In this document: positions 1 to 64,000 of the stretch, piece by piece
How the letters are laid out: each line of letters opens with the position of its first letter
How positions within the stretch are numbered: the stretch's first letter is position 1
NCBI GenBank assembly: GCA_016841965.1
Contig: JAEANN010000017.1
Location: 62,001-126,000 of the forward strand
Direction: 5' to 3'
Length of the DNA: 64,000 bases
Origin: Candidatus Roseilinea mizusawaensis
GTDB lineage: Bacteria; Chloroflexota; Anaerolineae; J036; Brachytrichaceae
The notes under the pieces: generated by a model
The model's input: the letters and a program-made list of their open reading frames with translations, nothing else
The model's database searches: none
Told to the model about the DNA's origin: nothing
Made by a program: the position numbers and the translations under genes

Positions 1-1
1 C

Positions 2-100
2 GAAATCACTCTTCCCGCCTGGATGACCCGCACCGCCGGGGGCGATGTTGGTTTTCCTTGCCGTATTGCGCCTGTTGCTCGCTGCACGGTGAATCAGTAG
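2..100 (+). CDS. C-terminal end of an upstream gene (partial)
   Basis: An open frame enters from the left edge and ends at the TAG at 98-100. The last 32 codons use GC-rich codons like the neighbours and end in ...RCTVNQ. Two intrinsic terminators on the same strand follow within 20 bases, as expected after a real gene. No family can be recognised from so short a piece. Confidence 0.4.
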   Translation, partial: EITLPAWMTRTAGGDVGFPCRIAPVARCTVNQ

Positions 101-118
101 AAATTCCACGGACATAGC

Positions 119-166
119 GAAGGCCACGGGCGCAAGCGACGGCTCCCCGTGGCCTTCTTCTTTTTC
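119..166 (+). terminator. Intrinsic terminator 1 of a tandem pair
   Basis: A perfect 12-bp stem (119-130 with 146-157) around a 15-base loop is followed by TTCTTTTTC. It sits 19 bases after the stop codon at 100 and reads in the same direction. Confidence 0.85.
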
Positions 167-177
167 GGGACCCTTTC

Positions 178-227
178 AAGGCCACGGGTGTGTCAGCGGC
201 GTTGCCGCAACGCCCGTGGCCTTTTTT
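178..227 (+). terminator. Intrinsic terminator 2, same stem word
   Basis: An 11-bp stem (178-188 with 213-223), with a small inner GCGGC/GCCGC hairpin, runs into TTTTTTA. The stem word AAGGCCACGGG is the same as in the terminator just upstream, so the pair looks like a local duplication or converted copy. Confidence 0.85.
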
Positions 228-271
228 AGTTTTGCTTTTGTTGGAGAGTTTGCCGTGACCGTGAAGTCAAT

Positions 272-316
272 ATTCATCAGATTCGTCAAGTTCATCACGT
301 TCGCCTGGCTGGTTCC
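272..316. repeat. Degenerate 9-bp-period tract
   Basis: Five consecutive 9-mers follow a TTC(A/G)TCA-type pattern: attcatcag, attcgtcaa, gttcatcac, gttcgcctg, gctggttcc. They lie in the otherwise empty 228-498 gap before the first complete gene. Nothing else was recognised in that gap. Confidence 0.4.
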
Positions 317-498
317 AACCGGCCATCGCCGGCCTGCGGACAATGGCAAACGCGCTGAACACACCGGCACAGCGCGATCTGCGCGCCGGTCTGGTCGGCC
401 TGATCTGCCCGAAACGACCGAATTGCGCGATATCGGAAGTCTGGTGTTGTGAGGGCATTGCTGCCACCCGATCGACGCTTTGAGAAATGGAGAACAAT

Positions 499-1431
499 AT
501 GACTGCGACACCGCTGAGCGCCGTGGCACAAGGGAGATGTGAAGGGCCGGACGATCTGGTTGCCCTGTGCGACATGCTGTCGTCGGCGAGCGCCGAAGAC
601 CCGGCCGGCGTGTACTGGCATCCCGGCGACCTGATCTGGCGCTACTTTCTGCTCACGATAAATGAAGACCCTGAGCGATGTATGCGCGTCTGGCGCGCCG
701 GCAGCGACGTGCTTGGCTTTGCCTGGCACGATCCGCGCGATGGCTATGTGGATTGGCAGGCGCATCCCCGCGCGCGCCGGCTGGGCCTCGACACCGAAAT
801 GATCGATTGGGCGCTGATGCGCCACTCAGCCAGCCAGTCCGGCAAGCCCCCCGCCGAGCGCAGGCCTCCCTTCACCGGCTGTTGCGACACCGACACGCAC
901 CGGCAGGCCACCCTCGAACGGCATGGCTTTGCGCGCGACACCAACGTGTTTCATCATCTTGTCCGCTCCTTGAACGGCCATCTGCCCGAACCCAATCTGC
1001 CGGCCGGCTTTGTCTTGCGCAGCGTGGCCGGCGAACATGAGTATGTCAACCGCGCTGCCGCGCACCAATCGGCCTTTCACCCCTCCCGCGTCACCGCAGC
1101 GCACTATCTTCGATTGATGCGGCTGCCCGGCTATGACCGTGACATGGACGTGGTAGCTGTGGCGCCAGATGGCCGCATCGCCGCGTTTGCGCTGGGGTGG
1201 GTTGACCCGCGAACCGGCATTGGCGAGTTCGAGCCGGTCGGCACACACGCGGATTTTCGGCGCATGGGGTTGGGCCGGGCGGTGTTGATCGAAGGGCTGC
1301 GCCGCATGCAGGCGCGTAGCTGCCACACCGCCTTCGTCATGTGCGAGGGCCACAATGCCGGCGTCAATCAGTTTTACCAGTCTGCCGGCTTCACCCTGAT
1401 TCGCAGAGATTTCGACTATGTCCGCAGGTAG
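499..1431 (+). CDS. Tandem GNAT-fold N-acetyltransferase
   Basis: Predicted acetyl-CoA-dependent acyltransferase of 310 aa. The C-terminal half has the GNAT motif A pattern THADFRRMGLGRAV around residues 245-258, followed by the usual NQFYQSAGF segment. The N-terminal half looks like a second, degenerate GNAT fold in which I do not see a complete acetyl-CoA loop. I chose the ATG at 499 over the in-frame ATG at 487 because GGAG at 489-492 lies six bases before it. It is the first of three GNAT genes read in the same direction. The substrate is unknown. Confidence 0.85.
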   Translation: MTATPLSAVAQGRCEGPDDLVALCDMLSSASAEDPAGVYWHPGDLIWRYFLLTINEDPERCMRVWRAGSDVLGFAWHDPRDGYVDWQAHPRARRLGLDTEMIDWALMRHSASQSGKPPAERRPPFTGCCDTDTHRQATLERHGFARDTNVFHHLVRSLNGHLPEPNLPAGFVLRSVAGEHEYVNRAAAHQSAFHPSRVTAAHYLRLMRLPGYDRDMDVVAVAPDGRIAAFALGWVDPRTGIGEFEPVGTHADFRRMGLGRAVLIEGLRRMQARSCHTAFVMCEGHNAGVNQFYQSAGFTLIRRDFDYVRR

Positions 1432-1531
1432 AGCGTATTTCGTGTTGCGTATCTCGTTTCGTATGGCGTACTGCGTATGGCGTGTGAGCAGTCTCACGCA
1501 ACATGCAACACGTGATACGCAACACACCCAC
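1432..1531. repeat. Palindromic 7-bp-period intergenic tract
   Basis: From 1441 the DNA reads as 7-mers (cgtgttg, cgtatct, cgtttcg, tatggcg, tactgcg, tatggcg) and then turns into the complementary words (cgcaaca, tgcaaca, cgtgata, cgcaaca). The arms 1441-1455 and 1511-1526 are inverted repeats with a central GTGTGAG/CTCACGC hairpin, so the transcript could fold into one long hairpin. It begins directly after the preceding stop codon. Confidence 0.75.
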
Positions 1532-1543
1532 GGAGCATTCAAC

Positions 1544-1750
1544 ATGTCTATTGTGACAGCCCAGATCGAAGCGCAGATTCAGCATGCCGAAAAAACGCTG
1601 GAGATGTTGACACGCGACCTGGAAATGGCCGGGTGCAACGGCGCGTTCGACAAGATTCAGCGATTGAGTGCCGAGTATGCCGCGCACCAGGGCAAGCTCG
1701 AGACGCTGTTGGCAGAGTGGGAAAGGGTGGCAGCGAATGGCAGTGACTGA
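1544..1750 (+). CDS. Small coiled-coil protein, ABC-F C-terminal-domain-like
   Basis: A 68-aa protein, almost entirely helical heptads rich in Leu, Glu, Gln and Ala (for example QHAEKTLEMLTRDLE near the start). The layout of two antiparallel helices with a short turn at ...GCNGAFDK... resembles the C-terminal coiled-coil domain of Uup-type ABC-F ATPases, here without an ATPase. The ATG at 1544 has GGAG eight bases upstream, and the longer reading from 1418 would only translate the repeat tract. Function unknown; it may bind RNA or a protein partner. Confidence 0.6.
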   Translation: MSIVTAQIEAQIQHAEKTLEMLTRDLEMAGCNGAFDKIQRLSAEYAAHQGKLETLLAEWERVAANGSD

Positions 1751-1789
1751 ACACAGGGCCGGTCATGCCGGCCGGGGAGCGTGCGTGCA

Positions 1790-2539
1790 ATGTTGAAGCA
1801 ATATAGCTATGCCGAGAGGCCCGACCTGATCAAACAAGTGCGTGACATGATCCGCAGGTCGTGGCCAAAGTTCATGCTGCAGGACCCCATCGCCGACCGG
1901 CTGTGGGAGCGCATGGAAGACGAGTTCGCCAATTTTCAATTTACTCTGAGCGATGACAACGACCGGGTAGTGGCGATGGGCAATTGTATGCCGTTTGTCT
2001 GGGATGGCACGCCGGAGGGGTTGCCGGCGCAGGGCTGGGATGGCGTTTTCCAGCAGTGCTTCCGCGACAAGGATGAAGGCCGCCCGCCGAACACGTTGTC
2101 GGCCTTGCAGGCTGTGGTTGCGCCGGACCAGCAGGGCAAAGGGTTGAGCCGGCTGGTCATCGAAGCGATGAAGCAGATTGCCCGGCAACATGGGTTGACG
2201 CGCTTTGTGGCGCCGGTGCGCCCCAGCCTGAAAAGCGCCTACCCGCTGACGTCCATCGACCGCTATGTGTGTTGGGTGTGCGCAGATGGGGCGCCGTTCG
2301 ATCCCTGGATGCGTGTGCATTGGCGGATGGGCGCGCGCGTCATCCGCATCGCCCCGGACTCGATGACGATCACGGGGCGCGTCGCGGATTGGGAGCGGTG
2401 GACCGGCATGCGCTTCCCGGAAACCGGCCCCTATATCGTGCCCGGCGCGCTCGTGCCGGTGCATATCGACACTGAGCAGGACGAAGGGTGTTACGTGGAG
2501 CCGAATGTGTGGATGCAACATCCGCCGGTGAGCGAGTGA
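1790..2539 (+). CDS. GNAT-family N-acetyltransferase
   Basis: A 249-aa predicted acetyltransferase. The acetyl-CoA-binding segment is visible as VVAPDQQGKGLSRLVIEAMK around residues 112-131, with the Q/RxxGxG-type signature slightly relaxed to QQGKGL. I take the ATG at 1790 as the start because GGGGAG lies about ten bases upstream; the in-frame GTG at 1781 would be too close to it. It is the middle member of a three-GNAT cluster, and its last codons run into an 8-bp-period repeat. Substrate unknown. Confidence 0.85.
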   Translation: MLKQYSYAERPDLIKQVRDMIRRSWPKFMLQDPIADRLWERMEDEFANFQFTLSDDNDRVVAMGNCMPFVWDGTPEGLPAQGWDGVFQQCFRDKDEGRPPNTLSALQAVVAPDQQGKGLSRLVIEAMKQIARQHGLTRFVAPVRPSLKSAYPLTSIDRYVCWVCADGAPFDPWMRVHWRMGARVIRIAPDSMTITGRVADWERWTGMRFPETGPYIVPGALVPVHIDTEQDEGCYVEPNVWMQHPPVSE

Positions 2540-2583
2540 TCGGGTGATCGATTGAGTGATTGGGTCATTCAGTGAATGACCAA
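2528..2583. repeat. 8-bp-period tract at a gene end
   Basis: Seven 8-mers (gtgagcga, gtgatcgg, gtgatcga, ttgagtga, ttgggtca, ttcagtga, atgaccaa) run without phase loss from the last codons of the GNAT gene, through its TGA, to just before the next gene. Confidence 0.6.
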
Positions 2584-2598
2584 AGGACACAATAAACT

Positions 2599-3609
2599 AT
2601 GGAAACGCTGACTGCAAGTTGCGTGGACGCGATCGAGACGCCGGCTGTGGAGGGTTTGATCTTCCGGCCCTTCCGCCGCGACACAGATTACCCCTCCTAT
2701 GTCGAAATGTTGAACGCGGCCTATCTGGAGGACAAAATCGACGCAGTGGAAACCGTCGAGGGGCTGAAGCACGAAGACGACCACCTGACCCACTGCGACC
2801 TGAACACGGATGCTCTCGTTGCCGCCATCGGCGGCAAGGTGGTCGGTCAGGCGCGCGTGTCGTGGTGGGTCAACGATGTGGGCGAGCGCCTGTATGGCAT
2901 TTCGGGCAACGTGCACCCGGCCTGGCGCGGCAAAGGCATTGGCTGTGCGTTGTTGCGCTGGCAGGAACAGCGCGCGCGCGACATCGCAGCCGGCCATCCA
3001 AACGATGGGCCACGCGCGCTGCAAGCCTGGACAATGGATAGCGCCTTATCGCGCGCGCGCCTGCTCAAACGCGCCGGTTACCAGCCAGTGCGCTATGGCT
3101 TCATCATGGCCCGCTCGCTCGAAGAGCCGATTCCCGATCTGCCGTTGCCGGCCGGCCTGGAGGTACGCCCCGTGCAGCCCGCGCACATGCGCGCCATCTG
3201 GGAGGCGCTGGATGAGGCGTTCCGCGATCATTGGGGGCATCGCCCCGGCACAGAAGAGGACTACCGGCGCTTCATCGGCTGGCCCGATCAGACGCCGCAG
3301 TTGTGGCAGGTGGCATGGGCCGGCGATCAGGTGGCCGGCATGGTGCTCAACACCATCTTCGAGCGCGAGAACATCGCCCTGAACCAAAAGCGTGGCTGGA
3401 CCGACCCGATCTGTGTGCGCCGGCCCTGGCGCAAGCAGGGATTGGCCCGCGCCCTCATCCTGCGCAGCCTGCGCCTGCTCGAGCAACAGGGGATGCTCGA
3501 GGCTTGTCTGGGTGTGGATACCCACAATCCGAATGGCGCGTTGCGCCTGTACGAATCCTGCGGCTACCGGCAGATCAATAGCAGCACGACATATCGCAAG
3601 CCGCTCTGA
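2599..3609 (+). CDS. Two-domain GNAT acetyltransferase
   Basis: A 336-aa protein with two recognisable GNAT domains. The first has GNVHPAWRGKGIGCALL near residues 98-114; the second has VRRPWRKQGLARALI near 272-286 followed by NPNGALRLYESCGY. Such tandem GNATs include mycothiol synthase-like enzymes, but nothing here ties it to mycothiol. The AAAGGA at 2582-2587 is a weak ribosome site for the ATG at 2599. It probably belongs with the two preceding GNAT genes; the ABC transporter gene follows after a repeat tract. Confidence 0.85.
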   Translation: METLTASCVDAIETPAVEGLIFRPFRRDTDYPSYVEMLNAAYLEDKIDAVETVEGLKHEDDHLTHCDLNTDALVAAIGGKVVGQARVSWWVNDVGERLYGISGNVHPAWRGKGIGCALLRWQEQRARDIAAGHPNDGPRALQAWTMDSALSRARLLKRAGYQPVRYGFIMARSLEEPIPDLPLPAGLEVRPVQPAHMRAIWEALDEAFRDHWGHRPGTEEDYRRFIGWPDQTPQLWQVAWAGDQVAGMVLNTIFERENIALNQKRGWTDPICVRRPWRKQGLARALILRSLRLLEQQGMLEACLGVDTHNPNGALRLYESCGYRQINSSTTYRKPL

Positions 3610-3620
3610 ACTGTGTCTAT

Positions 3621-3690
3621 CCTGTTGCGTGTTCCGTGTGGTGGATTGGGGGCTTCACGGAATACGCTCTATGCAATACGCCTGGCATGA
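3621..3690. repeat. Palindromic 7-bp-period tract
   Basis: The words tgttgcg, tgttccg, tgtggtg and, further on, cggaata, cgctcta, tgcaata keep a 7-base phase. Arms 3627-3638 and 3656-3667 form a near-perfect 12-bp inverted repeat (one mismatch). It uses the same words as the tracts at 1432 and 48001. Confidence 0.65.
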
Positions 3691-3696
3691 GGCCCT

Positions 3697-5592
3697 ATGG
3701 CAGCAGTTTACGAAGAGTTTGAAGAAGAACTGGACGAGGCCGCGGAGAAACCGTTTAACTACGGCTATTTCAAGCGGTTGATGAAATATGTCAGGCCATA
3801 CGCGCGCGCGCTGATCGTGGTGGGCCTGTTCGTCGTGGTCGGCACCGTCGCCAACCTGCTCGAGCCATATCTGATCGGCCTGATCGTCGACCATGGCGTG
3901 ATGAACAGGGATCTGGCGCTGGTGTTTGAACTGGTCGGGGTGCTGATCGTGTTTCGCTTTCTGGCCTGGGGCGCCGGCTACCTGCGCGTGTTTGCCATCG
4001 GCAGGATCGGCCAGAGCGTGCTCTACGACCTGCGCGCCGAATTGTTCAGCCATATCCAGAAGCTATCGCTGCGGTTCTACGACAACCGGCCGGTCGGCAA
4101 GATCATGTCGCGCATCACCAGCGATGTTGGATCGATCAACGAGCTGCTGAACGGCGGCGTGGCGACGATCATCGTGGAAGGGTTGAGCCTAGCCGGCATC
4201 GTCATCATCATGCTGCTGATCGACTGGCGCATGGCGCTGATCTCATTCTGCATCACGCCGTCGTTTTACTTGCTGTTCGGCAAGCTGCAAAGGCGCATCG
4301 AAGGGGCCTGGACGAATGTGCGCAAGAGCGCCAGCAACATGAACGCTAATCTGAACGAAAGTGTGAACGGTATTCGCGTCACACAGGCGTTCGGGCGCGA
4401 AGAGCGCAACATCCAACGCTTCGAGCGGGTCAACCAGGTCAACCGCAACGCGAATGTGCGCGCGGTCAAGCTCGACAACCTGATCTGGCCGGCGGTCGAG
4501 CTGGTCGGCATCGTCGGCGTGTCGTTGTTGTTGTGGTTCGGCGCCAGTCAGGTGATTGCCGGCACGATGACGCTGGGCGTGGTGCTGGCCTTTACCAACT
4601 ACATCTGGCGCTTCTGGGGGCCGGTCAGCGCCTTGAGCAAGGTCTACTCGCAGGTGTTGAGCGCCATGGCATCCGCCGAGCGCATCTTCGAGTTTCTCGA
4701 CACCGAGCCGGAAATTCAAGACCGGCCCGGCGCATACCCCATGCCGCCGATCCAGGGCGAGGTGCGCTTCGAGGGTGTGCAGTTCAAGTATGATCCGGAC
4801 AGCAGACCGGCCCTGCGCGGCGTTGATCTGCATGTCACACCCGGCCAGACCGTTGCCATCGTTGGGCCAACCGGCGCCGGCAAGACCACCATCATCAACC
4901 TTGTCATGCGCTTCTATGACCCCACCCAGGGCCGCGTGTTGATCGATGGCCATGACCTGCGCGACGTGCAACTGGCCACCCTGCGCAGCCAGATATCGTT
5001 GGTCTTGCAAGACCCGTTCATCTTCAGCGGCAGCATCGGCGACAACATCCGCTATGGCCGGCTGGACGCGACACAAGAGGAGATCGAAGCCGCTGCCAAA
5101 GCCGTGCATCTCGACGAGTTCATCAACAAGCTGCCGGACAAGTACGATCACGAAGTCGGTGAGCGCGGTTCGCGCCTGTCGCTCGGCCAGCGCCAACTGG
5201 TGTCGTTCGCCCGCGCGCTGCTGGCCGACCCGCGCATCCTGATTCTGGATGAGGCCACCTCGTCGGTGGACACGCAAACCGAGCGCATGATCCAGCAGGC
5301 ATTGGAAGTGCTGTTGAAAGGGCGCACGGCGTTTGTCATCGCCCACCGGCTCAGCACGGTGCGCAACGCCGACGTGATCCTGGTGATGCAGGAAGGACGC
5401 ATTGCCGAGCAGGGATCGCACGATGCATTGATGGCGCAGCGCGGGTTGTACTACAGCCTGGTGACAGCTCACGATCGCGCGCATGATCGCGTGCATGATC
5501 GCGCGCATGATCGCGTGCACGGTCGCGCGGATGATAGCCCCCATCAGCCGGCGCATGAGCCCGCCACTGCGTTGAGCGCCGCTGATGCCTGA
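3697..5592 (+). CDS. ABC half-transporter (fused permease and ATPase)
   Basis: A 631-aa type I exporter half-molecule of the MsbA/BmrA/MdlB kind that would act as a homo- or heterodimer in the membrane. Residues about 30-320 hold six hydrophobic segments. The ATPase has Walker A GPTGAGKTT near 389-397, signature LSLGQRQ near 494, Walker B ILILDEATS near 514, and a following H-loop IAHRLS. GAGG lies just before the ATG. The last 40 residues are odd: a tetrapeptide expansion of (A/V)HDR units that no family member needs. Substrate unknown; the three upstream GNAT genes suggest, but do not show, a shared detoxification role. Confidence 0.93.
   Translation: MAAVYEEFEEELDEAAEKPFNYGYFKRLMKYVRPYARALIVVGLFVVVGTVANLLEPYLIGLIVDHGVMNRDLALVFELVGVLIVFRFLAWGAGYLRVFAIGRIGQSVLYDLRAELFSHIQKLSLRFYDNRPVGKIMSRITSDVGSINELLNGGVATIIVEGLSLAGIVIIMLLIDWRMALISFCITPSFYLLFGKLQRRIEGAWTNVRKSASNMNANLNESVNGIRVTQAFGREERNIQRFERVNQVNRNANVRAVKLDNLIWPAVELVGIVGVSLLLWFGASQVIAGTMTLGVVLAFTNYIWRFWGPVSALSKVYSQVLSAMASAERIFEFLDTEPEIQDRPGAYPMPPIQGEVRFEGVQFKYDPDSRPALRGVDLHVTPGQTVAIVGPTGAGKTTIINLVMRFYDPTQGRVLIDGHDLRDVQLATLRSQISLVLQDPFIFSGSIGDNIRYGRLDATQEEIEAAAKAVHLDEFINKLPDKYDHEVGERGSRLSLGQRQLVSFARALLADPRILILDEATSSVDTQTERMIQQALEVLLKGRTAFVIAHRLSTVRNADVILVMQEGRIAEQGSHDALMAQRGLYYSLVTAHDRAHDRVHDRAHDRVHGRADDSPHQPAHEPATALSAADA
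5467..5538 (+). repeat. 12-bp coding repeat in the ABC transporter tail
   Basis: Six 12-bp units of the form G(C/T)GCATGATCGC encode AHDR, AHDR, VHDR, AHDR, VHGR, ADDS at the C-terminus. The units are palindromic around GATCGCGC and look like a recent in-frame tandem expansion. Confidence 0.8.
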
Positions 5593-5603
5593 GCTTGTCG
5601 AAG
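5588..5603 (+). repeat. Dispersed CCTGAGCTTGTCGAAG repeat, copy 1
   Basis: The 16-mer overlaps the end of the ABC transporter gene, and its TGA is the stop codon. The first 15 bases recur at 33668-33682, again providing the stop codon of the gene before it. Confidence 0.6.
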
Positions 5604-5661
5604 CCACCGCAGCCTCAACTGCTGCGCTTTGCCCTACAATGCGCAGCGAGGCAGGCAAAGC

Positions 5662-5875
5662 ATGACAGACACACGCGTCGCGATGGCGATTGCCGCGCAC
5701 CCCGATGACATCGAGTTCATGATAGCCGGTACGTTGCTATTGTTGAAGCTGGCCGCCTACGACATCCACATGGGGCTTTGCGGCAGAGGGCGCCGACACA
5801 CTGGCGCAGGCGCTAGGCGCGCACGTTGCTGGATCGACCCGGCTTACGAAAAATCGCTGGCTCAATACCCAGTAG
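5662..5875 (+). pseudogene. PIG-L/LmbE deacetylase remnant
   Basis: The ATG at 5662 opens a frame with the family's zinc-binding start AIAAHPDDIEFM, followed by a hydrophobic helix. After about 37 codons it changes frame: from about 5770 the neighbouring frame continues with WGFAAEGADTLAQALGAHV and stops at 5873-5875. Intact PIG-L proteins are about 220-270 aa, so most of the middle is missing. A TACAAT box at 5635-5640 could be its old promoter. It precedes a Gfo/Idh/MocA oxidoreductase, a common partner of PIG-L genes. Confidence 0.7.
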
Positions 5876-5897
5876 TATTGGGGCGCAGGAGAATCGA

Positions 5898-7172
5898 ATG
5901 TCACATCCAATCGAAGCCCTCATGATCGGCGCCGGCGGTCGCGGCATGTATGCCTATGGCCCCTACGCGCTGGCGCACCCCGACGAAATTCGCATGGTTG
6001 CTGTGGCCGAGCCGGACGATGCGCGCCGCGCGCGGTTCGCCCAACTGCACGGCATCCCGCCTGAGCGTCAGTTTAAAACCTGGCAGGACGCACTGGCCCG
6101 CCCACAACTGGCGCAGGCGGCGCTGAACTGCACCCAGGATCAGATGCACGCCCATTCGACGGTTGCGCTGCTCGAGGCCGGCTACGATGTGTTGCTCGAA
6201 AAGCCGATGGCAACCACGCTGACCGATTGTGTGCGCCTGGTCCGTGCTGCCGAAGCGCACAACCGCATACTTCAGATCTGCCACGTTCTGCGCTTCACCG
6301 CGTTTTTTTCGGCTCTGTACGACATCGTCAACTCTGGCCGGCTCGGTCGCGTCGTCACGGTCGATCACCGCGAGAATGTCTCGTACTGGCACATGTCGCA
6401 CAGCTTCGTGCGCGGCCACTGGCGCAATGAGGGCCTGTCTAGCCCAATGATCCTGGCCAAGTGTTGCCACGACCTGGACATTCTGTTCTGGACGATCGGC
6501 CGGCCGGCCCGGCGTCTCAGTTCCTTCGGCGCGTTGACGCACTATCGCGCAGAGAACGCGCCGGCCGGCGCCCCCTTGCGCTGTACCGATGGCTGCCCGG
6601 TCGAGCAGGAATGCCCGTGGTACGCGCCGCTGTTGTATGGCGCTGTCGAGGGCCTCCCCCCGCGCTCGGAATGGATTGCCCGCGCGTTGGGTGGCGGCGA
6701 CACGGCCCAGTCGCGCTGGGAGGCGCTGAAAACCAGCCCATATGGCCGGTGCGTCTATCACTGCGACAACGACGTGGTCGATCATCAGGTCATCCTGATG
6801 GACTTTCCTGGCGATGTGACGGTGACGTTCACCATGCACGGCCACTCGGACACCGAGGGGCGCACGATGCGCTGGGACGGCACGCGCGCCACGTTGTACG
6901 GCGACTTCTCCGACGGCCGGCCGCACGAGTTGCGCATCCACGAGCACGGCGGCGCTGTCGAGGTCATTCGACCCGAGGCCGGCGCCAGCGGGCACGGCGG
7001 CGGCGATGACGGCCTGATGCGCACCTTCGTTCGCACCCTGCGCGGCGAGCCGGCCGATCATCAGACCACCGCCCGCGCATCGCTGGAAAGCCACCTGATG
7101 GCCTTTGCCGCCGAGCAGTCGCGGCGCAGTGGGCAGACAGTGGATATGGACGCCTTTCGTCGCTTGACCTGA
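5898..7172 (+). CDS. Gfo/Idh/MocA-family NAD(P)-dependent oxidoreductase
   Basis: A 424-aa predicted sugar or cyclitol dehydrogenase. It has the N-terminal Rossmann fold (MIGAGGRGMYAY near residue 8), the family lysine motif in LLEKPMA near 97-103, and a C-terminal substrate domain with KCCHDLDILFW, whose His-Asp pair matches the usual catalytic histidine region. The ATG at 5898 has AGGAG six bases before it; the longer frame from 5826 has no support. A Cys-rich stretch near residues 218-231 (CTDGCPVEQEC) is unusual and could hold a metal. The natural substrate is unknown. Confidence 0.9.
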   Translation: MSHPIEALMIGAGGRGMYAYGPYALAHPDEIRMVAVAEPDDARRARFAQLHGIPPERQFKTWQDALARPQLAQAALNCTQDQMHAHSTVALLEAGYDVLLEKPMATTLTDCVRLVRAAEAHNRILQICHVLRFTAFFSALYDIVNSGRLGRVVTVDHRENVSYWHMSHSFVRGHWRNEGLSSPMILAKCCHDLDILFWTIGRPARRLSSFGALTHYRAENAPAGAPLRCTDGCPVEQECPWYAPLLYGAVEGLPPRSEWIARALGGGDTAQSRWEALKTSPYGRCVYHCDNDVVDHQVILMDFPGDVTVTFTMHGHSDTEGRTMRWDGTRATLYGDFSDGRPHELRIHEHGGAVEVIRPEAGASGHGGGDDGLMRTFVRTLRGEPADHQTTARASLESHLMAFAAEQSRRSGQTVDMDAFRRLT

Positions 7173-7234
7173 TCCGGCTGGCCTGTAGCACGAGCATGTA
7201 GGAGCAAGCCGCCGGGCTTGCCCTACAGCCCTGC

Positions 7235-7240
7235 TATAGT
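7235..7240 (+). promoter_or_regulatory. -10 box of a leaderless gene
   Basis: TATAGT ends seven bases before the GTG at 7248, so transcription would begin at or next to the start codon. No ribosome-binding site is present in between. Confidence 0.55.
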
Positions 7241-7247
7241 TGCCCCC

Positions 7248-10200
7248 GTGATCACGTTCACCCAGCCAGGGTTCCTGGTGTTGCTGGCGCTGATCCCGCT
7301 CAGCGTCTTCATCGCACTGCCCCGGCTGCGGCGTGGTCTTCGAGCTAACGTCGCGCACGCACACGCCTGGGCCGGGTTGGTTCTGCGATCCGTTCTCCTC
7401 GCCTGTGTGGTGCTTGCCCTGGCCGGTGCGCAGAGCGTCACCTGGACCGACCGGCTGTCGGTTGTCTTCCTCGTCGATGTTTCCGACAGTGTGGGCGCCG
7501 CCGGCAGAGACCGGGCGGCGGCTTTCATCCGCGAGTCGCTGGCAGCCATGCGCGCCGGCGGCGGCGCGCTCTCGCGCGATCAGGCTGCCGTCGTCCTGTT
7601 CGGCGCCGACGCGCAGATCGAGCGCGGCCTGTCTTCGTTGCCCGATCTGGCCCCCTTCAGCGTGCGTGTGCGCACGGCCGGCACCCACATCGAAAACGCC
7701 ATCCGACTGGGACTGTCCCTGTTCCCGCCCGACGCCGCCAAACGATTGGTGTTGATCAGCGACGGCAAACAAACCATCGGCGATGCCGACGCGGCAGCGC
7801 GGCTTGCGCGCGCCGTCAACGTGCGACTGGATGTCGTGCCGCTGCAGTCCGTCGCCGGCGTCGATGCGGCTATCGAGCAGGTGGATGCTCCCCAGAGCGC
7901 CTCGGTGGGTCAGATCATCCCGCTCGAAGTCGTGGTGCGCTCGAATGCTGCCATGCCGGCCCAGTTGACCGTGTTCTCCGGCGCTGCCAATGCTGCTCGC
8001 GAGGTCGTGGCGCAACAGCCGGTGAGTTTGCTCATCGGCGAAAACAGATTCAGCCTGCGTGTGAAAGCCACACAGGCCGGCTTCAACGCATTCCGCGTCC
8101 AGGTCATTCCCGATGTGGACACGATCCCGCAAAATAACGCCTTGTCTGCCTCGCTGATTGTGGGCGGCAAGCCGCGCGTGTTGCTGGTGTCGAACCCGCC
8201 GCTGCCGGCTCTGGAACGCGGCGTTGCCGGTGTGGATGAAACGATCGCGCTCAAAGCGGCGCTGGCTGCGGCAGATATTGACTACGACGAAAGCGCGCCT
8301 GGCGCCATGCCGGCCGCCATTCAATCGCTGGCCGCGTATCAGTCGATCATTCTGGTGAATGTGCCGGCGCGCGACTTGTCACCGCGCGCCATGTTCTCGC
8401 TGCAAAGCTATGTGCGCGATATCGGTGGCGGACTGGTGGTCGTGGGCGGGCCCAACAGCTATGGTGTGGGTGGCTACTTCAGAACGCCGCTCGAAGAGAC
8501 GCTGCCGGTCGACACGCAGGTGAAGGACCCACGCCGGTTCCCGTCGGTCGCGATGGCGATCGTGATGGACAAGAGCGGCAGCATGAGCGCGCAGGAGGGC
8601 GGCGTCCTCAAGATGCGCCTGGCAGCCGAGGCCGCCGCGCGCGCTGCCGAGTTGATCAACGATGACGACGACATCACCATCATCGGCTACGATACCGAGC
8701 TGGTCGATCAGATCGGCCCGTTCCCCGGACGCGATCGCCAGCGTTTCATTCCGGAGATTCTGCGCATTGCGCCGGGTGGGGGCGGCATCTACGTCTACGA
8801 GTCGCTGATCGAAGCGCGCCGCGTGCTCGGCCAGTCCGATAAGCGCAGCAAGTTCATCATCTTGCTCGCCGACGGCAGCGATGCAGAGAACCAGAGCGGC
8901 GCGCGAGAACTGGTGCAGCAAATGCGCGCCGAGAACATCACCCTCAGCGTGGTAGCCATCGGCGACGGCTCGGATGTGCCTTTCCTGAAAGAGATTGCCC
9001 GTATTGGCGGTGGGCGATTCCATCTGACCGATCAGGCCGCCAATCTGCCGACCATCTTCACTGAAGAGACGGCGCTCGCTCAGCGCAGTTACATGGTCGA
9101 GCAGACAGTGCTGCCCCGAGCCGGCGCCGGCAGCCCGATGCTCAGCGGTATTGAGGCAGTCCCGGCTGTGCTGGGTTACATTGCCACCACACCCAAGCCG
9201 GCGGCGCAAGTGATGCTGTGGGCTAACGAGACTGACCCGCTGTTGGCTGCCTGGCAATACGGATTGGGCCGCGCCGTCGCCTTCACCTCCGATGCCACGG
9301 GTCGCTGGGGTAGGCTGTGGGTAGCCTGGGAAACGTTCCCCAAATTTTGGGCACAGGTGGTGCGCTGGACGATCCTTGAGCGGCCTGACTCTACGTTGCA
9401 GGCGCGCGTGACGCAAGACGGTGACCTAACGACGATCGTGGTCGATGCGCCGGTAAATGAGACGCAGGCCGATCTTGATCTGAACTTGCAAGCGACACTC
9501 GTCGACAGCAACGGCAACACGCAACAAGTGCCGCTGGCACAGGCCGGGCCGGGGCGGTATGAAGGTCAAACCCGGCTGACCGAGCCGGGCGCTTACTTCG
9601 TGCGCATTCAGCCCGCGTCGTCACTCACGGCCACTGCGACGATTACAGAGGCAGCGGATTACATCCACACGCTGACCTGGGTCAAGCCGTACTCGTCGGA
9701 GTACGTTCCCGGCCCCAGCGCCGAAGATGCGCTACTGGCGTGGTCCACTCTGGGTGGCGGAACAGTGTTGAATCAGCCGGCGGACGCTTTCCGCCTCGAT
9801 GCGCCGGCGGCTGCCTCGCGCACCGATCTGTTCCCCTGGTTGCTGGCAATCGCCGCTTGCCTGCTACCGTTCGATATCGGCGTGCGGCGGATTGCCGTCA
9901 GCTTGCGCAAGGTGTTCGGCATGGCTCCCCGGCGCGATCTGGCTGCCGCAACGCTCGAGCAGGGTGGGCGCATTAGCCGGCTGATGCAAGCCAAAGCGCG
10001 CAGCCCGCGCGGGCCGGCTGCGGTTGTGCCGCCGCAGCGTCGGCAAGCCGGCGTGCCTGTATCCCCGGACGCCGTCCGCACGGATAGCATCCGCGCGGAT
10101 AGCATCCGCGCGGACAGCATCCGCGCGGACGCTGCCTGGGCTGGAGCGCGTTCTGCCGGCAGCGGCGCCGGCGAGGCGACCACTGATTCGCAAGTGCCCG

Positions 10201-10313
10201 ATGCGCAAGTGCCCGATGCACCTACCACTGCCGGCGCAACTGCCGCCGAGTTGCTGCGGCGCCGGCGCAAGCAGTCGGGCCAGAGCGCCGGCGAGAGCGC
10301 CGGCGAGAGTTGA
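7248..10313 (+). CDS. Large membrane protein with two von Willebrand A domains
   Basis: About 1021 aa from the GTG at 7248, chosen because a TATAGT box lies just before it. Two N-terminal membrane helices (residues about 5-25 and 45-65) precede a first vWA domain with a MIDAS-like DVSDS near 80. A glutamine-amidotransferase-like region (LVVVGGPNSYGVGGYF, about 395-410) leads into a second vWA domain with the classical MIDAS DKSGSMS near 440. A beta-rich region and a C-terminal helix at about 860-880 follow. The cytoplasmic tail carries DSIRA and QVPDA repeats. This order is like predicted BatA-type or surface-stress proteins of Chloroflexota; the exact role is unknown. Confidence 0.88.
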   Translation: MITFTQPGFLVLLALIPLSVFIALPRLRRGLRANVAHAHAWAGLVLRSVLLACVVLALAGAQSVTWTDRLSVVFLVDVSDSVGAAGRDRAAAFIRESLAAMRAGGGALSRDQAAVVLFGADAQIERGLSSLPDLAPFSVRVRTAGTHIENAIRLGLSLFPPDAAKRLVLISDGKQTIGDADAAARLARAVNVRLDVVPLQSVAGVDAAIEQVDAPQSASVGQIIPLEVVVRSNAAMPAQLTVFSGAANAAREVVAQQPVSLLIGENRFSLRVKATQAGFNAFRVQVIPDVDTIPQNNALSASLIVGGKPRVLLVSNPPLPALERGVAGVDETIALKAALAAADIDYDESAPGAMPAAIQSLAAYQSIILVNVPARDLSPRAMFSLQSYVRDIGGGLVVVGGPNSYGVGGYFRTPLEETLPVDTQVKDPRRFPSVAMAIVMDKSGSMSAQEGGVLKMRLAAEAAARAAELINDDDDITIIGYDTELVDQIGPFPGRDRQRFIPEILRIAPGGGGIYVYESLIEARRVLGQSDKRSKFIILLADGSDAENQSGARELVQQMRAENITLSVVAIGDGSDVPFLKEIARIGGGRFHLTDQAANLPTIFTEETALAQRSYMVEQTVLPRAGAGSPMLSGIEAVPAVLGYIATTPKPAAQVMLWANETDPLLAAWQYGLGRAVAFTSDATGRWGRLWVAWETFPKFWAQVVRWTILERPDSTLQARVTQDGDLTTIVVDAPVNETQADLDLNLQATLVDSNGNTQQVPLAQAGPGRYEGQTRLTEPGAYFVRIQPASSLTATATITEAADYIHTLTWVKPYSSEYVPGPSAEDALLAWSTLGGGTVLNQPADAFRLDAPAAASRTDLFPWLLAIAACLLPFDIGVRRIAVSLRKVFGMAPRRDLAAATLEQGGRISRLMQAKARSPRGPAAVVPPQRRQAGVPVSPDAVRTDSIRADSIRADSIRADAAWAGARSAGSGAGEATTDSQVPDAQVPDAPTTAGATAAELLRRRRKQSGQSAGESAGES
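10081..10125 (+). repeat. 15-bp coding repeat in the vWA protein tail
   Basis: Three 15-bp units of the form CGGA(T/C)AGCATCCGCG encode the DSIRA pentapeptide. Each junction contains the palindrome TCCGCGCGGA. Short QVPDA and AGES repeats follow in the same tail. Confidence 0.75.
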
Positions 10314-10358
10314 GCACTGCCGCCCGATATTGCGGACAAAGTCTGTCTTTCCCGCCTC

Positions 10359-10454
10359 CTACTCGCTCGCCGGCACAACACTCTCGCGCATGATCTGATG
10401 CAGAGCCTCGAACTGCTCGAAGGCGACCGAGTGGCCGGCATGTTTGGATGTGAG
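10359..10454 (-). pseudogene. Possible alpha/beta-hydrolase C-terminal remnant
   Basis: On the minus strand, about 30 codons read HAGHSVAFEQFEALHQIM... to a TAG. This matches the typical last segment of alpha/beta hydrolases, where GHS carries the catalytic histidine. No start or remaining domain is found before tRNA-Lys, so only a tail is left. The match is short and may be chance. Confidence 0.3.
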
Positions 10455-10557
10455 CGTCTGCTGGGGCCGGTAGTGTGCGTTGCAGGTGCACAAAACCCAC
10501 GTGCAGAGGCCGGCTATGGCCTTCTGCGCGCGACGCTGGAGTTGTTTGAGGAGGGAG

Positions 10558-10631
10558 TGAGCCGTGCAGGATTCGAACCTGCGACACAAGGATTAAAAGT
10601 CCTCTGCTCTACCAAGCTGAGCTAACGGCCC
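10558..10631 (-). tRNA. tRNA-Lys (anticodon TTT)
   Basis: A full cloverleaf folds on the minus strand: acceptor GGGCCGT/ACGGCTC with discriminator A, D-arm with GCTC/GAGC, anticodon arm GAGGA-CTTTTAA-TCCTT, variable GTGTC, and T-arm GCAGG-TTCGAAT-CCTGC. The anticodon TTT reads Lys. CCA is not encoded. Confidence 0.97.
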
Positions 10632-10684
10632 TCGCGCGCGCCGTCGGCGTGCGATCGCCGACGGACACGATTATAACGCGGGTT

Positions 10685-11536
10685 TCACGCTTCTGGTGCG
10701 GCGGGGAACGCAATCATGCCCACCGTACCCGGCCCGAGGTGCGCTGCCACCGAGATCGACAGATTGGTCATGATCATGTCCTTGCAGTTGAGCGCGGCCT
10801 GCAGCCGCTCCTTCAACATCTGTCCGACCTCTGGCGCGCGCGCGTGCACCACCGCGACATTCACCAGTTGCTCACCCAGCCGTTGCCGCATTGCGTCCAC
10901 GATGTATGACATTGCCCGCTGTTGCGTGCGCACGCGATCGGCCAGTTCCATCGCGCCTTCGCGCACGTTGATAATTGGTTTGATGTTCAACAGCGACACC
11001 ACCGCCGCCTGCAGCGCCTTCACGCGCCCGCTCAGCCGGGCGTACTCCAGCGTGTCGAGCGCGAACATGATGCTCATGTTGCGCCGGATGAAATCCAGCC
11101 GCTCGAGGATGCCCTGCAATGGTGTGCCCAGTCGCTCCAGAATGCGCGCCTCGCGGCACATGTAGGCCAGGCCGGCCGAGCCGGACCACGAGTCGAAGGT
11201 GAAAACGGGAATCTCGCCTTCCAAAGCCTGCGCAGCGATGCGCGCCGAGGCAAATGTCCCCGATAACTTGCTCGATAGGTTGATGGAGAGGATGGTGTCG
11301 CCGGCTTTGGCGATGCGGCGAAAAACCTCGATGAACTGCTCTGGGGAGGGCGTGGCCGTCTTGGGAATGACTCTGTTCTTGTCGACGTAGCGGTAGAAAT
11401 CCTCGTCGGACAGGTCGACGCCTTGTAGGAAAGTCTGCTCGCCAATGTGAATCACAATCGGCACAACCTGAATGTCATAATCGTTTCGCCACTCCGGCGG
11501 CATGTCACCCGACCCATCCATCACAATGTGCAGCAT
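10685..11536 (-). CDS. DegV-family fatty-acid-binding protein
   Basis: A 283-aa protein of the DegV/FakB class, which presents fatty acids to a fatty-acid kinase (FakA). It opens with HIVMDGSGDMP, the family's first conserved strand, and has TATPSPEQFIEVF near 65-77 and INLSSKLSGTFASA near 90-103, the lipid-carboxylate-binding region. The ATG at 11536 has GGAGAG upstream; the longer frame to 11668 only adds promoter DNA. No fakA homologue is visible here. A TATACT box at 11589-11594 (minus strand) could drive it. Confidence 0.92.
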   Translation of the reverse strand: MLHIVMDGSGDMPPEWRNDYDIQVVPIVIHIGEQTFLQGVDLSDEDFYRYVDKNRVIPKTATPSPEQFIEVFRRIAKAGDTILSINLSSKLSGTFASARIAAQALEGEIPVFTFDSWSGSAGLAYMCREARILERLGTPLQGILERLDFIRRNMSIMFALDTLEYARLSGRVKALQAAVVSLLNIKPIINVREGAMELADRVRTQQRAMSYIVDAMRQRLGEQLVNVAVVHARAPEVGQMLKERLQAALNCKDMIMTNLSISVAAHLGPGTVGMIAFPAAPEA

Positions 11537-11628
11537 GTCATCTCTCCAGTGTCCAATCGCAAGCAGTGCGCGACTTTCGATTTCAAACAGTATACCCAGG
11601 CAAAGCGCGCTCGGATGCGCACATCCGA

Positions 11629-12771
11629 TCACACAGCCGACCAGTTTGCGCCATCTGACGCCACACACGCATAGATGTTGGGGGTGCGACCGGTGCGGCG
11701 CGGATATTCGGCGGCAATCCTGTCGGCCAGGCTAGCCGCTGCGTCGTCGTTCACCAAGGCGATAGCGCAGCCACCGAAGCCGGCCCCGGTCATGCGCGCG
11801 CCATGCACGCCCGGCGTGTCACGGGCAATATCCACCACAGCGTCCAGTTCTGCGCTGCTCACCTCATAAAGATCGCGCAGGCTGTCGTGCGATTGGTTCA
11901 TCAGCGCGCCGAAGGTGGATAGCTCGTTGCGTCGCAACGCAGCCACGGCATCGAGCACGCGCTGATTTTCGTGAATGACATGTGCGCAGCGCCGGGCAAT
12001 CACAACGGGCAATTCATCGCGCCGGCGCTCAAACGCTTGCACACTGACGTCGCGCAGACTGCGCACGCCCAGCAGCCGCGCGCCTTCTTCACATTCGCGC
12101 CGGCGTTGGTTATACGCGCTGCCGGCCAGTGTGCGCGGCGCAGTTGTGTCCACGACCAGCACGGTCACGCCGGCAGGCAGCGAGGCCAGCTCATACTCCA
12201 GCGAACGGCAGTCGATGAGCAAGGCGTGGCCGGCTTTGCCCAGTGACGAAATGAACTGATCCATGATGCCGCACTTGACGCCGACGAATTCGTTCTCGGC
12301 GCGTTGAGCCAGCCGGGCTGCACGCACCCCGTCGATTGATTGGCCGGATGCTGCGCAAAATGCCATCACAGTTGCCATCTCGGTTGCGGCAGAGGAGGAT
12401 AGACCACTGGCGATTGGCACATCGCCGCTCACCACCCCGTCGAACCCGCGCAGAGCCAGCCCGTCGTTTTGAAGCATCGCTGCGACACCGCGCATGTAGT
12501 TGCTCCACGGTGCTGCCGGGTCTGGACGGATTGCGTCCAGTGAAAACATCGATTCTTGCTCAAAGTCGGCGGAATACAGCCGCACAATCCCATCCTGCCG
12601 GGCAGCGCCGATGATCTTTACATCCCGGTCGATTGCCATCGGCAGCACGAATCCTTCGTTGTAGTCGGTGTGTTCGCCAATCAGATTCACCCGCCCCGGC
12701 GCGCGGGCGGCAAACACAGCGGCACAGTCATAGCGCGAGCGAAATAGGGCTTGCAGGTCGGATAGCTTCAT
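11629..12771 (-). CDS. galK: Galactokinase
   Basis: A GHMP kinase of 380 aa, close to the family's usual length, converting galactose and ATP to galactose 1-phosphate in the Leloir pathway. It has the galactokinase signature GRVNLIGEHTDYNEGF near 27-42, the ATP loop GLSSSAA near 126, and the C-terminal glycine motif GARMTGAGFGG. The ATG at 12771 is preferred; the TTG at 12810 would only add an unconserved extension. galT and galE are not in the window. A 7-bp hairpin (11611-11628) lies just past the stop but has no T-run. Confidence 0.95.
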   Translation of the reverse strand: MKLSDLQALFRSRYDCAAVFAARAPGRVNLIGEHTDYNEGFVLPMAIDRDVKIIGAARQDGIVRLYSADFEQESMFSLDAIRPDPAAPWSNYMRGVAAMLQNDGLALRGFDGVVSGDVPIASGLSSSAATEMATVMAFCAASGQSIDGVRAARLAQRAENEFVGVKCGIMDQFISSLGKAGHALLIDCRSLEYELASLPAGVTVLVVDTTAPRTLAGSAYNQRRRECEEGARLLGVRSLRDVSVQAFERRRDELPVVIARRCAHVIHENQRVLDAVAALRRNELSTFGALMNQSHDSLRDLYEVSSAELDAVVDIARDTPGVHGARMTGAGFGGCAIALVNDDAAASLADRIAAEYPRRTGRTPNIYACVASDGANWSAV

Positions 12772-12816
12772 CGGATGAGCAAGTGGGATAAGTGGCGTAG
12801 TCAAGGTCAAATATCG

Positions 12817-13047
12817 TTAACCCCGCAGCAGGCCCAAAGATACGTAGGCGATGATCATGCCGATCAAGACCATGCCCAATCCATAGATGCGATACACCCC
12901 CTGGGCAAATCTCTCGCCACGCTTTTGAGCCAACAGCTTTCCAAATGGGTCATATCGTATTAGCTCATCTAGAGGACGCCGCAGGGCTGCAAAGCCGTTG
13001 ATGAGCAAGATCACTGCAAAAACCAGACCGACAACGCCACCAATCAT
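12817..13047 (-). CDS. Small two-helix membrane protein
   Basis: A 76-aa protein with hydrophobic helices at residues about 2-20 and 54-74 and a charged loop between them (RYDPFGKLLAQKRGERFAQG). GATAAT at 13055-13060 on the minus strand ends exactly seven bases before the ATG, so it is probably leaderless. No family recognised; coding character is good, and it lies upstream of galK in the same direction. Confidence 0.65.
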   Translation of the reverse strand: MIGGVVGLVFAVILLINGFAALRRPLDELIRYDPFGKLLAQKRGERFAQGVYRIYGLGMVLIGMIIAYVSLGLLRG

Positions 13048-13250
13048 AATTCAGATTATCACCGACCGAATGTGGCAGCAAGCATAACATGTGCGCGCTG
13101 CCTGCTGTCCACTTTGCCGATTATAGACCTGAATAGATCTGACCACCTGGTTGGTAAATGAAGTGCGCCGTCTGGATTTATGTCTGATGATTTGCGTTGC
13201 AGCCAATTATCGAGTAGTATGCGGAAAATCGGCGTTTTACATCTACGTCT
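13048..13250. promoter_or_regulatory. Divergent promoter region
   Basis: This 203-bp gap separates the minus-strand small membrane gene from the plus-strand MBL gene. On the minus strand GATAAT (13055-13060) lies seven bases before its start. On the plus strand a weaker TACATC (13238-13243) lies seven bases before the ATG at 13251. Nothing else was recognised. Confidence 0.4.
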
Positions 13251-14312
13251 ATGCACTGGGAAAGGCTTTCCGAAGACGTCTACGTTTTTACTAGCGATCG
13301 CTATGCGCAGGTGACGGCCAGCTTGATCGTGTCGGGCACGGTGGGCGTCATGATCGATACGCTACCCTTCCCCGAAGAGACGGCCCAGATTGCCCTATTT
13401 GCGCGCCGGCGCTGCCCGGACGGCGTGCGTTATGTGATATACACGCAGCATCAGGCAGACCACACGTATGGCGCTTTTCTGTTCCCTAAAGCCGAAGTGA
13501 TTGCGCATGCTGCCTGCCGCGAGATTCTCATCGACAAGGGGTATAAGGCTCTGGAGGTGGCCCGGCAGCAGAGCCGCGAACTCGAGATCATCCGGCTGCG
13601 CTTGCCAAGCATTACGTTCACCAGCGGCGTGTTTGCCCTAAAGCTGCCCGGCAAGACACTGGAAATTTTCCCGTCGCCTGGCCACACGGTGGATTCAGTG
13701 TCTGTAATTTTGCAGGAAGAGAAGATTTTATTTGCCGGCGACACGATCATGGCAATCCCAACGATCGGCGATGGGGATATTGATCAGTTGCGCGCCTCTA
13801 TCGAGGCGGTGGCTGCCATGCCGCTCGAAACTATCGTTCAGGGCCATGGGGAGATTATCCTGCGTGGCGAGATCAAGGATAACCTTCGACGTAGTCTGAA
13901 CTACCTCGAAAACTTGCAGACCAAAGTGCAGAAGCTGGTTGAAGCCGGCGGCACGCGCGAAGAGGTTCGTCGCATCACGCTGGAATCGTGCGGTCTGCAA
14001 CGTGTGCTCTTGAGCGGTGTCGTCACCCAATTGCACCAGGCCAATCTGATGGCGCTGTATAACCGGTTGACGGCTGCGCTGAGACCCGCCCAGCTACCTG
14101 TGGCTGCTGCGGCAGTTCAGACAATAAGCCGGCGCGCCGGTGCCCGTTCTACCGCCAGCGCACCTAAAGACCGCAAGGCTGCCCCGAAAAAGCCGGCGCG
14201 TCCGGCAAAATCTAAGCCGGCTGCCCCCAAAAAGCCACGCACCAAGGCCGCGACACAGTCACACTCCAAAAAGGCTGCGTCGACGTCAACGGAGGAACGC
14301 CCTGACGCATGA
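13251..14312 (+). CDS. Metallo-beta-lactamase-fold protein with degenerate metal site and basic tail
   Basis: A 353-aa protein. The MBL core (residues 1-255) has the right order of motifs: D36 strand, metal loop, PGHTVDS with H145, FAGDT with D164, and QGHGE with H199. The usual HxHxDH loop reads TQHQADH (65-71), so both first-site histidines appear as Gln while D70 and H71 remain. Two-metal hydrolysis is therefore doubtful; a one-metal or non-catalytic role is possible. The last 60 residues are Lys/Ala/Pro-rich like a histone H1 tail and may bind nucleic acid or polyanions. Its TGA overlaps the next ATG (ATGA). Confidence 0.85.
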   Translation: MHWERLSEDVYVFTSDRYAQVTASLIVSGTVGVMIDTLPFPEETAQIALFARRRCPDGVRYVIYTQHQADHTYGAFLFPKAEVIAHAACREILIDKGYKALEVARQQSRELEIIRLRLPSITFTSGVFALKLPGKTLEIFPSPGHTVDSVSVILQEEKILFAGDTIMAIPTIGDGDIDQLRASIEAVAAMPLETIVQGHGEIILRGEIKDNLRRSLNYLENLQTKVQKLVEAGGTREEVRRITLESCGLQRVLLSGVVTQLHQANLMALYNRLTAALRPAQLPVAAAAVQTISRRAGARSTASAPKDRKAAPKKPARPAKSKPAAPKKPRTKAATQSHSKKAASTSTEERPDA

Positions 14313-15946
14313 GCGTCTTTCAAGCAGCCCTGATCGCGCTGTGTTACGCCTTCTCGCAGTCTGCCTTTAACGCCGGCCTGGGAGGCTATATTCTCTCCCA
14401 GCCCCTTGTGGCGGGAACGATTGTCGGCGTGCTGTTGGGCGATCCGCTGGCCGGCGCCGCGCTGGGCGGCACACTGAATCTGAGCGCCCTCGCGTTGAGC
14501 CAGTTGCGGCTGCGCTTTGGCCCGGACATTGCGCTGGCCGGCTATGTGGGTATTCCCATCATGTTGTTGAACGGCGTCGCTGTTGACACTCCTCAGGCGC
14601 TGGCTGTTTTTGGCGCGCTGGCCGTCTTCAGCACGCTGCTGGTGTTCGTGCGGGGTGTGTTCAACAGCGTGCTGGCGCACTGGGCCGACTATTTCGCCGA
14701 GCGTGGCGATGCTGCGCTAGTTGCTTTCATCAACGTTGGGCCATCTCAAGTGTGGCTGTTCGTGATCACGTTTATTCCTGCGTTTGTCCTGTTGCGGTTT
14801 GACATGCAAGCGCTGGTCAGCGTGACCGACGCGCTGCCGTTGTGGGTGCAGACCGCGTTGCGTTTGAGCCAGCATCTGTTGGCGGCTTTGGGCATTGCTA
14901 TGAGCGCGCGCGTACTCGCGCGAGGAAGCAGCGCGGCTTATTTCGTGCTGGGTTGGCTTGCGGCCCATGCCTTCGGGCCGGCCCCGCTCACCTTGCTGGG
15001 CGCCAGCATTGCTACCATTCATGCCTTTGTTGCGCGCAAACGCATGGAGCCGGCCCAGGACACCCTGGCGACAGATGCGCTGCCATCCGATCAGCTCGAA
15101 CCAGAGGACTCGCGCGCGCCTTCGCCGCTTGTCCCTGCTGATCTGCGCGTGTCTTTCATGCTGTGGCTGTTCTTTCACAATGCCGCGCTCAACTTTGAGC
15201 GCTTCCAGAACATTGGGCTTGCCACGGCGCTGGCCCCCATCGCACGCAAGCTGTATGCCACGGCCGAGGAGCGCGCGGCCTGTCTGCGCCGTCATCTTGC
15301 GCTGTTCAGCACCGAGTTCTCGCTTGGAGCAGCGGCTGTGGGCGCTTCAGTGGCCCTGGAAGAGCGGCGCGCTATGGGGGATGCGATCAACGAAGCGGAG
15401 TGTGTGGGTGCAAAGACCGGCGCGATGGCTGCCCTGGGCGTCACCGGCGATGCGCTGGTTCAGGGCGTTGTGACAGCTTTCGCCGTCGCTATAGGGGCCA
15501 GCCTGGCTCGACAAGGCAATTTGCTTGGGCCATTCCTGTTTGTGGTCTTCGAGGCAACGGTAGTGTTGTGCGTTGCCTATGCCAGCTTTCAGTTTGGGTA
15601 TACCCAGCTTCGACGCGTCGCGGCATGGGCGCGGGCGAATGAGTGGTTGCGGGCCGGCCTGTTTGGCGCGGTGCGCCTGGGCGCCTTCGTGCTGGGAGGG
15701 CTATTGCTCACCTATGCGCCGCTGCACCTGCCGGGCGGGGCGATCATCGAGATCGATGGCGCTCGGATTGCGCTACAGCACGCGGTGTTGGACCGAATCA
15801 TGCCGAACATGATTCCGTTACTCGTTGTCCTGGCTCTGTGGTGGCTGTTGCGCTATCGCAACACCAGCCCGATGGTCTTGCTGGGCGTTTTGATCGCGCT
15901 GGCCTTTGCGATATGTGGCGCGCTCAGTCTGGTGGGTTGGCTGTGA
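14309..15946 (+). CDS. Fused mannose-class PTS EIIC-EIID permease
   Basis: A 545-aa membrane protein. Residues about 1-250 resemble the sorbose/mannose EIIC (SQSAFNAGLGGYILSQPL, GGTLNLSALALSQL) with many membrane helices. Residues about 280-545 resemble EIID, starting FFHNAALNFERFQNIG and containing EERAACLRRHLALF and a GAMAALGVTGDALVQG glycine region. In known systems these are two separate proteins working with EIIA/EIIB phosphocarriers. No EIIA, EIIB, HPr or EI gene is visible here. It is translationally coupled to the MBL gene (ATGA) and to the next gene (GTGA). It could be a phosphorylation-independent transporter. Confidence 0.85.
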   Translation: MSVFQAALIALCYAFSQSAFNAGLGGYILSQPLVAGTIVGVLLGDPLAGAALGGTLNLSALALSQLRLRFGPDIALAGYVGIPIMLLNGVAVDTPQALAVFGALAVFSTLLVFVRGVFNSVLAHWADYFAERGDAALVAFINVGPSQVWLFVITFIPAFVLLRFDMQALVSVTDALPLWVQTALRLSQHLLAALGIAMSARVLARGSSAAYFVLGWLAAHAFGPAPLTLLGASIATIHAFVARKRMEPAQDTLATDALPSDQLEPEDSRAPSPLVPADLRVSFMLWLFFHNAALNFERFQNIGLATALAPIARKLYATAEERAACLRRHLALFSTEFSLGAAAVGASVALEERRAMGDAINEAECVGAKTGAMAALGVTGDALVQGVVTAFAVAIGASLARQGNLLGPFLFVVFEATVVLCVAYASFQFGYTQLRRVAAWARANEWLRAGLFGAVRLGAFVLGGLLLTYAPLHLPGGAIIEIDGARIALQHAVLDRIMPNMIPLLVVLALWWLLRYRNTSPMVLLGVLIALAFAICGALSLVGWL

Positions 15947-16695
15947 CTCGCACTTCGACCCGGCCACACGCCGGCCAGGACTATCGCACCACCTACACCG
16001 ATCTGCTGCACGCGCTCAATCAGCCTGACTGCCCGGTGTGCCGGCTGGTTAATCAAGCTGTGCGCCAGCACGTGGATGTGTTTCTCTACGAACAACTGTT
16101 GGTTGTAGAAAGGCGCGATGAAATCCGCGCTGCGCGTGGGTTTTGCTCGATCCATGGGGCCATGCTGGTCGGCGGGCATGGTCGGATGCTCGGCGCGGCT
16201 ACGTTGCATCAGGACATCCTCAACGACGTTGTGCGACAGATTGACCGGGCTATGCGCCCCCCAATGTCTGCGCTGAAGCGTGCCTTTGCGCTTGGGCTGC
16301 GCGCTATGCTGCACAACGTCATGCGCGCCGTGCGCCCTCGCCGTATGTGTCCCTTGTGTGAATATGAGCGACGCCAGGAAGGCATTGTGCTGCGCGCGCT
16401 CGTCAACGATATCAATGATCCGGCGCTGCGCAGCGCGTTCGAGCGATCGGCCGGTCTGTGTCTGCCGCATTTGCAGATGGCCGTTGTTTTGCCGGATGTG
16501 CCGCCTGGCAATCAGGCTCGCCTGGTTGAACTCGAACGGGCCATTCTGGCCGGCCTAAAAGCAGAGCTGGACGAATATCTGTCCGCGCGCAATGCCTCAT
16601 ACGAGGGCGGGGCGATGGGCGCAGAGGCCGACGCGCCGTTGCGCGCCGTGCGACTGGTGTCGGGGCGCGTCGTGCATTCAGACGGGCGCACGTGA
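15943..16695 (+). CDS. CPxC-motif protein, DUF6062-like
   Basis: A 250-aa soluble protein starting at the GTG that overlaps the EIIC-EIID stop by four bases. It has two repeats of the same layout: CPVCRL near residue 30 with CSIHG near 67, and CPLCEYE near 133 with CLPHLQ near 173. Each could bind a zinc ion or Fe-S cluster through Cys and His. This resembles the DUF6062-type proteins seen in Chloroflexota and Firmicutes, of unknown function. Coupling suggests a joint role with the permease and MBL protein. Confidence 0.75.
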   Translation: MTRTSTRPHAGQDYRTTYTDLLHALNQPDCPVCRLVNQAVRQHVDVFLYEQLLVVERRDEIRAARGFCSIHGAMLVGGHGRMLGAATLHQDILNDVVRQIDRAMRPPMSALKRAFALGLRAMLHNVMRAVRPRRMCPLCEYERRQEGIVLRALVNDINDPALRSAFERSAGLCLPHLQMAVVLPDVPPGNQARLVELERAILAGLKAELDEYLSARNASYEGGAMGAEADAPLRAVRLVSGRVVHSDGRT

Positions 16696-16771
16696 TGCCG
16701 CCGGTGCGCCACACCGGCGCGGGGAGCTGACAGCAAGGCCGGCCCGGTAGGGTGGCAGCTTGGGCAAATAC

Positions 16772-16791
16772 GGCCAGACTCTCGCCTGGCC
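16772..16791 (-). terminator. Weak terminator after trpS
   Basis: GGCCAG and CTGGCC form a 6-bp stem just beyond the trpS stop. On the minus strand it is followed by GTATTTG, so the T-run is poor. Confidence 0.35.
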
Positions 16792-16796
16792 CTGGA

Positions 16797-17810
16797 TCAC
16801 GCCTCGTGTTTGGGCAATCCTGTCATGCGCCGCACGTCTTTCATCGTGGCGCGCGCGATCGCGCGGGCCTTTTCAGCGCCCTCACGCATCAGCCGTTTAA
16901 CCCGTTCGCGGTCGGCAGCAATGACCTCACGTCGCTGGCGCATCGCGCCGGTTAGTTCCACCAGCGCCTCAGCTACAGCTTCTTTCAGGGGTGCATAGCG
17001 GCGCGGGCCGTTTGCGTATTCGCGCTCAAAAGCCTGAGCAATGTCAAGCTTGCCACACGCGCGCAACAGGCCGATCAAGTTGAGCGCCCCGGCCCCTATC
17101 TCCGTGCCGGCCTCTCCCGTGTCCGTGACAGCCGAGCGCACTTTGGCGCGCACCGATTTCTCATCCTCGAACAGCCCCACATAGTGCTTGGGGCCAAGAC
17201 TCTTGCTCATCTTCCTTGTTGGGTCGGCCAGCGAGAGCAATTTGGGCGTCTCGGTCGAGAGCACAGCCGGCTCGGGAAAGTACTCGCCAAACTGCGTGTT
17301 GAAGCGACGCGCAATATCACGCGACAGCTCCAGATGCTGCTCCTGATCCTTGCCGACGGGCACCAGGCCGGCGCGATAAAGCAAAATATCGGCCGCTTGC
17401 AGCACCGGGTAGGTGAATAGGCCGGCCGAGATGAACGCATCCTGCTTGCCTTCCAGTTGCTCGGACTTGTCCTTGAACTGGGTCTGGCGCGTCAGGTCGC
17501 CATACGCGCACACACACCCCAGCACCCATGCCAGCTCGGTATGTTCTGGCGCCATCGACTGCACAAACACAATTGATTGCTCCGGGTCCAGGCCGGCCGC
17601 CAGTAGATCGATGAACATATTCTCGGTGTTCTGGCGCAGCGTGTGTGGGTCGTAAGGCATGGTCATGGCGTGCAGATCGACGACGCAATAAATGGGTTGG
17701 TACAGCTTGCTGTTCTGGATGCGCACCCAGTTGCTCACAGCGCCAAAGTAGTTGCCCAGGTGCAGTTCTCCGGTCGGTTGAATACCGGAAAAGACTGTGT
17801 TGTTGCTCAT
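16797..17810 (-). CDS. trpS: Tryptophanyl-tRNA synthetase
   Basis: A class I aminoacyl-tRNA synthetase of 337 aa that charges tRNA-Trp. It has the HIGH-equivalent PTGELHLGNYFGA near residues 12-24 and the KMSKS loop RKMSKSLG near 201. The length is typical of bacterial TrpRS. The ATG at 17810 has GAGGAG eight bases before it; the longer frame would translate the T-box terminator. A T-box leader lies directly upstream, so the gene should be induced when uncharged tRNA-Trp builds up. Confidence 0.97.
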   Translation of the reverse strand: MSNNTVFSGIQPTGELHLGNYFGAVSNWVRIQNSKLYQPIYCVVDLHAMTMPYDPHTLRQNTENMFIDLLAAGLDPEQSIVFVQSMAPEHTELAWVLGCVCAYGDLTRQTQFKDKSEQLEGKQDAFISAGLFTYPVLQAADILLYRAGLVPVGKDQEQHLELSRDIARRFNTQFGEYFPEPAVLSTETPKLLSLADPTRKMSKSLGPKHYVGLFEDEKSVRAKVRSAVTDTGEAGTEIGAGALNLIGLLRACGKLDIAQAFEREYANGPRRYAPLKEAVAEALVELTGAMRQRREVIAADRERVKRLMREGAEKARAIARATMKDVRRMTGLPKHEA

Positions 17811-18072
17811 CGCATGTCTCCTCAGAAAAATGAACTCGCCCGCCGCGGCAACGAAACCGTATTTCGCTGCCGAGGACGGGCGGTGCAAGTGCCGCTCGCG
17901 GTGCCACCTCGGTTGAGCGCGCTTTGACTGCGCCCCGCTTCACTATTCACCAGGGCCTGCCCTCGCCGGTTCCACTTCGCGCACCATGCCGGCATCGGCT
18001 TGCACCCACCGCCGACTCGCTGTCGCTTGCGCATGGCCCTACTTGTCACGGGTCGCCGGGACTATCCCTGGC
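17811..18072 (-). promoter_or_regulatory. T-box leader of trpS (tRNA-Trp-sensing)
   Basis: Read on the minus strand, the leader contains in order an AGTA loop-E element, the distal stem I motif GGTGGGTGCAAGCC, a candidate specifier TGG (17972-17974, in GAAGTGGAACC), the T-box core GAGGTGGCACCGCG (17897-17910), and a terminator hairpin (about 17828-17882) ending in TTCATTTTT. CCGAGG in the T-box can pair with CCTCGG of the terminator's 5' arm to form the antiterminator. The specifier matches Trp, the product of the gene. Confidence 0.9.
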
Positions 18073-18078
18073 GGCGAA

Positions 18079-18084
18079 ATTATA
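18079..18084 (-). promoter_or_regulatory. -10 box of the trpS T-box transcript
   Basis: TATAAT on the minus strand. No good -35 is seen. The -35 position falls at the end of the adjacent MITE-like element, whose TIR word CTGTCA lies there. Confidence 0.6.
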
Positions 18085-18093
18085 GCCGCGATT

Positions 18094-18293
18094 CCGGTTG
18101 CCTGACAGATTTCAAAACAGCGACTGATCGTCTGTGTCCGCTTAGCGGTTCGTCTCATCGCGGCGCGGGGCGCGCTGCGGGGTCAAATTGCCCAGCGCTT
18201 GCCGGCCTTGTCCTCGAGGCCGGCGACCGCGCGTAGTACGCGCGTAGTACGCGCGTAGTACGCGCGTAGAGTGCAAATCTGTCAGGCGACCGG
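18094..18293. mobile_element. MITE-like element, copy 1
   Basis: A 200-bp non-coding element bounded by 19-bp terminal inverted repeats (18094-18112 and 18275-18293, 18 of 19 matching) with core CCTGACAGATTT. Inside it carry an AAAACAG...CTGTGT stretch, a near-palindromic GGCC...TCCTCGAGGCC module and an 11-bp tandem repeat. A second, diverged copy lies in the opposite orientation at 42026-42261. No transposase gene or clear target-site duplication is seen. Confidence 0.75.
18229..18269. repeat. 11-bp tandem repeat inside MITE copy 1
   Basis: GCGCGTAGTAC occurs three times in perfect tandem (18229, 18240, 18251), plus an 8-base partial unit. It is absent from copy 2, so it expanded locally. 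Confidence 0.85.
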
Positions 18294-18481
18294 CTGCCAT
18301 TGCTCCTGAGCATACCGGCAGCAACAGCCCCGGCCCACCGTTCAGCAGCCCCGAATGCTGTCCTTACCAATCCCTCAGTTTTGTCCGCTAAAATGCTTAG
18401 CTATTCGTTCAGTCGCGCAGTGCGGCGGCGCGCTCTGAAGTGTGAGGCAAGTGTGATTCGCAAAATGCAGGTGAGGTAAGT

Positions 18482-20623
18482 ATGGCGAGCGTATCCAGGC
18501 CGGGCCGGCTGCCTGGTCCAAAATCCAGCCCGAAGAAAAAGATTGATATCCCCTACAACCGGCCGGGCAACCGCATCCGGCGCGCAATTAAGAGCTTCAT
18601 CACTATCACGCTGCTGATCAGCATTGCCTGGACATTGATTTCGCTGGCCACCATCGACGACGTATCGCTGAACATTGCCCTCAACATTCTGGGTGGCATT
18701 CTGCAGATTCTGATGTTCGTCATCACGGCGATGTTCGGCATCGTTGTGCAATTCGGCTTGTTGTTCTGGTTCCTGTCGCGCCCGCAGGTCGAAGTGATCC
18801 GCCCCGGTGATGACACCACGGTGACTTTCGACGACTACTGGGGCCAGCCCCAACTGGTGAAGTTGGTGAAGCAGTGGATGTCGCTGCTGCGAGACCGCAA
18901 AGACTTTGAGAAAATGGGCGGCAAGTACATCAGCGGCCTGCTGCTCTATGGCCCCCCCGGCACCGGCAAGACGATGCTGGCCAAAGCGATTGCCGGCGAA
19001 TCGGGTATGGCCTTCATCGCTGCGCAGGGCACCAGCTTCCAGGGCATGTTCTGGGGGATGGACATTTTGAAGGTGCTGCGCTTTTGCCGCATGGCTCGCC
19101 AGCTTGCCAAGAAATACGGCGCATGTGTGGCCTACATCGACGAGATTGACGCTGTGGGCATGAATCGCGGTGGCGTGCGCGGCGGCGGCCCAATGATGGG
19201 CAGCATGACGGGTTTTGGTCTGGGTATGTTTGCGCTCTCCACGCTGCTCAGCCAAATGGACGGCATGAACAACCTCACCTTCACCGAGAAGCTGATGCGC
19301 CGCCTCTACAAGCTCTTGGGCAAGAAGTATGATCCTCGGCGCAACTGGCATGTGATGTGGATGGGGAGCACCAACCGGCCTGATGTGCTCGACCCGGCCC
19401 TCACACGTTCCGGTCGGCTCGACACCAAGATTGCCGTTGACCCGCCCGATCGCGCCAGCCGCCGGCTGATCATCCAGGGCTATCTCAACCGCATCCAGCA
19501 CGATGAGACGGTGGATGTTGAGTCGATCGTGGCCGACACTGCCGGCATGACCCCGGCCGATATCTCCAACGCCATCACCAAAGATGCTGTGCGCATCGCT
19601 TTCTTCGACGGCCGGCGCAAAGTGTCGCAGAAGGACATCGACAAGGCGTTCATGGAGCAAACTATCGGGATGGAGACGCCGATCGAAGAGATGGATGAAG
19701 GCCAGCGGCGTGTGCTCGCCTATCACGAGGCCGGCCACGCGGTGGCCCAGTACTACGTGATGCCGGAGCAGAAGATCGTGCGCGCCACCATTGTTCGGCT
19801 ATCTACCGGCAGCCAGGGCCATGTGATGCCGGTCGACACCGTCGAACAACATGTCGAGCCGGTAGTGCGCTATGCCTATGACATCATCGTGTCGTTGGCC
19901 GGCCGCGCAGCAGAAAAGATCCTCACCGGCGAGATCTTCAACTCGGTCGGCGGCGACTATCGCAACGTGCAGTTCATGCTGTGGCGGCTGGCAGCATCTG
20001 GCTACTTTGGCCCCCGGCTGGCGATGGATGCCACCGGTGTGTTGTCCTCACAAGGCCCAGGGCCAGCCATCAGTAGCGACGGCAAGCTTGAAAAGTATTG
20101 GTTGCAGATGGAGGATGCCACAGAGAAACTGCTTCGCCAGCACTGGAAAGAAGTGACTGCTGTGGCAGAAGAGTTGTTGCTTAAAAACACCCTGAACGGC
20201 AAGGAGGTCGTGGAATTGATCGAGGCGAACCAGACGCCGGAGGCGCTGCTCAACAGTGACATTATTCCCAAGACGCTCGCTGCGATGCGCGCGCAGGCGC
20301 TGGCTGAGATCCGTAACCGAGGCAATGGTGCGTCAAATGGTGTCTCAAACGGGCGCGCCCTCAACCTGCCGAGTGCTTACAATGGATCAAGCTCTGTCGC
20401 TCAGGATGGGCAGTCTGTCCTCGACCATACCCCACCCGGCGAAGAGGTGCTTGTGATTAACGGCGCGGCCAACGGCGCCGGCGCGACCGACTATGTCACA
20501 CCGCAGCCGGTTGACAACGATCGCCCGCCGGTCGAGCCGGTGCTGATCAGCGACAATCGCGGCAGTTATCAACCCAAACTGGTGGACGAGGGCCAACGCG
20601 ATGGCGAGGCTGACCAAAAGTAG
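18482..20623 (+). CDS. FtsH-like membrane AAA+ metalloprotease
   Basis: A 713-aa protein with two N-terminal membrane helices (about 35-58 and 65-98) and an AAA module with Walker A GPPGTGKT near 156-163, Walker B CVAYIDEIDAVG near 213-224 and SRH STNRPDVLDPALTRSGRLD. A peptidase domain has HEAGH (H415, E416, H419). It differs from housekeeping FtsH: the pore loop reads SFQGMFWG, there is an extra Gly/Met-rich and basic insert (about 225-290), and the C-terminal 100 residues are low complexity. The ATG has GAGGTAAG upstream; TAAAAT at 18389-18394 may be the -10. It is probably a paralogue rather than the essential FtsH. Confidence 0.9.
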   Translation: MASVSRPGRLPGPKSSPKKKIDIPYNRPGNRIRRAIKSFITITLLISIAWTLISLATIDDVSLNIALNILGGILQILMFVITAMFGIVVQFGLLFWFLSRPQVEVIRPGDDTTVTFDDYWGQPQLVKLVKQWMSLLRDRKDFEKMGGKYISGLLLYGPPGTGKTMLAKAIAGESGMAFIAAQGTSFQGMFWGMDILKVLRFCRMARQLAKKYGACVAYIDEIDAVGMNRGGVRGGGPMMGSMTGFGLGMFALSTLLSQMDGMNNLTFTEKLMRRLYKLLGKKYDPRRNWHVMWMGSTNRPDVLDPALTRSGRLDTKIAVDPPDRASRRLIIQGYLNRIQHDETVDVESIVADTAGMTPADISNAITKDAVRIAFFDGRRKVSQKDIDKAFMEQTIGMETPIEEMDEGQRRVLAYHEAGHAVAQYYVMPEQKIVRATIVRLSTGSQGHVMPVDTVEQHVEPVVRYAYDIIVSLAGRAAEKILTGEIFNSVGGDYRNVQFMLWRLAASGYFGPRLAMDATGVLSSQGPGPAISSDGKLEKYWLQMEDATEKLLRQHWKEVTAVAEELLLKNTLNGKEVVELIEANQTPEALLNSDIIPKTLAAMRAQALAEIRNRGNGASNGVSNGRALNLPSAYNGSSSVAQDGQSVLDHTPPGEEVLVINGAANGAGATDYVTPQPVDNDRPPVEPVLISDNRGSYQPKLVDEGQRDGEADQK

Positions 20624-20665
20624 CTTGCCCGCTGGCTTTTCACAAGCGGCGGATCATGCCTGATC

Positions 20666-21568
20666 ATGCAAGCGCTGGTGTTGTCTGGCGGGGGCAATCG
20701 CGGCCCGCTGCAAGTCGGCGCAATTCGCGCGTTGCTGGCAAACGGCGTCACACCGCAGATGATCGTCGGCTCGTCGGCCGGGGCGCTCAACGGCGTCTTT
20801 CTCGCTATCGAGCCGAACATGGCAGGGGCGGATCGTGTTGCGGAGATGTGGCGTGAAGCCGGCCGCCGCAAAGTGATTCACAGCGGGCCGCTGCAAACCA
20901 TCTGGCAGTTGTTGCGCGGCAGCGATCACGTGATGGACAACGCCGGCATGGCTGCCTTTATCCGATCCGTCCTGCCGCCCAACGTGCGCGTGTTTGGCGA
21001 TTTGAAACTGCCGTTCTACGTGACCATTGCGCACTGGATGACGCGCGCGCTGTATCTCTACGGCGACGATCCGCAGGGCGATCTGACCCAGGCGCTGGTG
21101 ACAAGCGCCGCGGTGCCGGGTTACTTCCCCCCCACATGGCACAACGGCGAAGCGTTTGTCGATGGGGGGCTGGTGTCGAATGTGCCGGCGCAAATTGCCG
21201 TGGCGCGTGGGGCGACCGAACTGTGGGTGGTCGATCTGGCCTACAGCACCGACCCGCCGCGCAAGCCGGGCAACAGCCTGTCCATCATTCGTCACGCGGT
21301 GTACCCGGCCCTGTACCGTGAGGCGCTGCTCGAACTGGAGTCGGTTGCTTTTCGCCCCGGCATTCGGCTGCATCACATCCCCATCTACGACTATCAGGAC
21401 GTGGCGCTGGGCGACTTTTCCGAAATCGAGACCATGCTGGAACTCGGCGCGCAGGTAGCCCGTAAATATCTGGAACGGCCAGAGCCGAATGTCATCCGCT
21501 ACCCCCGCAAGTTCATGGCCGACGAATTGCCCCCCGGCCCGCCAGGAGCAAAGCCGTTCGTTGGATAG
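20666..21568 (+). CDS. Patatin-like phospholipase
   Basis: A 300-aa predicted acyl hydrolase with the Ser-Asp dyad of patatins: oxyanion loop SGGGNRGPLQVGA near 7-19, nucleophile elbow GSSAG near 36-40, and DGGLVSNVP near 167-175. It has no signal peptide, so it is probably cytoplasmic or peripheral and acts on membrane lipids. It follows the FtsH-like gene by 42 bases and may share its transcript. Its end faces hemW with 11 bases between. Confidence 0.9.
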   Translation: MQALVLSGGGNRGPLQVGAIRALLANGVTPQMIVGSSAGALNGVFLAIEPNMAGADRVAEMWREAGRRKVIHSGPLQTIWQLLRGSDHVMDNAGMAAFIRSVLPPNVRVFGDLKLPFYVTIAHWMTRALYLYGDDPQGDLTQALVTSAAVPGYFPPTWHNGEAFVDGGLVSNVPAQIAVARGATELWVVDLAYSTDPPRKPGNSLSIIRHAVYPALYREALLELESVAFRPGIRLHHIPIYDYQDVALGDFSEIETMLELGAQVARKYLERPEPNVIRYPRKFMADELPPGPPGAKPFVG

Positions 21569-21579
21569 CGAGCGTTCGT

Positions 21580-22740
21580 TCACACAAAAGACATCATCAC
21601 CTGATTGCTTAGGAAGCGCCCTCTAGGGGTGAGGCGCGCGCGATCAGGCAGCAGTTCGAGCAGGCCCTTTGCCTGGCCGGCCCGCAGTTGCTCGCCAAAC
21701 ACCTCGCGTATGTCCACACCATGCCGCTGGGCAAAGCGCGCATAGGAGACGCCCTCTTGCAGCAAGCGCAACCCCATCATCATTGTCTCCCCGCGCGACG
21801 TGCGTTCATCGATGTCTTCGCTGCCCATCTCGACCGACGCGCTACGTTCGATGCGCGCGATGTAGTCGGCGGGACGGCGTATGTTCCACCAGCGCCGGCG
21901 AATGGATGACGAGTGCGCCCCAGGGCCGAAGCCCAGGTACGGCTCGTTGCGCCAGTAGATGAGATTGTGCGCGCATTCACGGCCCGGCCTGCACCAGTTG
22001 GAAATCTCATAGTGCACATAGCCGGCCTGGCCCAGCATCTCCTCCGCCAGATCGTACATGTCGGCTGCCGCGTCGGGGTCTGGGTAGGGAACCTCGCCGC
22101 GCCGTACCCAGTCATGCAGGGGGGTGCCATGCTCGACGGTCAGCGCATAGAGTGAAATATGATCGGGCTGCAAAGGCAGCGCCGCGTTCAAGGTGCGTCG
22201 CCATGAATCAAGGGACTGATGCGGCAACCCAAAGATCAGATCGAAACTGACATTGTCGAAGCCGGCTGTGCGGGCAGCCTTCACGGCTGCGATGACATCG
22301 ACAAAGCCATGTTCGCGGCCCAACATCCGCAACTCGCCGGGGTCGGCGCTTTGCGCACCAAAGCTGAGTCGGTTGACGCCCTCGGCCTGCAGCGCGCGCA
22401 GGTAGGCCAGGTCGATCGTGCCGGGATTGCATTCGACGGTGATCTCGGCGTCATCAGGCAGATCGAACGTCTCGCGGCAGGCGTGGATGGCTTCACCCAG
22501 TTGCGCCGGCTGCAGAATGGAGGGCGTGCCGCCGCCAAAGAAGATTGTGGCTGCGCGGGGTGGCACGCCAGCGCCTGTGTGGACCAGATGGGGAGACTGG
22601 CCGGCTGCCCTGATTTCGCAGCACAGAGCACGCACATACGATTCGTGCAGGTTTTCCATGCCGACATAGGTATTGAAGTCGCAGTACGAACAGCGCGACC
22701 GGCAGAAGGGGATGTGCAGATATAGACCGAGGGGGAGCAT
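21580..22740 (-). CDS. hemW: Radical SAM heme chaperone HemW
   Basis: A 386-aa member of the HemN/HemW class. The radical SAM cluster motif is CRSRCSYC (CX3CX2C) near residues 13-20, followed by FFGGGTPS near 68-75 and SFGAQS, all typical. The extra cysteine that marks true oxygen-independent coproporphyrinogen oxidase HemN is not evident, so HemW (heme delivery to respiratory proteins) is the better name. The 5' end runs straight into a 7-bp repeat tract. Confidence 0.92.
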   Translation of the reverse strand: MLPLGLYLHIPFCRSRCSYCDFNTYVGMENLHESYVRALCCEIRAAGQSPHLVHTGAGVPPRAATIFFGGGTPSILQPAQLGEAIHACRETFDLPDDAEITVECNPGTIDLAYLRALQAEGVNRLSFGAQSADPGELRMLGREHGFVDVIAAVKAARTAGFDNVSFDLIFGLPHQSLDSWRRTLNAALPLQPDHISLYALTVEHGTPLHDWVRRGEVPYPDPDAAADMYDLAEEMLGQAGYVHYEISNWCRPGRECAHNLIYWRNEPYLGFGPGAHSSSIRRRWWNIRRPADYIARIERSASVEMGSEDIDERTSRGETMMMGLRLLQEGVSYARFAQRHGVDIREVFGEQLRAGQAKGLLELLPDRARLTPRGRFLSNQVMMSFV

Positions 22741-22750
22741 GGTGGGGAAT

Positions 22751-22834
22751 CAGAACACAGAGTACAGAGTACAGAGTACAGAGTACAGAGTAGAGAGTAC
22801 AGAGTTCAGAGTTCAGAGTTCAGAGTACAGAGTA
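22751..22834. repeat. Twelve-unit 7-bp tandem tract
   Basis: Exactly twelve consecutive heptamers, mostly CAGAGTA or CAGAGTT (first unit CAGAACA, one GAGAGTA), run from 22751 to 22834 without phase loss. Its right edge coincides with the point where the DUF2071 remnant loses homology. Confidence 0.95.
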
Positions 22835-23114
22835 CGATGTAGGTGCGCGCGTTCAACTCTGGAAAGGCGGACAACCAGGGCAGCGCCGGCAGGAGACGCG
22901 GGCGAATACCGCTCATGCGAAACGGCACGATGCCTAGCCATGCCTGCCCGTCGAACGTGTCGAGTGTCAAACCCGGCGGAATCAGGAGGCGCAGAGCGTC
23001 GGGTGGTATCGGCCAATGGGCAAACAACAGATCGCGCCAGACCTGTCGCATCAGCCACGGCGTGGTTGGCGGCGGGTACGAGCGATGATCAGCCGGTATT
23101 CTCCAATCGGACAC
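22833..23114 (-). pseudogene. DUF2071 protein, 3' end lost at a repeat tract
   Basis: From a GTG at 23114 the minus strand encodes about 94 residues with the family's conserved opening, including RQVWRDLLFAHWP, IPPGLTLDTFDGQAWLGIVP, FRMSGIRPR and FPELNARTYI. Intact DUF2071 (YqjF-type) proteins are about 230-250 aa. Here the frame passes at RTYIV directly into the CAGAGTA tract and ends as a junk tail. More than half of the protein is therefore missing. The remaining part has no internal stop, so the loss may be recent. Confidence 0.75.
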
Positions 23115-23262
23115 TGCGCTGATTGTGCCACATGCAAATCGCGCCCCTTGCGCGATGGCATCAAAAACTGCCGGCCGGCTTTTCGCAAAAGCCCCTTGAC
23201 GGATCAGAACAAATGTTCTATACCTGGGCCGTCTGCTCAACACCAATTGCGGAGGCGATTCC

Positions 23263-24045
23263 ATGCGATCACGAGACAGCTTGGCCGATACGCCGGTCAC
23301 ACTGGGCGATCTGATGCGCTCGCAGCGGCGCGATGCGCTGAAAGCGGCGGCGATGTTCATGGCGGTGGCGCTGTATGGCGCCGTCTTGTTGTATACCGGT
23401 GTGCACAACTTCAACCTGATGAGTCGGACCGTGGCGCCCGATCAGCAGTTGTTTGCCATCACAGCGTTGTTGTGTCTGGAAGGTGCGGCGATTTTCCTGC
23501 CGTTGGCCATTCACTTCTGGCTGGCTCCTGGGCCACAGCGGCTGGTGGGGTATTTGCTCTACGCGGCCAACTTCACCATCGTGGTGCTGAACACCATTCT
23601 GGACGCGATGACCAATCGGGCGGAGGCAATGCCGGACTGGCTGCATCTGTATGCCACTTTCATCGTGCCGGCCACGCCGGTGTTGATCGGCGTGGGCATT
23701 GCCTTCATTTTCATCCTGGATCCATCCAAGAAGATTCATGACGCACGCGCGGCAGCCGAGGCGGCGTCGATGGACGCGATGGCGCTGCACATGCGCGAGG
23801 CGGCCAATCGCGACGATGTCAATCAGGCTATTCGCATGGCGGCGCTGAAAGACATGCAGGAAGCTACAGGCCGCGTGGTTGGGGTGCGCCCGAAAGGATT
23901 GCCGGCGCCCAAACGCGCCACACAGGCGAAAACGTCGCGCAAGTCGACGCGCAGTGAGGTGACGGTTTTCAATGCCGGCCCGCGCGATATGCCTGAGCTT
24001 GCTGAGCCGGGCAAGCCGCGCAGCCGCAAGCGCGCCGGCGGCTAG
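23263..24045 (+). CDS. Four-helix membrane protein with basic tail
   Basis: A 260-aa protein with hydrophobic helices at residues about 28-48, 64-84, 92-112 and 128-148. It ends in a long, positively charged cytoplasmic tail (about 155-260) rich in Ala, Lys and Arg. GGAGG lies seven bases before the ATG at 23263. I do not recognise a family. A histone-like Lys/Arg tail also occurs on the MBL protein at 13251. Its end overlaps the converging yqeB-like gene by four bases. Confidence 0.7.
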   Translation: MRSRDSLADTPVTLGDLMRSQRRDALKAAAMFMAVALYGAVLLYTGVHNFNLMSRTVAPDQQLFAITALLCLEGAAIFLPLAIHFWLAPGPQRLVGYLLYAANFTIVVLNTILDAMTNRAEAMPDWLHLYATFIVPATPVLIGVGIAFIFILDPSKKIHDARAAAEAASMDAMALHMREAANRDDVNQAIRMAALKDMQEATGRVVGVRPKGLPAPKRATQAKTSRKSTRSEVTVFNAGPRDMPELAEPGKPRSRKRAGG

Positions 24046-24851
24046 GTGCGCCACTTTTCGCGCAGTGTGAACACCGCTTCCAGCACGCCGCCCCCAATCG
24101 CCAGCGCCTTGTCAGAGATGCTAAAGCAGTAGCGGGTTTCGCCGCGCGGGTCGATGTCGGCGATTTTCAGGCCGGCGCTCACCGCCACATCGTCGTGCAG
24201 CAGCCCGCGCAGCACGCCATCCAGCGTGGCCGGCACCGGGGTTGTGCCCACCGTAGCGATGATGTCACCGGCCTTGACTGCGTCGCCAATTGCGCGCCGC
24301 CCGTACAGCACGCCGTCGCAGGGCGCGCGCACGACCCGTCGTACATCTTCCCCACCCACCTTGCCGGGCACGCCCGTGTTCGGCGTGGCGCTGCCGATCC
24401 ATAGCACACGCCCCAGGTCGTGCCCGCGCTGCGTTTCGATGACCGCGTGGCAGTCCTGCCCGGCAGTGAAGCCCGGCCCACAGGCCACCACAACCGGCGC
24501 GTCCTTGATCGTGGTGCCGGTGTTGCGCTTGGCCATGATGGCATCCACCAGCACTTCAGGCTGCAAAATGTCCAGCGTGCGCAGCGACGGGTCGGCCATG
24601 ACTGCCACCCCGCCGCGCTGCCAGATGTATATCACCTCATCGGCGAACAGCGCCCGCTCGGCCTGCACGCCGTCCACCGTGATGCGCCCATCGTACAGCG
24701 CAGACGCGAAGGCCACCATCCGGCGGATCACCAGCGGTTTGGGCAGGTCCAGGCACAGCACGCGGAAGCCGGCCTTGTGCAGGCGATAGGCTGCGCCGGT
24801 GCCTAGATCGCCGGCCCCTTTCACAATTGCCACGGGATGTGTGCGGGTCAT
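24042..24851 (-). CDS. YqeB-like selenium-dependent molybdenum hydroxylase maturation protein
   Basis: A 269-aa protein of the EF2563/YqeB family, linked to selenium-dependent molybdenum hydroxylases. It begins [18 protein letters not shown], a Rossmann-like glycine loop, and has [14 protein letters not shown] near 122-135, [18 protein letters not shown], and a C-terminal [10 protein letters not shown]. The start is the ATG at 24851; TATACT at 24862-24867 on the minus strand leaves almost no leader. No xdh, yqeC, selD or other molybdenum gene is in the window. Confidence 0.85.
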
Positions 24852-24861
24852 GGTCTGGGTC

Positions 24862-24902
24862 AGTATAGCCGGTTCCAGCGCCAGACATCGGCTGGTTATA
24901 AT
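24862..24902. promoter_or_regulatory. Divergent promoters for yqeB-like gene and response regulator
   Basis: On the minus strand TATACT lies at 24862-24867, ten bases from the yqeB-like start. On the plus strand TATAAT lies at 24897-24902, with a weak TTCCAG (24873-24878) 18 bases upstream, and drives the response regulator. Confidence 0.5.
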
Positions 24903-24945
24903 GCCCCGTTGGTTGATACCCGGCGTTTGTTCAAGGCCAACATCT

Positions 24946-25668
24946 ATGCCAAGCGAAGACTCGAAACTCGTGCTCGTGGTTGACGACGAACCGCGCATGA
25001 TCAATTTCATTCGCATGAATCTGGAGCTGGAAGGCTACCGAGTGATCTCCGCGACAGATGGGCTAGACGCAGTGCGCAAGACGCGCGAGATGTTGCCCGA
25101 TATTGTGCTGCTCGATATCATGATGCCGGAGATGGACGGCTACGAAACGCTGCAAGCCATTCGCGAAGAGAGCACTGTGCCGGTAATCATGCTCACGGCC
25201 AAGAGCGAAGAATCGGACAAGGTGAAGGGTCTGGATCTTGGCGCAGATGATTACATTGTCAAACCGTTCAGTCCACGCGAGTTGATCAGCCGGGTCAAGG
25301 CGGTTATCCGGCGGGCGGAATTGCCGGCCCAGGTGGACAAAGCGCCCATCATGATCGACGACAGATTGTCCGTGGACTTTAACAGGCGCGAGGTGATTGT
25401 CGAGGGCAAGCCGGTCAAGCTGCGCCCGACCGAATGGCGCTTGCTCTACCATCTCATGCAAAACGCCGGCTGGGTGGTGCCGCACGAGACGCTGCTGTCC
25501 AAAGTGTGGGGATGGGAATACCGCGACGAGACCCAGTATCTGCGGCTGTACATCACGTATCTGCGCCAGAAGATCGAGCCCGATCCCGCGCACCCCAAGT
25601 ACATTCTGACCGAGCGCGGCGTCGGATACCGCTTTGTGGACTACAAGGCGGGAGCTACGGGAAGGTAG
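24946..25668 (+). CDS. OmpR/PhoB-family response regulator, orphan
   Basis: A 240-aa two-component regulator. The receiver domain (about 5-120) has the acidic pair DDE, the phosphorylation site in [12 protein letters not shown] (D near 56), and K in YIVKPFSP near 106. A winged-helix DNA-binding domain (about 140-235) ends in the typical TERGVGYRF. The ATG at 24946 starts the conserved part. No histidine kinase gene is adjacent, so its partner must be elsewhere. Confidence 0.95.
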
Positions 25669-25898
25669 CCGCTCTGCTTGATAAACGCAGCCCTAAGTTT
25701 GGGTGTTTACACTACAATGGCGCTGATTGCCGGCCTGACGCCGGCTCCATGACACGCAATCCAAGGCTGACAGAGACTGACCAAGAGCGACCAAGGACGC
25801 GCCTGCCACGTTGCAGCCTGTATTGTGCCTCAATCGCTTGCCAGTCCTTGTCTCTGTCGGGTGGCTCAAAATCACAATAACACCAACAGGAGCATCAC
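25669..25898. promoter_or_regulatory. Leader region of the phosphofructokinase genes
   Basis: A 230-bp gap with TACAAT at 25713-25718 as a candidate -10 box and no clear -35. The rest includes loosely 7-periodic words (gctgaca, gagactg, accaaga, gcgacca). No ORF or terminator was recognised. Confidence 0.35.
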
Positions 25899-27059
25899 AT
25901 GAAAAGAATCGGAGTATTGACCGGCGGTGGCGACGTGCCCGGCCTCAATCCTTGCATCAAGGCGCTGGTGAATCGCGCCATCGACGAAGGATACGAAGTC
26001 CTGGGCATTCGCAAGGGATGGGGCGGCTTGCTGTATTGCAATCCGGATGATCCGGCCAGTGTCGCCCATTACATTGTGCCGCTTGACAAACAACGTGTGC
26101 GCACCGTTGACCGCACCGGCGGCACGTTCCTGCACACCAGCCGCACCAACCCGGGCAAGGTGCGTTCGCATGAGGTGCCCGATTTCCTGCGCGAAGCCGG
26201 CGCCAAAGAGGATGACAAAGGCCGCTTTGACTTCACGCCGCACGTGCTGCGCGTCCTTGACAAGCTCGGCATCGACATTTTGACCCCCATCGGCGGCGAC
26301 GACACCCTGAGTTACGCCGAGCGGCTGTATCGCGAAGGCTTCCACGTCGTCGCCATTCCGAAAACGATGGACAACGACGTGTACGGCACGGACTATTGCA
26401 TCGGCTTCTCCACTGCCGTCACGCGCAGCGTCGAGTTTATCCACCAGTTGCGCACCAGCATTGGCAGCCACGAGCGCATCGCCGTCATCGAGTTGTTCGG
26501 CCGCAATAGCGGCGAGACCTCTCTTTTGTCGTCCTACCTGGCCGGCGTCGATCGCGCCATTATCTCTGAGGTGCACTTCGACCCGGAGAAACTGGCCCGC
26601 TTCCTGCTGGAGGATAAAAAGCGTAACCCCAGCAATTACGCCATCGTTACCATTTCCGAGGGCGCTCAGATGATCGGCGGCAAGGTGATCGAGTATGGCC
26701 AGGCTGACGCCTACGGTCACATGAAACTTGGCGGCATCGGCCAGCTTACCGGCGAGGCGATTAAGAAGATTACCGGCGAGGATATCCTGAATCAGCAGCT
26801 TAGCTATCTGATGCGCTCTGGTGCGCCGGACAGCCTTGACCTGATGGTGGCAGTGAACTACGCTAACCTGGCGGTCACGCTGATCAAGCGCGGCGCTTCA
26901 AACCGCATGGTCGCATTGCGCAACGGCACCTACACCAGCATCCCGATTTCGACCATCATGCAGGGTGTCAAGCGTGTTGATGTGGACGAACTGTACGACA
27001 GCGAGAACTATCGACCACGCGTGCGGCATGTTGAGGGCAAGCCGATGTTCCTGTACTAG
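25899..27059 (+). CDS. Phosphofructokinase, PPi-type signature
   Basis: A 386-aa PfkA-superfamily enzyme converting fructose 6-phosphate to fructose 1,6-bisphosphate. The donor-specificity residues match PPi-dependent enzymes: GGDD at 132-135 (ATP enzymes have GGDG) and PKTMDND at 154-160 (ATP enzymes have PGTIDND). The active-site aspartates of TMDND remain. It is longer than classical ATP-PfkA (about 320 aa), as PPi/mixed-type enzymes often are. The next gene is an ATP-type paralogue with the same first residues, MKRIGVLT. Confidence 0.92.
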
Positions 27060-27151
27060 GACACGATATGGGGCGGGTAGCGCGCCCTGCGCCTCAGGCG
27101 CGCGCCCGCTTACTGATTTCCTGTCTCCTGACTTCTGAAGAACGAATTCAC

Positions 27152-28126
27152 ATGAAACGAATCGGCGTTCTTACCAGCGGCGGCGATGGCCCTGGTCTTA
27201 ATCCGTGCATCCGCGCTGTTGTGCGCATGGGCATTCACCTGGGCATGAGCGTAATGGGCATTCGACGCGGCTATGCCGGGCTGATTGCCGGTGAAATTGA
27301 GGAGCTGACACTGCGCTCGGTGGGCGGGATTCTGGGGCGTGGCGGCACGTTTCTCAGCACATCGCGCAGCGCCGAGTTCACCACGCCCCAGGGTCAGCTC
27401 ACTGCCCTGCGCAATTTGCATCGCTTTGACATCGAGGGCCTTGTCGTGATTGGCGGCAATGGCAGCCTGACCGGCGCGCAAAAGCTGCACGAACAGGGGG
27501 TCAAGGTGATTGGCCTGCCGGGCACAATTGACAACGATCTGGGCGGCACTGATATCACGATTGGCGTTGACACCGCGCTGAACACCATTCTCGACGCCGT
27601 TGACAAGATCAAGGACACCGCCTCATCGCACAATCGGGCGTTCATCATCGAGACGATGGGCCGCAATTGCGGTTACCTGGCGCTGATGGGTGCACTGGCC
27701 GGCGGCGCTGAGCTGGCCCTGATCCCAGAAAACAACGACATCTCACTGGAGGCGGTCAGCAATCTCTTGAAAGATGTCTATGTGCGCGGCAAGAATCACT
27801 GCATCATCGTAGTGGCTGAAGGCTGGAAGCCCGGCACAGCGGCGTTGGCGGCTTACCTGAATGCTCAGAAAGAGCAACAAGGATTTGAGGTGCGCACGAC
27901 CGTTCTGGGGCATGTGCAGCGCGGTGGCAGTCCGACTGCCTATGACCGCATTCTCGCGACGCGGCTGGGCGCTGCTGCCGCCGAGGCGCTCTACGCCGGC
28001 CGCTCCGGCGTGATGATCGGCTGGATTGACGGCAAGATCGCCGAGACCCCCCTCGAAGAAGTGATCAAGCCGACCAATAAAATCAAACCCGACGTGTTGC
28101 GCCTGGCGCGGGTGATGGAGCGATAA
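27152..28126 (+). CDS. ATP-type 6-phosphofructokinase
   Basis: A 324-aa PfkA-type enzyme. It has GGNGS at 101-105 and PGTIDND at 123-129, the glycines that admit ATP; Asn replaces the usual Asp of GGDGS, which helps hold Mg-ATP in E. coli PfkA. METMGRNCGYLA-type and GHVQRGGSPTAYDR segments are intact. The ATG at 27152 is supported by homology to the preceding paralogue; the frame from 27068 adds a spurious leader. It may share a transcript with the PPi-type enzyme 93 bases upstream. Confidence 0.92.
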   Translation: MKRIGVLTSGGDGPGLNPCIRAVVRMGIHLGMSVMGIRRGYAGLIAGEIEELTLRSVGGILGRGGTFLSTSRSAEFTTPQGQLTALRNLHRFDIEGLVVIGGNGSLTGAQKLHEQGVKVIGLPGTIDNDLGGTDITIGVDTALNTILDAVDKIKDTASSHNRAFIIETMGRNCGYLALMGALAGGAELALIPENNDISLEAVSNLLKDVYVRGKNHCIIVVAEGWKPGTAALAAYLNAQKEQQGFEVRTTVLGHVQRGGSPTAYDRILATRLGAAAAEALYAGRSGVMIGWIDGKIAETPLEEVIKPTNKIKPDVLRLARVMER

Positions 28127-28145
28127 TCTCCTCTGGAGCAGCCTG

Positions 28146-29462
28146 GTGTTCAGCTTTGCACAAATTGCCGCCAGCGTGATAGCGCTGGCTACGTTTGTTG
28201 CGTTGGCGGCCGGCAGCATCCCACGGCTCGGCCTCAATCGCGCCACCCTCTCGCTGACAGGCGCCGCGCTCTTGCTGGCGCTTGGCGTTGTCACGTTGCC
28301 TGAAGCCGAGCGCACCCTTGACCTCAGCACGTTGCTATTGCTGTTCAGCATGATGGTGATCAACGCTGTGCTGGAACTGGCCGGCTTCTTCACCTGGGCC
28401 GGTAACCTCATCATCGAACGTGCTGGTGCGCCGATTGCGCTGCTTGTGCTGGTTGTCTTTGCCTCCGGCGTGCTTTCGGCCCTCTTTCTCAACGACCCCG
28501 TGTGCGTCATGCTCACACCCCTGGTGTGCGGTGTCGTGATTCGGCTCAAACGTGACCCCATCCCCTACCTGATTGCGCTGGCGACGGCGGCGAACGTCGG
28601 CTCTACAGCCACTATCACCGGCAACCCCCAAAACATCCTGATCGGGATATCGTCGGGCATTCCCTATCTAGGCTTTGTGGCGCGGTTGGGGCCGGTGGCG
28701 CTGATCGGGCTGTGCATTGTCATTGCTGTGGTGTGGTGGATGTACCCGGCTGAATTTCGTCGCAAAGGTAATCTGGCCGCGGGAACGGCGTCATCGTTGC
28801 GGGCGACCGAGGTTCATGCGCCTGTGGTTACCTATCGCCCTGGCGAAGCGCCGCACCAAGATTTGACGCTGGAGGCCGCCGCCGGCGCGGTGTACGCGCC
28901 GGTGCTGCGCAAAAGTTTGATCGTGATCGCCGGCCTGTTGGTTGCCTTTGTAGCCGGCGTGCCGGTTGCTCTGGCCGCTTTCCTGGCTGCCTGCGCGCTA
29001 ATCGTATCGCGGCGGGTCAAGTCCGAGCGCGTCCTGGTGTTGGTGGATTGGCCGTTGCTGCTGTTGTTCTGCGGCCTGTTCGTGGTCACCGGCGCGCTGG
29101 AGATCACGGGCGTTTCGCAGAAGGTGTTTGAGGCAGTGGCCGGCCTGGCCGAGGGCGGGGTGCTTGCGCTCAGCGTGGTAGCCGCCATCCTGAGCAATCT
29201 CATCTCGAATGTGCCGGCGGTATTGCTCTTCCGCCCGCTCATCCCGCAGTTCCCCGATCCCACTCAAGCCTGGCTGACGCTGGCGGCTGCATCGACCCTG
29301 GCCGGCAATCTGACCTTGATCGGCTCGGTTGCTAATCTGATCGTGGCCGAGCAGGCCTCGAAGTTTGGCATCCGCCTGACGTTTGGCGAATACTTGCGCT
29401 GCGGCGTCCTGATCACACTGCTGACGCTTGCAGTTGCTGTACTTTGGCTATCCCTCACTTGA
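28146..29462 (+). CDS. Anion/arsenite-type permease (ArsB/CitM/SLC13 superfamily)
   Basis: A 438-aa integral membrane protein with about 10-12 helices. It shows the two pseudo-repeats typical of the ion-transporter superfamily: an FLNDPVCVMLTPL motif near 118-130, then ATAANVGSTATITGNPQN near 148-165, and in the second half NLISNVPAVLLFRPL and ASTLAGNLTLIGSVANL. The GTG at 28146 has GGAG eight bases upstream. The substrate could be arsenite, a dicarboxylate or another anion; no ars genes lie nearby. It begins 19 bases after the ATP-type PFK. Confidence 0.85.
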   Translation: MFSFAQIAASVIALATFVALAAGSIPRLGLNRATLSLTGAALLLALGVVTLPEAERTLDLSTLLLLFSMMVINAVLELAGFFTWAGNLIIERAGAPIALLVLVVFASGVLSALFLNDPVCVMLTPLVCGVVIRLKRDPIPYLIALATAANVGSTATITGNPQNILIGISSGIPYLGFVARLGPVALIGLCIVIAVVWWMYPAEFRRKGNLAAGTASSLRATEVHAPVVTYRPGEAPHQDLTLEAAAGAVYAPVLRKSLIVIAGLLVAFVAGVPVALAAFLAACALIVSRRVKSERVLVLVDWPLLLLFCGLFVVTGALEITGVSQKVFEAVAGLAEGGVLALSVVAAILSNLISNVPAVLLFRPLIPQFPDPTQAWLTLAAASTLAGNLTLIGSVANLIVAEQASKFGIRLTFGEYLRCGVLITLLTLAVAVLWLSLT

Positions 29463-29490
29463 GCACGGCGCGTGGCATGGTCGGGCCGGC

Positions 29491-30687
29491 CTACATGCGC
29501 GGATAAATGGTGATGTGCTTTGGCGCGGCGTTCACATCACCATCGATGACTTTCTTTAGGATGGCGCCAATATGAGGTAGATCTTCCCGTGTGACTAGTA
29601 CCACTTCTGTTTCCTCAGCCCAGCGCGCCAGATCGCTGCCTGAATTCCTTTCCGCAGCGGTGATCAGCATTGGCGAACACATGCTCTTGCCAAGTTGATC
29701 GGCGCGTGCGCGAATCTCTTCGAAGAAGTTACGTTCTAACTTGAAATTACTCTTGCACGAGGCTGCAACGAGCTGGCCCTCTTTGATTCCAACAAAGTCG
29801 ACCTGCCGCGCGTCTCTGCGGCTGCCTTGTTCTTGCCACAGGATGTCCCGGATGTTCCAAGCACACTCGTAGAACATTGTGCCGCGCAGGGCTTCGTGCA
29901 AGACATACGCTTCCAGCCAGTCGCCGCTCAGCACAAAGCTGTTCAGGTCGGCCCAATCTGTGCAGTCCCACTCAATAGATTGTTGTGTGAACCGCACATG
30001 AGTCAGCTCTGGCTGATTTTTTTGAATAGCTTGCAGGAGGTTGTGCTCGGCCTTGCCCACGCGACGGATACACTTGCGATGTATAGCGCCTGCGCGGTTG
30101 GCACGCTGGGCCTCAGCGCGCATGGCAGCGAACAACTCGCACGCTGTTGCGATGTTGCCCGCGATGGCGCTCAGCAATTCACTGTACCTGGCGAGATCGT
30201 TCAGCCTTCTGCGCGCAAGGCTCCACTCTACCTGCCAGCCATAGACCTTGAAGTAGTCTTCCAGGCTAATCTCCATCTTCTCTAGTTGTTCATCCCGTAG
30301 CCAGACCAGTCCTATCCGTGTCATGTTGCACAGACGCACGCGGTGTGTCTGGCGCGCGAATTCATAGGCGCCCAGTGTCATCATTTTTGGCTCGGAAGCC
30401 AGTGTCAGCACAATGTCGTCATCGGGATGCTGCGCAGCCAGTTCGGCGCATGCTGCCTGCGTCTCGCGCATCGAGTACGGGTTTACTGCGCGCAGTGGAT
30501 TAGACGGCCTCATCGGGTTGGGTATTGCCTGTAGCGCTTTTTCGTAATTGCTGCTGTTGCCGATGGAATCTTTGGATGCCACAAAATACACCAGATCGGG
30601 TTTCAGGTGCAGCACAGCCTGCACATTTGGCAAAGGCCGGCCTCCCAGCAACGAGATCATGATTGTCTTCTTCTTGTCCATCTGCAT
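29491..30687 (-). CDS. Orphan Card1/Can2-like CARF protein (DUF1887) with altered active sites
   Basis: A 398-aa protein matching the plan of Card1, a cyclic-tetra-adenylate-activated DNA/RNA nuclease of type III CRISPR defence. The N-terminal CARF-type domain starts with ISLLGGRPLPNVQAV (about 11-25). The C-terminal PD-(D/E)xK-type domain has SGDWLEAYV (E259), QVDFV (D297) and AASCKS (S310, K312). In Card1 the last motif is IECK, so Ser replaces an active-site acid. The CARF ligand loop TGGTK is replaced by LASEPKMM (96-103). No CRISPR array or cas gene is present. It may be a decayed or repurposed sensor. TACAAT at 30715-30720 is a possible -10. Confidence 0.8.
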   Translation of the reverse strand: MQMDKKKTIMISLLGGRPLPNVQAVLHLKPDLVYFVASKDSIGNSSNYEKALQAIPNPMRPSNPLRAVNPYSMRETQAACAELAAQHPDDDIVLTLASEPKMMTLGAYEFARQTHRVRLCNMTRIGLVWLRDEQLEKMEISLEDYFKVYGWQVEWSLARRRLNDLARYSELLSAIAGNIATACELFAAMRAEAQRANRAGAIHRKCIRRVGKAEHNLLQAIQKNQPELTHVRFTQQSIEWDCTDWADLNSFVLSGDWLEAYVLHEALRGTMFYECAWNIRDILWQEQGSRRDARQVDFVGIKEGQLVAASCKSNFKLERNFFEEIRARADQLGKSMCSPMLITAAERNSGSDLARWAEETEVVLVTREDLPHIGAILKKVIDGDVNAAPKHITIYPRM

Positions 30688-30792
30688 GTCTCTTTTGATT
30701 TGGCTGCCGGCCCGATTGTATGCCGACTCATCCCACCGTTAGGGACATGAAGGATAATGTCTCAATCGTGCCTGCTCTCGGAGGGTAACCGA

Positions 30793-31671
30793 ATGTCGAT
30801 CAAACTGATTCTCGACACCGATATTGGTTCCGATATCGATGATGCGGTATGCCTGGCGTATTTGTTGGCCCAGCCGGCCTGCGAATTGCTGGGCATCACG
30901 ACGGTCACCGGCGAGGCGGTTAAACGCGCGCAGATGGCGAGCGCGTTGTGCAAACTGGCCGGCCGGCGCGTGCCCATCTACCCCGGCGCCGAACACCCGT
31001 TGTTGATCGCGCAGAAACAGCCGCAGGCGCAGCAGGCCGTGGCGCTCTCGCGCTGGAAGCATCAGGCGCGCTTCCCGATGAACGAAGCAGTGGGCTTTTT
31101 GCGCCGAACCATCCGCAAACATCCCGGCGAGATTACCCTGCTGGCTATCGGCCCGTTGACCAACATCGGCCTGTTGTTCGCGCTCGACCCCGAAATCCCG
31201 CGCCTGCTCAAGCAGATCGTGTTGATGTGCGGTGTGTTCACCGAAGGGCCGGAGCGCGGGCTGCTGGAATGGAACGCCATGCTCGACCCGCATGCCACGG
31301 CGATGGTGTATCGCGCGCCGGTCAAGGTTCACCGTTCGATCGGCCTTGATGTGACCTTGCAGGTGAAGATGCCGGCCAACGACGTGCGCGCGCGCTTCAC
31401 GCACAAACTCCTGCGCCCGGTTCTCGACTTTGCCGAGGTGTGGTTCAAGAGCGCGGATCAGATCACCTTCCACGATCCGCTGGCCGCCACAACCATTTTC
31501 GATCCGCGCATGTGCAGGTTCCAGCGCGGCGCGGTCACTGTGGAACTGGACAATCCCGAACAGCGCGGACGCACGCTGTGGCAGCCGGGCGCGCCCAAAG
31601 GCCGGCACGCTGTCGCATTGCAGGTGGATGCCCCGCGCTTCTTCCGCCATTACTTCAGCGTCTTTCGTTGA
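30793..31671 (+). CDS. Inosine-uridine nucleoside N-ribohydrolase
   Basis: A 292-aa nucleoside hydrolase that would split nucleosides into base and ribose. The calcium-binding N-terminal motif [11 protein letters not shown] (about 7-17) is complete, as are [11 protein letters not shown] near 117 and a C-terminal [10 protein letters not shown] near 236 with the catalytic region His-Asp. The ATG at 30793 is chosen because GAGGG lies seven bases before it. It has no signal peptide and so acts on imported nucleosides. It may share a transcript with the S9 peptidase gene downstream. Confidence 0.93.
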
Positions 31672-31690
31672 ATGGTTCGTCGTCCATCGA

Positions 31691-31718
31691 CAATCCAAAA
31701 TCTAAAAAATCAAAAATC
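31691..31718. repeat. 7-bp-period tract (CAATCCA family)
   Basis: Four heptamers (caatcca, aaatcta, aaaaatc, aaaaatc) lie between the nucleoside hydrolase stop and the S9 peptidase ATG. They are the same word family as at 34519 and 48043. Confidence 0.5.
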
Positions 31719-31722
31719 ACCC

Positions 31723-33672
31723 ATGCCTTACGCTCCTTTTGGCTCGTGGAAATCTCCGATCACTTCTGATCTGATCGCCGGCGGTACAGTGGGCCTGATG
31801 GAACCGCTGATCGATGGCGATGACATCTATTGGACCGAGATGCGCCCCGCGGAAAAGGGCCGCTATGTGGTCATGCAGCGCCAGGCGAATGGGGCGGTTG
31901 TTGATGTTACGCCCCCACCCTGGAACGCCCGCACCCGCGTGCACGAATACGGCGGCGGCGCAGTGATGGTGGATCGGGGCATGGTGTACTTTTCCAACTT
32001 TGACGATCAGCGCTTGTGCCGCCAGGCTCCGGGTGAGTTGCCCCGCCCGCTCACGCCGGCCAGTGACCCGCCCGGCGCGTTACGCTACGCCGCCGGCATC
32101 ATGGATCATCGCCGTAGGCGCATCATTTGTGTGCGCGAGGATCATCGCCTGGCCGGCCATGAGCCGGTCAATACACTGGTTGCTATCCCGCTCGATGGCC
32201 CGGAACATCTTGGCGAAGTGCTGGCCTATGGCTATGACTTCTACGCTGCCCCACGCCTCAGCCCCGATGGCAGCCAACTGGCTTGGCTGGCCTGGAATCA
32301 CCCCAACATGCCGTGGGACGGCACAGAGCTGTGGGTGGCCGACGTGTTGCCGGATGGCGAACTGGCACACGCGCGCTGTGTGGCCGGCGGGCGCGAGGAG
32401 TCTATTTTCCAGCCGGAGTGGTCGCCTGATGGCCGGCTGTATTTCGTGTCCGATCGCGCCGGCTGGTGGAATCTGTATCGCCTGGGCGAAGGACAGATCG
32501 AGCCGCTGACGCCGCTAGAAGCCGAGTTTGGCCTGCCGCAATGGGGGCTGGGCATGTCGACCTATGCCTTTGAATCGGCAGAGCGCATTGTGTGCGCCTT
32601 TACGCAGCACGGTTTGTGGCGGCTGGCAGTGCTGGACACGCGCAGTCTCAGCCTGCAACCTGTCGAATGCCCGTTCACCAGCATCAGCGCGGTGCGCGCA
32701 GCAGCGGGACACGCCGTGTTCATTGGCGCGTCGCCGGCGCGCGCGGCAGCCGTTGTGATGTGGGATATGCGCGCCAACACCTTCACTGCTGTGCGCGAAT
32801 CTACCCCCCTGCGCCTGGATGATGGCTATCTGTCCACGCCGGAACCGATCGAGTTCCCCACCGAAAACAGCCTGACCGCGCACGGGTTGTTCTACGCCCC
32901 GCACAATCGAGACTACAACGCGCCCGCCGGCGAGAAACCGCCCCTGCTCGTCATCAGTCATGGCGGCCCCACCGGCGCCACATCCAGCGCGCTCAATCTC
33001 TCGATTCAGTATTGGACCAGCCGGGGCATCGCTGTGCTGGATGTGAACTATGGCGGCAGTACTGGCTATGGCCGGGCGTATCGTCTGCGGCTGAACGGTA
33101 ACTGGGGCATCGTCGATGTGGATGATTGTTGCAATGGCGCGCGGCATCTGGTTCGGCAAGGGCGCGTGGATGGCAACCGGCTCATCATCCGCGGCGGCAG
33201 CGCCGGCGGATACACCACGCTGGCGGCGCTGGCGTTCCGCGATGTCTTCCGCGCCGGCGCCAGCTATTACGGCGTCAGCGATCTGGAAGCGCTGGCCACC
33301 GACACGCACAAGTTCGAGTCGCGCTATCTCGACACCTTGATCGGCCCCTATCCCGCGCGGCGCGATCTATATGTGGCGCGCTCGCCCATCCACGCGGCCG
33401 GGTGCATCCACTGTCCGGTCATCTTCTTCCAGGGCCTGGAAGACAAAGTGGTGCCCCCCGATCAGGCCGAACGGATGGTGCAGGCGTTGCGCCACAACCG
33501 TGTGCCGGTGGCCTACGTGCCATTTGAAGGAGAACAGCACGGTTTCCGCCAGGCAGCCAACATCAAACGCGCGTTGGATGCCGAGTTGTATTTTTACGCG
33601 CGTGTGTTTGGCTTTGATCTGGCCGAGCCGGTCGCGCCGGTACAAATCGACAATCTGCCGGCAAATCCCTGA
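31723..33672 (+). CDS. S9-family prolyl-oligopeptidase-like peptidase
   Basis: A 649-aa serine peptidase of the acylaminoacyl/dipeptidyl-peptidase type, without a signal peptide. Residues about 1-390 are WD-like beta-propeller blades (LSPDGSQLAWLAW, WSPDGRLYFVSD). The alpha/beta-hydrolase domain has the oxyanion region SHGGPTGATSS, nucleophile GGSAGGYT (Ser near 489), acid in GLEDKVVP and histidine in GEQHGFR. The ATG at 31723 follows a repeat tract; the in-frame ATG at 31672 would translate that tract. A related S9 gene lies at 42282. Confidence 0.92.
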   Translation: MPYAPFGSWKSPITSDLIAGGTVGLMEPLIDGDDIYWTEMRPAEKGRYVVMQRQANGAVVDVTPPPWNARTRVHEYGGGAVMVDRGMVYFSNFDDQRLCRQAPGELPRPLTPASDPPGALRYAAGIMDHRRRRIICVREDHRLAGHEPVNTLVAIPLDGPEHLGEVLAYGYDFYAAPRLSPDGSQLAWLAWNHPNMPWDGTELWVADVLPDGELAHARCVAGGREESIFQPEWSPDGRLYFVSDRAGWWNLYRLGEGQIEPLTPLEAEFGLPQWGLGMSTYAFESAERIVCAFTQHGLWRLAVLDTRSLSLQPVECPFTSISAVRAAAGHAVFIGASPARAAAVVMWDMRANTFTAVRESTPLRLDDGYLSTPEPIEFPTENSLTAHGLFYAPHNRDYNAPAGEKPPLLVISHGGPTGATSSALNLSIQYWTSRGIAVLDVNYGGSTGYGRAYRLRLNGNWGIVDVDDCCNGARHLVRQGRVDGNRLIIRGGSAGGYTTLAALAFRDVFRAGASYYGVSDLEALATDTHKFESRYLDTLIGPYPARRDLYVARSPIHAAGCIHCPVIFFQGLEDKVVPPDQAERMVQALRHNRVPVAYVPFEGEQHGFRQAANIKRALDAELYFYARVFGFDLAEPVAPVQIDNLPANP

Positions 33673-33682
33673 GCTTGTCGAA
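33668..33682 (+). repeat. Dispersed CCTGAGCTTGTCGAA repeat, copy 2
   Basis: Identical over 15 bases to the word at 5588. As there, its internal TGA is the stop codon of the upstream gene. Confidence 0.6.
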
Positions 33683-33759
33683 TCAAGCACTTCTAACTTT
33701 TGTGTTGCGCCTCGCGCTGCATCACAGACAATCAAGCACACACCAGGAGGACTGACCCC

Positions 33760-34446
33760 ATGAAGCGATCCGAAATCAATGCCCTGATCCGTGACGCGGA
33801 TGCCTTTTGCCGGCAGCATCAGTTTTATCTGCCGCCGTTTGCATACTGGACGCCGGCAGACTGGGCCGGCAAGGGGCCGGAAGCGCGCGAGATTGTGGAT
33901 AAGCAACTGGGCTGGGATATCACCGACTTTGGCGGCGGCGACTACCAAAAGATGGGGCTGTTTCTGTTCACCATCCGCAACGGCTCGCTGCAAGACCTGA
34001 AGCGCGGGACCGGCAAAGTGTATGCCGAAAAGCTTCTGATTGTCGATGTGAACCAGGTCACGCCGTATCACTTTCACTGGAGCAAGGTGGAAGACATTAT
34101 CAATCGCGGGGGAGGCCGGCTGGTGATCCAGGTGTACAACGCCACGCCCGACGATCGGTTGGCCGATACGGATGTGACTGTCAGCACCGACGGCGTGCTG
34201 CGCACGCTGAAGGCCGGCGACATAGTGGTGTTGCAGCCGGGCGAGAGCATTACCCTGCCGACCCGTCTGTACCATCAGTTCTGGGCCGAGGGCAGCCGCG
34301 TGCTGGTCGGCGAAGTGTCCACCGTCAACGATGACAACAACGACAACCGCTTCCTGAATGCGCCGGGCCGCTTCCCAGAGATCGAGGAAGACGAGCCGGC
34401 ATTGTATCCCTTGTGCACCGAATATCGCCGCTACTATCGATTTTAG
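33760..34446 (+). CDS. D-lyxose ketol-isomerase-like cupin enzyme
   Basis: A 228-aa cupin of the D-lyxose/D-mannose isomerase family, converting D-lyxose to D-xylulose (or mannose to fructose). Metal ligands are visible in YHFHWSKVEDI (about 107-117: two His and a Glu), with a further His in RLYHQFWAEG near 170. AGGAGG about ten bases upstream fixes the ATG at 33760. The next gene encodes a PfkB sugar kinase, which fits an isomerase-kinase pentose route. A heptamer tract starts at the last base of the stop codon. Confidence 0.88.
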   Translation: MKRSEINALIRDADAFCRQHQFYLPPFAYWTPADWAGKGPEAREIVDKQLGWDITDFGGGDYQKMGLFLFTIRNGSLQDLKRGTGKVYAEKLLIVDVNQVTPYHFHWSKVEDIINRGGGRLVIQVYNATPDDRLADTDVTVSTDGVLRTLKAGDIVVLQPGESITLPTRLYHQFWAEGSRVLVGEVSTVNDDNNDNRFLNAPGRFPEIEEDEPALYPLCTEYRRYYRF

Positions 34447-34560
34447 AGTTGTGAGTTGTGAGTTGTGAGTTGTGAGTTCTGAGTTCTGAGTTCTGAGCAT
34501 GGACACGCATCCAGACTTTGCAATCCCCAATCCAAAATCCCAAATCCCAAATGCAACATG
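34446..34560. repeat. Double 7-bp-period tract reaching into a gene start
   Basis: Seven perfect heptamers (four GAGTTGT, three GAGTTCT) run from 34446 to 34494. After a 24-base spacer holding the next ATG, a second series (tgcaatc, cccaatc, caaaatc, ccaaatc, ccaaatg, caacatg) runs from 34519 to 34560, inside the open reading frame of the kinase gene. Confidence 0.9.
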
Positions 34561-35734
34561 GGATGCCGTGGCTTGCGGTCACATCTGCCTGGATGTGATT
34601 CCCGGCCTGGCGCATCTGCCGGCAGAGACCTTTGCGCGCGTGTTTCAGCCGGGCCGCCTGATCGACGCCGGCCCGGTGTCGTTCTCCACCGGCGGGTCAG
34701 TCTCGAACACCGGGCTGGTGATGAACAAACTCGGCGTGCGCACGGCGCTGATGGGCAAGATTGGCGATGATCTGTTTGGGGCAGCCATCCGGCAGATCGT
34801 GGCCCGCTATGGCGATGATCTGGCCAACGGCATGATCGTCGATCCCGCTGTGGCGTCGTCGTACACCGTTGTCATCAATCCCCCGGGCGTGGATCGCATC
34901 TTTTTGCATTGCCCCGGCGCCAACGACACATTCACTGCCGGCGATGTGCGCTATGACCTGCTCGCGCAGGCGCGCCTGTTTCACTTTGGCTACCCGCCGC
35001 TGATGAAGCAGTTCTACATCGATGACGGGGCACACCTGACCGAGATGTTTCTGCGCGCCAAAGCCACCGGCGTGACCACTTCGCTCGACATGGCCCTGCC
35101 CGATCCCACCTCGCCGGCCGGCTGCGCCAACTGGCCGGTCATCGTGCGCAACACGCTGCCGTATGTGGACATCTTCTTGCCCAGCATCGAGGAGATTCTG
35201 TACATGACGCGGCGCGAGATGTATGACGATCTGTGCCGGCAGGCCGGAGGAGCGCACATCCTGCCGCTGGTCACGCCGGCGCTGCTGCTCGATCTCAGCG
35301 CAGATCTGATGAGCTTGGGCGCGAAGGTGATCGGGATCAAGCTGGGCGAGCGCGGGTTGTTCCTGCGCACAGCCGGCCCGACGGCGCTGAAGGACATGGG
35401 CCGCGCGCAGCCGGCTGATCTGTCGGCGTGGGCCAATCGTGTGTTGTGGTCGCCATGTTTCGAGGTGGATGTGGTGGGCACAACCGGCGCCGGCGACTCG
35501 ACCATCGCCGGCTTTCTGTGTGCGTTGTTGCGCGGGCTGCCGGCGGAGGATGCGCTGAACATGGCGGTAGCCGTCGGCGCGTGCAATGTCGAAGCTGCCG
35601 ACGCGCTGAGCGGTGTGCGGACGTGGGATGACACCGTGCGCCGCTTGCAGGCCGGCTGGCGCAAGCGCGCGCTGACCGTGCAGGGGCCGGCCTGGGAATT
35701 CGAGGCCGGCCGGCAGGTGTGGCAGTGCGCATGA
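34499..35734 (+). CDS. PfkB-family sugar kinase
   Basis: A ribokinase-type kinase of up to 411 aa. The conserved domain starts at DAVACGHICLDV near residue 23. It has the GG-switch STGGSVSNTGL near 61, substrate-binding residues, and the C-terminal anion-hole and catalytic base in GTTGAGDSTIAG (Asp near 336). The first 20 residues after the ATG at 34499 are only the translation of a heptamer tract, so the real start may be a GTG near 34568. Together with the isomerase before it, it could phosphorylate a ketopentose or similar sugar. Confidence 0.88.
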   Translation: MDTHPDFAIPNPKSQIPNATWDAVACGHICLDVIPGLAHLPAETFARVFQPGRLIDAGPVSFSTGGSVSNTGLVMNKLGVRTALMGKIGDDLFGAAIRQIVARYGDDLANGMIVDPAVASSYTVVINPPGVDRIFLHCPGANDTFTAGDVRYDLLAQARLFHFGYPPLMKQFYIDDGAHLTEMFLRAKATGVTTSLDMALPDPTSPAGCANWPVIVRNTLPYVDIFLPSIEEILYMTRREMYDDLCRQAGGAHILPLVTPALLLDLSADLMSLGAKVIGIKLGERGLFLRTAGPTALKDMGRAQPADLSAWANRVLWSPCFEVDVVGTTGAGDSTIAGFLCALLRGLPAEDALNMAVAVGACNVEAADALSGVRTWDDTVRRLQAGWRKRALTVQGPAWEFEAGRQVWQCA

Positions 35735-35767
35735 GGCATCGTTTGTCATGTGCTACCATCGTCCCTC

Positions 35768-36586
35768 ATGCGCGTCGACTACCACGTTCACACCCACTTC
35801 TCTTGCGACTGCACCTACAGCATGGAGGACATGTGCCGCGCCGCGATTGCCGCCGGTGTCTCTCAAATTGCCTTCTGCGAGCACGAGGAGCATAACCCCG
35901 GCGACGAGTGCTATCACACCCTCAACCACGATGCATACTGGCGCGAATTGCGCCGCTGCCGCGACTTATTCGCCGGCCAGTTGACCATCCGCGCCGGCAT
36001 CGAAATCAGCGAGCCGCATCGCTACGCCGCCCACATCGAGCCGACGCTGGCCGCCTACCCATGGGACTATGTGCTTGGCTCGCTGCACTGGTTGGACGAA
36101 CAAACCAATACCTTGCGCCCAGAGTTCTCGACCCGATTCGGCCCCGGCCGCTGGCGCGATTCCTTTCGCGCCTATTTTCGCGAAATGCAGCGCATGGCCG
36201 GCAGCGGCGACTTTGACGTGGTCGCCCATTTTGACTACCCGGCCCGCTACTTCAAAGCACCCCCTGGCGAAACCTACGACATTACCGAGTTCGAAGCTGA
36301 AATCCGCCCGGCTTTGCAGGCGCTGGTCGCGCGTGGCAAGGGCATCGAGATCAACACCGGCTCGTTGCGCAAAGGCCGGCCTGATCCCTGCCCCCCGCCC
36401 ATCGTGGCGCGCTGGTTCCGCGATATGGGCGGCCAGATTCTGGCGCTCGGCTCCGATGCTCATCGGCCGCAGGACATTACCGCCGGCCTGGCGCAGGCGA
36501 GTGAAATCGCCCGCGCGGCCGGCTTTACCCATATCGCCACATTTGAGCGCCGCCGGCCTGTCTTAGTCTCGTTCACACAAGCGTGA
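35768..36586 (+). CDS. PHP-domain phosphoesterase, HisK/HisJ-like
   Basis: A 272-aa PHP-family phosphatase. Metal ligands follow the histidinol-phosphatase pattern: DYHVHTHFSCDC near residues 4-15, FCEHEEHN near 36, GIEISEP near 76, GSLHWLD near 101, AHFDYP near 151 and GSDAHRP near 228. Histidinol phosphate is the best-known substrate, but no his genes are nearby. A TACCAT box (35754-35759) ends eight bases before the ATG, so the mRNA is probably leaderless. Confidence 0.88.
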   Translation: MRVDYHVHTHFSCDCTYSMEDMCRAAIAAGVSQIAFCEHEEHNPGDECYHTLNHDAYWRELRRCRDLFAGQLTIRAGIEISEPHRYAAHIEPTLAAYPWDYVLGSLHWLDEQTNTLRPEFSTRFGPGRWRDSFRAYFREMQRMAGSGDFDVVAHFDYPARYFKAPPGETYDITEFEAEIRPALQALVARGKGIEINTGSLRKGRPDPCPPPIVARWFRDMGGQILALGSDAHRPQDITAGLAQASEIARAAGFTHIATFERRRPVLVSFTQA

Positions 36587-36628
36587 CATGGCCCGCCATG
36601 CTCACCCTGGTTCGCCCCAGGTCATGCT

Positions 36629-36634
36629 TATAAT
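36629..36634 (+). promoter_or_regulatory. -10 box of citrate synthase
   Basis: TATAAT lies 29 bases upstream of the GTG start. No good -35 was found. Confidence 0.55.
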
Positions 36635-36663
36635 CAAACGCAAATTCCTGAGGAGTCTAGGAT

Positions 36664-37845
36664 GTGTCAAGCGTGAATACACCTGTGATAAGCGATGCAA
36701 CTGCCAGTGCCCAACCTGCCAAACCCCCGTTTGTTAAAGGCTTGGCCGGCATCGTCGCCGTGCAAACTGAAATCAGCTCCGTTGACGGCCCACGCAGCAC
36801 GCTGATCTATCGCGGCATCAACATACACGAACTGGCCGAAAAGGCCAGCTATGAGGAAGTGGTTTACCTGCTGTTGTATGGCCACTTGCCGAATGCGGCT
36901 GAATTGACCTCCTTCAAGGAACGTTTGGCGGCAAACCGCTCGATCCCAGCCCAGATCGTCGATCTGTTCCACACCATGCCGCCGGATACCGTGTCCATGA
37001 CTGCCCTGCGCACGGCAATCTCTGCCCTGTCGTTCTATGATCCCGAAATCGAGGACATCTCGATCGAAGCTACCGAGCGCAAAGCAGTGCGCCTGATCGC
37101 CCAGTTGCCCACCTTGGTGGCAACTTATCAGCGCATTCGCCAGCGGCAGGAACCCATTCCCCCCGACCAACACCTGAGCCATGCGGCCAACACGCTGTAT
37201 ATGCTCGATGGCCGCACACCTGACCCCGATTTTGTGTCTGCCCTCAATGCCTATTTCGTTCTGCTGGCCGACCATGGCATGAACGCCAGCACATTCACTG
37301 CGCGCGTAGTGGCTAGCACCAATGCCGATTTGCATTCGTCCATTACGTCGGCCATGGCCGCGCTGAAGGGTAATCTGCATGGCGGCGCCAACGAGGCTAC
37401 CATGCACATGCTGCTCGAAATCGGCGACATTACCAAGGTGGACACGTATATCGACGCCCTGTTTGCCGAGAAGCGCAAGATCATGGGCTTTGGCCATCGC
37501 ATCTACAAGCACAACGACCCCCGCGCGCGCCACCTGAACTACTGGGCGCAGCGCCTGGGCAACAAGGTCAACAAGCCCCAGTTCTACGAGATATCGTTGC
37601 TGGTCGAGACCTCGGTGCTGCGCCACCGCGAAATCTATCCCAACGTGGACTTCTACAGCGCGTCCATGCTGTACTATCTCGGCATCCCGATTGATCTGTT
37701 CACACCGATGTTTGCGTGCTCGCGCGTGGCCGGCTGGAGCGCCCACGTCATCGAGCAGTACAAAGACAGCGCGCTGATCCGCCCCCAATCGGAATATATC
37801 GGCCCTGTTGACCTGCACTACGTTCCACTGGATCAGCGTCAGTGA
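36664..37845 (+). CDS. gltA: Citrate synthase
   Basis: A 393-aa dimeric-type citrate synthase making citrate from acetyl-CoA and oxaloacetate. The catalytic residues are intact: His in KGNLHGGANE near 240, His in MGFGHRIYKH near 277 and Asp in NVDFYSA near 330. The GTG at 36664 has GAGGAG eight bases upstream. An ATG two bases earlier opens a five-codon frame (ATG TGT CAA GCG TGA) overlapping the start, which could influence initiation. The N-terminal 20 residues are unconserved. Confidence 0.95.
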   Translation: MSSVNTPVISDATASAQPAKPPFVKGLAGIVAVQTEISSVDGPRSTLIYRGINIHELAEKASYEEVVYLLLYGHLPNAAELTSFKERLAANRSIPAQIVDLFHTMPPDTVSMTALRTAISALSFYDPEIEDISIEATERKAVRLIAQLPTLVATYQRIRQRQEPIPPDQHLSHAANTLYMLDGRTPDPDFVSALNAYFVLLADHGMNASTFTARVVASTNADLHSSITSAMAALKGNLHGGANEATMHMLLEIGDITKVDTYIDALFAEKRKIMGFGHRIYKHNDPRARHLNYWAQRLGNKVNKPQFYEISLLVETSVLRHREIYPNVDFYSASMLYYLGIPIDLFTPMFACSRVAGWSAHVIEQYKDSALIRPQSEYIGPVDLHYVPLDQRQ

Positions 37846-37872
37846 GCATTTGTATCTTCAGTATCTGACATC

Positions 37873-38529
37873 ATGTTGCCAATCGAATCACGTCTTCGCC
37901 GAATGCTCGCAGGGCAATTGGTGGCCATCATTCGCACCAACACCCAGGAACGCGCAGTGAAAGCTGCTCATGCGTTGATCCGCGCCGGCTTCAAGCTGGT
38001 CGAGATTACCCTGACTATTCCTGGCGCCCTCGAAGTGATTAAAACGGTCTCTGAGAGCGCGCCCGAAGATGTCATGATCGGCGCCGGCACGGTGATGAGC
38101 GCCGCGAATGCGCGTGACTGCATTGCACAGGGCGCGCAGTTCATCGTGTCGCCCATCTGCGAAACCGATATCATTCGCCCCTGTCGGGAAGCCGGCGTTG
38201 TATCCATCCCGGCCGGCCTCTCGGCCACCGAGATAGTTCATGCCTGGCGGCTCGGCGCGCACGTGGTCAAGGTGTTCCCGGTCGGCACCGTGGGCGGCCC
38301 CAGCTATATCAAGGCGCTGCGCGGCCCATTGCCCGATATCCCGCTGTGGGTGAGTGGCATGGTTGCCCCGGCCCAGGCGCGCGAGTATGTCGCTGCCGGC
38401 GCCCAGTTGGTGGGCTTGGGCAGTGATCAGTTGTTGCCGGCGCGTCTGGTCGACGCAGCCGACTGGGATGGCATTGCCACCCACGCTCACGCCCTGTTGC
38501 TGGCGGCCAGAGGAGTCGATGAGATGTAG
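37873..38529 (+). CDS. eda: KDPG/KHG aldolase
   Basis: A 218-aa class I aldolase of the Entner-Doudoroff type, splitting 2-keto-3-deoxy-6-phosphogluconate (or its galacto form). The catalytic Glu is in VEITLT near 43, the Schiff-base Lys in VVKVFPVG near 134, and the phosphate-binding segment in VSGMVAPAQA near 161. It follows citrate synthase by 27 bases. The galactonate-dehydratase-like gene at 62194 could feed the same pathway. Confidence 0.93.
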   Translation: MLPIESRLRRMLAGQLVAIIRTNTQERAVKAAHALIRAGFKLVEITLTIPGALEVIKTVSESAPEDVMIGAGTVMSAANARDCIAQGAQFIVSPICETDIIRPCREAGVVSIPAGLSATEIVHAWRLGAHVVKVFPVGTVGGPSYIKALRGPLPDIPLWVSGMVAPAQAREYVAAGAQLVGLGSDQLLPARLVDAADWDGIATHAHALLLAARGVDEM

Positions 38530-38591
38530 GGCGTACGTATTGGGTGTTGCATGCGTATAGTGTGTGTTGTGGGTCGCGCGTTGCGTTCTCT
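38529..38591. repeat. Degenerate 7-bp-period tract
   Basis: Starting at the last base of the eda stop, heptamers such as gggcgta, cgtattg, ggtgttg, catgcgt, gtgttgt and gcgttgc keep phase. The words belong to the CGTRTTN family of the tracts at 1432 and 48001. Confidence 0.45.
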
Positions 38592-38653
38592 CCGTGCAGC
38601 GCTCCAAACCACCCGCTCTCAACACGCGCACGTGCTGCTCCGCCGAGTGATTC

Positions 38654-40531
38654 ATGATCGGATTTATCCAAGCCGCCATCCGCCCGACTTATCTGATTCT
38701 CTCCACCCTCGTCTTTTCCCTCATCGGTAGTCTCATCGCATTGGTTGGCCTGCAAATTGCTTACGCCGATCGCGTTCTTCCCGGCGTGCGTTTTCAGGGG
38801 GCCGACTTGTCGGGCAAGCGTGCCGAGGAAGTGTTTGAGATTGCGAAAGTGGCGGGGGCGTCTCTGCGCGCGCCCCTTGTCACCTTGCGGGCGGGGGATC
38901 GCTCTGTCACCCTGCGCGCCTCAGACCTGGGTTTGAACGTCGACCCGGCTGCCACCACCCAACGCGCTATGCAAATTGGGCGCACCGGCGATCTTGTCGA
39001 GCGGGTGCTGACTCAGATTGAAACGTGGTGGGCGGGCGCAGAAGTTGCGCCGGTGGCGCTGATGGACGAAGGCGCTCTGAACCGCCTGCTGGCCCAACTG
39101 GCTGTAGAAACCGAGATTAGCCCGCGCGATGCCGGCGTGTCATTTGAGAACGGCGTCGTGCGCGAGACGCCGGCTCAGGCCGGCATCGCCCTCGATGCCG
39201 ACCGCGCTGCGCGGGTGATCCGGGTCGCGCTCACCACCGGCAAGCCCGTTGATTTGGCCTTGCCGACGATCTCGATCGCGCCGCGTGTGCGGAGCGCCGC
39301 CAGCGCCGCCTCGATCGCAGCGCAGGCGGCCGGCGCTGACCTGGTGGTGATGGCCCCACGCTGGAATGACACAGGCGAGCCGATTCAGCCGGTCGAGGCG
39401 TTCCGCATTACACGCGCCGACATGCCCAACTTTCTGATCTTCGAGGAGGTCAGCGCCACAATCGGGACGACCCTCTCGCCCACGCAGACCGAGTTGAGTG
39501 TGACCGTGCACCGCGCGCGACTGCGGCCCATGATCGAGGCGCTGACTGCCGCCGTCAACCAGACGCCCGAGAACGCGCGCTTCGTCTTTGATGACGCCAC
39601 CGGCGCCCTGTCGCCCATCTCAAAGGGGCGGGATCAGCGCACCCTGAATGTCGAAGCCACCCTCGACGCCATCGCTGCGGCGCTGCGCACCGCTGAGCCG
39701 GAGCATCGTGTGATGCTGGTAGTCAATACCACGCCGCCGCCTATCCCGGCCACTGCTACCGCGCAGGACCTCGGCATTACCGAACTCATCACCCAAGCTA
39801 CCACCTTCTTCAAGGGATCGAGTTCAGCCCGTCTGGCGAACATTCGCGTGGCCGCCGCGCGCTTTCATGGCATCGTCATTCCGCCGCAGAGCACCTTTTC
39901 ATTCAATCGTTTTCTGGGCGCGGTGAGCACCGATGAGGGATTTGAAGAAGGCTTAATCATCGTGGGTGACCGCACGATCAAGGGTGTGGGCGGGGGCGTG
40001 TGCCAGGTGTCCACCACGGCGTATCAGGCTGCGCTGCGCGCCGGCTTTCCCATCGTCGAGCGTTACCCGCATGGCTATCGCGTGAGCTACTATGAGCGGG
40101 GCATGGGGCCTGGCTTTGATGCGGCCGTGTTCTCGCCGCTGGTGGACATGAAGTTTTTCAACGACACCGATGCGCATTTGCTGATCGAAACCTACTTTGA
40201 CCAGGCGCGCGCTACGTTGACCTTTAAGTTCTATGGCAAGCGCGATGGGCGCGAAGTCTCGTTCTCACAGCCGCTGATCGAGAATGTCGTGCCGCATGGG
40301 CCAGATATCTATGAACCAGACCCTGAAGGTAAGCTGGGCGAGGGCAAAGTGCGCCAGGTGGACTATGCCGTCGATGGCGCCACGATCACCGTGCAACGCA
40401 CCGTCACACGCGCCGGCCAAATCCTCATCAATGAGCGCATCGTGAGCAAGTATCAGCCGTGGCAGGCGGTGTACCAATTCGGCCCCGGCTTCACGCCACC
40501 CGAAGGCGCCATCGTCAAGACAAAGCCCTGA
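38654..40531 (+). CDS. VanW-family protein with peptidoglycan-binding-like domains
   Basis: A 625-aa cell-envelope protein with one N-terminal membrane helix (about 12-36). Two repeats of the PG_binding_4 type follow (DLSGKRAEEVFEIA..., and a second near 270-370). The VanW domain (about 395-535) has NIRVAAARFHGIVIPPQSTFSFN and GVGGGVCQVSTTAYQAAL. A beta-rich C-terminal part of G5 type ends the chain. VanW-domain proteins occur in some vancomycin-resistance clusters, but none of the other van genes is present; a role in the wall is inferred. Confidence 0.9.
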   Translation: MIGFIQAAIRPTYLILSTLVFSLIGSLIALVGLQIAYADRVLPGVRFQGADLSGKRAEEVFEIAKVAGASLRAPLVTLRAGDRSVTLRASDLGLNVDPAATTQRAMQIGRTGDLVERVLTQIETWWAGAEVAPVALMDEGALNRLLAQLAVETEISPRDAGVSFENGVVRETPAQAGIALDADRAARVIRVALTTGKPVDLALPTISIAPRVRSAASAASIAAQAAGADLVVMAPRWNDTGEPIQPVEAFRITRADMPNFLIFEEVSATIGTTLSPTQTELSVTVHRARLRPMIEALTAAVNQTPENARFVFDDATGALSPISKGRDQRTLNVEATLDAIAAALRTAEPEHRVMLVVNTTPPPIPATATAQDLGITELITQATTFFKGSSSARLANIRVAAARFHGIVIPPQSTFSFNRFLGAVSTDEGFEEGLIIVGDRTIKGVGGGVCQVSTTAYQAALRAGFPIVERYPHGYRVSYYERGMGPGFDAAVFSPLVDMKFFNDTDAHLLIETYFDQARATLTFKFYGKRDGREVSFSQPLIENVVPHGPDIYEPDPEGKLGEGKVRQVDYAVDGATITVQRTVTRAGQILINERIVSKYQPWQAVYQFGPGFTPPEGAIVKTKP

Positions 40532-40577
40532 TTGCTAACAGGCCCCCGTACTGTTGGTGAATAATGTTTCGGGCGCG

Positions 40578-40607
40578 GCGCAATAGCGGGCGCAATAGCG
40601 GGCGCAA
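40578..40607. repeat. 12-bp direct repeat
   Basis: GCGCAATAGCGG occurs twice in tandem (40578, 40590), with a six-base third copy. It lies in the convergent 139-bp gap after the vanW gene, where nothing else was recognised. Confidence 0.7.
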
Positions 40608-40670
40608 CAAAAGGTCCCCGATGTGGATGTCGGCGTTGGCAAGCATGGCCTGGTCTTGGGTGTCGCCGGC

Positions 40671-41918
40671 TCAGCTCAGTCTCACGGTAACCCTAGTTTG
40701 CGTCGAACGGCTAATTGAACAAGCCCCGCGCAAAACGTCTCCAGAAAGCAGGCGCGCAGTGAACACATACTCGCCATAGAACGCGCGCAGTGTGACGTGA
40801 CCGGTTGCGTCGCTTGTTGCGCGGGCGCGCGTTGTCCAGCGACGGTGAAAGGCATCCATCAGCCAGTCGTATAAGGGTTTGGGGGTCATGTTTTTGCGCA
40901 GCAGGCCGGCCGGCGCGCCTTGCCAGGTGCCAAAATCGGCGAAGTCCCACCAGGTGATTGCCTGCACAGCCGGATGGCTGAACAGCAGCGTGTATAGCCG
41001 GCTGCCATAGTCGAGTTGAGCGGCCTCGCCCTCGGCAGTGCTGGGCCAGTCGGAATGAACGAAGTGCCAGTCGTTATCGTCGGCGGCCTTCAGCCGGCCA
41101 GACAGCACGGTCAACTCGGTGAAGTGCAGCGGCAGGCCAAAGCGGGCGTAGGTCTCGCACACCGTCCACGCGCGCTCGATGGGCCATGTGCCTTTGTGCA
41201 TGTGGCTCTGGATGCCGATGACATCGACCGGTCCGCCCTGTTCGATCAGGCCGGCGCACAGTTGCTCGAAGGCCGGCGAAATGTTGAAGTCGTTGTACAG
41301 CAACGTGGCTGCCGGGTTGGCCTCGCGCGCCCATGCCAGCGCCTGTGCGGCGCAGGATACTTCGCCCTCGGCGGCGACCCAGCGCGCGATGGCATTGTTG
41401 GCTTCGCGCACGGCAACGGTAATCTCGTTGAACACATCCCAGATCGTGATGCGATCTTTGAAGTGCGAGACGATGGTTTTGACCCGTGTTTGCAGCCGGC
41501 GCAACACTTCCGCGTCGTCCAGCGCTTCGGCCCAGGCCGGAAACACAACGTGCCAGGCCAGCGGGTGACCTTTGGGGATGATGTCATGTTGAGTGCACCA
41601 GTCGGCCATCGCTTCCAGCCGGCTCTCTGCGGTGTGGCCCGGCTCAGGTTCGTAGCCGCCCCAATAGAACGGCAGCGTGGCGTAGTTGAACAGTGCGGCA
41701 AAGCGCTCCTCGTAGCCCTGCCGCAGGTCGGGCGATTCGATGCTGCCCACGTGAAAAGCGTTGGCCCCAAGTTTGAAAGCGTGGCGGGTGAGGGCGATCT
41801 CGACCTCGGCGTGCGGCAATGGCTGGCCGGTTGGGCCGGCCAATTGCAGCGTGACCTCGGCTGTGCGATGCGTTTGAATGCGCGTTTCTGCCAAAGAAAT
41901 GATTTCATCAATGCTCAT
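40671..41918 (-). CDS. GH10 endo-beta-1,4-xylanase-like glycoside hydrolase
   Basis: A 415-aa glycoside hydrolase family 10 protein. KGHPLAWHVV near 116-125, the acid/base Glu in WDVFNEIT (about 160-167) and the nucleophile Glu in LHFTELTV (about 266) are all intact. A short N-terminal beta domain (15-55) precedes the barrel, and an extra 50 residues end the protein. No signal peptide is seen, so it may act on imported xylo-oligosaccharides. Gene context with acetylesterase, lyxose isomerase and sugar importers fits hemicellulose use. Confidence 0.9.
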   Translation of the reverse strand: MSIDEIISLAETRIQTHRTAEVTLQLAGPTGQPLPHAEVEIALTRHAFKLGANAFHVGSIESPDLRQGYEERFAALFNYATLPFYWGGYEPEPGHTAESRLEAMADWCTQHDIIPKGHPLAWHVVFPAWAEALDDAEVLRRLQTRVKTIVSHFKDRITIWDVFNEITVAVREANNAIARWVAAEGEVSCAAQALAWAREANPAATLLYNDFNISPAFEQLCAGLIEQGGPVDVIGIQSHMHKGTWPIERAWTVCETYARFGLPLHFTELTVLSGRLKAADDNDWHFVHSDWPSTAEGEAAQLDYGSRLYTLLFSHPAVQAITWWDFADFGTWQGAPAGLLRKNMTPKPLYDWLMDAFHRRWTTRARATSDATGHVTLRAFYGEYVFTARLLSGDVLRGACSISRSTQTRVTVRLS

Positions 41919-42025
41919 GTGTCATGCCCCATAGGGACAAGTATACGGACAAATAGGGACCAAGCGCACAAAGCGATTGCCGTCCTTTGAGATTGCGTTT
42001 GACTGAATGATCTTTTGTCTGGCCA

Positions 42026-42261
42026 CCTGACAGATTCCCACGACGCCCCGGTGGCCGGCCTCGAGGACGAGGCCGGTCAGCGCTGGCAATCGGCTCTCGC
42101 GCCGCGTCTGCGCGCCGCGTCCGCGCGGCGCAACCCGCTTACGCCCGGTGGCCGGCCTCGAGGACGAGGCCGGCGAGCGCTGGCAGTCCGCTCTTGCGGC
42201 GCGATGCAACGAGCCAGTAAGCAGCACACAGGCAATCCATCACTGTTTTCAAATCTGTCGG
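42026..42261. mobile_element. MITE-like element, copy 2
   Basis: About 236 bp, bounded by CCTGACAGATT (42026) and AAATCTGTCGG (42251), sharing the TIR core GACAGATT. Its reverse complement follows copy 1 at 18094 through AAAACAG, CTGTGT, GCTTA, CATCGC and the CCTCGAGGCCGG palindrome. A module of about 97 bp, including GGCCTCGAGGACGAGGCC, is tandemly duplicated here. It lies just after the S9 peptidase stop and has no coding capacity. Confidence 0.75.
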
Positions 42262-42281
42262 ATAGCTGGAAGTGATGACTG

Positions 42282-44144
42282 TCACAGCAGGTGCCAGTCG
42301 AGGAAACGTTCGATGCGCAACAGCGCGTCCAGGGCGTTGGCAGGATGCGCAAAGCCATGGCCTTCGTCTGGATAGGTCTTGTACTCGAAAGTTTTGTCCG
42401 CGCGCTTGAGCGCCTCGACCATTTGGCGCGACTCCTGAACATGCACACGCGGATCGCGCTCGCCATGCAACAGCAGCAACGGCGCGCGGATGCGCTCCAC
42501 ATAGTTCAGCGGGGAGGCAGCCTCGTAGCGCGCGCGATTGGGGCCCGGCAATCCCATCTGCCACTCCACATCCTGCCGGCCTGAATGATCGCCCAGCGCC
42601 CACGACGTTTTGAGATGGCTATCGCCGTACAGCGCCACGCCGCAGCGGAATCGATAGTCTGGGTCTTTGCACAGCGCCAGTTGCGCCAGATAACCGCCAT
42701 AGCTTTGGCCCCAGATGGCAATCCGCCCGCCATCGACCCAGGATTCGTCGGCCAGCCGGTCGGCGGCATACAGGCAATCCTTTAAGTCGCCCACGCCCCA
42801 GTTGAACAGGTTAGCTTCCTTGAACAGCCGGCCGTAGCCGGTGGAGCCGCGATAGTTTGGACACAGCACGACATAGCCTTTGGCCGTGAAGTATTGCAAC
42901 ACTGGGTCCCAGTGCAAGTCGTATTCGGCTGTGGGGCCGCCATGCGGATAGACAATGGCCGGATAGCCGCGCGCATCGGTCGGCGGCGCTGGCGGCCAAT
43001 ACAGGAACGATGGAATCAGCCAGCCGTCGAAACTGGTGTACTCGATGTAGCGCGGCGTGACAAAGGCGTAATGGCGCAAGGCCGGCGCGCAGGCGCTGAA
43101 CAATGTCTGCGTCGATTGGCCGGCCTGGCCTGCCAGATCAATCAGCCGCAGTTCGGGGGGCGTGTCCGGGCTGTCATAGCCGGCCACAATCGCGTTGCGG
43201 TCGGCCACCCAGCGCGGCGACATGTAGTTGCCGGCCGGCGCAGGCACGCGCTGCGCGTGGCCTGTGCCGATTTCGATCACCCAAAGATAGTCATTGCCCT
43301 GCGTGTTGCTGATTGCGGCAATGCGACTGCCATCGGGTGACCAGGCGTAATCTTCGATATCCTGTTGCAACCGCGACACCTGATGCAGGCCGCTGCCGTC
43401 AGGCGCCATCAGCCAGATCTCGTCATAGCCGCTGCGATTGCTCAACAGGGCAATCCACTTGCCGTCGGGTGAGCAGGCTGGCGCCCAGTACTCGGCCCCA
43501 TCTGCCGGCGTCAGTCTGTGCGGCTCCCCGCCGTTTGGCGCAATGGCAAACACGCCGGCCTGCTTCACTGTGTGCTGGGGCGAGGCGTGGTACACAATCC
43601 GGCTGCCATCCGGCAACCAAGATGGCGAACTGCACTCCATATCGCCCTGTGTCAGGCCGTACACCCATCCGCCTTCGGCCGGCACAATGGCGATTTGTGT
43701 TGCTCCGTCTTTGTAAGTGCAAAAGGCGATGCGCCGGCCATCGGGTGAGAAGGCCGGCTCGGCTGCGTCGGCGTGCAACGCAGTCAGCGCGCGCGGCCGG
43801 CCGCCATCGGCCGAGACCAGATACAGATTGCTCACCTCATCGTCATAGCAGCCGTACAATAACCACCGGCCATCCGGCGACCATACCGGCGGCTCGTCCT
43901 CCCACCAATTAACAAATGGGCGGCCAAAGGTCAAGCGTTGGGGAAAGCCACAGCCATCGGCGTTGACCAGCCACAGATCGCTGGCGCCGTTGCGATCCCA
44001 ATAAAACGCCAGGCGCGTTCCATCGGGAGACACGGCGTGATTGTGGGCGCGCTCCCAGCCATGCACCACCAGCTCTGGCCACAGGTCTTCAGGAGGTTGG
44101 GCGTCGGGCAGGGGTAGCGACTGGATGCCGTTGTGATCTTCCAT
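42282..44144 (-). CDS. S9-family dipeptidyl/acylaminoacyl peptidase
   Basis: A 620-aa serine peptidase. Residues about 30-350 form propeller blades with repeated SPDGRRIAF-type TolB-like motifs. The hydrolase domain has PHGGPTAEYD, nucleophile GQSYGGYLA (Ser near 468), acid in GERDPRVH and histidine in DEGHGFAHP. The ATG at 44144 is used because TACAAT (44152-44157, minus strand) ends exactly seven bases before it, making the mRNA leaderless; the longer frame to 44369 would translate a repeat. It is a paralogue of the S9 gene at 31723. Confidence 0.92.
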   Translation of the reverse strand: MEDHNGIQSLPLPDAQPPEDLWPELVVHGWERAHNHAVSPDGTRLAFYWDRNGASDLWLVNADGCGFPQRLTFGRPFVNWWEDEPPVWSPDGRWLLYGCYDDEVSNLYLVSADGGRPRALTALHADAAEPAFSPDGRRIAFCTYKDGATQIAIVPAEGGWVYGLTQGDMECSSPSWLPDGSRIVYHASPQHTVKQAGVFAIAPNGGEPHRLTPADGAEYWAPACSPDGKWIALLSNRSGYDEIWLMAPDGSGLHQVSRLQQDIEDYAWSPDGSRIAAISNTQGNDYLWVIEIGTGHAQRVPAPAGNYMSPRWVADRNAIVAGYDSPDTPPELRLIDLAGQAGQSTQTLFSACAPALRHYAFVTPRYIEYTSFDGWLIPSFLYWPPAPPTDARGYPAIVYPHGGPTAEYDLHWDPVLQYFTAKGYVVLCPNYRGSTGYGRLFKEANLFNWGVGDLKDCLYAADRLADESWVDGGRIAIWGQSYGGYLAQLALCKDPDYRFRCGVALYGDSHLKTSWALGDHSGRQDVEWQMGLPGPNRARYEAASPLNYVERIRAPLLLLHGERDPRVHVQESRQMVEALKRADKTFEYKTYPDEGHGFAHPANALDALLRIERFLDWHLL

Positions 44145-44151
44145 CGCTCGG

Positions 44152-44157
44152 ATTGTA
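44152..44157 (-). promoter_or_regulatory. -10 box of a leaderless S9 peptidase gene
   Basis: TACAAT on the minus strand with a 7-base gap to the ATG at 44144. The -35 position falls inside the 9-bp tandem array. Confidence 0.55.
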
Positions 44158-44170
44158 CCGGTTGGCGATA

Positions 44171-44242
44171 CGGCGCATACGGCGCATGCGGCGCATGCGG
44201 CGCATGCGGCGCATGCAGTGCGTGCAGCGCATACGGCGCGTG
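44171..44242. repeat. 9-bp tandem array upstream of the S9 gene
   Basis: Eight 9-mers of the CGGCGCATG type (four identical) lie between the DUF4230 stop codon and the -10 box of the S9 gene. The unit contains the palindrome GCGC and CATG. Confidence 0.85.
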
Positions 44243-44247
44243 GCGGC

Positions 44248-45111
44248 TCAGTCCCCGGCCTGATCTTCGCGCGCCTGCAGGCCGGTTTGTGGGGCGACAA
44301 TTTTCGCCAGCGCCGCCGGGTCGTGCAATTCCTCAAAGTGCTGGCCGATCGGTGGCAGCGTTGGCGCAACAGTCACCTGCTCGAACCCCAGCCCGCGCGC
44401 GATGGCTGCGACACTGGCGGCAGCCTGCTGGCCGGCTTTCTCCAGCAGACCCCCCTCCAGGGCAGCGTTGACCATGGCTTCCATCGCCTCGCGCCGCGCT
44501 GCTTCGATCAGCCGGATGTCGTGTGCACTGAACCAGCCGGTCTTGTGCGCGATGACGTGCGTCAAGGATTCATCGATGTACACCATCAGCACTTTGGCCG
44601 GCGGCAGGGTGATCTCTACGGCCCTGCGGGCTGCGTCGATGCGCACATCGGTTTCGCTCAGGTGCTTTAGGTTCACGCCGGCCACCACGCGCACACCGAC
44701 ATCCATGAGCAGTTCTTCACCGCGCAGCCGGTCGTGCAAGGGCTTGATGGGGTTGTCGGGGGCGGCGCGGTTGCGCTCTTTGCGCATCGACACCGCCCCG
44801 ATATGCGCATAGCTGACCAGGGCAGCAGCGCGAATCTCATTGACCAGAACCGTCGGCGTGACAAGCGTGCTGAGGATGTCGGGCTTCGAGCCCGGCCTCG
44901 ACTCGGTCTTGGGCGCCGGCCTGGTGCGCGCGGCGATGAACAGCGCCACCAGGCAGCCAAACACGACGCCGGCCGCCATGATCACCACAAGGTTGGCATT
45001 GCCGAGGTTGAAAGCCAGAAAAAACAACGCCGCAGCAGCCATAAGCAGCAGCGCATACAGCCATAGATCGCGAGCAACAGCGCGCGCAGCGCGCAGCAAT
45101 CGTGGGCCCAT
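44248..45111 (-). CDS. DUF4230 membrane-anchored protein
   Basis: A 287-aa protein with two N-terminal helices (about 15-35 and 40-60) and a conserved outside or soluble domain. Typical DUF4230 features are the strand segment ELLMDVGVRVVAGVNLKHL, ITLPPAKVLMVYIDESL and a helix rich in Arg/Glu (IEAARREAMEAMVNAA). The function is unknown. It lies between the L-fucose isomerase-like gene and the S9 peptidase, in the same direction. Confidence 0.82.
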   Translation of the reverse strand: MGPRLLRAARAVARDLWLYALLLMAAAALFFLAFNLGNANLVVIMAAGVVFGCLVALFIAARTRPAPKTESRPGSKPDILSTLVTPTVLVNEIRAAALVSYAHIGAVSMRKERNRAAPDNPIKPLHDRLRGEELLMDVGVRVVAGVNLKHLSETDVRIDAARRAVEITLPPAKVLMVYIDESLTHVIAHKTGWFSAHDIRLIEAARREAMEAMVNAALEGGLLEKAGQQAAASVAAIARGLGFEQVTVAPTLPPIGQHFEELHDPAALAKIVAPQTGLQAREDQAGD

Positions 45112-45172
45112 AGCTCAAACAGGCGGTCGCCAGACTCCTAGAGCCTTCAGCACTCGGCGAATCTGTTAAAGA

Positions 45173-46594
45173 TCAGCGATGGTGATACACACTCCAGCCG
45201 AGGTACTTGTCCAGCGCTTCTTCGACTGCGTCGGCCACGTTCGAGAGGTTGATGGCGACGTGATGCTCGTAGCCGTTTTCGCAGATGAAGCGCAGCAGGT
45301 TCTGCATGTTGGGAATCTCAATCACGCCATAGCCGCCAAAGGTCAGCATAGGGTCGTTGGTCATCTGGCCCTCACCCAGGTAGGCCGTGATCTCGCCCAT
45401 GGCGTCATCGGTGCTCACCCGGCAGAAGGTGACGGGGTCGGCCTTGACGCGCCCGTACATCGTGCCGTAGGTATTCTCGGCCCCGACCGTGCCGGCGATG
45501 ATCTCCTGGTAATCCATGATCGGAATATCGGTGAACACCTGCTTGGGCAGGTTCGAGCAGTGGAACACCACAGCCTTGTTGGGATCGTCGCCGTAGTTGT
45601 TGTTCCAATCTACCAGTGCGCTGGGCTTGCCCGACGCCAGCGCCATAGCGTACATGCCGACCACGCCGGCCACATCCGTCTCACAAGCCGACGATGCCAG
45701 CTCGTCGCTCAACATGCTCATGATCGTGCACGGCACAACGCCAAAGAACTCTTCCATGGCGGTCCAGCACTGGATGGCCGTCATGTCGAGGCGGGCGTCT
45801 TCCATCCAGCGGCGAATCACCACGCCCAGCTTGGCCATCTTGTTCAACGACTCGGCTGGGACATTTGCGCCGACGTTGGCATAGGCCTTGATCGCCTCGC
45901 GCTGCTCTTTGACAGCCGGCTCGTCATCCTTGAGCCGCGCAATGCGCCCGAATGCCTCGCTCAGGTCGAGCGTCTCGACGCTGATGCCGCTCAACTCGAA
46001 TAGCTTCTCGCTGTAGCGCACCGTGTTGAAAGCGGCCGGCCGCGCGCCGAGCATGCCCACGCGCGCATTCTTCAGTCCCTTCACCACCCGGCAGGTGGCG
46101 ACGAAATTGTGCAGGTCTTTCTTGAAACTGGGGCTGTTCGGATCCACCGTGTGCAGTGTGGTCAGCGTATACTTGATGCCGTACTGGCTGAGATTATTGC
46201 AGGCCGACATCTTGCCGCAGAACGAGTCGCGGCGATCCTTGATCGTCATACGGTCGGCGGTGTCGGGGAAAGCGTGCACCAGCACCGGCACGTTCAGGCC
46301 GGCCCAGCGCAGCGTGTCGGCAATTGGGCGCTCTTCGCCGAAGTTCGGCAGCGTCAGCAGCACGCCGTCGATCTCGTCGCGGTGCGCTTTGAACAGGTCG
46401 GCGCATTTCTGCGCATCGTTCATCGTCTGCACTGCGCCGTGCAGGGTGTCTTCGGGGGTCAAGCACACCGCATTGATGCCCTCTTGCTCCAGCAACGCGA
46501 GAATGGTCTTGCGGCCCGAATCGGCTAGATGCTTGGGGAAGAATCCACGACTGCCGACGATCACACCGAGGGTTGGCTTTTTGTTGATTCTCAT
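45173..46594 (-). CDS. L-fucose/L-arabinose isomerase-family protein
   Basis: A 473-aa aldose-ketose isomerase-type protein. It starts GVIVGSRGFFPKHLADSG, and has a middle Rossmann-like part (VGMLGARPAAFNT near 183) and C-terminal metal-ligand regions with ETDVAGVVGMYAMALASG, LVDWNNNY and HCSN. The usual fucose isomerase is about 590 aa; this belongs to the shorter group of unsettled substrate. AGGAGAG precedes the ATG. Product candidates are L-fuculose or L-ribulose; from fuculose, 1,2-propanediol can form, linking it to the diol dehydratase at 58934. Confidence 0.87.
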   Translation of the reverse strand: MRINKKPTLGVIVGSRGFFPKHLADSGRKTILALLEQEGINAVCLTPEDTLHGAVQTMNDAQKCADLFKAHRDEIDGVLLTLPNFGEERPIADTLRWAGLNVPVLVHAFPDTADRMTIKDRRDSFCGKMSACNNLSQYGIKYTLTTLHTVDPNSPSFKKDLHNFVATCRVVKGLKNARVGMLGARPAAFNTVRYSEKLFELSGISVETLDLSEAFGRIARLKDDEPAVKEQREAIKAYANVGANVPAESLNKMAKLGVVIRRWMEDARLDMTAIQCWTAMEEFFGVVPCTIMSMLSDELASSACETDVAGVVGMYAMALASGKPSALVDWNNNYGDDPNKAVVFHCSNLPKQVFTDIPIMDYQEIIAGTVGAENTYGTMYGRVKADPVTFCRVSTDDAMGEITAYLGEGQMTNDPMLTFGGYGVIEIPNMQNLLRFICENGYEHHVAINLSNVADAVEEALDKYLGWSVYHHR

Positions 46595-46611
46595 AGTCTC
46601 TCCTGGGCAAA

Positions 46612-46723
46612 TTAACGGTTGACAATTGACAATTGACGATTAACGCAGAACGATGACCGACGCCGCTCATCTGTGTTCTGTCATCTGTGTTCTGTCATCT
46701 GTTAGCTGCCGCCTGTCGTCTCG
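46612..46723. repeat. Sixteen-unit 7-bp-period tract
   Basis: From ttaacgg, ttgacaa, ttgacaa, ttgacga through catctgt, gttctgt, catctgt, gttctgt to cgcctgt, cgtctcg, 16 heptamers (112 bases) keep one phase although the word family changes midway. The last base touches the stop codon of the dipeptidase remnant. Confidence 0.85.
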
Positions 46724-46780
46724 TCATTTTAGCGCCGCGCGCAGGACACGCAGCCATTTTCCGCCCATGATGTCGGCTAT
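46724..46780 (-). pseudogene. C-terminal fragment of a second M19 dipeptidase
   Basis: The minus strand reads IADIMGGKWLRVLRAALK and stop. This matches the end of the adjacent intact dipeptidase (DKIMAGNWLRVLQAALPD and stop). Nothing upstream of it resembles a dipeptidase before the intact gene's own stop at 46855. It is a leftover from a tandem duplication or deletion. Confidence 0.65.
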
Positions 46781-46854
46781 CCCAAGCCCCATCATTGTGT
46801 GCAGCCCACGTCGCCGTATCCAGTGGCGAGATCGGAATTCACCATCTAAAATCG

Positions 46855-48000
46855 TCAATCGGGCAACGCTGCTTGCAGTACACGCAGCCAATTGCCGGCC
46901 ATGATCTTGTCCACGTCCTGAGGAGCGAAGGCACGCCGCAGCAACTCGGCGCCAATCTTCCACAAATCCCGCGACGAGTCCAGCTCCCAGGGGATGTGCT
47001 GCGCACCCAGACCGCCGTCAAAGTCGCTGCCAATACCCACGTAATCGGCGCTGCCCGTCACCTGGCAGACGTGGTCGATGGCGCGCACCACATCATCCAA
47101 TGTCACCTCGCGCTTCTGGCTGCCGGCGCCCCAGCCGCGCTTGAGGAATTTATTGAACAGCACGATGCCGATCACGCCGCCGCGTTCGGCGATCGCCTCA
47201 ATGGCGGGATCAGGCAGATGGCGCTCTTCCGGCACAATGCGGTGCGGGTTGCTGTGGCTGGCGATAAGGTGTTTGCCTTCGAAACGGTCGAGCGTCTCGA
47301 ACAGCGCCTTGTGCGCCATGTGGCTGACATCGAGAATCACTCCCAGGCCGGCGATGACTTCTAACAACTCGCGGCCCAGGTTAGTCAGACCACCCGGCTC
47401 GTCGCTGCCGGCCGAATAGCGCGTGCGATGCCAAGCCGGCCCGACAATGCGCACGCCCTGCTCCACCCAGCGCTCCAGCTCTTTGGGTTCAAGGATGGGG
47501 TCGGCGCCTTCCATCAGAGGCACGATGCCCAGCGGATGGATGGCAGGCAGCCGGCGCGTCGGGAGGGGCGCAAGCTGCCCGGATGTCTCGAGCGCAAGCC
47601 CCCAGTCCCCGATCACGGCGCGCAGGTCTCGCCGACTGCCGATCAGCCGGATGTGTGGGTCCTCATCGGCCCACCGCCGATAGAAGTCCAACTGGGCCAT
47701 GCCCTGCGCGTGGGCCTCTTTTGCGTCGCGGTAGATGAGCGGGCTGTTGGAGTAACGGCGCTGGGACGGCTCAACAAAGATCGTGCCGAAGACAAGGCCA
47801 ACCCGCCCGCGAATCAACTCTGGCAGGCCAACGCAGCACTGGCCGTTCTCGCGTTCGATGAGCGTGCCGCTCTCGCGTTGCCGGTTCCAGCGCGCCGAGC
47901 GGCGGTAATTGCGCCGCCATCCCAGCACGTTGTACGCCAGGTCAAGATGCGCGTCTACGATCAGCTTTGGGGAGTAACTTGGCAAGGAAGGGGAAATCAT
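46855..48000 (-). CDS. Membrane dipeptidase-like M19 peptidase
   Basis: A 381-aa metallo-dipeptidase of the renal dipeptidase family. The HxD motif is in DAHLDLAYN near 16-24, further ligands are in LDVSHMAHK and ASHSNPHRI, and GIGSDFDGG near 329 closes the site. The ATG at 48000 starts the conserved part. The frame stays open for 30 more codons upstream, but these only translate the heptamer tract. No signal peptide is visible. A fragment of a second copy lies downstream. Confidence 0.9.
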   Translation of the reverse strand: MISPSLPSYSPKLIVDAHLDLAYNVLGWRRNYRRSARWNRQRESGTLIERENGQCCVGLPELIRGRVGLVFGTIFVEPSQRRYSNSPLIYRDAKEAHAQGMAQLDFYRRWADEDPHIRLIGSRRDLRAVIGDWGLALETSGQLAPLPTRRLPAIHPLGIVPLMEGADPILEPKELERWVEQGVRIVGPAWHRTRYSAGSDEPGGLTNLGRELLEVIAGLGVILDVSHMAHKALFETLDRFEGKHLIASHSNPHRIVPEERHLPDPAIEAIAERGGVIGIVLFNKFLKRGWGAGSQKREVTLDDVVRAIDHVCQVTGSADYVGIGSDFDGGLGAQHIPWELDSSRDLWKIGAELLRRAFAPQDVDKIMAGNWLRVLQAALPD

Positions 48001-48077
48001 GCGTGTTCCGTATTGCGTGTTCCGTATTGGGCGTGGCGTCGATCCGAAATCGCCAATCCAGAATCCCAAATCCAAGA
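48001..48077. repeat. Two joined 7-bp-period tracts
   Basis: GCGTGTT and CCGTATT alternate from 48001. From 48043 the words change to tccgaaa, tcgccaa, tccagaa, tcccaaa, tccaaga. The tract fills the whole space between the lipoprotein stop (48078) and the dipeptidase start (48000). Confidence 0.85.
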
Positions 48078-49505
48078 TCACGGGATGCACATGTCGGCCG
48101 GCAGGTAATCGTGGTTGGCATAGCCAAAGGTCTGGCTACCCAACAGAATATAGACGTTGGGAGTCTTTTCGGCAAACTTGATGGCGGCGTCGCAAGCCTG
48201 GGCGTAGTTGGCGCCGGCCGAGTAGGCCGAATAGAAGGCATCGCCCAGTGCACCGTACAGTTCGCCGGGCGATCCCTGGGGCGTGGCCTGCTTGAGCGCG
48301 TCATAGGCTGACGCGAGCGCCACCGCATCTTGTTGCCGGGCGGCCAGCTCGACCAGCCGGAACAAGGCAAAAGCGCCCAGCACTTTGTCCTCATCGCGCA
48401 ACGGAACAAGCCCATCCCACGCTTTCAAGCCGGGGTCGCTTACCACCCGCTGATAGAGCGCCCCGGCTGTGGCAAAGTCTCCGGCGCGGAAGGCTGCGTC
48501 GGCGTCGTGCAGCGCGTGCACGCGATAGAGCGGCGGATCGACCATCACACGGGTGCGTGTGAAAACGTCGCCTGTCCACGACCAGGTTTGGACGATGTTG
48601 CGCTGTGGGCCGGCGCCTGCCGATGCGTATTGACCTACGCGCACGATAAGGTCTTGCGCGGCACTACCGACAGCCGGCGCAAACGTGAACGCCGGAAAAG
48701 GCTGCGGCTCGAAATCAGGAATGAGATGAACGGCTGCGCCATCCCGCAAAGACAGGATGGACACAACATCGAAGCATGTGCTGGCGCCGCATTCGCCGCT
48801 GACAAAGCTCAATTCGGCCACGCCGTCGCCGGTCACATCGGCGGTCGACAGCACGCGCGGATAACCGACCGAGCCAGCAAACATCGGATCATCCTGGGCG
48901 CGGTACGCCAACTGAACTGCACCATCGGCGCAGGTGTACAGCATGACATCGCCGGCGCGCAGGCCGGCCGTCTGCGCTGCCGGGTCGAAGATGACAACCA
49001 CCGTTCCCAGATCGTCGCCGGGCGCAAAGCGGCTCTGGTAGACGCCGCCCAGCGTCACCGCGCCATCGGGAGCGTCAAAGATCACGCCCCACCCAACCAG
49101 CAGCTCGCGGGTTGCCGTGAGCATTGCGCCGGCGCTGAGGTAAGGCGTCAACGCGGCGGGAATATCAGCGAAAAGGGCCGGCCGGGCCGGCGGGGTCGGA
49201 TTAGCCGGCGCGGGACAGGCCGATGGCATGGGTAAGGCGGTTGGCGTTGGCGAGGCGCTGGTCGCGATGACCGGCGCAGCAGCGGGCGTCATGGTTGCCA
49301 GCGCAATCACCGTTGGCGCGCCGGAGGCCGGCCGGCTGATGTAAGTGACGATGATCTCTGGCGTGGTGTTGGCGGCCGGCGCGTTGCCAAACAACCCTTC
49401 TACGGTCGAACAGGCAGCGAGAGCAAGCGAGGTTGCCAGCGCAGCGCATAGATGCAACAGACCGCGGGCATGACAGCAGGCTGTGGGTGAATCGAATTTG
49501 CGCAT
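48078..49505 (-). CDS. Secreted lipoprotein of unknown function
   Basis: A 475-aa protein with a signal peptide and lipobox LALAAC (Cys near 32), so it is probably anchored outside the cell membrane. A Thr/Pro/Ala-rich linker (about 50-110) follows, and then a beta-rich part with STADVTGDGVAELSFVSGECG resembling an FG-GAP/calcium-loop repeat. The C-terminal 170 residues are helical with TPR-like spacing (ADAAFRAGDFATAGALYQRVV). The ATG at 49505 starts the signal peptide; TATAGT at 49551-49556 is the likely -10. Function not recognised. Confidence 0.82.
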   Translation of the reverse strand: MRKFDSPTACCHARGLLHLCAALATSLALAACSTVEGLFGNAPAANTTPEIIVTYISRPASGAPTVIALATMTPAAAPVIATSASPTPTALPMPSACPAPANPTPPARPALFADIPAALTPYLSAGAMLTATRELLVGWGVIFDAPDGAVTLGGVYQSRFAPGDDLGTVVVIFDPAAQTAGLRAGDVMLYTCADGAVQLAYRAQDDPMFAGSVGYPRVLSTADVTGDGVAELSFVSGECGASTCFDVVSILSLRDGAAVHLIPDFEPQPFPAFTFAPAVGSAAQDLIVRVGQYASAGAGPQRNIVQTWSWTGDVFTRTRVMVDPPLYRVHALHDADAAFRAGDFATAGALYQRVVSDPGLKAWDGLVPLRDEDKVLGAFALFRLVELAARQQDAVALASAYDALKQATPQGSPGELYGALGDAFYSAYSAGANYAQACDAAIKFAEKTPNVYILLGSQTFGYANHDYLPADMCIP

Positions 49506-49550
49506 GGGTGTTCTGATTGTTGCGCTGCCCAATAGCGCGCAACGGCTCGA

Positions 49551-49556
49551 ACTATA
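49551..49556 (-). promoter_or_regulatory. -10 box of the lipoprotein gene
   Basis: TATAGT on the minus strand, 45 bases before the ATG at 49505. The -35 is weak. Confidence 0.4.
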
Positions 49557-49652
49557 AACGATTCATCAAGGCGCGCGAAAAGGCAAGACAGGCCAACAGA
49601 CGCAGCTACTCACGCACATCGGGGCATGTAGTCATATCGCCGGCTTCGGTGT

Positions 49653-49691
49653 GGAAAAGCAAAGGGCACAAAGACCAGCCTTGTGCCCTTT
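49653..49691 (-). terminator. Intrinsic terminator of lexA
   Basis: An 11-bp stem AAAGGGCACAA/TTGTGCCCTTT (49661-49671 with 49681-49691) is followed on the minus strand by GCTTTTCC. It lies 22 bases after the lexA stop. Confidence 0.85.
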
Positions 49692-49712
49692 GGTGTTGTG
49701 AGTATGCGCGGA

Positions 49713-50366
49713 TTACGTCCGGCGGATGACGCACACCACGCGCCCTTGAATTTGGGCATGTCGGGCGTCGACGTAGAACGGCTTCAGGGTGGGGTTTTCC
49801 GGCTTCAGCTTCAAGCGCCGGCCTTCCTTATACACGCGCTTGAGGGTGCTCTCGTTGCGGTCGAGCAGGAACACGGCTGCCAAGTCGCCATTTTTGACCT
49901 CTGTCTCGCGCCGCATGATGACGATATCGCCATCATTGATCAGCGCGTCGATCATCGAATCGCCCTTGGCTTCCAGCGCGTACAAGCCGTCGGCGTTGCC
50001 GACCATGCTGCGGGCAAGATGAACTGTGTTCTCGGTTTCGGCCAGGGTGTCGGCATCGGGCGTGGGCACCGGCTCGGCGCCGCAGGTGATGACGCCGACC
50101 AGCGGGATGGCAACCATGTCGCGGGGATTCGCCCGGCGCGGCTCGTTCATCACCAGCCCACGCGAGCGGCGCTCGCGCCGGTTCAGCAATTGAGCACGCT
50201 CCAGCGCCTTCAGGTGATAGCTGACCATCGAGGTCGAGCTAATGCCGGCGCCATGCTGGATCTCGCGGATGGTGGGCGGAATGTCGTTTTCTTGCATGTA
50301 GGTGTTGATGAACGACAGGATTTTTTGCTGCGGCTCGCTCAACTGGTCGATTGCCGTCTTTTCCAT
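49713..50366 (-). CDS. lexA: LexA repressor
   Basis: A 217-aa SOS repressor that cleaves itself when RecA is activated. The winged-helix domain (1-75) has PPTIREIQHGAGISSTSMVSYHL. The S24 peptidase domain has the cleavage site C95-G96 (Ala-Gly in most LexA proteins; Cys-Gly as in UmuD), nucleophile S137 in KGDSMID and general base K176 in STLKRVY. Its promoter overlaps an SOS box (50438-50451), which shows autoregulation. An intrinsic terminator follows. Confidence 0.95.
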   Translation of the reverse strand: MEKTAIDQLSEPQQKILSFINTYMQENDIPPTIREIQHGAGISSTSMVSYHLKALERAQLLNRRERRSRGLVMNEPRRANPRDMVAIPLVGVITCGAEPVPTPDADTLAETENTVHLARSMVGNADGLYALEAKGDSMIDALINDGDIVIMRRETEVKNGDLAAVFLLDRNESTLKRVYKEGRRLKLKPENPTLKPFYVDARHAQIQGRVVCVIRRT

Positions 50367-50429
50367 AGCTGCCTCTCACTGCACGCGGAGTGAATGGCTC
50401 ACCCCAACCGTGCCCTGAACCTTTGTTCT

Positions 50430-50458
50430 ATGATATGCGAACAGGCGTTCTATGTCAA
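50430..50458 (-). promoter_or_regulatory. lexA promoter with embedded SOS box
   Basis: On the minus strand TTGACA (50453-50458) and TATCAT (50430-50435) are exactly 17 bases apart. The spacer holds CGAACAGGCGTTCT (50438-50451), which fits the Gram-positive LexA box CGAACRNRYGTTYG except for the last base. The promoter lies inside the final codons of the upstream esterase gene. Confidence 0.88.
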
Positions 50459-51829
50459 GTGTACCGAAAACCCCAGCATCGGCATCAGACGCTCGATATC
50501 CATCGGCGCAGTAGGCGGGTTCAGGCCATAGCAGCCGTGCACCTGGGCGTTGGCTGCTACCGGCCGGGCCAGCTCTAGCCGGATGGTATGGTCACCGGGA
50601 TAGACCACATGCGCAATGGCAACTTCACCGCCGCCATCGACCACCCGGAATGGGATGGCCGACACGTCGATGGTGTCCATGCGACTGGTGACCGGCTCGA
50701 AGGTCAACTCCACCGTGCGCGCGTTGTCGAGCCGGCGGGCGTCGACCACGTCTGGGGCGCGGTACTCCACCGGCCGGCCATATACCATGCCCAGGGCCGC
50801 TCGCGCCATGCGTTCGGCCAATAGCATGTTGCCCGATGGGCTATTGTGGATCAGGTCGCTCAGCGGCAAGTCGAGCGTCGGCACGACCGCCACATTTTTC
50901 AGCCGGTGGGCGGCCTGACGTTGCGCCTCGCGCACCTGGGTCCAGCCTTCATCAGACATCAACGCCTGCGTGACCCGATTGAGCTGCACCGTGATCACCG
51001 GCAGGTCTGGATTGCCCAGCGCCGCGCGCCAGGCGTCCAGCGCAGCGCCAAAGCGTTGCAGATACGTTGGCGCGTTCTTATCGTTTGCGTCGGACTCGCC
51101 CTGATACCACACGATGCCCCTGGCGCGACCGCCGGCTTGTTGCACGCAATGAACCATGTTGTGAAACAAAACAGCGGAGTTGGATTCGGCGGGGTTCCAT
51201 GCAGACAGAGCCGATCCGCCCAGGGCGGTTTGAATCAGGCCGATGGGGTGGTTCAGGGTCTGTTTGAGCAGCCGGCCAAAATGCAGGTACGGTGAATGGC
51301 CGGGATTGGCAGTCTCACGATTTACCGGGTGGCGAGTGTCTGTGGACTCATTCAACGGTTGAGTTGCCAATGCCCACTGTTCGCTGTTGCGAAAGATATG
51401 CACGCCGAGTTCGGGCGGGTCATGGTATGGGCCACGCCCATAGCCGGCCGAATTGCTCTGGCCGGCAATGATCCAGAGATCGCCAACGCCGAGGAAGTGG
51501 CGCATGTCGCCGCGAATGGACCACTCGCCGGCCGGCTGGCTGTCCGGGCGGAAGCGCGTTTCCAGCCGGTAGAGGCCGCCGGCCGGCACACCGCCGAGGA
51601 CGGCTTGCCATGTGCCGTCGGGGCGCGTCTGTGCAGCCTGCCAGTCCAGCCCGCGGGTGACCGGCACACCGGTGTCTTCAGACACGAGCCGGACTTGAAC
51701 CACGCCGGGGGACTCGAAGGACCAATGTCCGCTTATGGGGATGTCGGCCAGGCCGGCGGTGTCTTGTTGAACAATCTGCCAGTCAAGCGGGCCAGTATCG
51801 ATGATCGCGCCGATTTGCTCGTTTGCCAT
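50450..51829 (-). CDS. Sialate O-acetylesterase-like SGNH hydrolase
   Basis: A 459-aa carbohydrate acetylesterase of the SASA family. The nucleophile block is DLWIIAGQSNSAGYG near 115-129, the second block VWYQGESDAND near 245, and Asp/His are in LSDLIHNSPSG near 355. N- and C-terminal beta domains flank the hydrolase. AGGAG lies seven bases before the ATG at 51829. No signal peptide is seen. It would remove acetyl groups from sialic acid or xylan-derived sugars. It probably follows potC in one transcript, and its end carries the lexA promoter. Confidence 0.9.
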   Translation of the reverse strand: MANEQIGAIIDTGPLDWQIVQQDTAGLADIPISGHWSFESPGVVQVRLVSEDTGVPVTRGLDWQAAQTRPDGTWQAVLGGVPAGGLYRLETRFRPDSQPAGEWSIRGDMRHFLGVGDLWIIAGQSNSAGYGRGPYHDPPELGVHIFRNSEQWALATQPLNESTDTRHPVNRETANPGHSPYLHFGRLLKQTLNHPIGLIQTALGGSALSAWNPAESNSAVLFHNMVHCVQQAGGRARGIVWYQGESDANDKNAPTYLQRFGAALDAWRAALGNPDLPVITVQLNRVTQALMSDEGWTQVREAQRQAAHRLKNVAVVPTLDLPLSDLIHNSPSGNMLLAERMARAALGMVYGRPVEYRAPDVVDARRLDNARTVELTFEPVTSRMDTIDVSAIPFRVVDGGGEVAIAHVVYPGDHTIRLELARPVAANAQVHGCYGLNPPTAPMDIERLMPMLGFSVHLT

Positions 51830-51918
51830 GCGGGTGCTCCTGTTACCGTTTGGCGCACTGTACGTATGGCAGGCCGGCCTGTCAAACAGAGCAGCGCGGT
51901 TGGCGCGCCGGGCCGGCC

Positions 51919-52776
51919 TCAATAACTGCGGCGGCGTTGCAGGATGAGCGACCCTACAACCAGCGTGGCGGAAAAGAGCAACAGCATGGCCGACACCGCG
52001 TTCACTTCGGGTGTCACGCCGCGCTTCAGCGCCGACCAGATGTAGATCGGCAGCGTGTCCCAGCCCTTGCCGGTCACAAAAAAGGAGATGATGAAATCGT
52101 CTACCGATAGCGTGAACGCCAACAGCGCGCCGCTGACGATGCCGGGCATGAGCAGCGGCAGCGTGATGCGCCTGAACGTCACCCACTCGTCGGCGCCTAG
52201 GTCTTTGGCCGCTTCCTCAATCGACAGGTCGAAGTCGGCCAGCCGCGCGCGGACGGTCAGGTACACAAAGGGCATAGAGAAGGCGATGTGCGACACGACC
52301 AGGGTGAAGAAGCCGCGCTCGATGCCGGCGGTGGCGAAGAACAACAGCAACGACACGCCGGCCACAATCTCTGGAACGATGACCGGCATGTACAACAGGC
52401 CGTCCCAGAATGTTTTGCTGCGGAAACGGAACCGTTCCATGGCCAGAGCAGTCATCGTGCCGATGACGACCGAGCCGGCAGTAGAGACGGTGGCAATAAT
52501 CAGGCTGCGCAAGGCGGCATCGAGCAGCCGCTCGTTGCGGAATAGCCGGGCGTACCAGTCCAGCGTGAAGCCCTGCCACACAGCGCCGGTGCGGGCGTCG
52601 TTGAATGAGAACACCACTAGAATGGCGATTGGCACGTAGAGAAACGCGAAAGTCAGCAGGGTGATGGTGACAAGCGCCAGCCGGCCGGGCCGGACGCGCT
52701 GGCGCTCAGCCGGCTCTTGCGGGAAGATCTCTTCCCGCTCGCCCATCACAACAATCGTTGATGTCTCGTTGGACAT
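51919..52776 (-). CDS. potC: Spermidine/putrescine-type ABC permease
   Basis: A 285-aa inner-membrane permease with six helices. The EAA loop reads EEAAKDLGADEWVTFRRI near 188-205, the contact to the ATPase. It pairs with the permease gene 22 bases upstream and the ATPase gene before that (order potA, potB, potC). The first 30 residues are charged and cytoplasmic. Polyamines are the family's usual substrate, but related importers carry other cations or phosphonates. No binding-protein gene (potD) is in the cluster. Confidence 0.88.
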   Translation of the reverse strand: MSNETSTIVVMGEREEIFPQEPAERQRVRPGRLALVTITLLTFAFLYVPIAILVVFSFNDARTGAVWQGFTLDWYARLFRNERLLDAALRSLIIATVSTAGSVVIGTMTALAMERFRFRSKTFWDGLLYMPVIVPEIVAGVSLLLFFATAGIERGFFTLVVSHIAFSMPFVYLTVRARLADFDLSIEEAAKDLGADEWVTFRRITLPLLMPGIVSGALLAFTLSVDDFIISFFVTGKGWDTLPIYIWSALKRGVTPEVNAVSAMLLLFSATLVVGSLILQRRRSY

Positions 52777-52798
52777 GCCTCAACCCTGGATACTGCAC

Positions 52799-53662
52799 TC
52801 AGATAGCGCCCCGTTCGCCGCGCCCAATGCGGAAGTAGATCAGCGCGGCAATCGTGACAACGACCATTAGAAGCAGCGAGATGGCCGAGCCAAACGGCCA
52901 GTTGCTCGACTGGCCAAACTGCTGGGCAATGACGCGCCCGATCATATTGATCTTGCCGCCGCCCATCAACTCGACGGTGATGTAGGAGCCGACCGACGGG
53001 ACGAACACGAGAATCGAGCCGGCCAGGATGCCGGGGGCTGTCAAGGGCAACATGACGCGCAGCAGCGTGTTCAGCGCATTCGCGCCCAGGTCCTGCGCCG
53101 CCTCGATCATCGACCAGTCGAACTTTTCGAGCGAGGTGTACAGCGGCAGGATCATGAACGGCAGTTCGCCGTACACCAGGCCGACCAGCACGGCAAACGG
53201 CGTGGATAACAGTTGCACCGGCTCATCAATCAGGCCCAGGCCCAACAATAGCGTGTTGATCGGCCCATTCGCGCGCATCAGGAATTGCAGCGCATAGGTG
53301 CGCACCAGAAAGTTTGTCCAGAAGGGAATCATGACGAGCAACGTCATGAGGTTGCGCCAGCGCTTGGGCAGCCGGGCCATGAACAACGCCACGGGAAAGG
53401 CAATCAGCAACGTGATCAGCGTGGTCAGCAGCGACAGCCCAACGGAAAACAAGAACAGGTTGATGTAGAGCAGGTCGAAGGTTTGCTGGTAGTTGGCGAG
53501 TGTCAGCGGCAAGGCAGGCCGGCTAAGATCATCGCGCGACATGAAGCTGATGGCAAAGATGAGCGCCAGCGGCAGCGCAAAGAAGACGATCAGCCATACG
53601 CCACCGGGGAACATCAGCCCCAGCACTTGCAGCCCCTTGCGTTCACGGATGGTTTGCAGCAT
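52799..53662 (-). CDS. potB: Spermidine/putrescine-type ABC permease
   Basis: A 287-aa permease with six helices, starting with a long hydrophobic segment (GLMFPGGVWLIVFFALPLAL is split over residues 15-34). The EAA loop is IEAAQDLGANALNTLLRV near 187-204. It is the first permease after the ATPase gene; the 114-base gap between them holds a heptamer tract and a hairpin. Confidence 0.88.
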   Translation of the reverse strand: MLQTIRERKGLQVLGLMFPGGVWLIVFFALPLALIFAISFMSRDDLSRPALPLTLANYQQTFDLLYINLFLFSVGLSLLTTLITLLIAFPVALFMARLPKRWRNLMTLLVMIPFWTNFLVRTYALQFLMRANGPINTLLLGLGLIDEPVQLLSTPFAVLVGLVYGELPFMILPLYTSLEKFDWSMIEAAQDLGANALNTLLRVMLPLTAPGILAGSILVFVPSVGSYITVELMGGGKINMIGRVIAQQFGQSSNWPFGSAISLLLMVVVTIAALIYFRIGRGERGAI

Positions 53663-53683
53663 GTCAGAGAAAAGAGCAGTCAG

Positions 53684-53744
53684 AACTGGGTAGTCAGTAG
53701 TCAGCAGTCAGCAGTCAGCAGAGAGCAGACCGCTCCAAGCGGTC
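53684..53744. repeat. 7-bp-period tract and hairpin between potA and potB
   Basis: Words tagtcag, tagtcag, cagtcag, cagtcag, cagagag, cagaccg keep phase from 53691. They run into a perfect 7-bp hairpin, GACCGCT/AGCGGTC with a 3-base loop (53728-53744). It is within a likely operon, so it could change the ratio of ATPase to permease. Confidence 0.8.
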
Positions 53745-53776
53745 GATGTCCGGCCACTGACAGCTCGCCATTCATT

Positions 53777-54934
53777 TCATTGCGCCAGCACCAGGGCGTT
53801 CTCCGGTTTGAATGTCAGCCAGGCCTTTTCACCCGGCTTGAAGAAATAGTCGTCGGGGTTGAGTGTGCTGGTGCTGTTCTGCTCCCACACATCCAGGCGC
53901 TGATCACCCAGGTTGATAATGACGCGGGTATCAGAGCCGACATAGGCGATGGAGAAGACTGTCACTTCGTAGGTGTTGGCAGCGCCATCGACAGGATGTT
54001 CGACTAGTTGCATCTTCTCAGGGCGCACCGACAGCGTGGCGATCTCGCCGACTTGCAAACCGTTGACGCGGCGGCCGGTGAATGTGTGACCGGTTGCGAC
54101 CGACAGCGTGGCGAACTCGCCGTTGATAGCGATAACCCGCCCTTCGAGGAAATTGGTCTCGCCGATAAAGTCTGCGACAAACTTGCAGGCCGGCCGCTCG
54201 TAAATCTCGAGCGGCGACCCGATCTGGAGCGCCTTGCCGTGCGACATGACGGCAATGCGATCGCTCATCGTCAGCGCCTCTTCTTGGTCGTGTGTGACAT
54301 AGATGAAGGTGATGCCCACATCGCGCTGCAATGTCTTCAACTCGATTTGCATCTCTTTGCGCAGCTTCAGGTCAAGGGCGCCCAGCGGCTCGTCGAGCAG
54401 CAGCACTTTGGGTCGGTTGACCAGCGCGCGGGCCAGCGCGACCCGTTGCTGCTGGCCGCCGGACATTTGCTTGGGGTAGCGTTTGGCAAGGTGCGGCAGA
54501 CGCACCAGCGACAGGGCTTCGCCGACGCGCCGGACAATCTCCGCGCGCGAAATGCCCTTCATCTCCAGACCAAAAGCGACGTTCTGCTCGACAGTCATGT
54601 GCGGGAACAGCGCATAGGACTGAAAAACCGTGTTGACGTTGCGCTGAAAGGGCGGCGTCAACCCCATGATCTTGCTATCGATGAGGATTTGGCCGCTGGT
54701 TGGGCGTTCGAAACCGGCGATCATGCGCAGGCAGGTTGTTTTGCCGCACCCAGACGGTCCTAATAAAGAGAAGAACTCATTGTGACGGATGGACATTGAG
54801 ACGTGGTCTACCGCGGCCATTGTGCCGTACAGCTTCACCACATCCCGCAGCTCAACCGCGAAGTCATTGCGGATCAAATCCGGCGCCAATGCAGAGACCT
54901 CCACATCAGAGAGCGTGAACAGCACGCTCAACAA
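53777..54934 (-). CDS. potA: Spermidine/putrescine-type ABC transporter ATPase
   Basis: A 385-aa importer ATPase. It has Walker A GPSGCGKTT near 59-67, signature MSGGQQQR near 157, Walker B VLLLDEPLGALD, and a C-terminal TOBE regulatory domain (about 290-385). The open frame starts at a TTG (54934), and in-frame GTG codons follow closely, so the exact start is uncertain; the conserved part begins at VELRDVVKLYG. TATAAT at 54991-54996 on the minus strand is the probable -10. Binding protein not in the window. Confidence 0.92.
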   Translation of the reverse strand: MLSVLFTLSDVEVSALAPDLIRNDFAVELRDVVKLYGTMAAVDHVSMSIRHNEFFSLLGPSGCGKTTCLRMIAGFERPTSGQILIDSKIMGLTPPFQRNVNTVFQSYALFPHMTVEQNVAFGLEMKGISRAEIVRRVGEALSLVRLPHLAKRYPKQMSGGQQQRVALARALVNRPKVLLLDEPLGALDLKLRKEMQIELKTLQRDVGITFIYVTHDQEEALTMSDRIAVMSHGKALQIGSPLEIYERPACKFVADFIGETNFLEGRVIAINGEFATLSVATGHTFTGRRVNGLQVGEIATLSVRPEKMQLVEHPVDGAANTYEVTVFSIAYVGSDTRVIINLGDQRLDVWEQNSTSTLNPDDYFFKPGEKAWLTFKPENALVLAQ

Positions 54935-54990
54935 CTTCGCAGCCCCGGATTCAAGGTAACCCAGGAATTTTGGGGACAGCGCCGGGCGCG

Positions 54991-55154
54991 ATTATACGCG
55001 CAAAGATGGAAACGAGGGCCGGCCAAGCAAGACGCAGCCGGCGCAGCTACATGGGTTACGACACCCTACATCGGTTACGACACAATTGACGAACATCGCA
55101 GCGCGCCGGGCAGTCGGTGTGATGGTCGGGGCGCACACCTCTTACGCTTATAAT
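54991..55154. promoter_or_regulatory. Divergent control region of potABC and a sugar importer
   Basis: TATAAT on the minus strand (54991-54996) serves potA, and TATAAT on the plus strand (55149-55154) serves the sugar-binding protein. Between them GGTTACGACAC occurs twice as a direct repeat (55054-55064 and 55073-55083), 19 bases apart start to start, upstream of the plus-strand promoter. It is a candidate operator. A further 80-base leader follows the plus-strand box. Confidence 0.55.
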
Positions 55155-55235
55155 GTTTTCCTCGCCCTGTGTTTCAGCTTAAATATTCAGTTGAGGTCGT
55201 TTGAGACAAGACTTGCTGCACGAGGAGGGATGAAC

Positions 55236-56630
55236 ATGACACAGTTACCGTCGCGAAGAGATTTTTTGAAGTTGGCCGGTGGGAGTTTCTCGTTGGTCGC
55301 GCTGGCAGCCTGCGCGCCGGCTGCGCCAGCACAGCCGGCCGGTCAGCAGACGACTACGCCGTCCGCGTCGGAAGCGCCGCCAGCATCGACGGGCGTTGAA
55401 CTCAAGATGTCGTGGTGGGGCGAACAAGAAGCGCCGGGACTTGAAAACTGGTTGAAAGAAAGCATTGCGCTGTTCGAGAAACAAACCGGCCATACAGTGA
55501 CTCCGACGTTGCAAGACACCAGCGTTGTGATCTCGGAGTTTCAAACGTCCTCGGCAGCCAACAGCGCGCCAGACATCCAGTATTTCTGGAACGGCATCTA
55601 CCACATGGAAAGCGTGTGGCTGGGATATGTCGAGCCTCTCAATGGCCTCATTCCCGACGATGTGCTGAAAGCTTCCAACGCCACAGTGCTGAGCGTGTTT
55701 GGCGGCAAGCAGTACCGTCTGGGATGGTATGCCGTGCCCATGATGTGGGTGTACAACAAAGAGATGTTCGATAAGGCCGGCTTGAATGCCGATCAACCTC
55801 CCAGAACCTGGGATGACTTGATGAGCGCCTGCGACAAGCTCAAGGCCAGCGGAGTGATTCCCGTGGTAGGCGGTCTGAAAGATGGCCCGTGGGGGGAATG
55901 GTATATCGGGCACAGCCTGGCCCAGAATTTGGATTCCCCAGGCGACGCCATCGATCTCTTCGTCGGCACGCGCGACTGGCGAGACCCACAACACTGGGAA
56001 CCCTGGGCCAAGCTGGAGACGCTGTGGAAAGCCGGCTACATGAACGATGACATGAACTCGATTGACCTGTACCCAGGCATCGATCTGTTTGGCGCCGGTA
56101 AGGGCGCAATCACCCAGATTGTTGGCCCGCTGGTACCCAAGATGCAATCTTTGCTGGGCGCGGAAAAAGTCGGCGCCATGGTCATGCCTGCCTTTGGCGC
56201 GGGCAAGATGAGCGGCAAGCCGATCGCCGATACGCAGGGATTGGGCATCTCGTCGCAAAGCCAGCACAAGCAGGTTGCAGCGCAGTTCCTGCTGTTTCTC
56301 CAACAACCTGAACGGGTCAACGCGCTATGGGAACAAGTCAAACAGTTGCCCGCCAACACCAGTTGGGATGGCTCGGTCATTAGCGATCCACTGCTCAGAC
56401 AAATCTGGCAGGAATGGATGCAGGGCGACAGCGTGCCCTACATTTCAAACCTGATGCCAACCTTGTTCTGGACCGATGCGATGTTTGTCAACTCGCAGAA
56501 GATCATCGCAGGCGAATACACCGGTGAACAAGCCGGCCAAAACGCCTACGACGTTACACAGAAGTGGGTGGCTCAGAACCCTGATATGGCAGACAAATAT
56601 AAGCAGTGGGCGTCTGAGATGAAGCTCTAG
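55236..56630 (+). CDS. Sugar ABC transporter substrate-binding lipoprotein (Tat)
   Basis: A 464-aa family 1 extracellular solute-binding protein. A twin-arginine motif SRRDFLKLAG near residue 7 and a lipobox ALAAC (Cys near 26) indicate Tat export and lipid anchoring. A Pro/Thr/Ser linker follows. The mature part has SWWGEQEAPG and typical WDDLMSACDKLKA. GAGGAGG suits the ATG at 55236 better than the one at 55230. It is followed by two sugar permease genes. The ligand is unknown, probably an oligosaccharide. Its ATPase is not encoded here; a shared MsmK/UgpC-like ATPase is likely. Confidence 0.93.
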   Translation: MTQLPSRRDFLKLAGGSFSLVALAACAPAAPAQPAGQQTTTPSASEAPPASTGVELKMSWWGEQEAPGLENWLKESIALFEKQTGHTVTPTLQDTSVVISEFQTSSAANSAPDIQYFWNGIYHMESVWLGYVEPLNGLIPDDVLKASNATVLSVFGGKQYRLGWYAVPMMWVYNKEMFDKAGLNADQPPRTWDDLMSACDKLKASGVIPVVGGLKDGPWGEWYIGHSLAQNLDSPGDAIDLFVGTRDWRDPQHWEPWAKLETLWKAGYMNDDMNSIDLYPGIDLFGAGKGAITQIVGPLVPKMQSLLGAEKVGAMVMPAFGAGKMSGKPIADTQGLGISSQSQHKQVAAQFLLFLQQPERVNALWEQVKQLPANTSWDGSVISDPLLRQIWQEWMQGDSVPYISNLMPTLFWTDAMFVNSQKIIAGEYTGEQAGQNAYDVTQKWVAQNPDMADKYKQWASEMKL

Positions 56631-56692
56631 CCCGCTATGTGGTCGACGCTGTAACGACTGCCTGTCGGCAAGATTTGGGCGTGCAAAAGAAT

Positions 56693-57568
56693 ATGTTGCG
56701 TACCGGCCGTTTTACCGCCTATGTGTACCTGACGCCAGCAGTTCTGCTGCTGGCGTTCACATTTGGGTATCCCCTGATCGCCATTTTCGATTTCAGCCTG
56801 CGTCGCATTCGTGGCGCCAGCGGGCCGTTCATCGGTCTAGAGAATTACCGCCAGGTGCTCGGCGATTCTGTTTTTCATCAAGCGGTTCTTCACAACGCGC
56901 AGCTTTTGTTGGCGGCGCCGATCTTGTTGGCAATTGGCTTGTTGCTGGCAATTCTGCTATATGAACGGCCACGCTGGTGGCCGTTGTATCGCACAGTGCT
57001 ATTTGTGCCCTACATCTTGGCTGTGCCGTTGGTGGGGATTGTGCTCAGCAATATGCTGCAACGCAATGGGATTGTCAATGAGTTGCTGCGCGCCGTCGGA
57101 TTGGGGGGTCTGGCGCTGGATTGGATCGGCAGCGCCGGCCTGGCGCTGTGGAGCGTAATGGGCGTGATCATTTGGCGCGAGATGGGCTTCGGCATGATGC
57201 TCTTTTTGGCTCGCTTGCAGAGCCTGAACGAAGAAGTGATCGAAGCCGCCCGCATTGATGGCGCGAACTGGTGGCAACGCACAATATTTGTCACGATCCC
57301 CCAACTGCGCGGTGTGATTGAGTTCTACGTCGTGATCAGCGTGATCACGATGCTGGCATGGGTGTTTTCATACGTCTATGTCATGACGCGCGGCGGGCCG
57401 GGCAACGCCACCCTTGTGATCGAGATGTATCTATACAATTTTGGCTTTCGCAATTCGCTGCCCGGGATCGCCTCGGCGGTGGCAGTGCTTTTGTTCCTGC
57501 TGACCTTGGGGCTGACTATTCCGCTTTTCCGCTTGCGCGCCCAGGCTGCTGAGGAGGATCGCGCATGA
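56693..57568 (+). CDS. Sugar ABC transporter permease, MalF/UgpA-type
   Basis: About 291 aa with six helices. The EAA motif is EEVIEAARIDGANWWQRTIF near 178-197, and YVMTRGGPGNATLVIEM near 240 is typical of carbohydrate importer permeases. The open frame extends to a GTG at 56639; the ATG at 56693 is preferred as it begins just before the first helix, but neither start has a clear ribosome site. Its stop overlaps the next ATG (ATGA). Confidence 0.9.
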   Translation: MLRTGRFTAYVYLTPAVLLLAFTFGYPLIAIFDFSLRRIRGASGPFIGLENYRQVLGDSVFHQAVLHNAQLLLAAPILLAIGLLLAILLYERPRWWPLYRTVLFVPYILAVPLVGIVLSNMLQRNGIVNELLRAVGLGGLALDWIGSAGLALWSVMGVIIWREMGFGMMLFLARLQSLNEEVIEAARIDGANWWQRTIFVTIPQLRGVIEFYVVISVITMLAWVFSYVYVMTRGGPGNATLVIEMYLYNFGFRNSLPGIASAVAVLLFLLTLGLTIPLFRLRAQAAEEDRA

Positions 57569-58449
57569 AAGCCAATTTGCCGGTATGGGACGCTGCGCGG
57601 GGCATATCTGTGCGCCGGCGCAGTCGGCACTTTTCCTGGGCCGGCGCGCTGCGACAGGCGGCGCTGCTCGGAGCTTGTTTTGTCGTCTTGCTGCCTGCCT
57701 ACTTCATGCTGGTTACAGCGCTGAAGACACCAGAAGCCTACTCGCTGAGCAAATTTAGTTTCCCGATTCCACCCACCGTCGACAACTTCAGCGCAGCAAT
57801 GCGCGGCGGACGCTTTGTCTTGTGGTTTGTCAACAGCAGCGTTCTGGCCATTGGCGCCGTCTTGCTATCGCTGATCGCAGCCGCACTGGCTGCGTTTGCA
57901 ATTGCTCGCATGCGCTTTCGCGGCAGCACTCTGTTTCTGTCTCTCAACACGGCGTTGATGGTCATTCCGCCGGTGGTCATGCTGATTCCCTTGTTTTTGC
58001 TGTTGGCAAACATCCGTTTGATTGGCACCTACGCCGGGGCTGCGTTGGTCTATGCCGGCCTCTTGACGCCCTTCTCAATCTACTTGCTGGTCAACTTCTT
58101 CCGCGCCATTCCGCACGAAGTGATTGAATCGGCGCTGATGGATGGGGCCTCGCCGTTCATTATTCTGGTGCGCATCCTGCTGCCGCTCTCTGTGCCGGCG
58201 CTGGCGACTCTGGTTGTCGTGAACGGCCTGTGGGTATGGAACGACTTGCTGATCGCGCTGGTGCTCTTGCCACGCGATGAACTGCGCACGCTGATGGTAG
58301 GCATCACTGTGTTTGGGTCGCGGTATAACAGCGATGTGCCGGTGGCAATGGCGGGCATGCTTGTCGCTAGTCTGCCGATGTTACTCATTTACTTGTTCGG
58401 TCAGCGCTATTTCATTCGTGGGCTGGTGGCCGGCGCAGTGAAAGGATAG
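57565..58449 (+). CDS. Sugar ABC transporter permease, MalG/UgpE-type
   Basis: A 294-aa permease with six helices. The EAA loop is VIESALMDGASPFIILVRIL near 188-207. It is translationally coupled to the MalF-type gene (ATGA overlap), with GAGGAG within the end of that gene. It completes a binding protein-permease-permease set with no ATPase gene. Confidence 0.92.
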   Translation: MKANLPVWDAARGISVRRRSRHFSWAGALRQAALLGACFVVLLPAYFMLVTALKTPEAYSLSKFSFPIPPTVDNFSAAMRGGRFVLWFVNSSVLAIGAVLLSLIAAALAAFAIARMRFRGSTLFLSLNTALMVIPPVVMLIPLFLLLANIRLIGTYAGAALVYAGLLTPFSIYLLVNFFRAIPHEVIESALMDGASPFIILVRILLPLSVPALATLVVVNGLWVWNDLLIALVLLPRDELRTLMVGITVFGSRYNSDVPVAMAGMLVASLPMLLIYLFGQRYFIRGLVAGAVKG

Positions 58450-58483
58450 CGCCCACGCTGGAGGCTGTGTAGGCTGTGATCGG

Positions 58484-58900
58484 TCATGCGCCATCGGTCT
58501 GTGCCAGCAGGCCAAACCGGCGATACACCTCGGCGGCTTCGCGTACCCAGCGACCTGTCTGAGGGGCGGCGTAGGTGTGTTCCAGTTGTGCGGCCAGAGC
58601 GATCAATTGATCATATGTGCACCGCCCAGGCCGCAGGGCCTCGTACATGCGCAGCAGCTCGTCATTGGGCACGGCGGTCAACTCGGCTGCGCGTGTCAGA
58701 TTGTCGGCCAGTTGTACGTAGCCGGCCTGCCGGGCGATCTCGGCCTGTGCGCGCAACGTCTCTGCGCTGATCTGCAAATCGGCAACGTCGAGTTCGCCGG
58801 CCTGTAGCGCGTCTGGTGTGATCTCGGCCAGCGGCCTACCGCTTGCAGCCTTGATTTGCTCGACCGCATTTTGACCTAATGGGTACTTTCTCTGCTGCAT
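58484..58900 (-). CDS. Diol/glycerol dehydratase small subunit
   Basis: A 138-aa small subunit of the coenzyme B12-dependent diol dehydratase (PduE/DhaB3-like). It has the family's YPLGQNAVEQIKAASGRPL opening and a helical core with LRAQAEIARQAGYVQLADNL and VPNDELLRMYEALRPGR. It is read directly after the fused large/medium subunit gene, with 33 bases between them that consist of a short heptamer tract. The large-small pair forms the active enzyme. Confidence 0.92.
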   Translation of the reverse strand: MQQRKYPLGQNAVEQIKAASGRPLAEITPDALQAGELDVADLQISAETLRAQAEIARQAGYVQLADNLTRAAELTAVPNDELLRMYEALRPGRCTYDQLIALAAQLEHTYAAPQTGRWVREAAEVYRRFGLLAQTDGA

Positions 58901-58910
58901 GTGAGCGAAT

Positions 58911-58938
58911 GCAAAATCCGCGATCCAAGATCGTCACA
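58911..58938. repeat. 7-bp-period tract inside the dehydratase operon
   Basis: Words gcaaaat, ccgcgat, ccaagat, cgtcaca keep phase in the 33-base gap between the two dehydratase genes and run over the stop codon of the large-subunit gene. Confidence 0.5.
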
Positions 58939-61186
58939 CATCTGGCTCCCAGTCGAACCACAATTCAGTCGGCGGCTGTTCACGCACCGCTTCGGTCTCG
59001 CGCCGGTGCAACAGCGTTGTCTTGACGATCAGCCTCAGCCGCGCCCAATTGTCCACCTGCACCGGCACGGGCGTCACGATCATGCCCCTGGCATAGCGCG
59101 CCGCATTCTGGCCGATTTGCTCGTAAGTTTGCAACGTCAAGCTGGGGGACTGGGGAAACAGCTCCAGGTTGTGCAAGCGGGGGAGGCCGCGCTTTTGGAT
59201 CATGGCCGTGCCGCGCGATTGCAGGCCGATGGCAATGCCCGACCCGCTCAACTGCGCGCCGGCATGCGCGATAGCGGCCAGATCGGAGCTGTGATACACC
59301 TTGACCACACGGCCAAACAAGCCCTCTTTGGCGATGCCGGTCAAAATGGCGGCCAACACGTCGTCATGCGCAAGCCCGCCGATGGTGCGCGTGAGCGTAA
59401 CCCCAAACGCCGGCCCGACAGCCACCACCACTTCGGGATGTGTCACAACTTGCGCCGGCCCGATCTCGCGCAGCGTTGACAACGGCTGGCCGATGTTGCC
59501 GTCGATAAAATCGCGCGGCGAACGGGCCTGTGGCACGCGCTGGATTTCGTCCCAGCGCGCCCCTGCAACGCGATAGCCGCTGCCGGGGCCGCGATAGTCG
59601 TTTGGGGTGTTGATCGCGCTGCGCACCTGAAAGCGCGCAGGGCCGTCGCGGTGTGACACAAAAATGGCCGACGGTTGCAAGTAGTCGCCGGCCACGCGCT
59701 GCCGGCCCATCTCCAGCACATGCCCAGCAATATCCTCGAAGCCGCGCTGCTGCAACGCGCGCGCGATGTCAAGCATGGTGATCGGACTATTCAGAAAGCG
59801 GTCGGCAGCAGCCAGGTCGGCGGGGACATCGCGGGCCGGCATGTCGTCGCTGCTGTGGCCGGTCGCGGCAGCCTCGACTTCCTCATCGGTGATTGTTGGA
59901 AGCCCTAATTCCGCAAACACAGCCTGAACCGCTTGCGCCGCCCGGCGGCGAACGCACAGTGCGTCGTGTTCACTAACCGGGCGCAGGCCGGCGTCCAGTT
60001 GCATGTCGCGTTGCAGGATATTCCAGTCGTCAAAATCCTCGGCGTCGAAATTGCCGCCGCCGAACAGGTTGTCGCGACGCGGCACAGCGCTGTAGCCAGA
60101 GGTGATGAAGTCTGTGCCGGGAATCAGTTGCAGCATGAGCTTGGCTGTTTTGCGGATGGGCGAGTGCGACGCCAGCGCATCGTTGCCCGAGGCGACCTCC
60201 AGGCCGAGCATGGCTGCAAGCAGATTTTCGGCCAACACCGCGCGCACGCCGCCGGGCAACGACTCGGGCAGCGCAATGCAGGAGATCGACCCGTTTTGAA
60301 CCCCCTGGCTGCCGGCGCCGCGCGTCACCATTAGGCAACGCGCTTCCAAATACAACATCGAGCATCCCTCGGCATGGCCCATCAACGCTTCTGACCCTGT
60401 GCCTGAAGTGAAACGCACCTTGACGCCGCGCGAGGCATAGGCCGCAGCCAGGAACGCCTTGGACCAGGGTGTGTCGTCGCCGTCGACAAAAGCGCGCTCT
60501 GTGCCATACACAGACAGTGTTTCGGCGTAGCTGGTCAATCCCTTCAGCGCCAGGCGCAGGCCAAGCGACTCTTCGACCGAGCACTGGGTGAGCGCGCCGC
60601 CGGCCCCAGTTTGCGCGCCGATCAAAATGGAGAGCGCGTTGAAGGGCGCGTAGCGCGCAATGCCAACGGTTGTTTCGATCTCGGCAAAGCCGCGCAGGGC
60701 GGCCTCGGCTGCGTCAGCGGCCAACAGGGCAGGATGATGGCGCCGATTGGTGACATGGGCTTGATTGGCCGGCGCAGCGCGCTGACGCATTTTGGCCAGC
60801 CCCATCATCATCTCCAACACGTTCATGTGTGAGACGATGTCCACCAGTTTGGCCGGCGTGCAGCCGCCGGCCAGGCGCTGAACCTGCGCGCGCGGGACGT
60901 TGATATCGACCAGCATGCGCGCCAAGTCCAGCGACGGTGTCGCCATCGCTTGGTCGGCCACAGATAAGTCCAGGCCATGATCGGCGATGAACACATCGAG
61001 CATGTCAAACTGATCGCGCGGCTTGCCGTCCATCTCGATCACGCGCCCGCCTTCGATGCGCAAACTGGGGCGCGGGTCATGCGGGCTGTCGGCCACAGCT
61101 AAGCCGGCTTCGGGCCACGGCTCGACATACGTCTCTTTGTTGATGTCGCGCTCGGCCAGAATTGCAAAGCGTTTGGATCGATTCAT
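58934..61186 (-). CDS. B12-dependent diol/glycerol dehydratase, fused large and medium subunits
   Basis: A 750-aa fusion. Residues about 1-560 match the large subunit (PduC/DhaB1): Q142 and H144 in NQAHVTN, E171 in EIETT, E206 in QCSVEES, Q298 in GVQNGS, D336 in GNDALAS and S363 in ITSGYS. These correspond to the active-site residues of Klebsiella diol dehydratase. Residues about 580-750 match the medium subunit (PduD): AVGPAFGVTLT, SGSGIAIGLQSRGTAMIQ and LELFPQSPSLTL. The usual PduD N-terminal extension is mostly gone. It converts 1,2-diols or glycerol to aldehydes with adenosylcobalamin. No reactivase or microcompartment shell genes are seen. Confidence 0.93.
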   Translation of the reverse strand: MNRSKRFAILAERDINKETYVEPWPEAGLAVADSPHDPRPSLRIEGGRVIEMDGKPRDQFDMLDVFIADHGLDLSVADQAMATPSLDLARMLVDINVPRAQVQRLAGGCTPAKLVDIVSHMNVLEMMMGLAKMRQRAAPANQAHVTNRRHHPALLAADAAEAALRGFAEIETTVGIARYAPFNALSILIGAQTGAGGALTQCSVEESLGLRLALKGLTSYAETLSVYGTERAFVDGDDTPWSKAFLAAAYASRGVKVRFTSGTGSEALMGHAEGCSMLYLEARCLMVTRGAGSQGVQNGSISCIALPESLPGGVRAVLAENLLAAMLGLEVASGNDALASHSPIRKTAKLMLQLIPGTDFITSGYSAVPRRDNLFGGGNFDAEDFDDWNILQRDMQLDAGLRPVSEHDALCVRRRAAQAVQAVFAELGLPTITDEEVEAAATGHSSDDMPARDVPADLAAADRFLNSPITMLDIARALQQRGFEDIAGHVLEMGRQRVAGDYLQPSAIFVSHRDGPARFQVRSAINTPNDYRGPGSGYRVAGARWDEIQRVPQARSPRDFIDGNIGQPLSTLREIGPAQVVTHPEVVVAVGPAFGVTLTRTIGGLAHDDVLAAILTGIAKEGLFGRVVKVYHSSDLAAIAHAGAQLSGSGIAIGLQSRGTAMIQKRGLPRLHNLELFPQSPSLTLQTYEQIGQNAARYARGMIVTPVPVQVDNWARLRLIVKTTLLHRRETEAVREQPPTELWFDWEPDV

Positions 61187-61223
61187 GCCACACCCCTGGG
61201 CGAACCCGGCAGCGCCGGCAAGC

Positions 61224-62123
61224 TTACACAATACAATCGCCGTCTGGCAGCTTGGATGTGTTTGGGGCGAAGTCGGCCATGCATTGGGCCGGAATGCGAA
61301 TAGGCCGGCCGCTGGCCAGATCAACCCAAACCGCCACGGTGTTCACACGGGCAAGCCGCGCGCCATCGGCGATGCGGGTGAGCAGGTAGTGGCGTGTCGC
61401 GGTGGCGCGCTTGACCTCGGAGACCCAGGTGGCGATCTCGATCTCGTCGCCCAGCAACGCCGGCTGCAAATACTCGATCTGATGTTGGCGCAGCAGCATG
61501 CCGAATCCTGCGGCGGTCATGCGCGGCACAGACCAGCCGTGCGCCGCTAGCACCTCCATGCCGCACGCCTCGACATAGGTCATGTACATGATGTTGTTGA
61601 CATGTTGGGCGGTGTCGATGTCGGTCCAGGAAACGCGCCGGCGCAGGCGAAACACGCCGGGCGGCGGGGGGGCCGGCTCTGGAAAGGGTTGGCGCGGTGA
61701 AACCTCAGGGGGCGGATCGTTGCCCATAAAAGCAGCGACCATCTCGGCCGGCACGCGCACTGGCCGGCCGGTCTCGGCATCCACAAACACCCAGTCGGTG
61801 ACGGCGCGCGCCACAAGTTCCCCGCTCATCACCGAGCGCATCTCGTAGGCGCGACGCGACAACACGCGGTGGAAATCCATCACCCATGTCTTGACCTCGA
61901 CCGAGTCGCCGTAGCGCAGCGGGCGCAGATATTCGACATCGGTGCGGCGCGTCAACCAGTTGCGGCGCATCGCCTGGTAACGCGCAAAATCGTAGCCGAC
62001 GGCAGCCGAAGCATCGAAGGCGGCTTCCTGCATATAGCGCAGGTAGTTCACGTTGTTCACGTGGCCGTAGGCATCGCATTCGTAGTAGCGCACGCGAAAC
62101 ACGCGCGTGTAGACAGGCGGCAT
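61224..62123 (-). CDS. Double-hotdog acyl-CoA thioesterase-like protein
   Basis: A 299-aa protein of two 4HBT-type hotdog domains. The first has YYECDAYGHVNNVNYLRYMQ near 11-30 and the second SWTDIDTAQHVNNIMYMTYV near 172-191; each has the Asp and His typical of the 4-hydroxybenzoyl-CoA thioesterase group. The domains are joined by a Pro-rich linker (PEPAPPPPG). The ATG at 62123 has AAGGAAAG upstream. It lies just before the diol dehydratase in the same direction and could hydrolyse acyl-CoA made from its aldehyde product; that is inference. Confidence 0.87.
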   Translation of the reverse strand: MPPVYTRVFRVRYYECDAYGHVNNVNYLRYMQEAAFDASAAVGYDFARYQAMRRNWLTRRTDVEYLRPLRYGDSVEVKTWVMDFHRVLSRRAYEMRSVMSGELVARAVTDWVFVDAETGRPVRVPAEMVAAFMGNDPPPEVSPRQPFPEPAPPPPGVFRLRRRVSWTDIDTAQHVNNIMYMTYVEACGMEVLAAHGWSVPRMTAAGFGMLLRQHQIEYLQPALLGDEIEIATWVSEVKRATATRHYLLTRIADGARLARVNTVAVWVDLASGRPIRIPAQCMADFAPNTSKLPDGDCIV

Positions 62124-62193
62124 GAGCGCGCTTTCCTTGTTTCTGATCTGATCCTGGCGCAGCGGGCGCGCCTGGGCCAGAGTAGACGGCTGT

Positions 62194-63384
62194 TTATTCA
62201 AACCACGTCGTGCCGGGATACTGATAAGCACGGGCGACCGCTTCATCCAGCTCCACACCAATGCCCGGCCGGTCGGTCAGCTCGATGTACCCGCCCTTGA
62301 TGATGTCCTCTTTCTCTTTGATGATCGTGGTCCAGTAAGGCCGCTCGTTCCAGTGCCATTCGAGCACCAAAAAATTCGGCACGCTGGCGCACACATGCGC
62401 GCTGGCCATGGTGCCGATCGGCGATGACACATTGTGTGGCGCAAACGGGATGTAGTACAACTCGGCCAGGTTGGCAATCTTGCGGCCATCGCTTAGGCCG
62501 CCGCACTTGGGCAGGTCGGGCATGACGATGTCCACGGCCTGCTTCTCGATCAGCTCGCGGAAACCATGGCGCAGGTAAAGGTTCTCGCCGGCGCAAATGG
62601 GTGTGCTGCTGTGCCGCTTGACCTCGCGCATGGCGTCGATGTTCTCCGGCGGCACCGGCTCCTCCAGCCAGAGCAAATGATACTGAGCCAGATCGCGCAC
62701 CAGCCGGACGGCGCTGGGCACATCCAGGCGGGTGTGCAGATCGGCAGCTACGGCCACATCTCTGCCGGCTGCACGCGTCACCATGTCCACTACCTGCAAC
62801 ATGCGCTCATGCTCACGCTGCATGGCAGTGTAGTTGAACTTGTCTTTGCTGAATGTGCCCTCTTTGAGCGTAAGCACCTGCGTGTCGGCATCCACCGGAA
62901 TGCGGCCCGCCGAATAGGCGCCGATGTCCAGATCAATCTTCAGCGCGGTGAAGCCTTTGGCGAGCACGCCATGCACGACGCGCTCGATCTCGTCGAACTC
63001 CATCCCCGGATCGACCTGGCAGTCGCAGTACATCCAGACCTTGTTGCGGAACTTGCCGCCCAGCAGCTCGTAGACCGGCGCGCCCAGCGCCTTGCCCTTG
63101 AGGTCCCACAACGCGATCTCGATGCCGGTGAGGGCGGTGATGAGTGCGCCGCCGGCGCCCCCATCGAACACATGGCTGCGGCGCATTTCTTCAAACAAGG
63201 CGTCGATAGCAAAGGGATCGCGCCCGATTAACTTTTGCTCCAGATACTGAATGATGGCAATGGCCTGTTTGCCGCCATGCACGCACTCACCCAGGCCGGT
63301 GATGCCGGCGTCGGTTTGGACTTTCACCCACAAATGCATGCCGTGGCCGATTGTGGCAGCCGTCTTCACACTGGTGATCTTCAT
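62194..63384 (-). CDS. Enolase-superfamily sugar acid dehydratase (mandelate racemase/galactonate dehydratase type)
   Basis: A 396-aa enzyme of the enolase superfamily. Metal ligands are Asp in VAADLHTRLD near 213, Glu in WLEEPVPPEN near 240 and Glu in CAGENLYLR near 266; a catalytic-base His is in FAPHNVSSPIG near 317. The ALKIDLDIG segment stands at the usual KxK/KxD position. The layout is closest to galactonate-type dehydratases, giving 2-keto-3-deoxy sugar acids. The ATG at 63384 starts the conserved part; TACAAT at 63420-63425 on the minus strand is its likely -10. Confidence 0.88.
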   Translation of the reverse strand: MKITSVKTAATIGHGMHLWVKVQTDAGITGLGECVHGGKQAIAIIQYLEQKLIGRDPFAIDALFEEMRRSHVFDGGAGGALITALTGIEIALWDLKGKALGAPVYELLGGKFRNKVWMYCDCQVDPGMEFDEIERVVHGVLAKGFTALKIDLDIGAYSAGRIPVDADTQVLTLKEGTFSKDKFNYTAMQREHERMLQVVDMVTRAAGRDVAVAADLHTRLDVPSAVRLVRDLAQYHLLWLEEPVPPENIDAMREVKRHSSTPICAGENLYLRHGFRELIEKQAVDIVMPDLPKCGGLSDGRKIANLAELYYIPFAPHNVSSPIGTMASAHVCASVPNFLVLEWHWNERPYWTTIIKEKEDIIKGGYIELTDRPGIGVELDEAVARAYQYPGTTWFE

Positions 63385-63426
63385 GCGGGATAAGCTCCTG
63401 GATTTGAAACGATGGGCCGATTGTAC

Positions 63427-63464
63427 AAAAAAGCGGCCAGATCGCCTGATGACGATCTGGCCGC
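63427..63464 (-). terminator. Intrinsic terminator of the surface-protein gene
   Basis: A perfect 12-bp stem (63433-63444 with 63453-63464) is followed on the minus strand by TTTTTT. It lies just past the stop of the partial gene at the right edge. The -10 box of the dehydratase gene overlaps its tail. Confidence 0.92.
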
Positions 63465-63492
63465 GCAAAGAAACACCATCCAAAACGCCGGC

Positions 63493-64000
63493 TTACGGTT
63501 TGATGGCGATCGGCGTCCAGACCCAGTAATGATAAGCCAGGAATGGCACTTGCACCGTGTTGTTGGTGGGCGACAAGGTGATGACCTGCGTGGCACTGGC
63601 CGGCACATAGCGCCAGTTGATGACACCCTGATACGGCGGCAGCAACGACAACACGGTGACCGTGAAAGCGCGCTGGCAGTCGCCATTGGCCGGCTCGACG
63701 TTGACCGTGGGCGTGAACGTGAGGACAGTCGTCCCATTCAGCGACACATTCTGAGTTTGCATATTGTTGTAACTGCCGTCACTGCTCTGCACACGATAAG
63801 TAACGGTGGTGAAGTTGCCAATTCCGTTGGAGCGCGCCGGCGGGACAATCACCGGGGTGGTGGGGATGGCATCCGGATAGAAGACTGCTTCGGTAAGCCG
63901 CACCGTCAACGTGACCGGGAAAGGCACGAAGGCGGCGGTGAAGTTGACATTGTTGATCACAGCCGCATTCGACATGTACACCGTTTGGCTGAGCGGGGTC
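63493..64000 (-). CDS. C-terminal part of a large beta-rich surface protein (partial)
   Basis: The frame enters from the right edge and ends at the stop at 63493, giving about 168 residues. It is rich in Thr, Val, Asn and Pro with alternating hydrophobic strands (for example TLTVRLTEAVFY, TTVLTFTPTVNVEP), like Ig-like or adhesin repeats. A possible segment ending YHYWVWTPIAIKP closes the protein, with no sorting motif or membrane helix. The family is not recognised. An intrinsic terminator follows. Confidence 0.7.
   Translation of the reverse strand, partial: TPLSQTVYMSNAAVINNVNFTAAFVPFPVTLTVRLTEAVFYPDAIPTTPVIVPPARSNGIGNFTTVTYRVQSSDGSYNNMQTQNVSLNGTTVLTFTPTVNVEPANGDCQRAFTVTVLSLLPPYQGVINWRYVPASATQVITLSPTNNTVQVPFLAYHYWVWTPIAIKP

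Follow-up and report, generated by a model that had tools for sequence, protein, structure and literature searches.

The operon described here lies in a 64,000-nucleotide stretch (the window) of a 137-kb contig from Candidatus Roseilinea mizusawaensis, whose assembly totals 3.86 Mb and is rated 99% complete. Three genes on the forward strand make up the operon. The first (13251..14312) encodes an MBL-fold protein of 353 amino acids (Pfam Lactamase_B, 3e-21), the second (14309..15946) encodes a fused mannose-class EIIC-EIID protein of 545 amino acids (EIICD) with EII-Sor (6e-36) and EIID-AGA (7e-55) domains in a single chain that belongs to an MBL-linked clade, and the third (15943..16695) has a GTG start and encodes a 250-amino-acid DUF6062 protein (Pfam, 3e-12). 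The MBL and EIICD genes overlap by four bases at ATGA and the EIICD and DUF6062 genes by four at GTGA, which confirms the coordinates, the overlaps, and the EIIC-EIID fusion given in a preliminary description of this DNA. Judging from the overlaps, the three gene products might be made in a fixed ratio. Permeases of the mannose-class PTS normally depend on a chain of proteins that pass phosphate. Neither EIIA nor EIIB adjoins the operon in the window, so this permease stands outside a PTS unit, as had been described.

Two genes on the reverse strand diverge from the operon. Nearest to MBL is a gene for a 76-amino-acid membrane-like protein of no known family (12817..13047), followed by a galactokinase (GHMP kinase) identified by Pfam (11629..12771). 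The small membrane-like protein is kept only in near relatives (genera g1 and g4), and a Pfam search with a relative's copy returned no match. The position of the galactokinase is conserved in all seven g1 and g4 loci whose contig extends to it. Because this arrangement is found in one clade and reflects common descent, it counts as a single event. Anti-phage defence models gave no match, and a promoter scan, uninformative here, returned no sigma-70-like site. Farther along the window, two tandem phosphofructokinase-like genes (25899-28126, forward strand) and a long open reading frame resembling fused diol/glycerol dehydratase subunits (58934-61324, reverse strand) were recognized by eye.

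Conservation of the operon was assessed in 28 genomes of the order, from records named Thermoflexales or Candidatus Roseilinea. The operon-type EIICD is present in 24 of these, with 42 to 90% identity to the window copy (the window itself excluded), and the MBL gene is found directly upstream in 23 of the 24. In the sole exception, G014, only 157 bases of contig precede EIICD, and MBL is found at the end of another contig. The distance from MBL stop to EIICD start was -4 to +6 bases at 20 of 21 measured loci in the order; the outlier was G023, which has a frame-shifted EIICD in an otherwise intact operon. The MBL-EIICD pair is a tightly linked two-gene unit of the order, and its translation is probably coupled. 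In nine loci of genus g8 (L049-L056 and L063), an AguB-like amidase is encoded upstream of the pair, and downstream lie genes for an MFS carrier and for a YfcE-like phosphodiesterase.

The three genes were also considered as one fixed unit, and this was rejected because DUF6062 adjoins EIICD, on its downstream side, in just 8 of the 24 genomes, drawn from three genera. The three-gene order seen in the window is therefore upheld in relatives for the MBL-EIICD pair but, for DUF6062, only in these eight genomes; DUF6062 is a facultative neighbor of the pair. All eight DUF6062 members match PF19538, a family of unknown function, and the window protein scores over the cut-off. It contains two CxxC...CxxH units (C30/C33/C68/H71 and C136/C139/C173/H176). 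Its predicted fold is of low confidence (pLDDT 62) and matched no solved structure.

The EIIC and EIID membrane domains (PF03609 and PF03613) were found in 20 of 20 operon EIICDs. Relatives of EIICD outside the order were sought in 400 Chloroflexota genomes and found in 17, from which 18 loci were read. EIIB is close by at 16 of these loci, in most cases with EIIA too, and none of the 18 has MBL beside EIICD. In the EIICD tree, a fully supported branch separates the operon proteins from 22 EIIB-linked or reference proteins, including E. coli ManYZ. Comparison with these 22 proteins, at least 90% of which agree in 44 columns, revealed that 27 of these columns are kept in the operon clade and 13 are lost, while 17 new positions are fixed in at least 19 of the 20 operon EIICDs. 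Among the losses is the EIID signature LMGPLAGxGD(T/P)...P, replaced, for example, by AMAALGVTGDA or IMAGLEAIGAT. The NTxP segment and EIIC glycines 67 and 68 are lost or replaced, with Arg in place of G67 in 19 of 20 proteins, and proline 390 is found in none of the 20.

An AlphaFold2 model of EIICD (pLDDT 87) had ManYZ (7dyr) as its best solved match, with TM-scores by target length of 0.76 against ManY and 0.72 against ManZ. Operon EIICD and E. coli ManYZ (PDB 7dyr/6k1h; PF03609 and PF03613) thus have both domains and the membrane fold in common, but the operon protein is fused in one chain and is without the EIID signature GPLAGxGD and the conserved prolines. The 7dyr paper describes an elevator mechanism in which the sugar is clamped between two core domains (PMC8021565). 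The operon cluster also differs from a mannose-class PTS in being without EIIA and EIIB, the latter absent from most of the genomes, and in having an MBL gene in their place.

Purifying selection acts on all three genes, and dN/dS for MBL and EIICD is ∼0.07 to 0.24 in every pair, including genomes that lack PTS parts. Together with the lost motifs and the newly fixed residues, this looks like a change of function, not decay. A view of EIICD and MBL as decaying remnants of a PTS operon since lost might be suggested by the degenerate state of the conserved motifs, by the EIICD frameshifts in G023, and by the four genomes of the order without this EIICD. We regard this as highly improbable, given the low dN/dS in genomes with and without PTS parts, the 17 new residues, and an EIICD that is intact in the single-contig genome G022. 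The G023 frameshifts (locus L063) may reflect sequencing error or recent decay; this is a 5-contig assembly in which indel errors are possible.

The MBL protein has an altered metal site, as the preliminary description had noted. Its motif is T65-Q66-H67-Q68-A69-D70-H71 (TQHQADH), so that both site-1 His residues of HxHxDH are Gln, while D70, H71, H145, D164, and H199 are kept. The site-1 His residues are missing from all 25 MBLs analyzed inside the order, in which residue 66 is Q, G, or S and residue 68 is Q or E, and all 25 keep the site-2 ligands D70, H71, and H199, the bridging D164, and H145. Outside the order, an orthologue matched in 45 of 48 sampled Anaerolineae genomes, with 38 to 49% identity over ∼270 residues and one full-length match per genome, and the seven canonical ligands are complete in 31 of 32 distinct sequences. 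The one exception, from an Anaerolineae genome outside the order (L218, G376), has lost part of site 1 (TNYHGDH, with Ser at 145) in a way that resembles Asn116 of subclass B2. The order MBL therefore differs from the class-wide orthologue in its loss of the site-1 His residues, confined to this order, in its basic tail, and in its linkage to EIICD.

This tail comprises ∼78 residues in the window protein and is rich in Ala, Pro, and Lys. In 17 of 17 aligned members the tail has 59 to 139 residues and a net charge of +14 to +29. In genus g2 (L194 and L195; G001 and G004), an acidic stretch, DDDEDEFDDFDEDDLD, follows the basic part and ends the tail.

The nearest NCBIfam families to the MBL protein are SoxH-related and fall far below their cut-offs. 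Similarity to subclass B2 enzymes (CphA) is detectable by profile, and both have a changed site 1. Subclass B2 works with a single metal at site 2, which indicates that an MBL of this kind can be active (PMC2422870). The B2 pattern, however, is Asn116/His118/Cys221, whereas the window MBL has Gln66/Gln68/Asp164. The order MBL is changed at both the His116 and the His118 positions, and its site 2 is Asp/His/His with Asp164, unlike B2. Because B2 keeps His118 and the order MBL does not, the catalytic analogy is loose.

MBL also occurs apart from the permease. It matched in all 28 genomes of the order (the G002 copy is a fragment at a contig end), including G001, G002, G004, and G013, which have no operon EIICD, so MBL also serves some purpose independent of this permease. 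Since the altered site is found in G001, G004, and G013, the change in MBL is today independent of EIICD. With orthologues lacking EIICD both in the order and across the class, an MBL that exists only with EIICD was rejected. For the same reason, and because DUF6062 is facultative, the proposal that the permease has its own processing proteins in a fixed trio is not supported. The neighbors of MBL outside the order were searched for a common gene as a clue to function and yielded family-specific neighbors only.

The phosphoryl transfer proteins were sought in the window genome, and EI, HPr, EIIA, and EIIB were all found, each over its Pfam cut-off and on contigs other than that of the operon. 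HPr is fused to EI in a single-copy protein of 804 amino acids on contig C48, and EIIA-man (C45) and EIIB (C31) are likewise present in one copy each. A second EIICD is encoded directly behind EIIB on C31. A window genome without a PTS was therefore rejected: a complete mannose-class PTS is spread over three contigs, apart from the operon. At the C31 locus (L010; G000, 70000-88000), the genes after EIIB and the second EIICD encode a conserved membrane protein without a known family and an amidohydrolase-like protein, an arrangement conserved in g1 and g4.

Across the order, searches covered HPr, EIIA-man, and EIIB-man, and the same searches were positive in E. coli, B. subtilis, and L. lactis as controls. 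HPr was found in 16 of the 28 genomes and missing in 12; its donor form in the window genome is the HPr-EI fusion. EIIA-man was found in 11 genomes and missing in 17. EIIB was found in nine, only in g1, g4, and g6, where it adjoins the other EIICD, and these are the same nine genomes that hold the second EIICD paralogue (9/9). They include the window genome and seven other g1 and g4 genomes. No EIIB-man was found in 16 of the 24 genomes that carry the operon EIICD, and in 11 of the 24 none of HPr, EIIA-man, or EIIB was found. The 11 are G003, G012, and all nine genomes of genus g8, including the single-contig genome G022.

These distributions bear on whether EIICD functions as a regular mannose-class permease, served by EIIB, EIIA, and HPr-EI from elsewhere in the genome, with MBL an unrelated cotranscribed gene. 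The three proteins in the window genome are what such a permease would need. EIIB, however, is encoded next to a different EIICD, the paralogue, and its occurrence across genomes follows that paralogue and not the operon copy; 11 genomes carry the operon EIICD without HPr, EIIA-man, or EIIB; and the EIID signature is lost. We therefore consider it unlikely that EIICD works as an ordinary PTS permease. The phosphorylation-free transporter put forward in the preliminary description is favored by the 11 related genomes, while the complete mannose-class PTS of the window genome tells against it. That description had named such a set elsewhere in the genome, co-regulated and combined with neighbors not conserved in relatives, as evidence against its proposal; this applies only in part, since the set is there but the MBL neighbor is conserved.

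We propose that the operon EIICD is a PTS-derived elevator permease that works without phosphoryl transfer and is coupled to the rebuilt MBL, an explanation that we consider probable, though far from secure. Its best-supported step is that the operon EIICD is independent of EIIB phosphorylation in most hosts. Because EIICD is kept where HPr, EIIA-man, and EIIB-man were not found and always lies behind the rebuilt MBL, its substrate is probably moved in a different way. With the elevator-type fold of ManYZ retained, EIICD would carry a polar substrate across unphosphorylated, through facilitated diffusion or exchange, making phosphorylated EIIB unnecessary. Counting against this explanation, the g1 and g4 genomes hold an EIIB that could serve both EIICDs there.

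EIICD could instead be a nontransporting membrane anchor or sensor that controls the activity of MBL or of DUF6062. The loss of the conserved EIID signature is in line with such a role, as is the unvarying link to MBL, a soluble protein with a basic tail, but the whole membrane fold is kept, with its best match in ManYZ 7dyr, described as occluded, and we judge an anchor or sensor to be improbable.

In the proposed phosphorylation-free permease, the basic tail may hold MBL near anionic lipid or another polyanion, and MBL may use the single-metal site 2 to bind or act on the compound that EIICD transports or on the resulting product. Alternatively, MBL may regulate the permease. With phosphorylation gone, the gradient would be maintained as the cell metabolizes the substrate. 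The galactokinase of g1 and g4 hints weakly at a free hexose there, for example galactose, to which ATP would donate a phosphate once the sugar is inside the cell.

Whether MBL itself replaces phosphorylation is a separate matter. That the pair represents a permease departed from the PTS for which the single-metal MBL supplies the driving or trapping step is an idea that we consider rather unlikely. In a specific chemical form of the proposed explanation, EIICD would admit a free ester, lactone, or similar compound, and its hydrolysis by the single-metal MBL would trap the product in place of phosphorylation. The two-gene coupling fits such trapping, as do the site-2 ligands, which all 25 MBLs retain, and the g8 flanks with their AguB-like amidase and MFS carrier. 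However, MBL orthologues occur without EIICD across the class, and hydrolysis is uncertain because both site-1 His residues are lost. Trapping by this chemistry is rather doubtful.

The open-access papers searched contained no on-point report of a PTS permease without EIIB, of a Chloroflexi PTS, or of DUF6062. Incomplete PTSs with missing components have been described in Brucella and other proteobacteria (PMC2937029, PMC5632650). Those systems have phosphoryl proteins without a permease, and the 11 genomes here are the mirror image, a permease without the phosphoryl proteins. A PTS permease appears to have departed from the PTS and to have become linked to an MBL that, within the same order, had its metal site rebuilt.

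Uptake coupled to phosphorylation is the defining trait of PTS permeases. A mannose-class permease maintained by selection without HPr, EIIA-man, and EIIB-man would show that PTS permeases can become plain transporters, and it offers a natural system for finding the residues that make ManYZ-type elevators depend on phosphorylation. Likewise, MBL, which occurs across the class with a canonical metal site except in this order, where the site was rebuilt, is a natural mutation series for such a change.

Follow-up and report, generated by a model that had tools for sequence, protein, structure and literature searches.

A probable species-specific family of MITE-type elements with repeat-built, GC-rich interiors in Candidatus Roseilinea mizusawaensis

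The window analyzed here, the whole stretch of 64,000 nucleotides from Candidatus Roseilinea mizusawaensis, holds two copies of a repeated element. Copy 1 lies between trpS and the gene of an FtsH-like AAA/M41 protein, and copy 2 is flanked by a GH10 gene and an S9 peptidase gene. The initial annotation reported no transposase nearby, and none was seen in our scan of these four flanking genes. The features are listed below; C12:70709-71078 denotes a further copy on contig C12 of the same genome.

18094-18293, minus strand: element copy 1, 200 bp; its left end according to the family consensus is 18293
18094-18112, no strand assigned: terminal inverted repeat of copy 1, the element's right end
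18275-18293, no strand assigned: terminal inverted repeat of copy 1, the element's left end
18201-18224, no strand assigned: core palindrome of copy 1, GCCGGCCTTGTCCTCGAGGCCGGC
18228-18269, no strand assigned: tandem repeat of copy 1, 11-bp unit, 3.8 copies
42009-42018, plus strand: half of a target duplication, GATCTTTTGT, left of copy 2; partner GACCTTTTGT at the right end of the C12 copy
42019-42269, plus strand: element copy 2, 251 bp; flanks apparently swapped with those of C12:70709-71078
42047-42106, plus strand: core module of copy 2, first unit of a tandem duplication spaced 97 bp
42144-42203, plus strand: core module of copy 2, second unit, 90% identical to the first
42270-42280, plus strand: half of a target duplication, AAGTGATGACT, right of copy 2; partner at the left end of the C12 copy

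Copy 1 was initially described as a 200-bp element with 19-bp terminal inverted repeats (TIRs), which we confirm; its two 19-nt arms (18094-18112 and 18275-18293) are complementary at 18 of 19 positions. The second copy, first placed at 42026-42261, is real, and its ends reach further, to 42019 and 42269. The end motifs of copy 2 are CTGACAGATT at 42027-42036 and CCGACAGATT at 42252-42261 (minus strand), with just 13 of 19 positions complementary between its two 19-nt ends. As had been proposed, the two copies are oppositely oriented and share modules, with an alignment that covers the core and the right half. Both also contain the palindrome, whose 18-bp center occurs with one mismatch in copy 1 (18204-18221) and exactly, twice, in copy 2 (42057-42074 and 42154-42171); with up to three mismatches allowed, 0.12 occurrences are expected in the window by chance. 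TIR-like sites with up to one mismatch number 8 in the window against 2.5 expected, a count reached in none of 100 shuffles. The internal tandem duplications differ between the copies, also as first noted: copy 1 has the 11-bp unit, and copy 2 has the 60-bp stretch repeated 97 bp apart together with a 13-bp unit present 2.3 times. The peptide LVLEAG is indeed a translation of the palindrome, and open reading frames of about 100-150 amino acids run through copy 2.

On the trpS side, the right TIR of copy 1 contains CTGTCA 18 bp upstream of a TATAAT (18108 to 18079, minus strand), a pair found at one site against 0.1 expected. The TATAAT of trpS is conserved in two genomes of the same genus, G001 and G002, and the sequence upstream of it is not. 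Judged from these motifs, the TIR of copy 1 may supply a candidate −35-like CTGTCA for trpS. A T-box-like leader was also observed upstream of trpS (17869-18065, minus strand; RF00230, 43.1 bits against a gathering score of 93, E 3.8e-8).

The host genome (G000) is a 3.86-Mb draft of 59 contigs, MAG-like and 99% complete; it is the one genome of the species that was searched, and no recent movement of the element was seen in it. A genome-wide search for the TIR and the core found many further copies. The 18-bp center of the core, with up to two mismatches, has 38 matches, of which 20 are forward and 18 reverse; the reversed control has 1 + 0. The exact terminal motif CYGACAGATTT occurs at 31 sites (15 + 16), with 0 + 0 in the control. 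BLAST with one simple copy gave 62 matches in its own genome. Counted by hand, the family amounts to about 35 loci. Both ends were located at 12 of these and one end at others by end profiles and by reading; about 12 loci retain just the left end, about 7 just the right end, and 4 nothing but the core. More than half have one recognizable end or none, and some terminate at contig edges. Cores without recognizable TIRs are found at C20:50734, C36, C41:4422 and C42, and TIR ends without a core match at some loci, for example C16 and C30.

The family ends are TAGCCACCTGACAGATTT...AAATCTGTCGGGTAGCTA, in general form 5'-TA(G)CCACCTGACAGATTT...AAATCTGTCGGGTAGCTA-3'. By eye, the consensus order is the left end TAGCCACCTGACAGATTTCCACTACGCCCGGT, the core CGCCGGCCTCGAGGACGAGGCCGGCGAGCGCTGGCAATC, GC-rich units such as GCTCTCGCGCCGCGTCC, and then GATGCAACAAGCCGGTAAGCAGCACACAGGCAATCAGTCACTGTTTTCAAATCTGTCGGGTAGCTA. 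In eight two-ended copies the terminal inverted repeats pair at 13-18 of 19 positions. The two-ended copies measured are 119-879 bp long, are built of repeats and contain no transposase gene, as fits MITEs, for which an upper length of about 500-1000 bp is taken. The DNA strand is strongly self-complementary (z of −10.5 and −4.0), and Rfam holds no family for the element. The GC content of most copies is 0.54-0.73, in contrast to most MITEs.

Tandem Repeats Finder identified units of 11, 13 and 17 bp within copies, along with longer units of 87-162 bp. The 879-bp copy on C41 has five left ends in tandem, and contigs C17, C36, C40, C42, C43 and C53 end in arrays of the element. The start of C53 and the end of C42 have a common 50-bp array unit and the two contigs are adjacent in G002, so the array probably broke the assembly at this point. 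Two copies on C34 (C34:123348-123466 and C34:260233-260455) both have an internal second left end beside the palindromic repeat GGGACAGGCTTTCCAGCCTGTC, suggesting that the composite was mobilized as a whole.

Outside the host the element was hardly met. The exact core was present in 1 of 60 genomes searched, namely the host itself, and absent from the 59 others. Among 28 genomes of the family, BLAST matches were obtained in two, the host and G006, the latter with a single match of 26 bp. This match to the core (G006:C57) lies inside an apparent coding sequence, which we take from its reading frame to be a DAHP-synthase gene, and is probably due to chance. The left-end 16-mer was found in 3 of 396 genomes of the class, host included; the single TIR sites in the other two (G386 and G128) are chance-like, and by eye the stretch showed no second TIR or element-like interior. 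A TIR match in a Krumholzibacteriia contig, judged from one displayed stretch, is likewise chance-like. Viral contigs gave no TIR match and a blastn search of plasmids gave no match. The searches for the core and the 16-mer used exact patterns and would overlook diverged relatives. A literature search on MITEs in Chloroflexi and in Anaerolineae returned nothing specific.

The flanks of seven two-ended sites and 23 single flanks were sought in G001 and G002, and some were not found. None of the 22 gaps between flanks in the relatives (16 loci) matches the element (E<0.01). In 20 comparisons the gap is shorter than in the host, and the two longer gaps are those of C18 and C30, both in G001. The orthologous site of copy 1 lacks the element in both relatives and measures 101 bp in G001 against 352 bp in the host. 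Four copies lie between direct repeats, which measure 12 bp both at C50 and at C12:94825, 11 bp at C45:273412 and 10 bp at C34:123348; as terminal bases may be shared, each of these lengths could be off by one or two. The target at C34:123348 is single in G001 (GGCGCGCATC) and double in the host, with GGCGTGCATC on each side of the element. When flank pairs that are neighbors in the relatives were scored, 8 of 10 reached 4 or more; among 399 other pairs, 8 did so (Fisher p=3e-11). The two without a duplication are C44 (score 0) and copy 1 of the window (score 3, no clear target duplication). Two cross pairs, C53:126 with C18 (score 8) and C44 with C12:46750 (score 7), receive no support from gene order, since the C18 and C44 flanks are contiguous in the relatives. 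Copy C12:94825 sits between two paralogous genes about 75% alike (C12:93069-96043).

The initial annotation read the element as MITE-like. Both further genomic copies and empty sites in relatives were looked for, and both exist; with the 10-12 bp target duplications and the empty sites in two genomes of the same genus, they support this reading. A partner transposase is the one MITE feature that was sought and not found. We conclude, with a probability of about 0.88, that the element represents a species-specific family of non-coding, non-autonomous MITE-type elements of about 120-880 bp. There is no need of a host function to explain the family. After insertion, the GC-rich interior, comprising the core palindrome and the 13- and 17-bp units, would have grown by slippage or unequal crossing-over into minisatellites and into tandem arrays of greater length. 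Recombination between copies would have exchanged flanks at least once, between copy 2 and C12:70709-71078.

The evidence for this exchange is as follows. The own flank pairs of copy 2 and of C12:70709-71078 score 0 each. Across the two loci, 11 of 11 positions agree between the right flank of copy 2 and the left flank of its C12 counterpart, and 9 of 10 between the left flank of copy 2 and the right flank of that counterpart; copy 2 lacks a target duplication of its own, which the swap of its flanks would explain. G002 has the S9 peptidase gene joined to the gene left of the C12 copy on contig C270, and the GH10 gene joined to the gene right of that copy on contig C134; on either side the conserved blocks span about 0.8-1.5 kb. 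Since the flanks joined in G002 belong to different host copies with matching duplications, it is the host and not G002 that would carry the exchanged order. G001 is uninformative for this pair: there the contig carrying the C12-left gene has a different continuation. The loci beside the orthologous breakpoints in G001 (G001:C23 and G001:C37) have a common gene tail, and G001 therefore appears to be rearranged at this place as well.

A second set of flanks is permuted three ways. G001 joins C41-left to C53-right, C53-left to C40-right and C43-left to C41-right, the last two joins being present also in G002. In the host, C41-left adjoins C41-right and C53-left adjoins C53-right, while C43 and C40 end in arrays; a C43-C40 join would close a three-way cycle. 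Both sets, the two-way and the three-way, are accounted for by simple homologous exchange between copies, and the chromosome appears to have been reshuffled with the elements as swap points. MITEs are stated to be sites of homologous recombination in a review (PMC10969869).

The swaps could instead be misjoins of the draft assembly at repeated elements, which would still be MITEs. In favor of this are the six contigs that end in arrays, among them both contigs needed for the three-way closure. The arrays share exact stretches of 52-76 bp, up to 76 bp within the three-way set. For Porphyromonas gingivalis, repeats are reported as places of misassembly, and a difference is reported at a BrickBuilt MITE (PMC5771137). 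The three-way permutation is less certain for this reason, that arrays may be misassembled. For the pair of copy 2 and the C12 copy, misassembly is argued against by the shortness of the longest exact stretch in common, 50 bp, the two copies being 251 and 370 bp long. This pair is assembled inside 137-kb contigs, where ordinary read lengths should resolve it, and both reciprocal junctions are present. Taken over both sets, we regard misjoining as unlikely, with an appreciable share of the probability left to it.

A transposase with matching ends was sought by searching the genome for PF13546 (DDE_5, IS701) and PF01609 (DDE_Tnp_1) and by inspecting TIR sites, and none was found. PF13546 had no match in the genome, and PF01609 had one, C1:871-1533, which contains an in-frame stop and was rejected as the parent since it has no CTGACAGATTT-like ends. 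As no transposase with matching ends turned up, we infer insertion by a DDE transposase acting in trans. Its source would most likely be an IS4-type element, now gone from the genome or missing in the draft. Such a putative parent would fit the 5'-NA end, here TA, and a duplication length close to one helix turn, the IS4 family duplicating about 10 bp (PMC2266710).

Several copies carry identical tetranucleotides at both ends (CTAG, CTGG or CCGG), as would be left by an element with a 4-bp target like IS701 or, for TA, by one like IS630. The tetranucleotides differ between the two ends at C50, C44 and C34:260233, and IS701 is described as duplicating 4 bp and IS4 one helix turn (PMC2266710). 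We dropped this reading because longer direct repeats, of 10-12 bp, were seen outside the tetranucleotides and the one at C34:123348 is single in G001, and we now consider it improbable.

It is more improbable still that the core palindrome is itself the mobile or functional unit, a binding site or a REP in a REP/BIME-like family to which the TIRs are secondary. In such families the dispersed unit is a 20-40 bp palindrome tagged GTAG or CGTC and accompanied by a RAYT (REP-associated transposase). The cores without recognizable TIRs and those in tandem arrays would suit this, and GTAG-type REPs have been reported in Chloroflexi (PMC3733652). What disfavors it is that the target duplications lie outside the TIRs and not at the core; there are also the loci with TIR ends and no core match, and by eye no GTAG/CGTC tag was recognized beside the core. 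That these are repeats arisen by chance, or immobile low-complexity GC-rich DNA, has a negligible probability, for all that the interior is GC-rich and repetitive, given 31 TIR sites against none in the reversed control, the empty sites and the target duplications.

Among known elements, the closest to this MITE-type family is the BrickBuilt MITE of P. gingivalis, so that the family is new and its kind already known; the comparison is one of architecture, a MITE containing a minisatellite, and no sequence membership is claimed. BrickBuilt is described as species-restricted and intergenic, with no transposase remnant reported; its minisatellite is enclosed by a leader and a tail that bear short inverted ends (PMC4596501). 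That minisatellite has a 23-bp unit in 1 to 22.8 copies, and 19 element copies are given, many without one end (PMC4596501). The host family differs in its longer ends (about 18 bp), in its 10-12 bp duplications, where those of BrickBuilt vary in length among elements and one is 2 bp (PMC4596501), and in its interior, which is GC-rich and combines a palindromic core with repeat units of 11, 13, 17 and 87-162 bp. The TIRs of BrickBuilt are said to resemble resident IS elements (PMC4596501), whereas the host family is without a known partner.

With the IS4 family the elements share duplications of about one helix turn (10-13 bp in the IS4 subgroup) and 5'-NA ends; they differ in having no transposase and in a terminal TAGCC in place of the -AATR given for subgroup IS4 (PMC2266710). 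QMITE1 and QMITE2 of Coxiella and Chunjie of Geobacter are similarly dispersed, variable in size and often truncated, with TIRs and direct repeats (PMC10969869). The duplications of QMITE2 are 7-9 bp, compared with 10-12 bp here, and no minisatellite is mentioned for these elements as far as that source describes them (PMC10969869). Correia, RUP and other TA-target MITEs are also small, TIR-bearing and non-coding, with TA termini (PMC2229807). The Correia/RUP-type elements are characterized as A+T-rich, and RUP as using IS630-type TA targets (PMC2229807), whereas the host family is GC-rich and has the longer duplications.

In summary, one draft genome displays stages in the life of a MITE that usually have to be guessed, namely insertion, minisatellite growth and flank exchange, the last of which is readable from target duplications now split over two loci in an unusually clear record. 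The family also explains contig breaks in this genome, and the draft gene order at such arrays needs checking. More tentatively, and with somewhat less than an even chance in our estimate, the GC-rich left half may be an amplification module and the arrays recombination hot spots, through which the chromosome of one lineage was reshuffled by one two-way and one three-way exchange, the sister species being without elements. If this is true, the swapped target duplications would be a readable record of every exchange.
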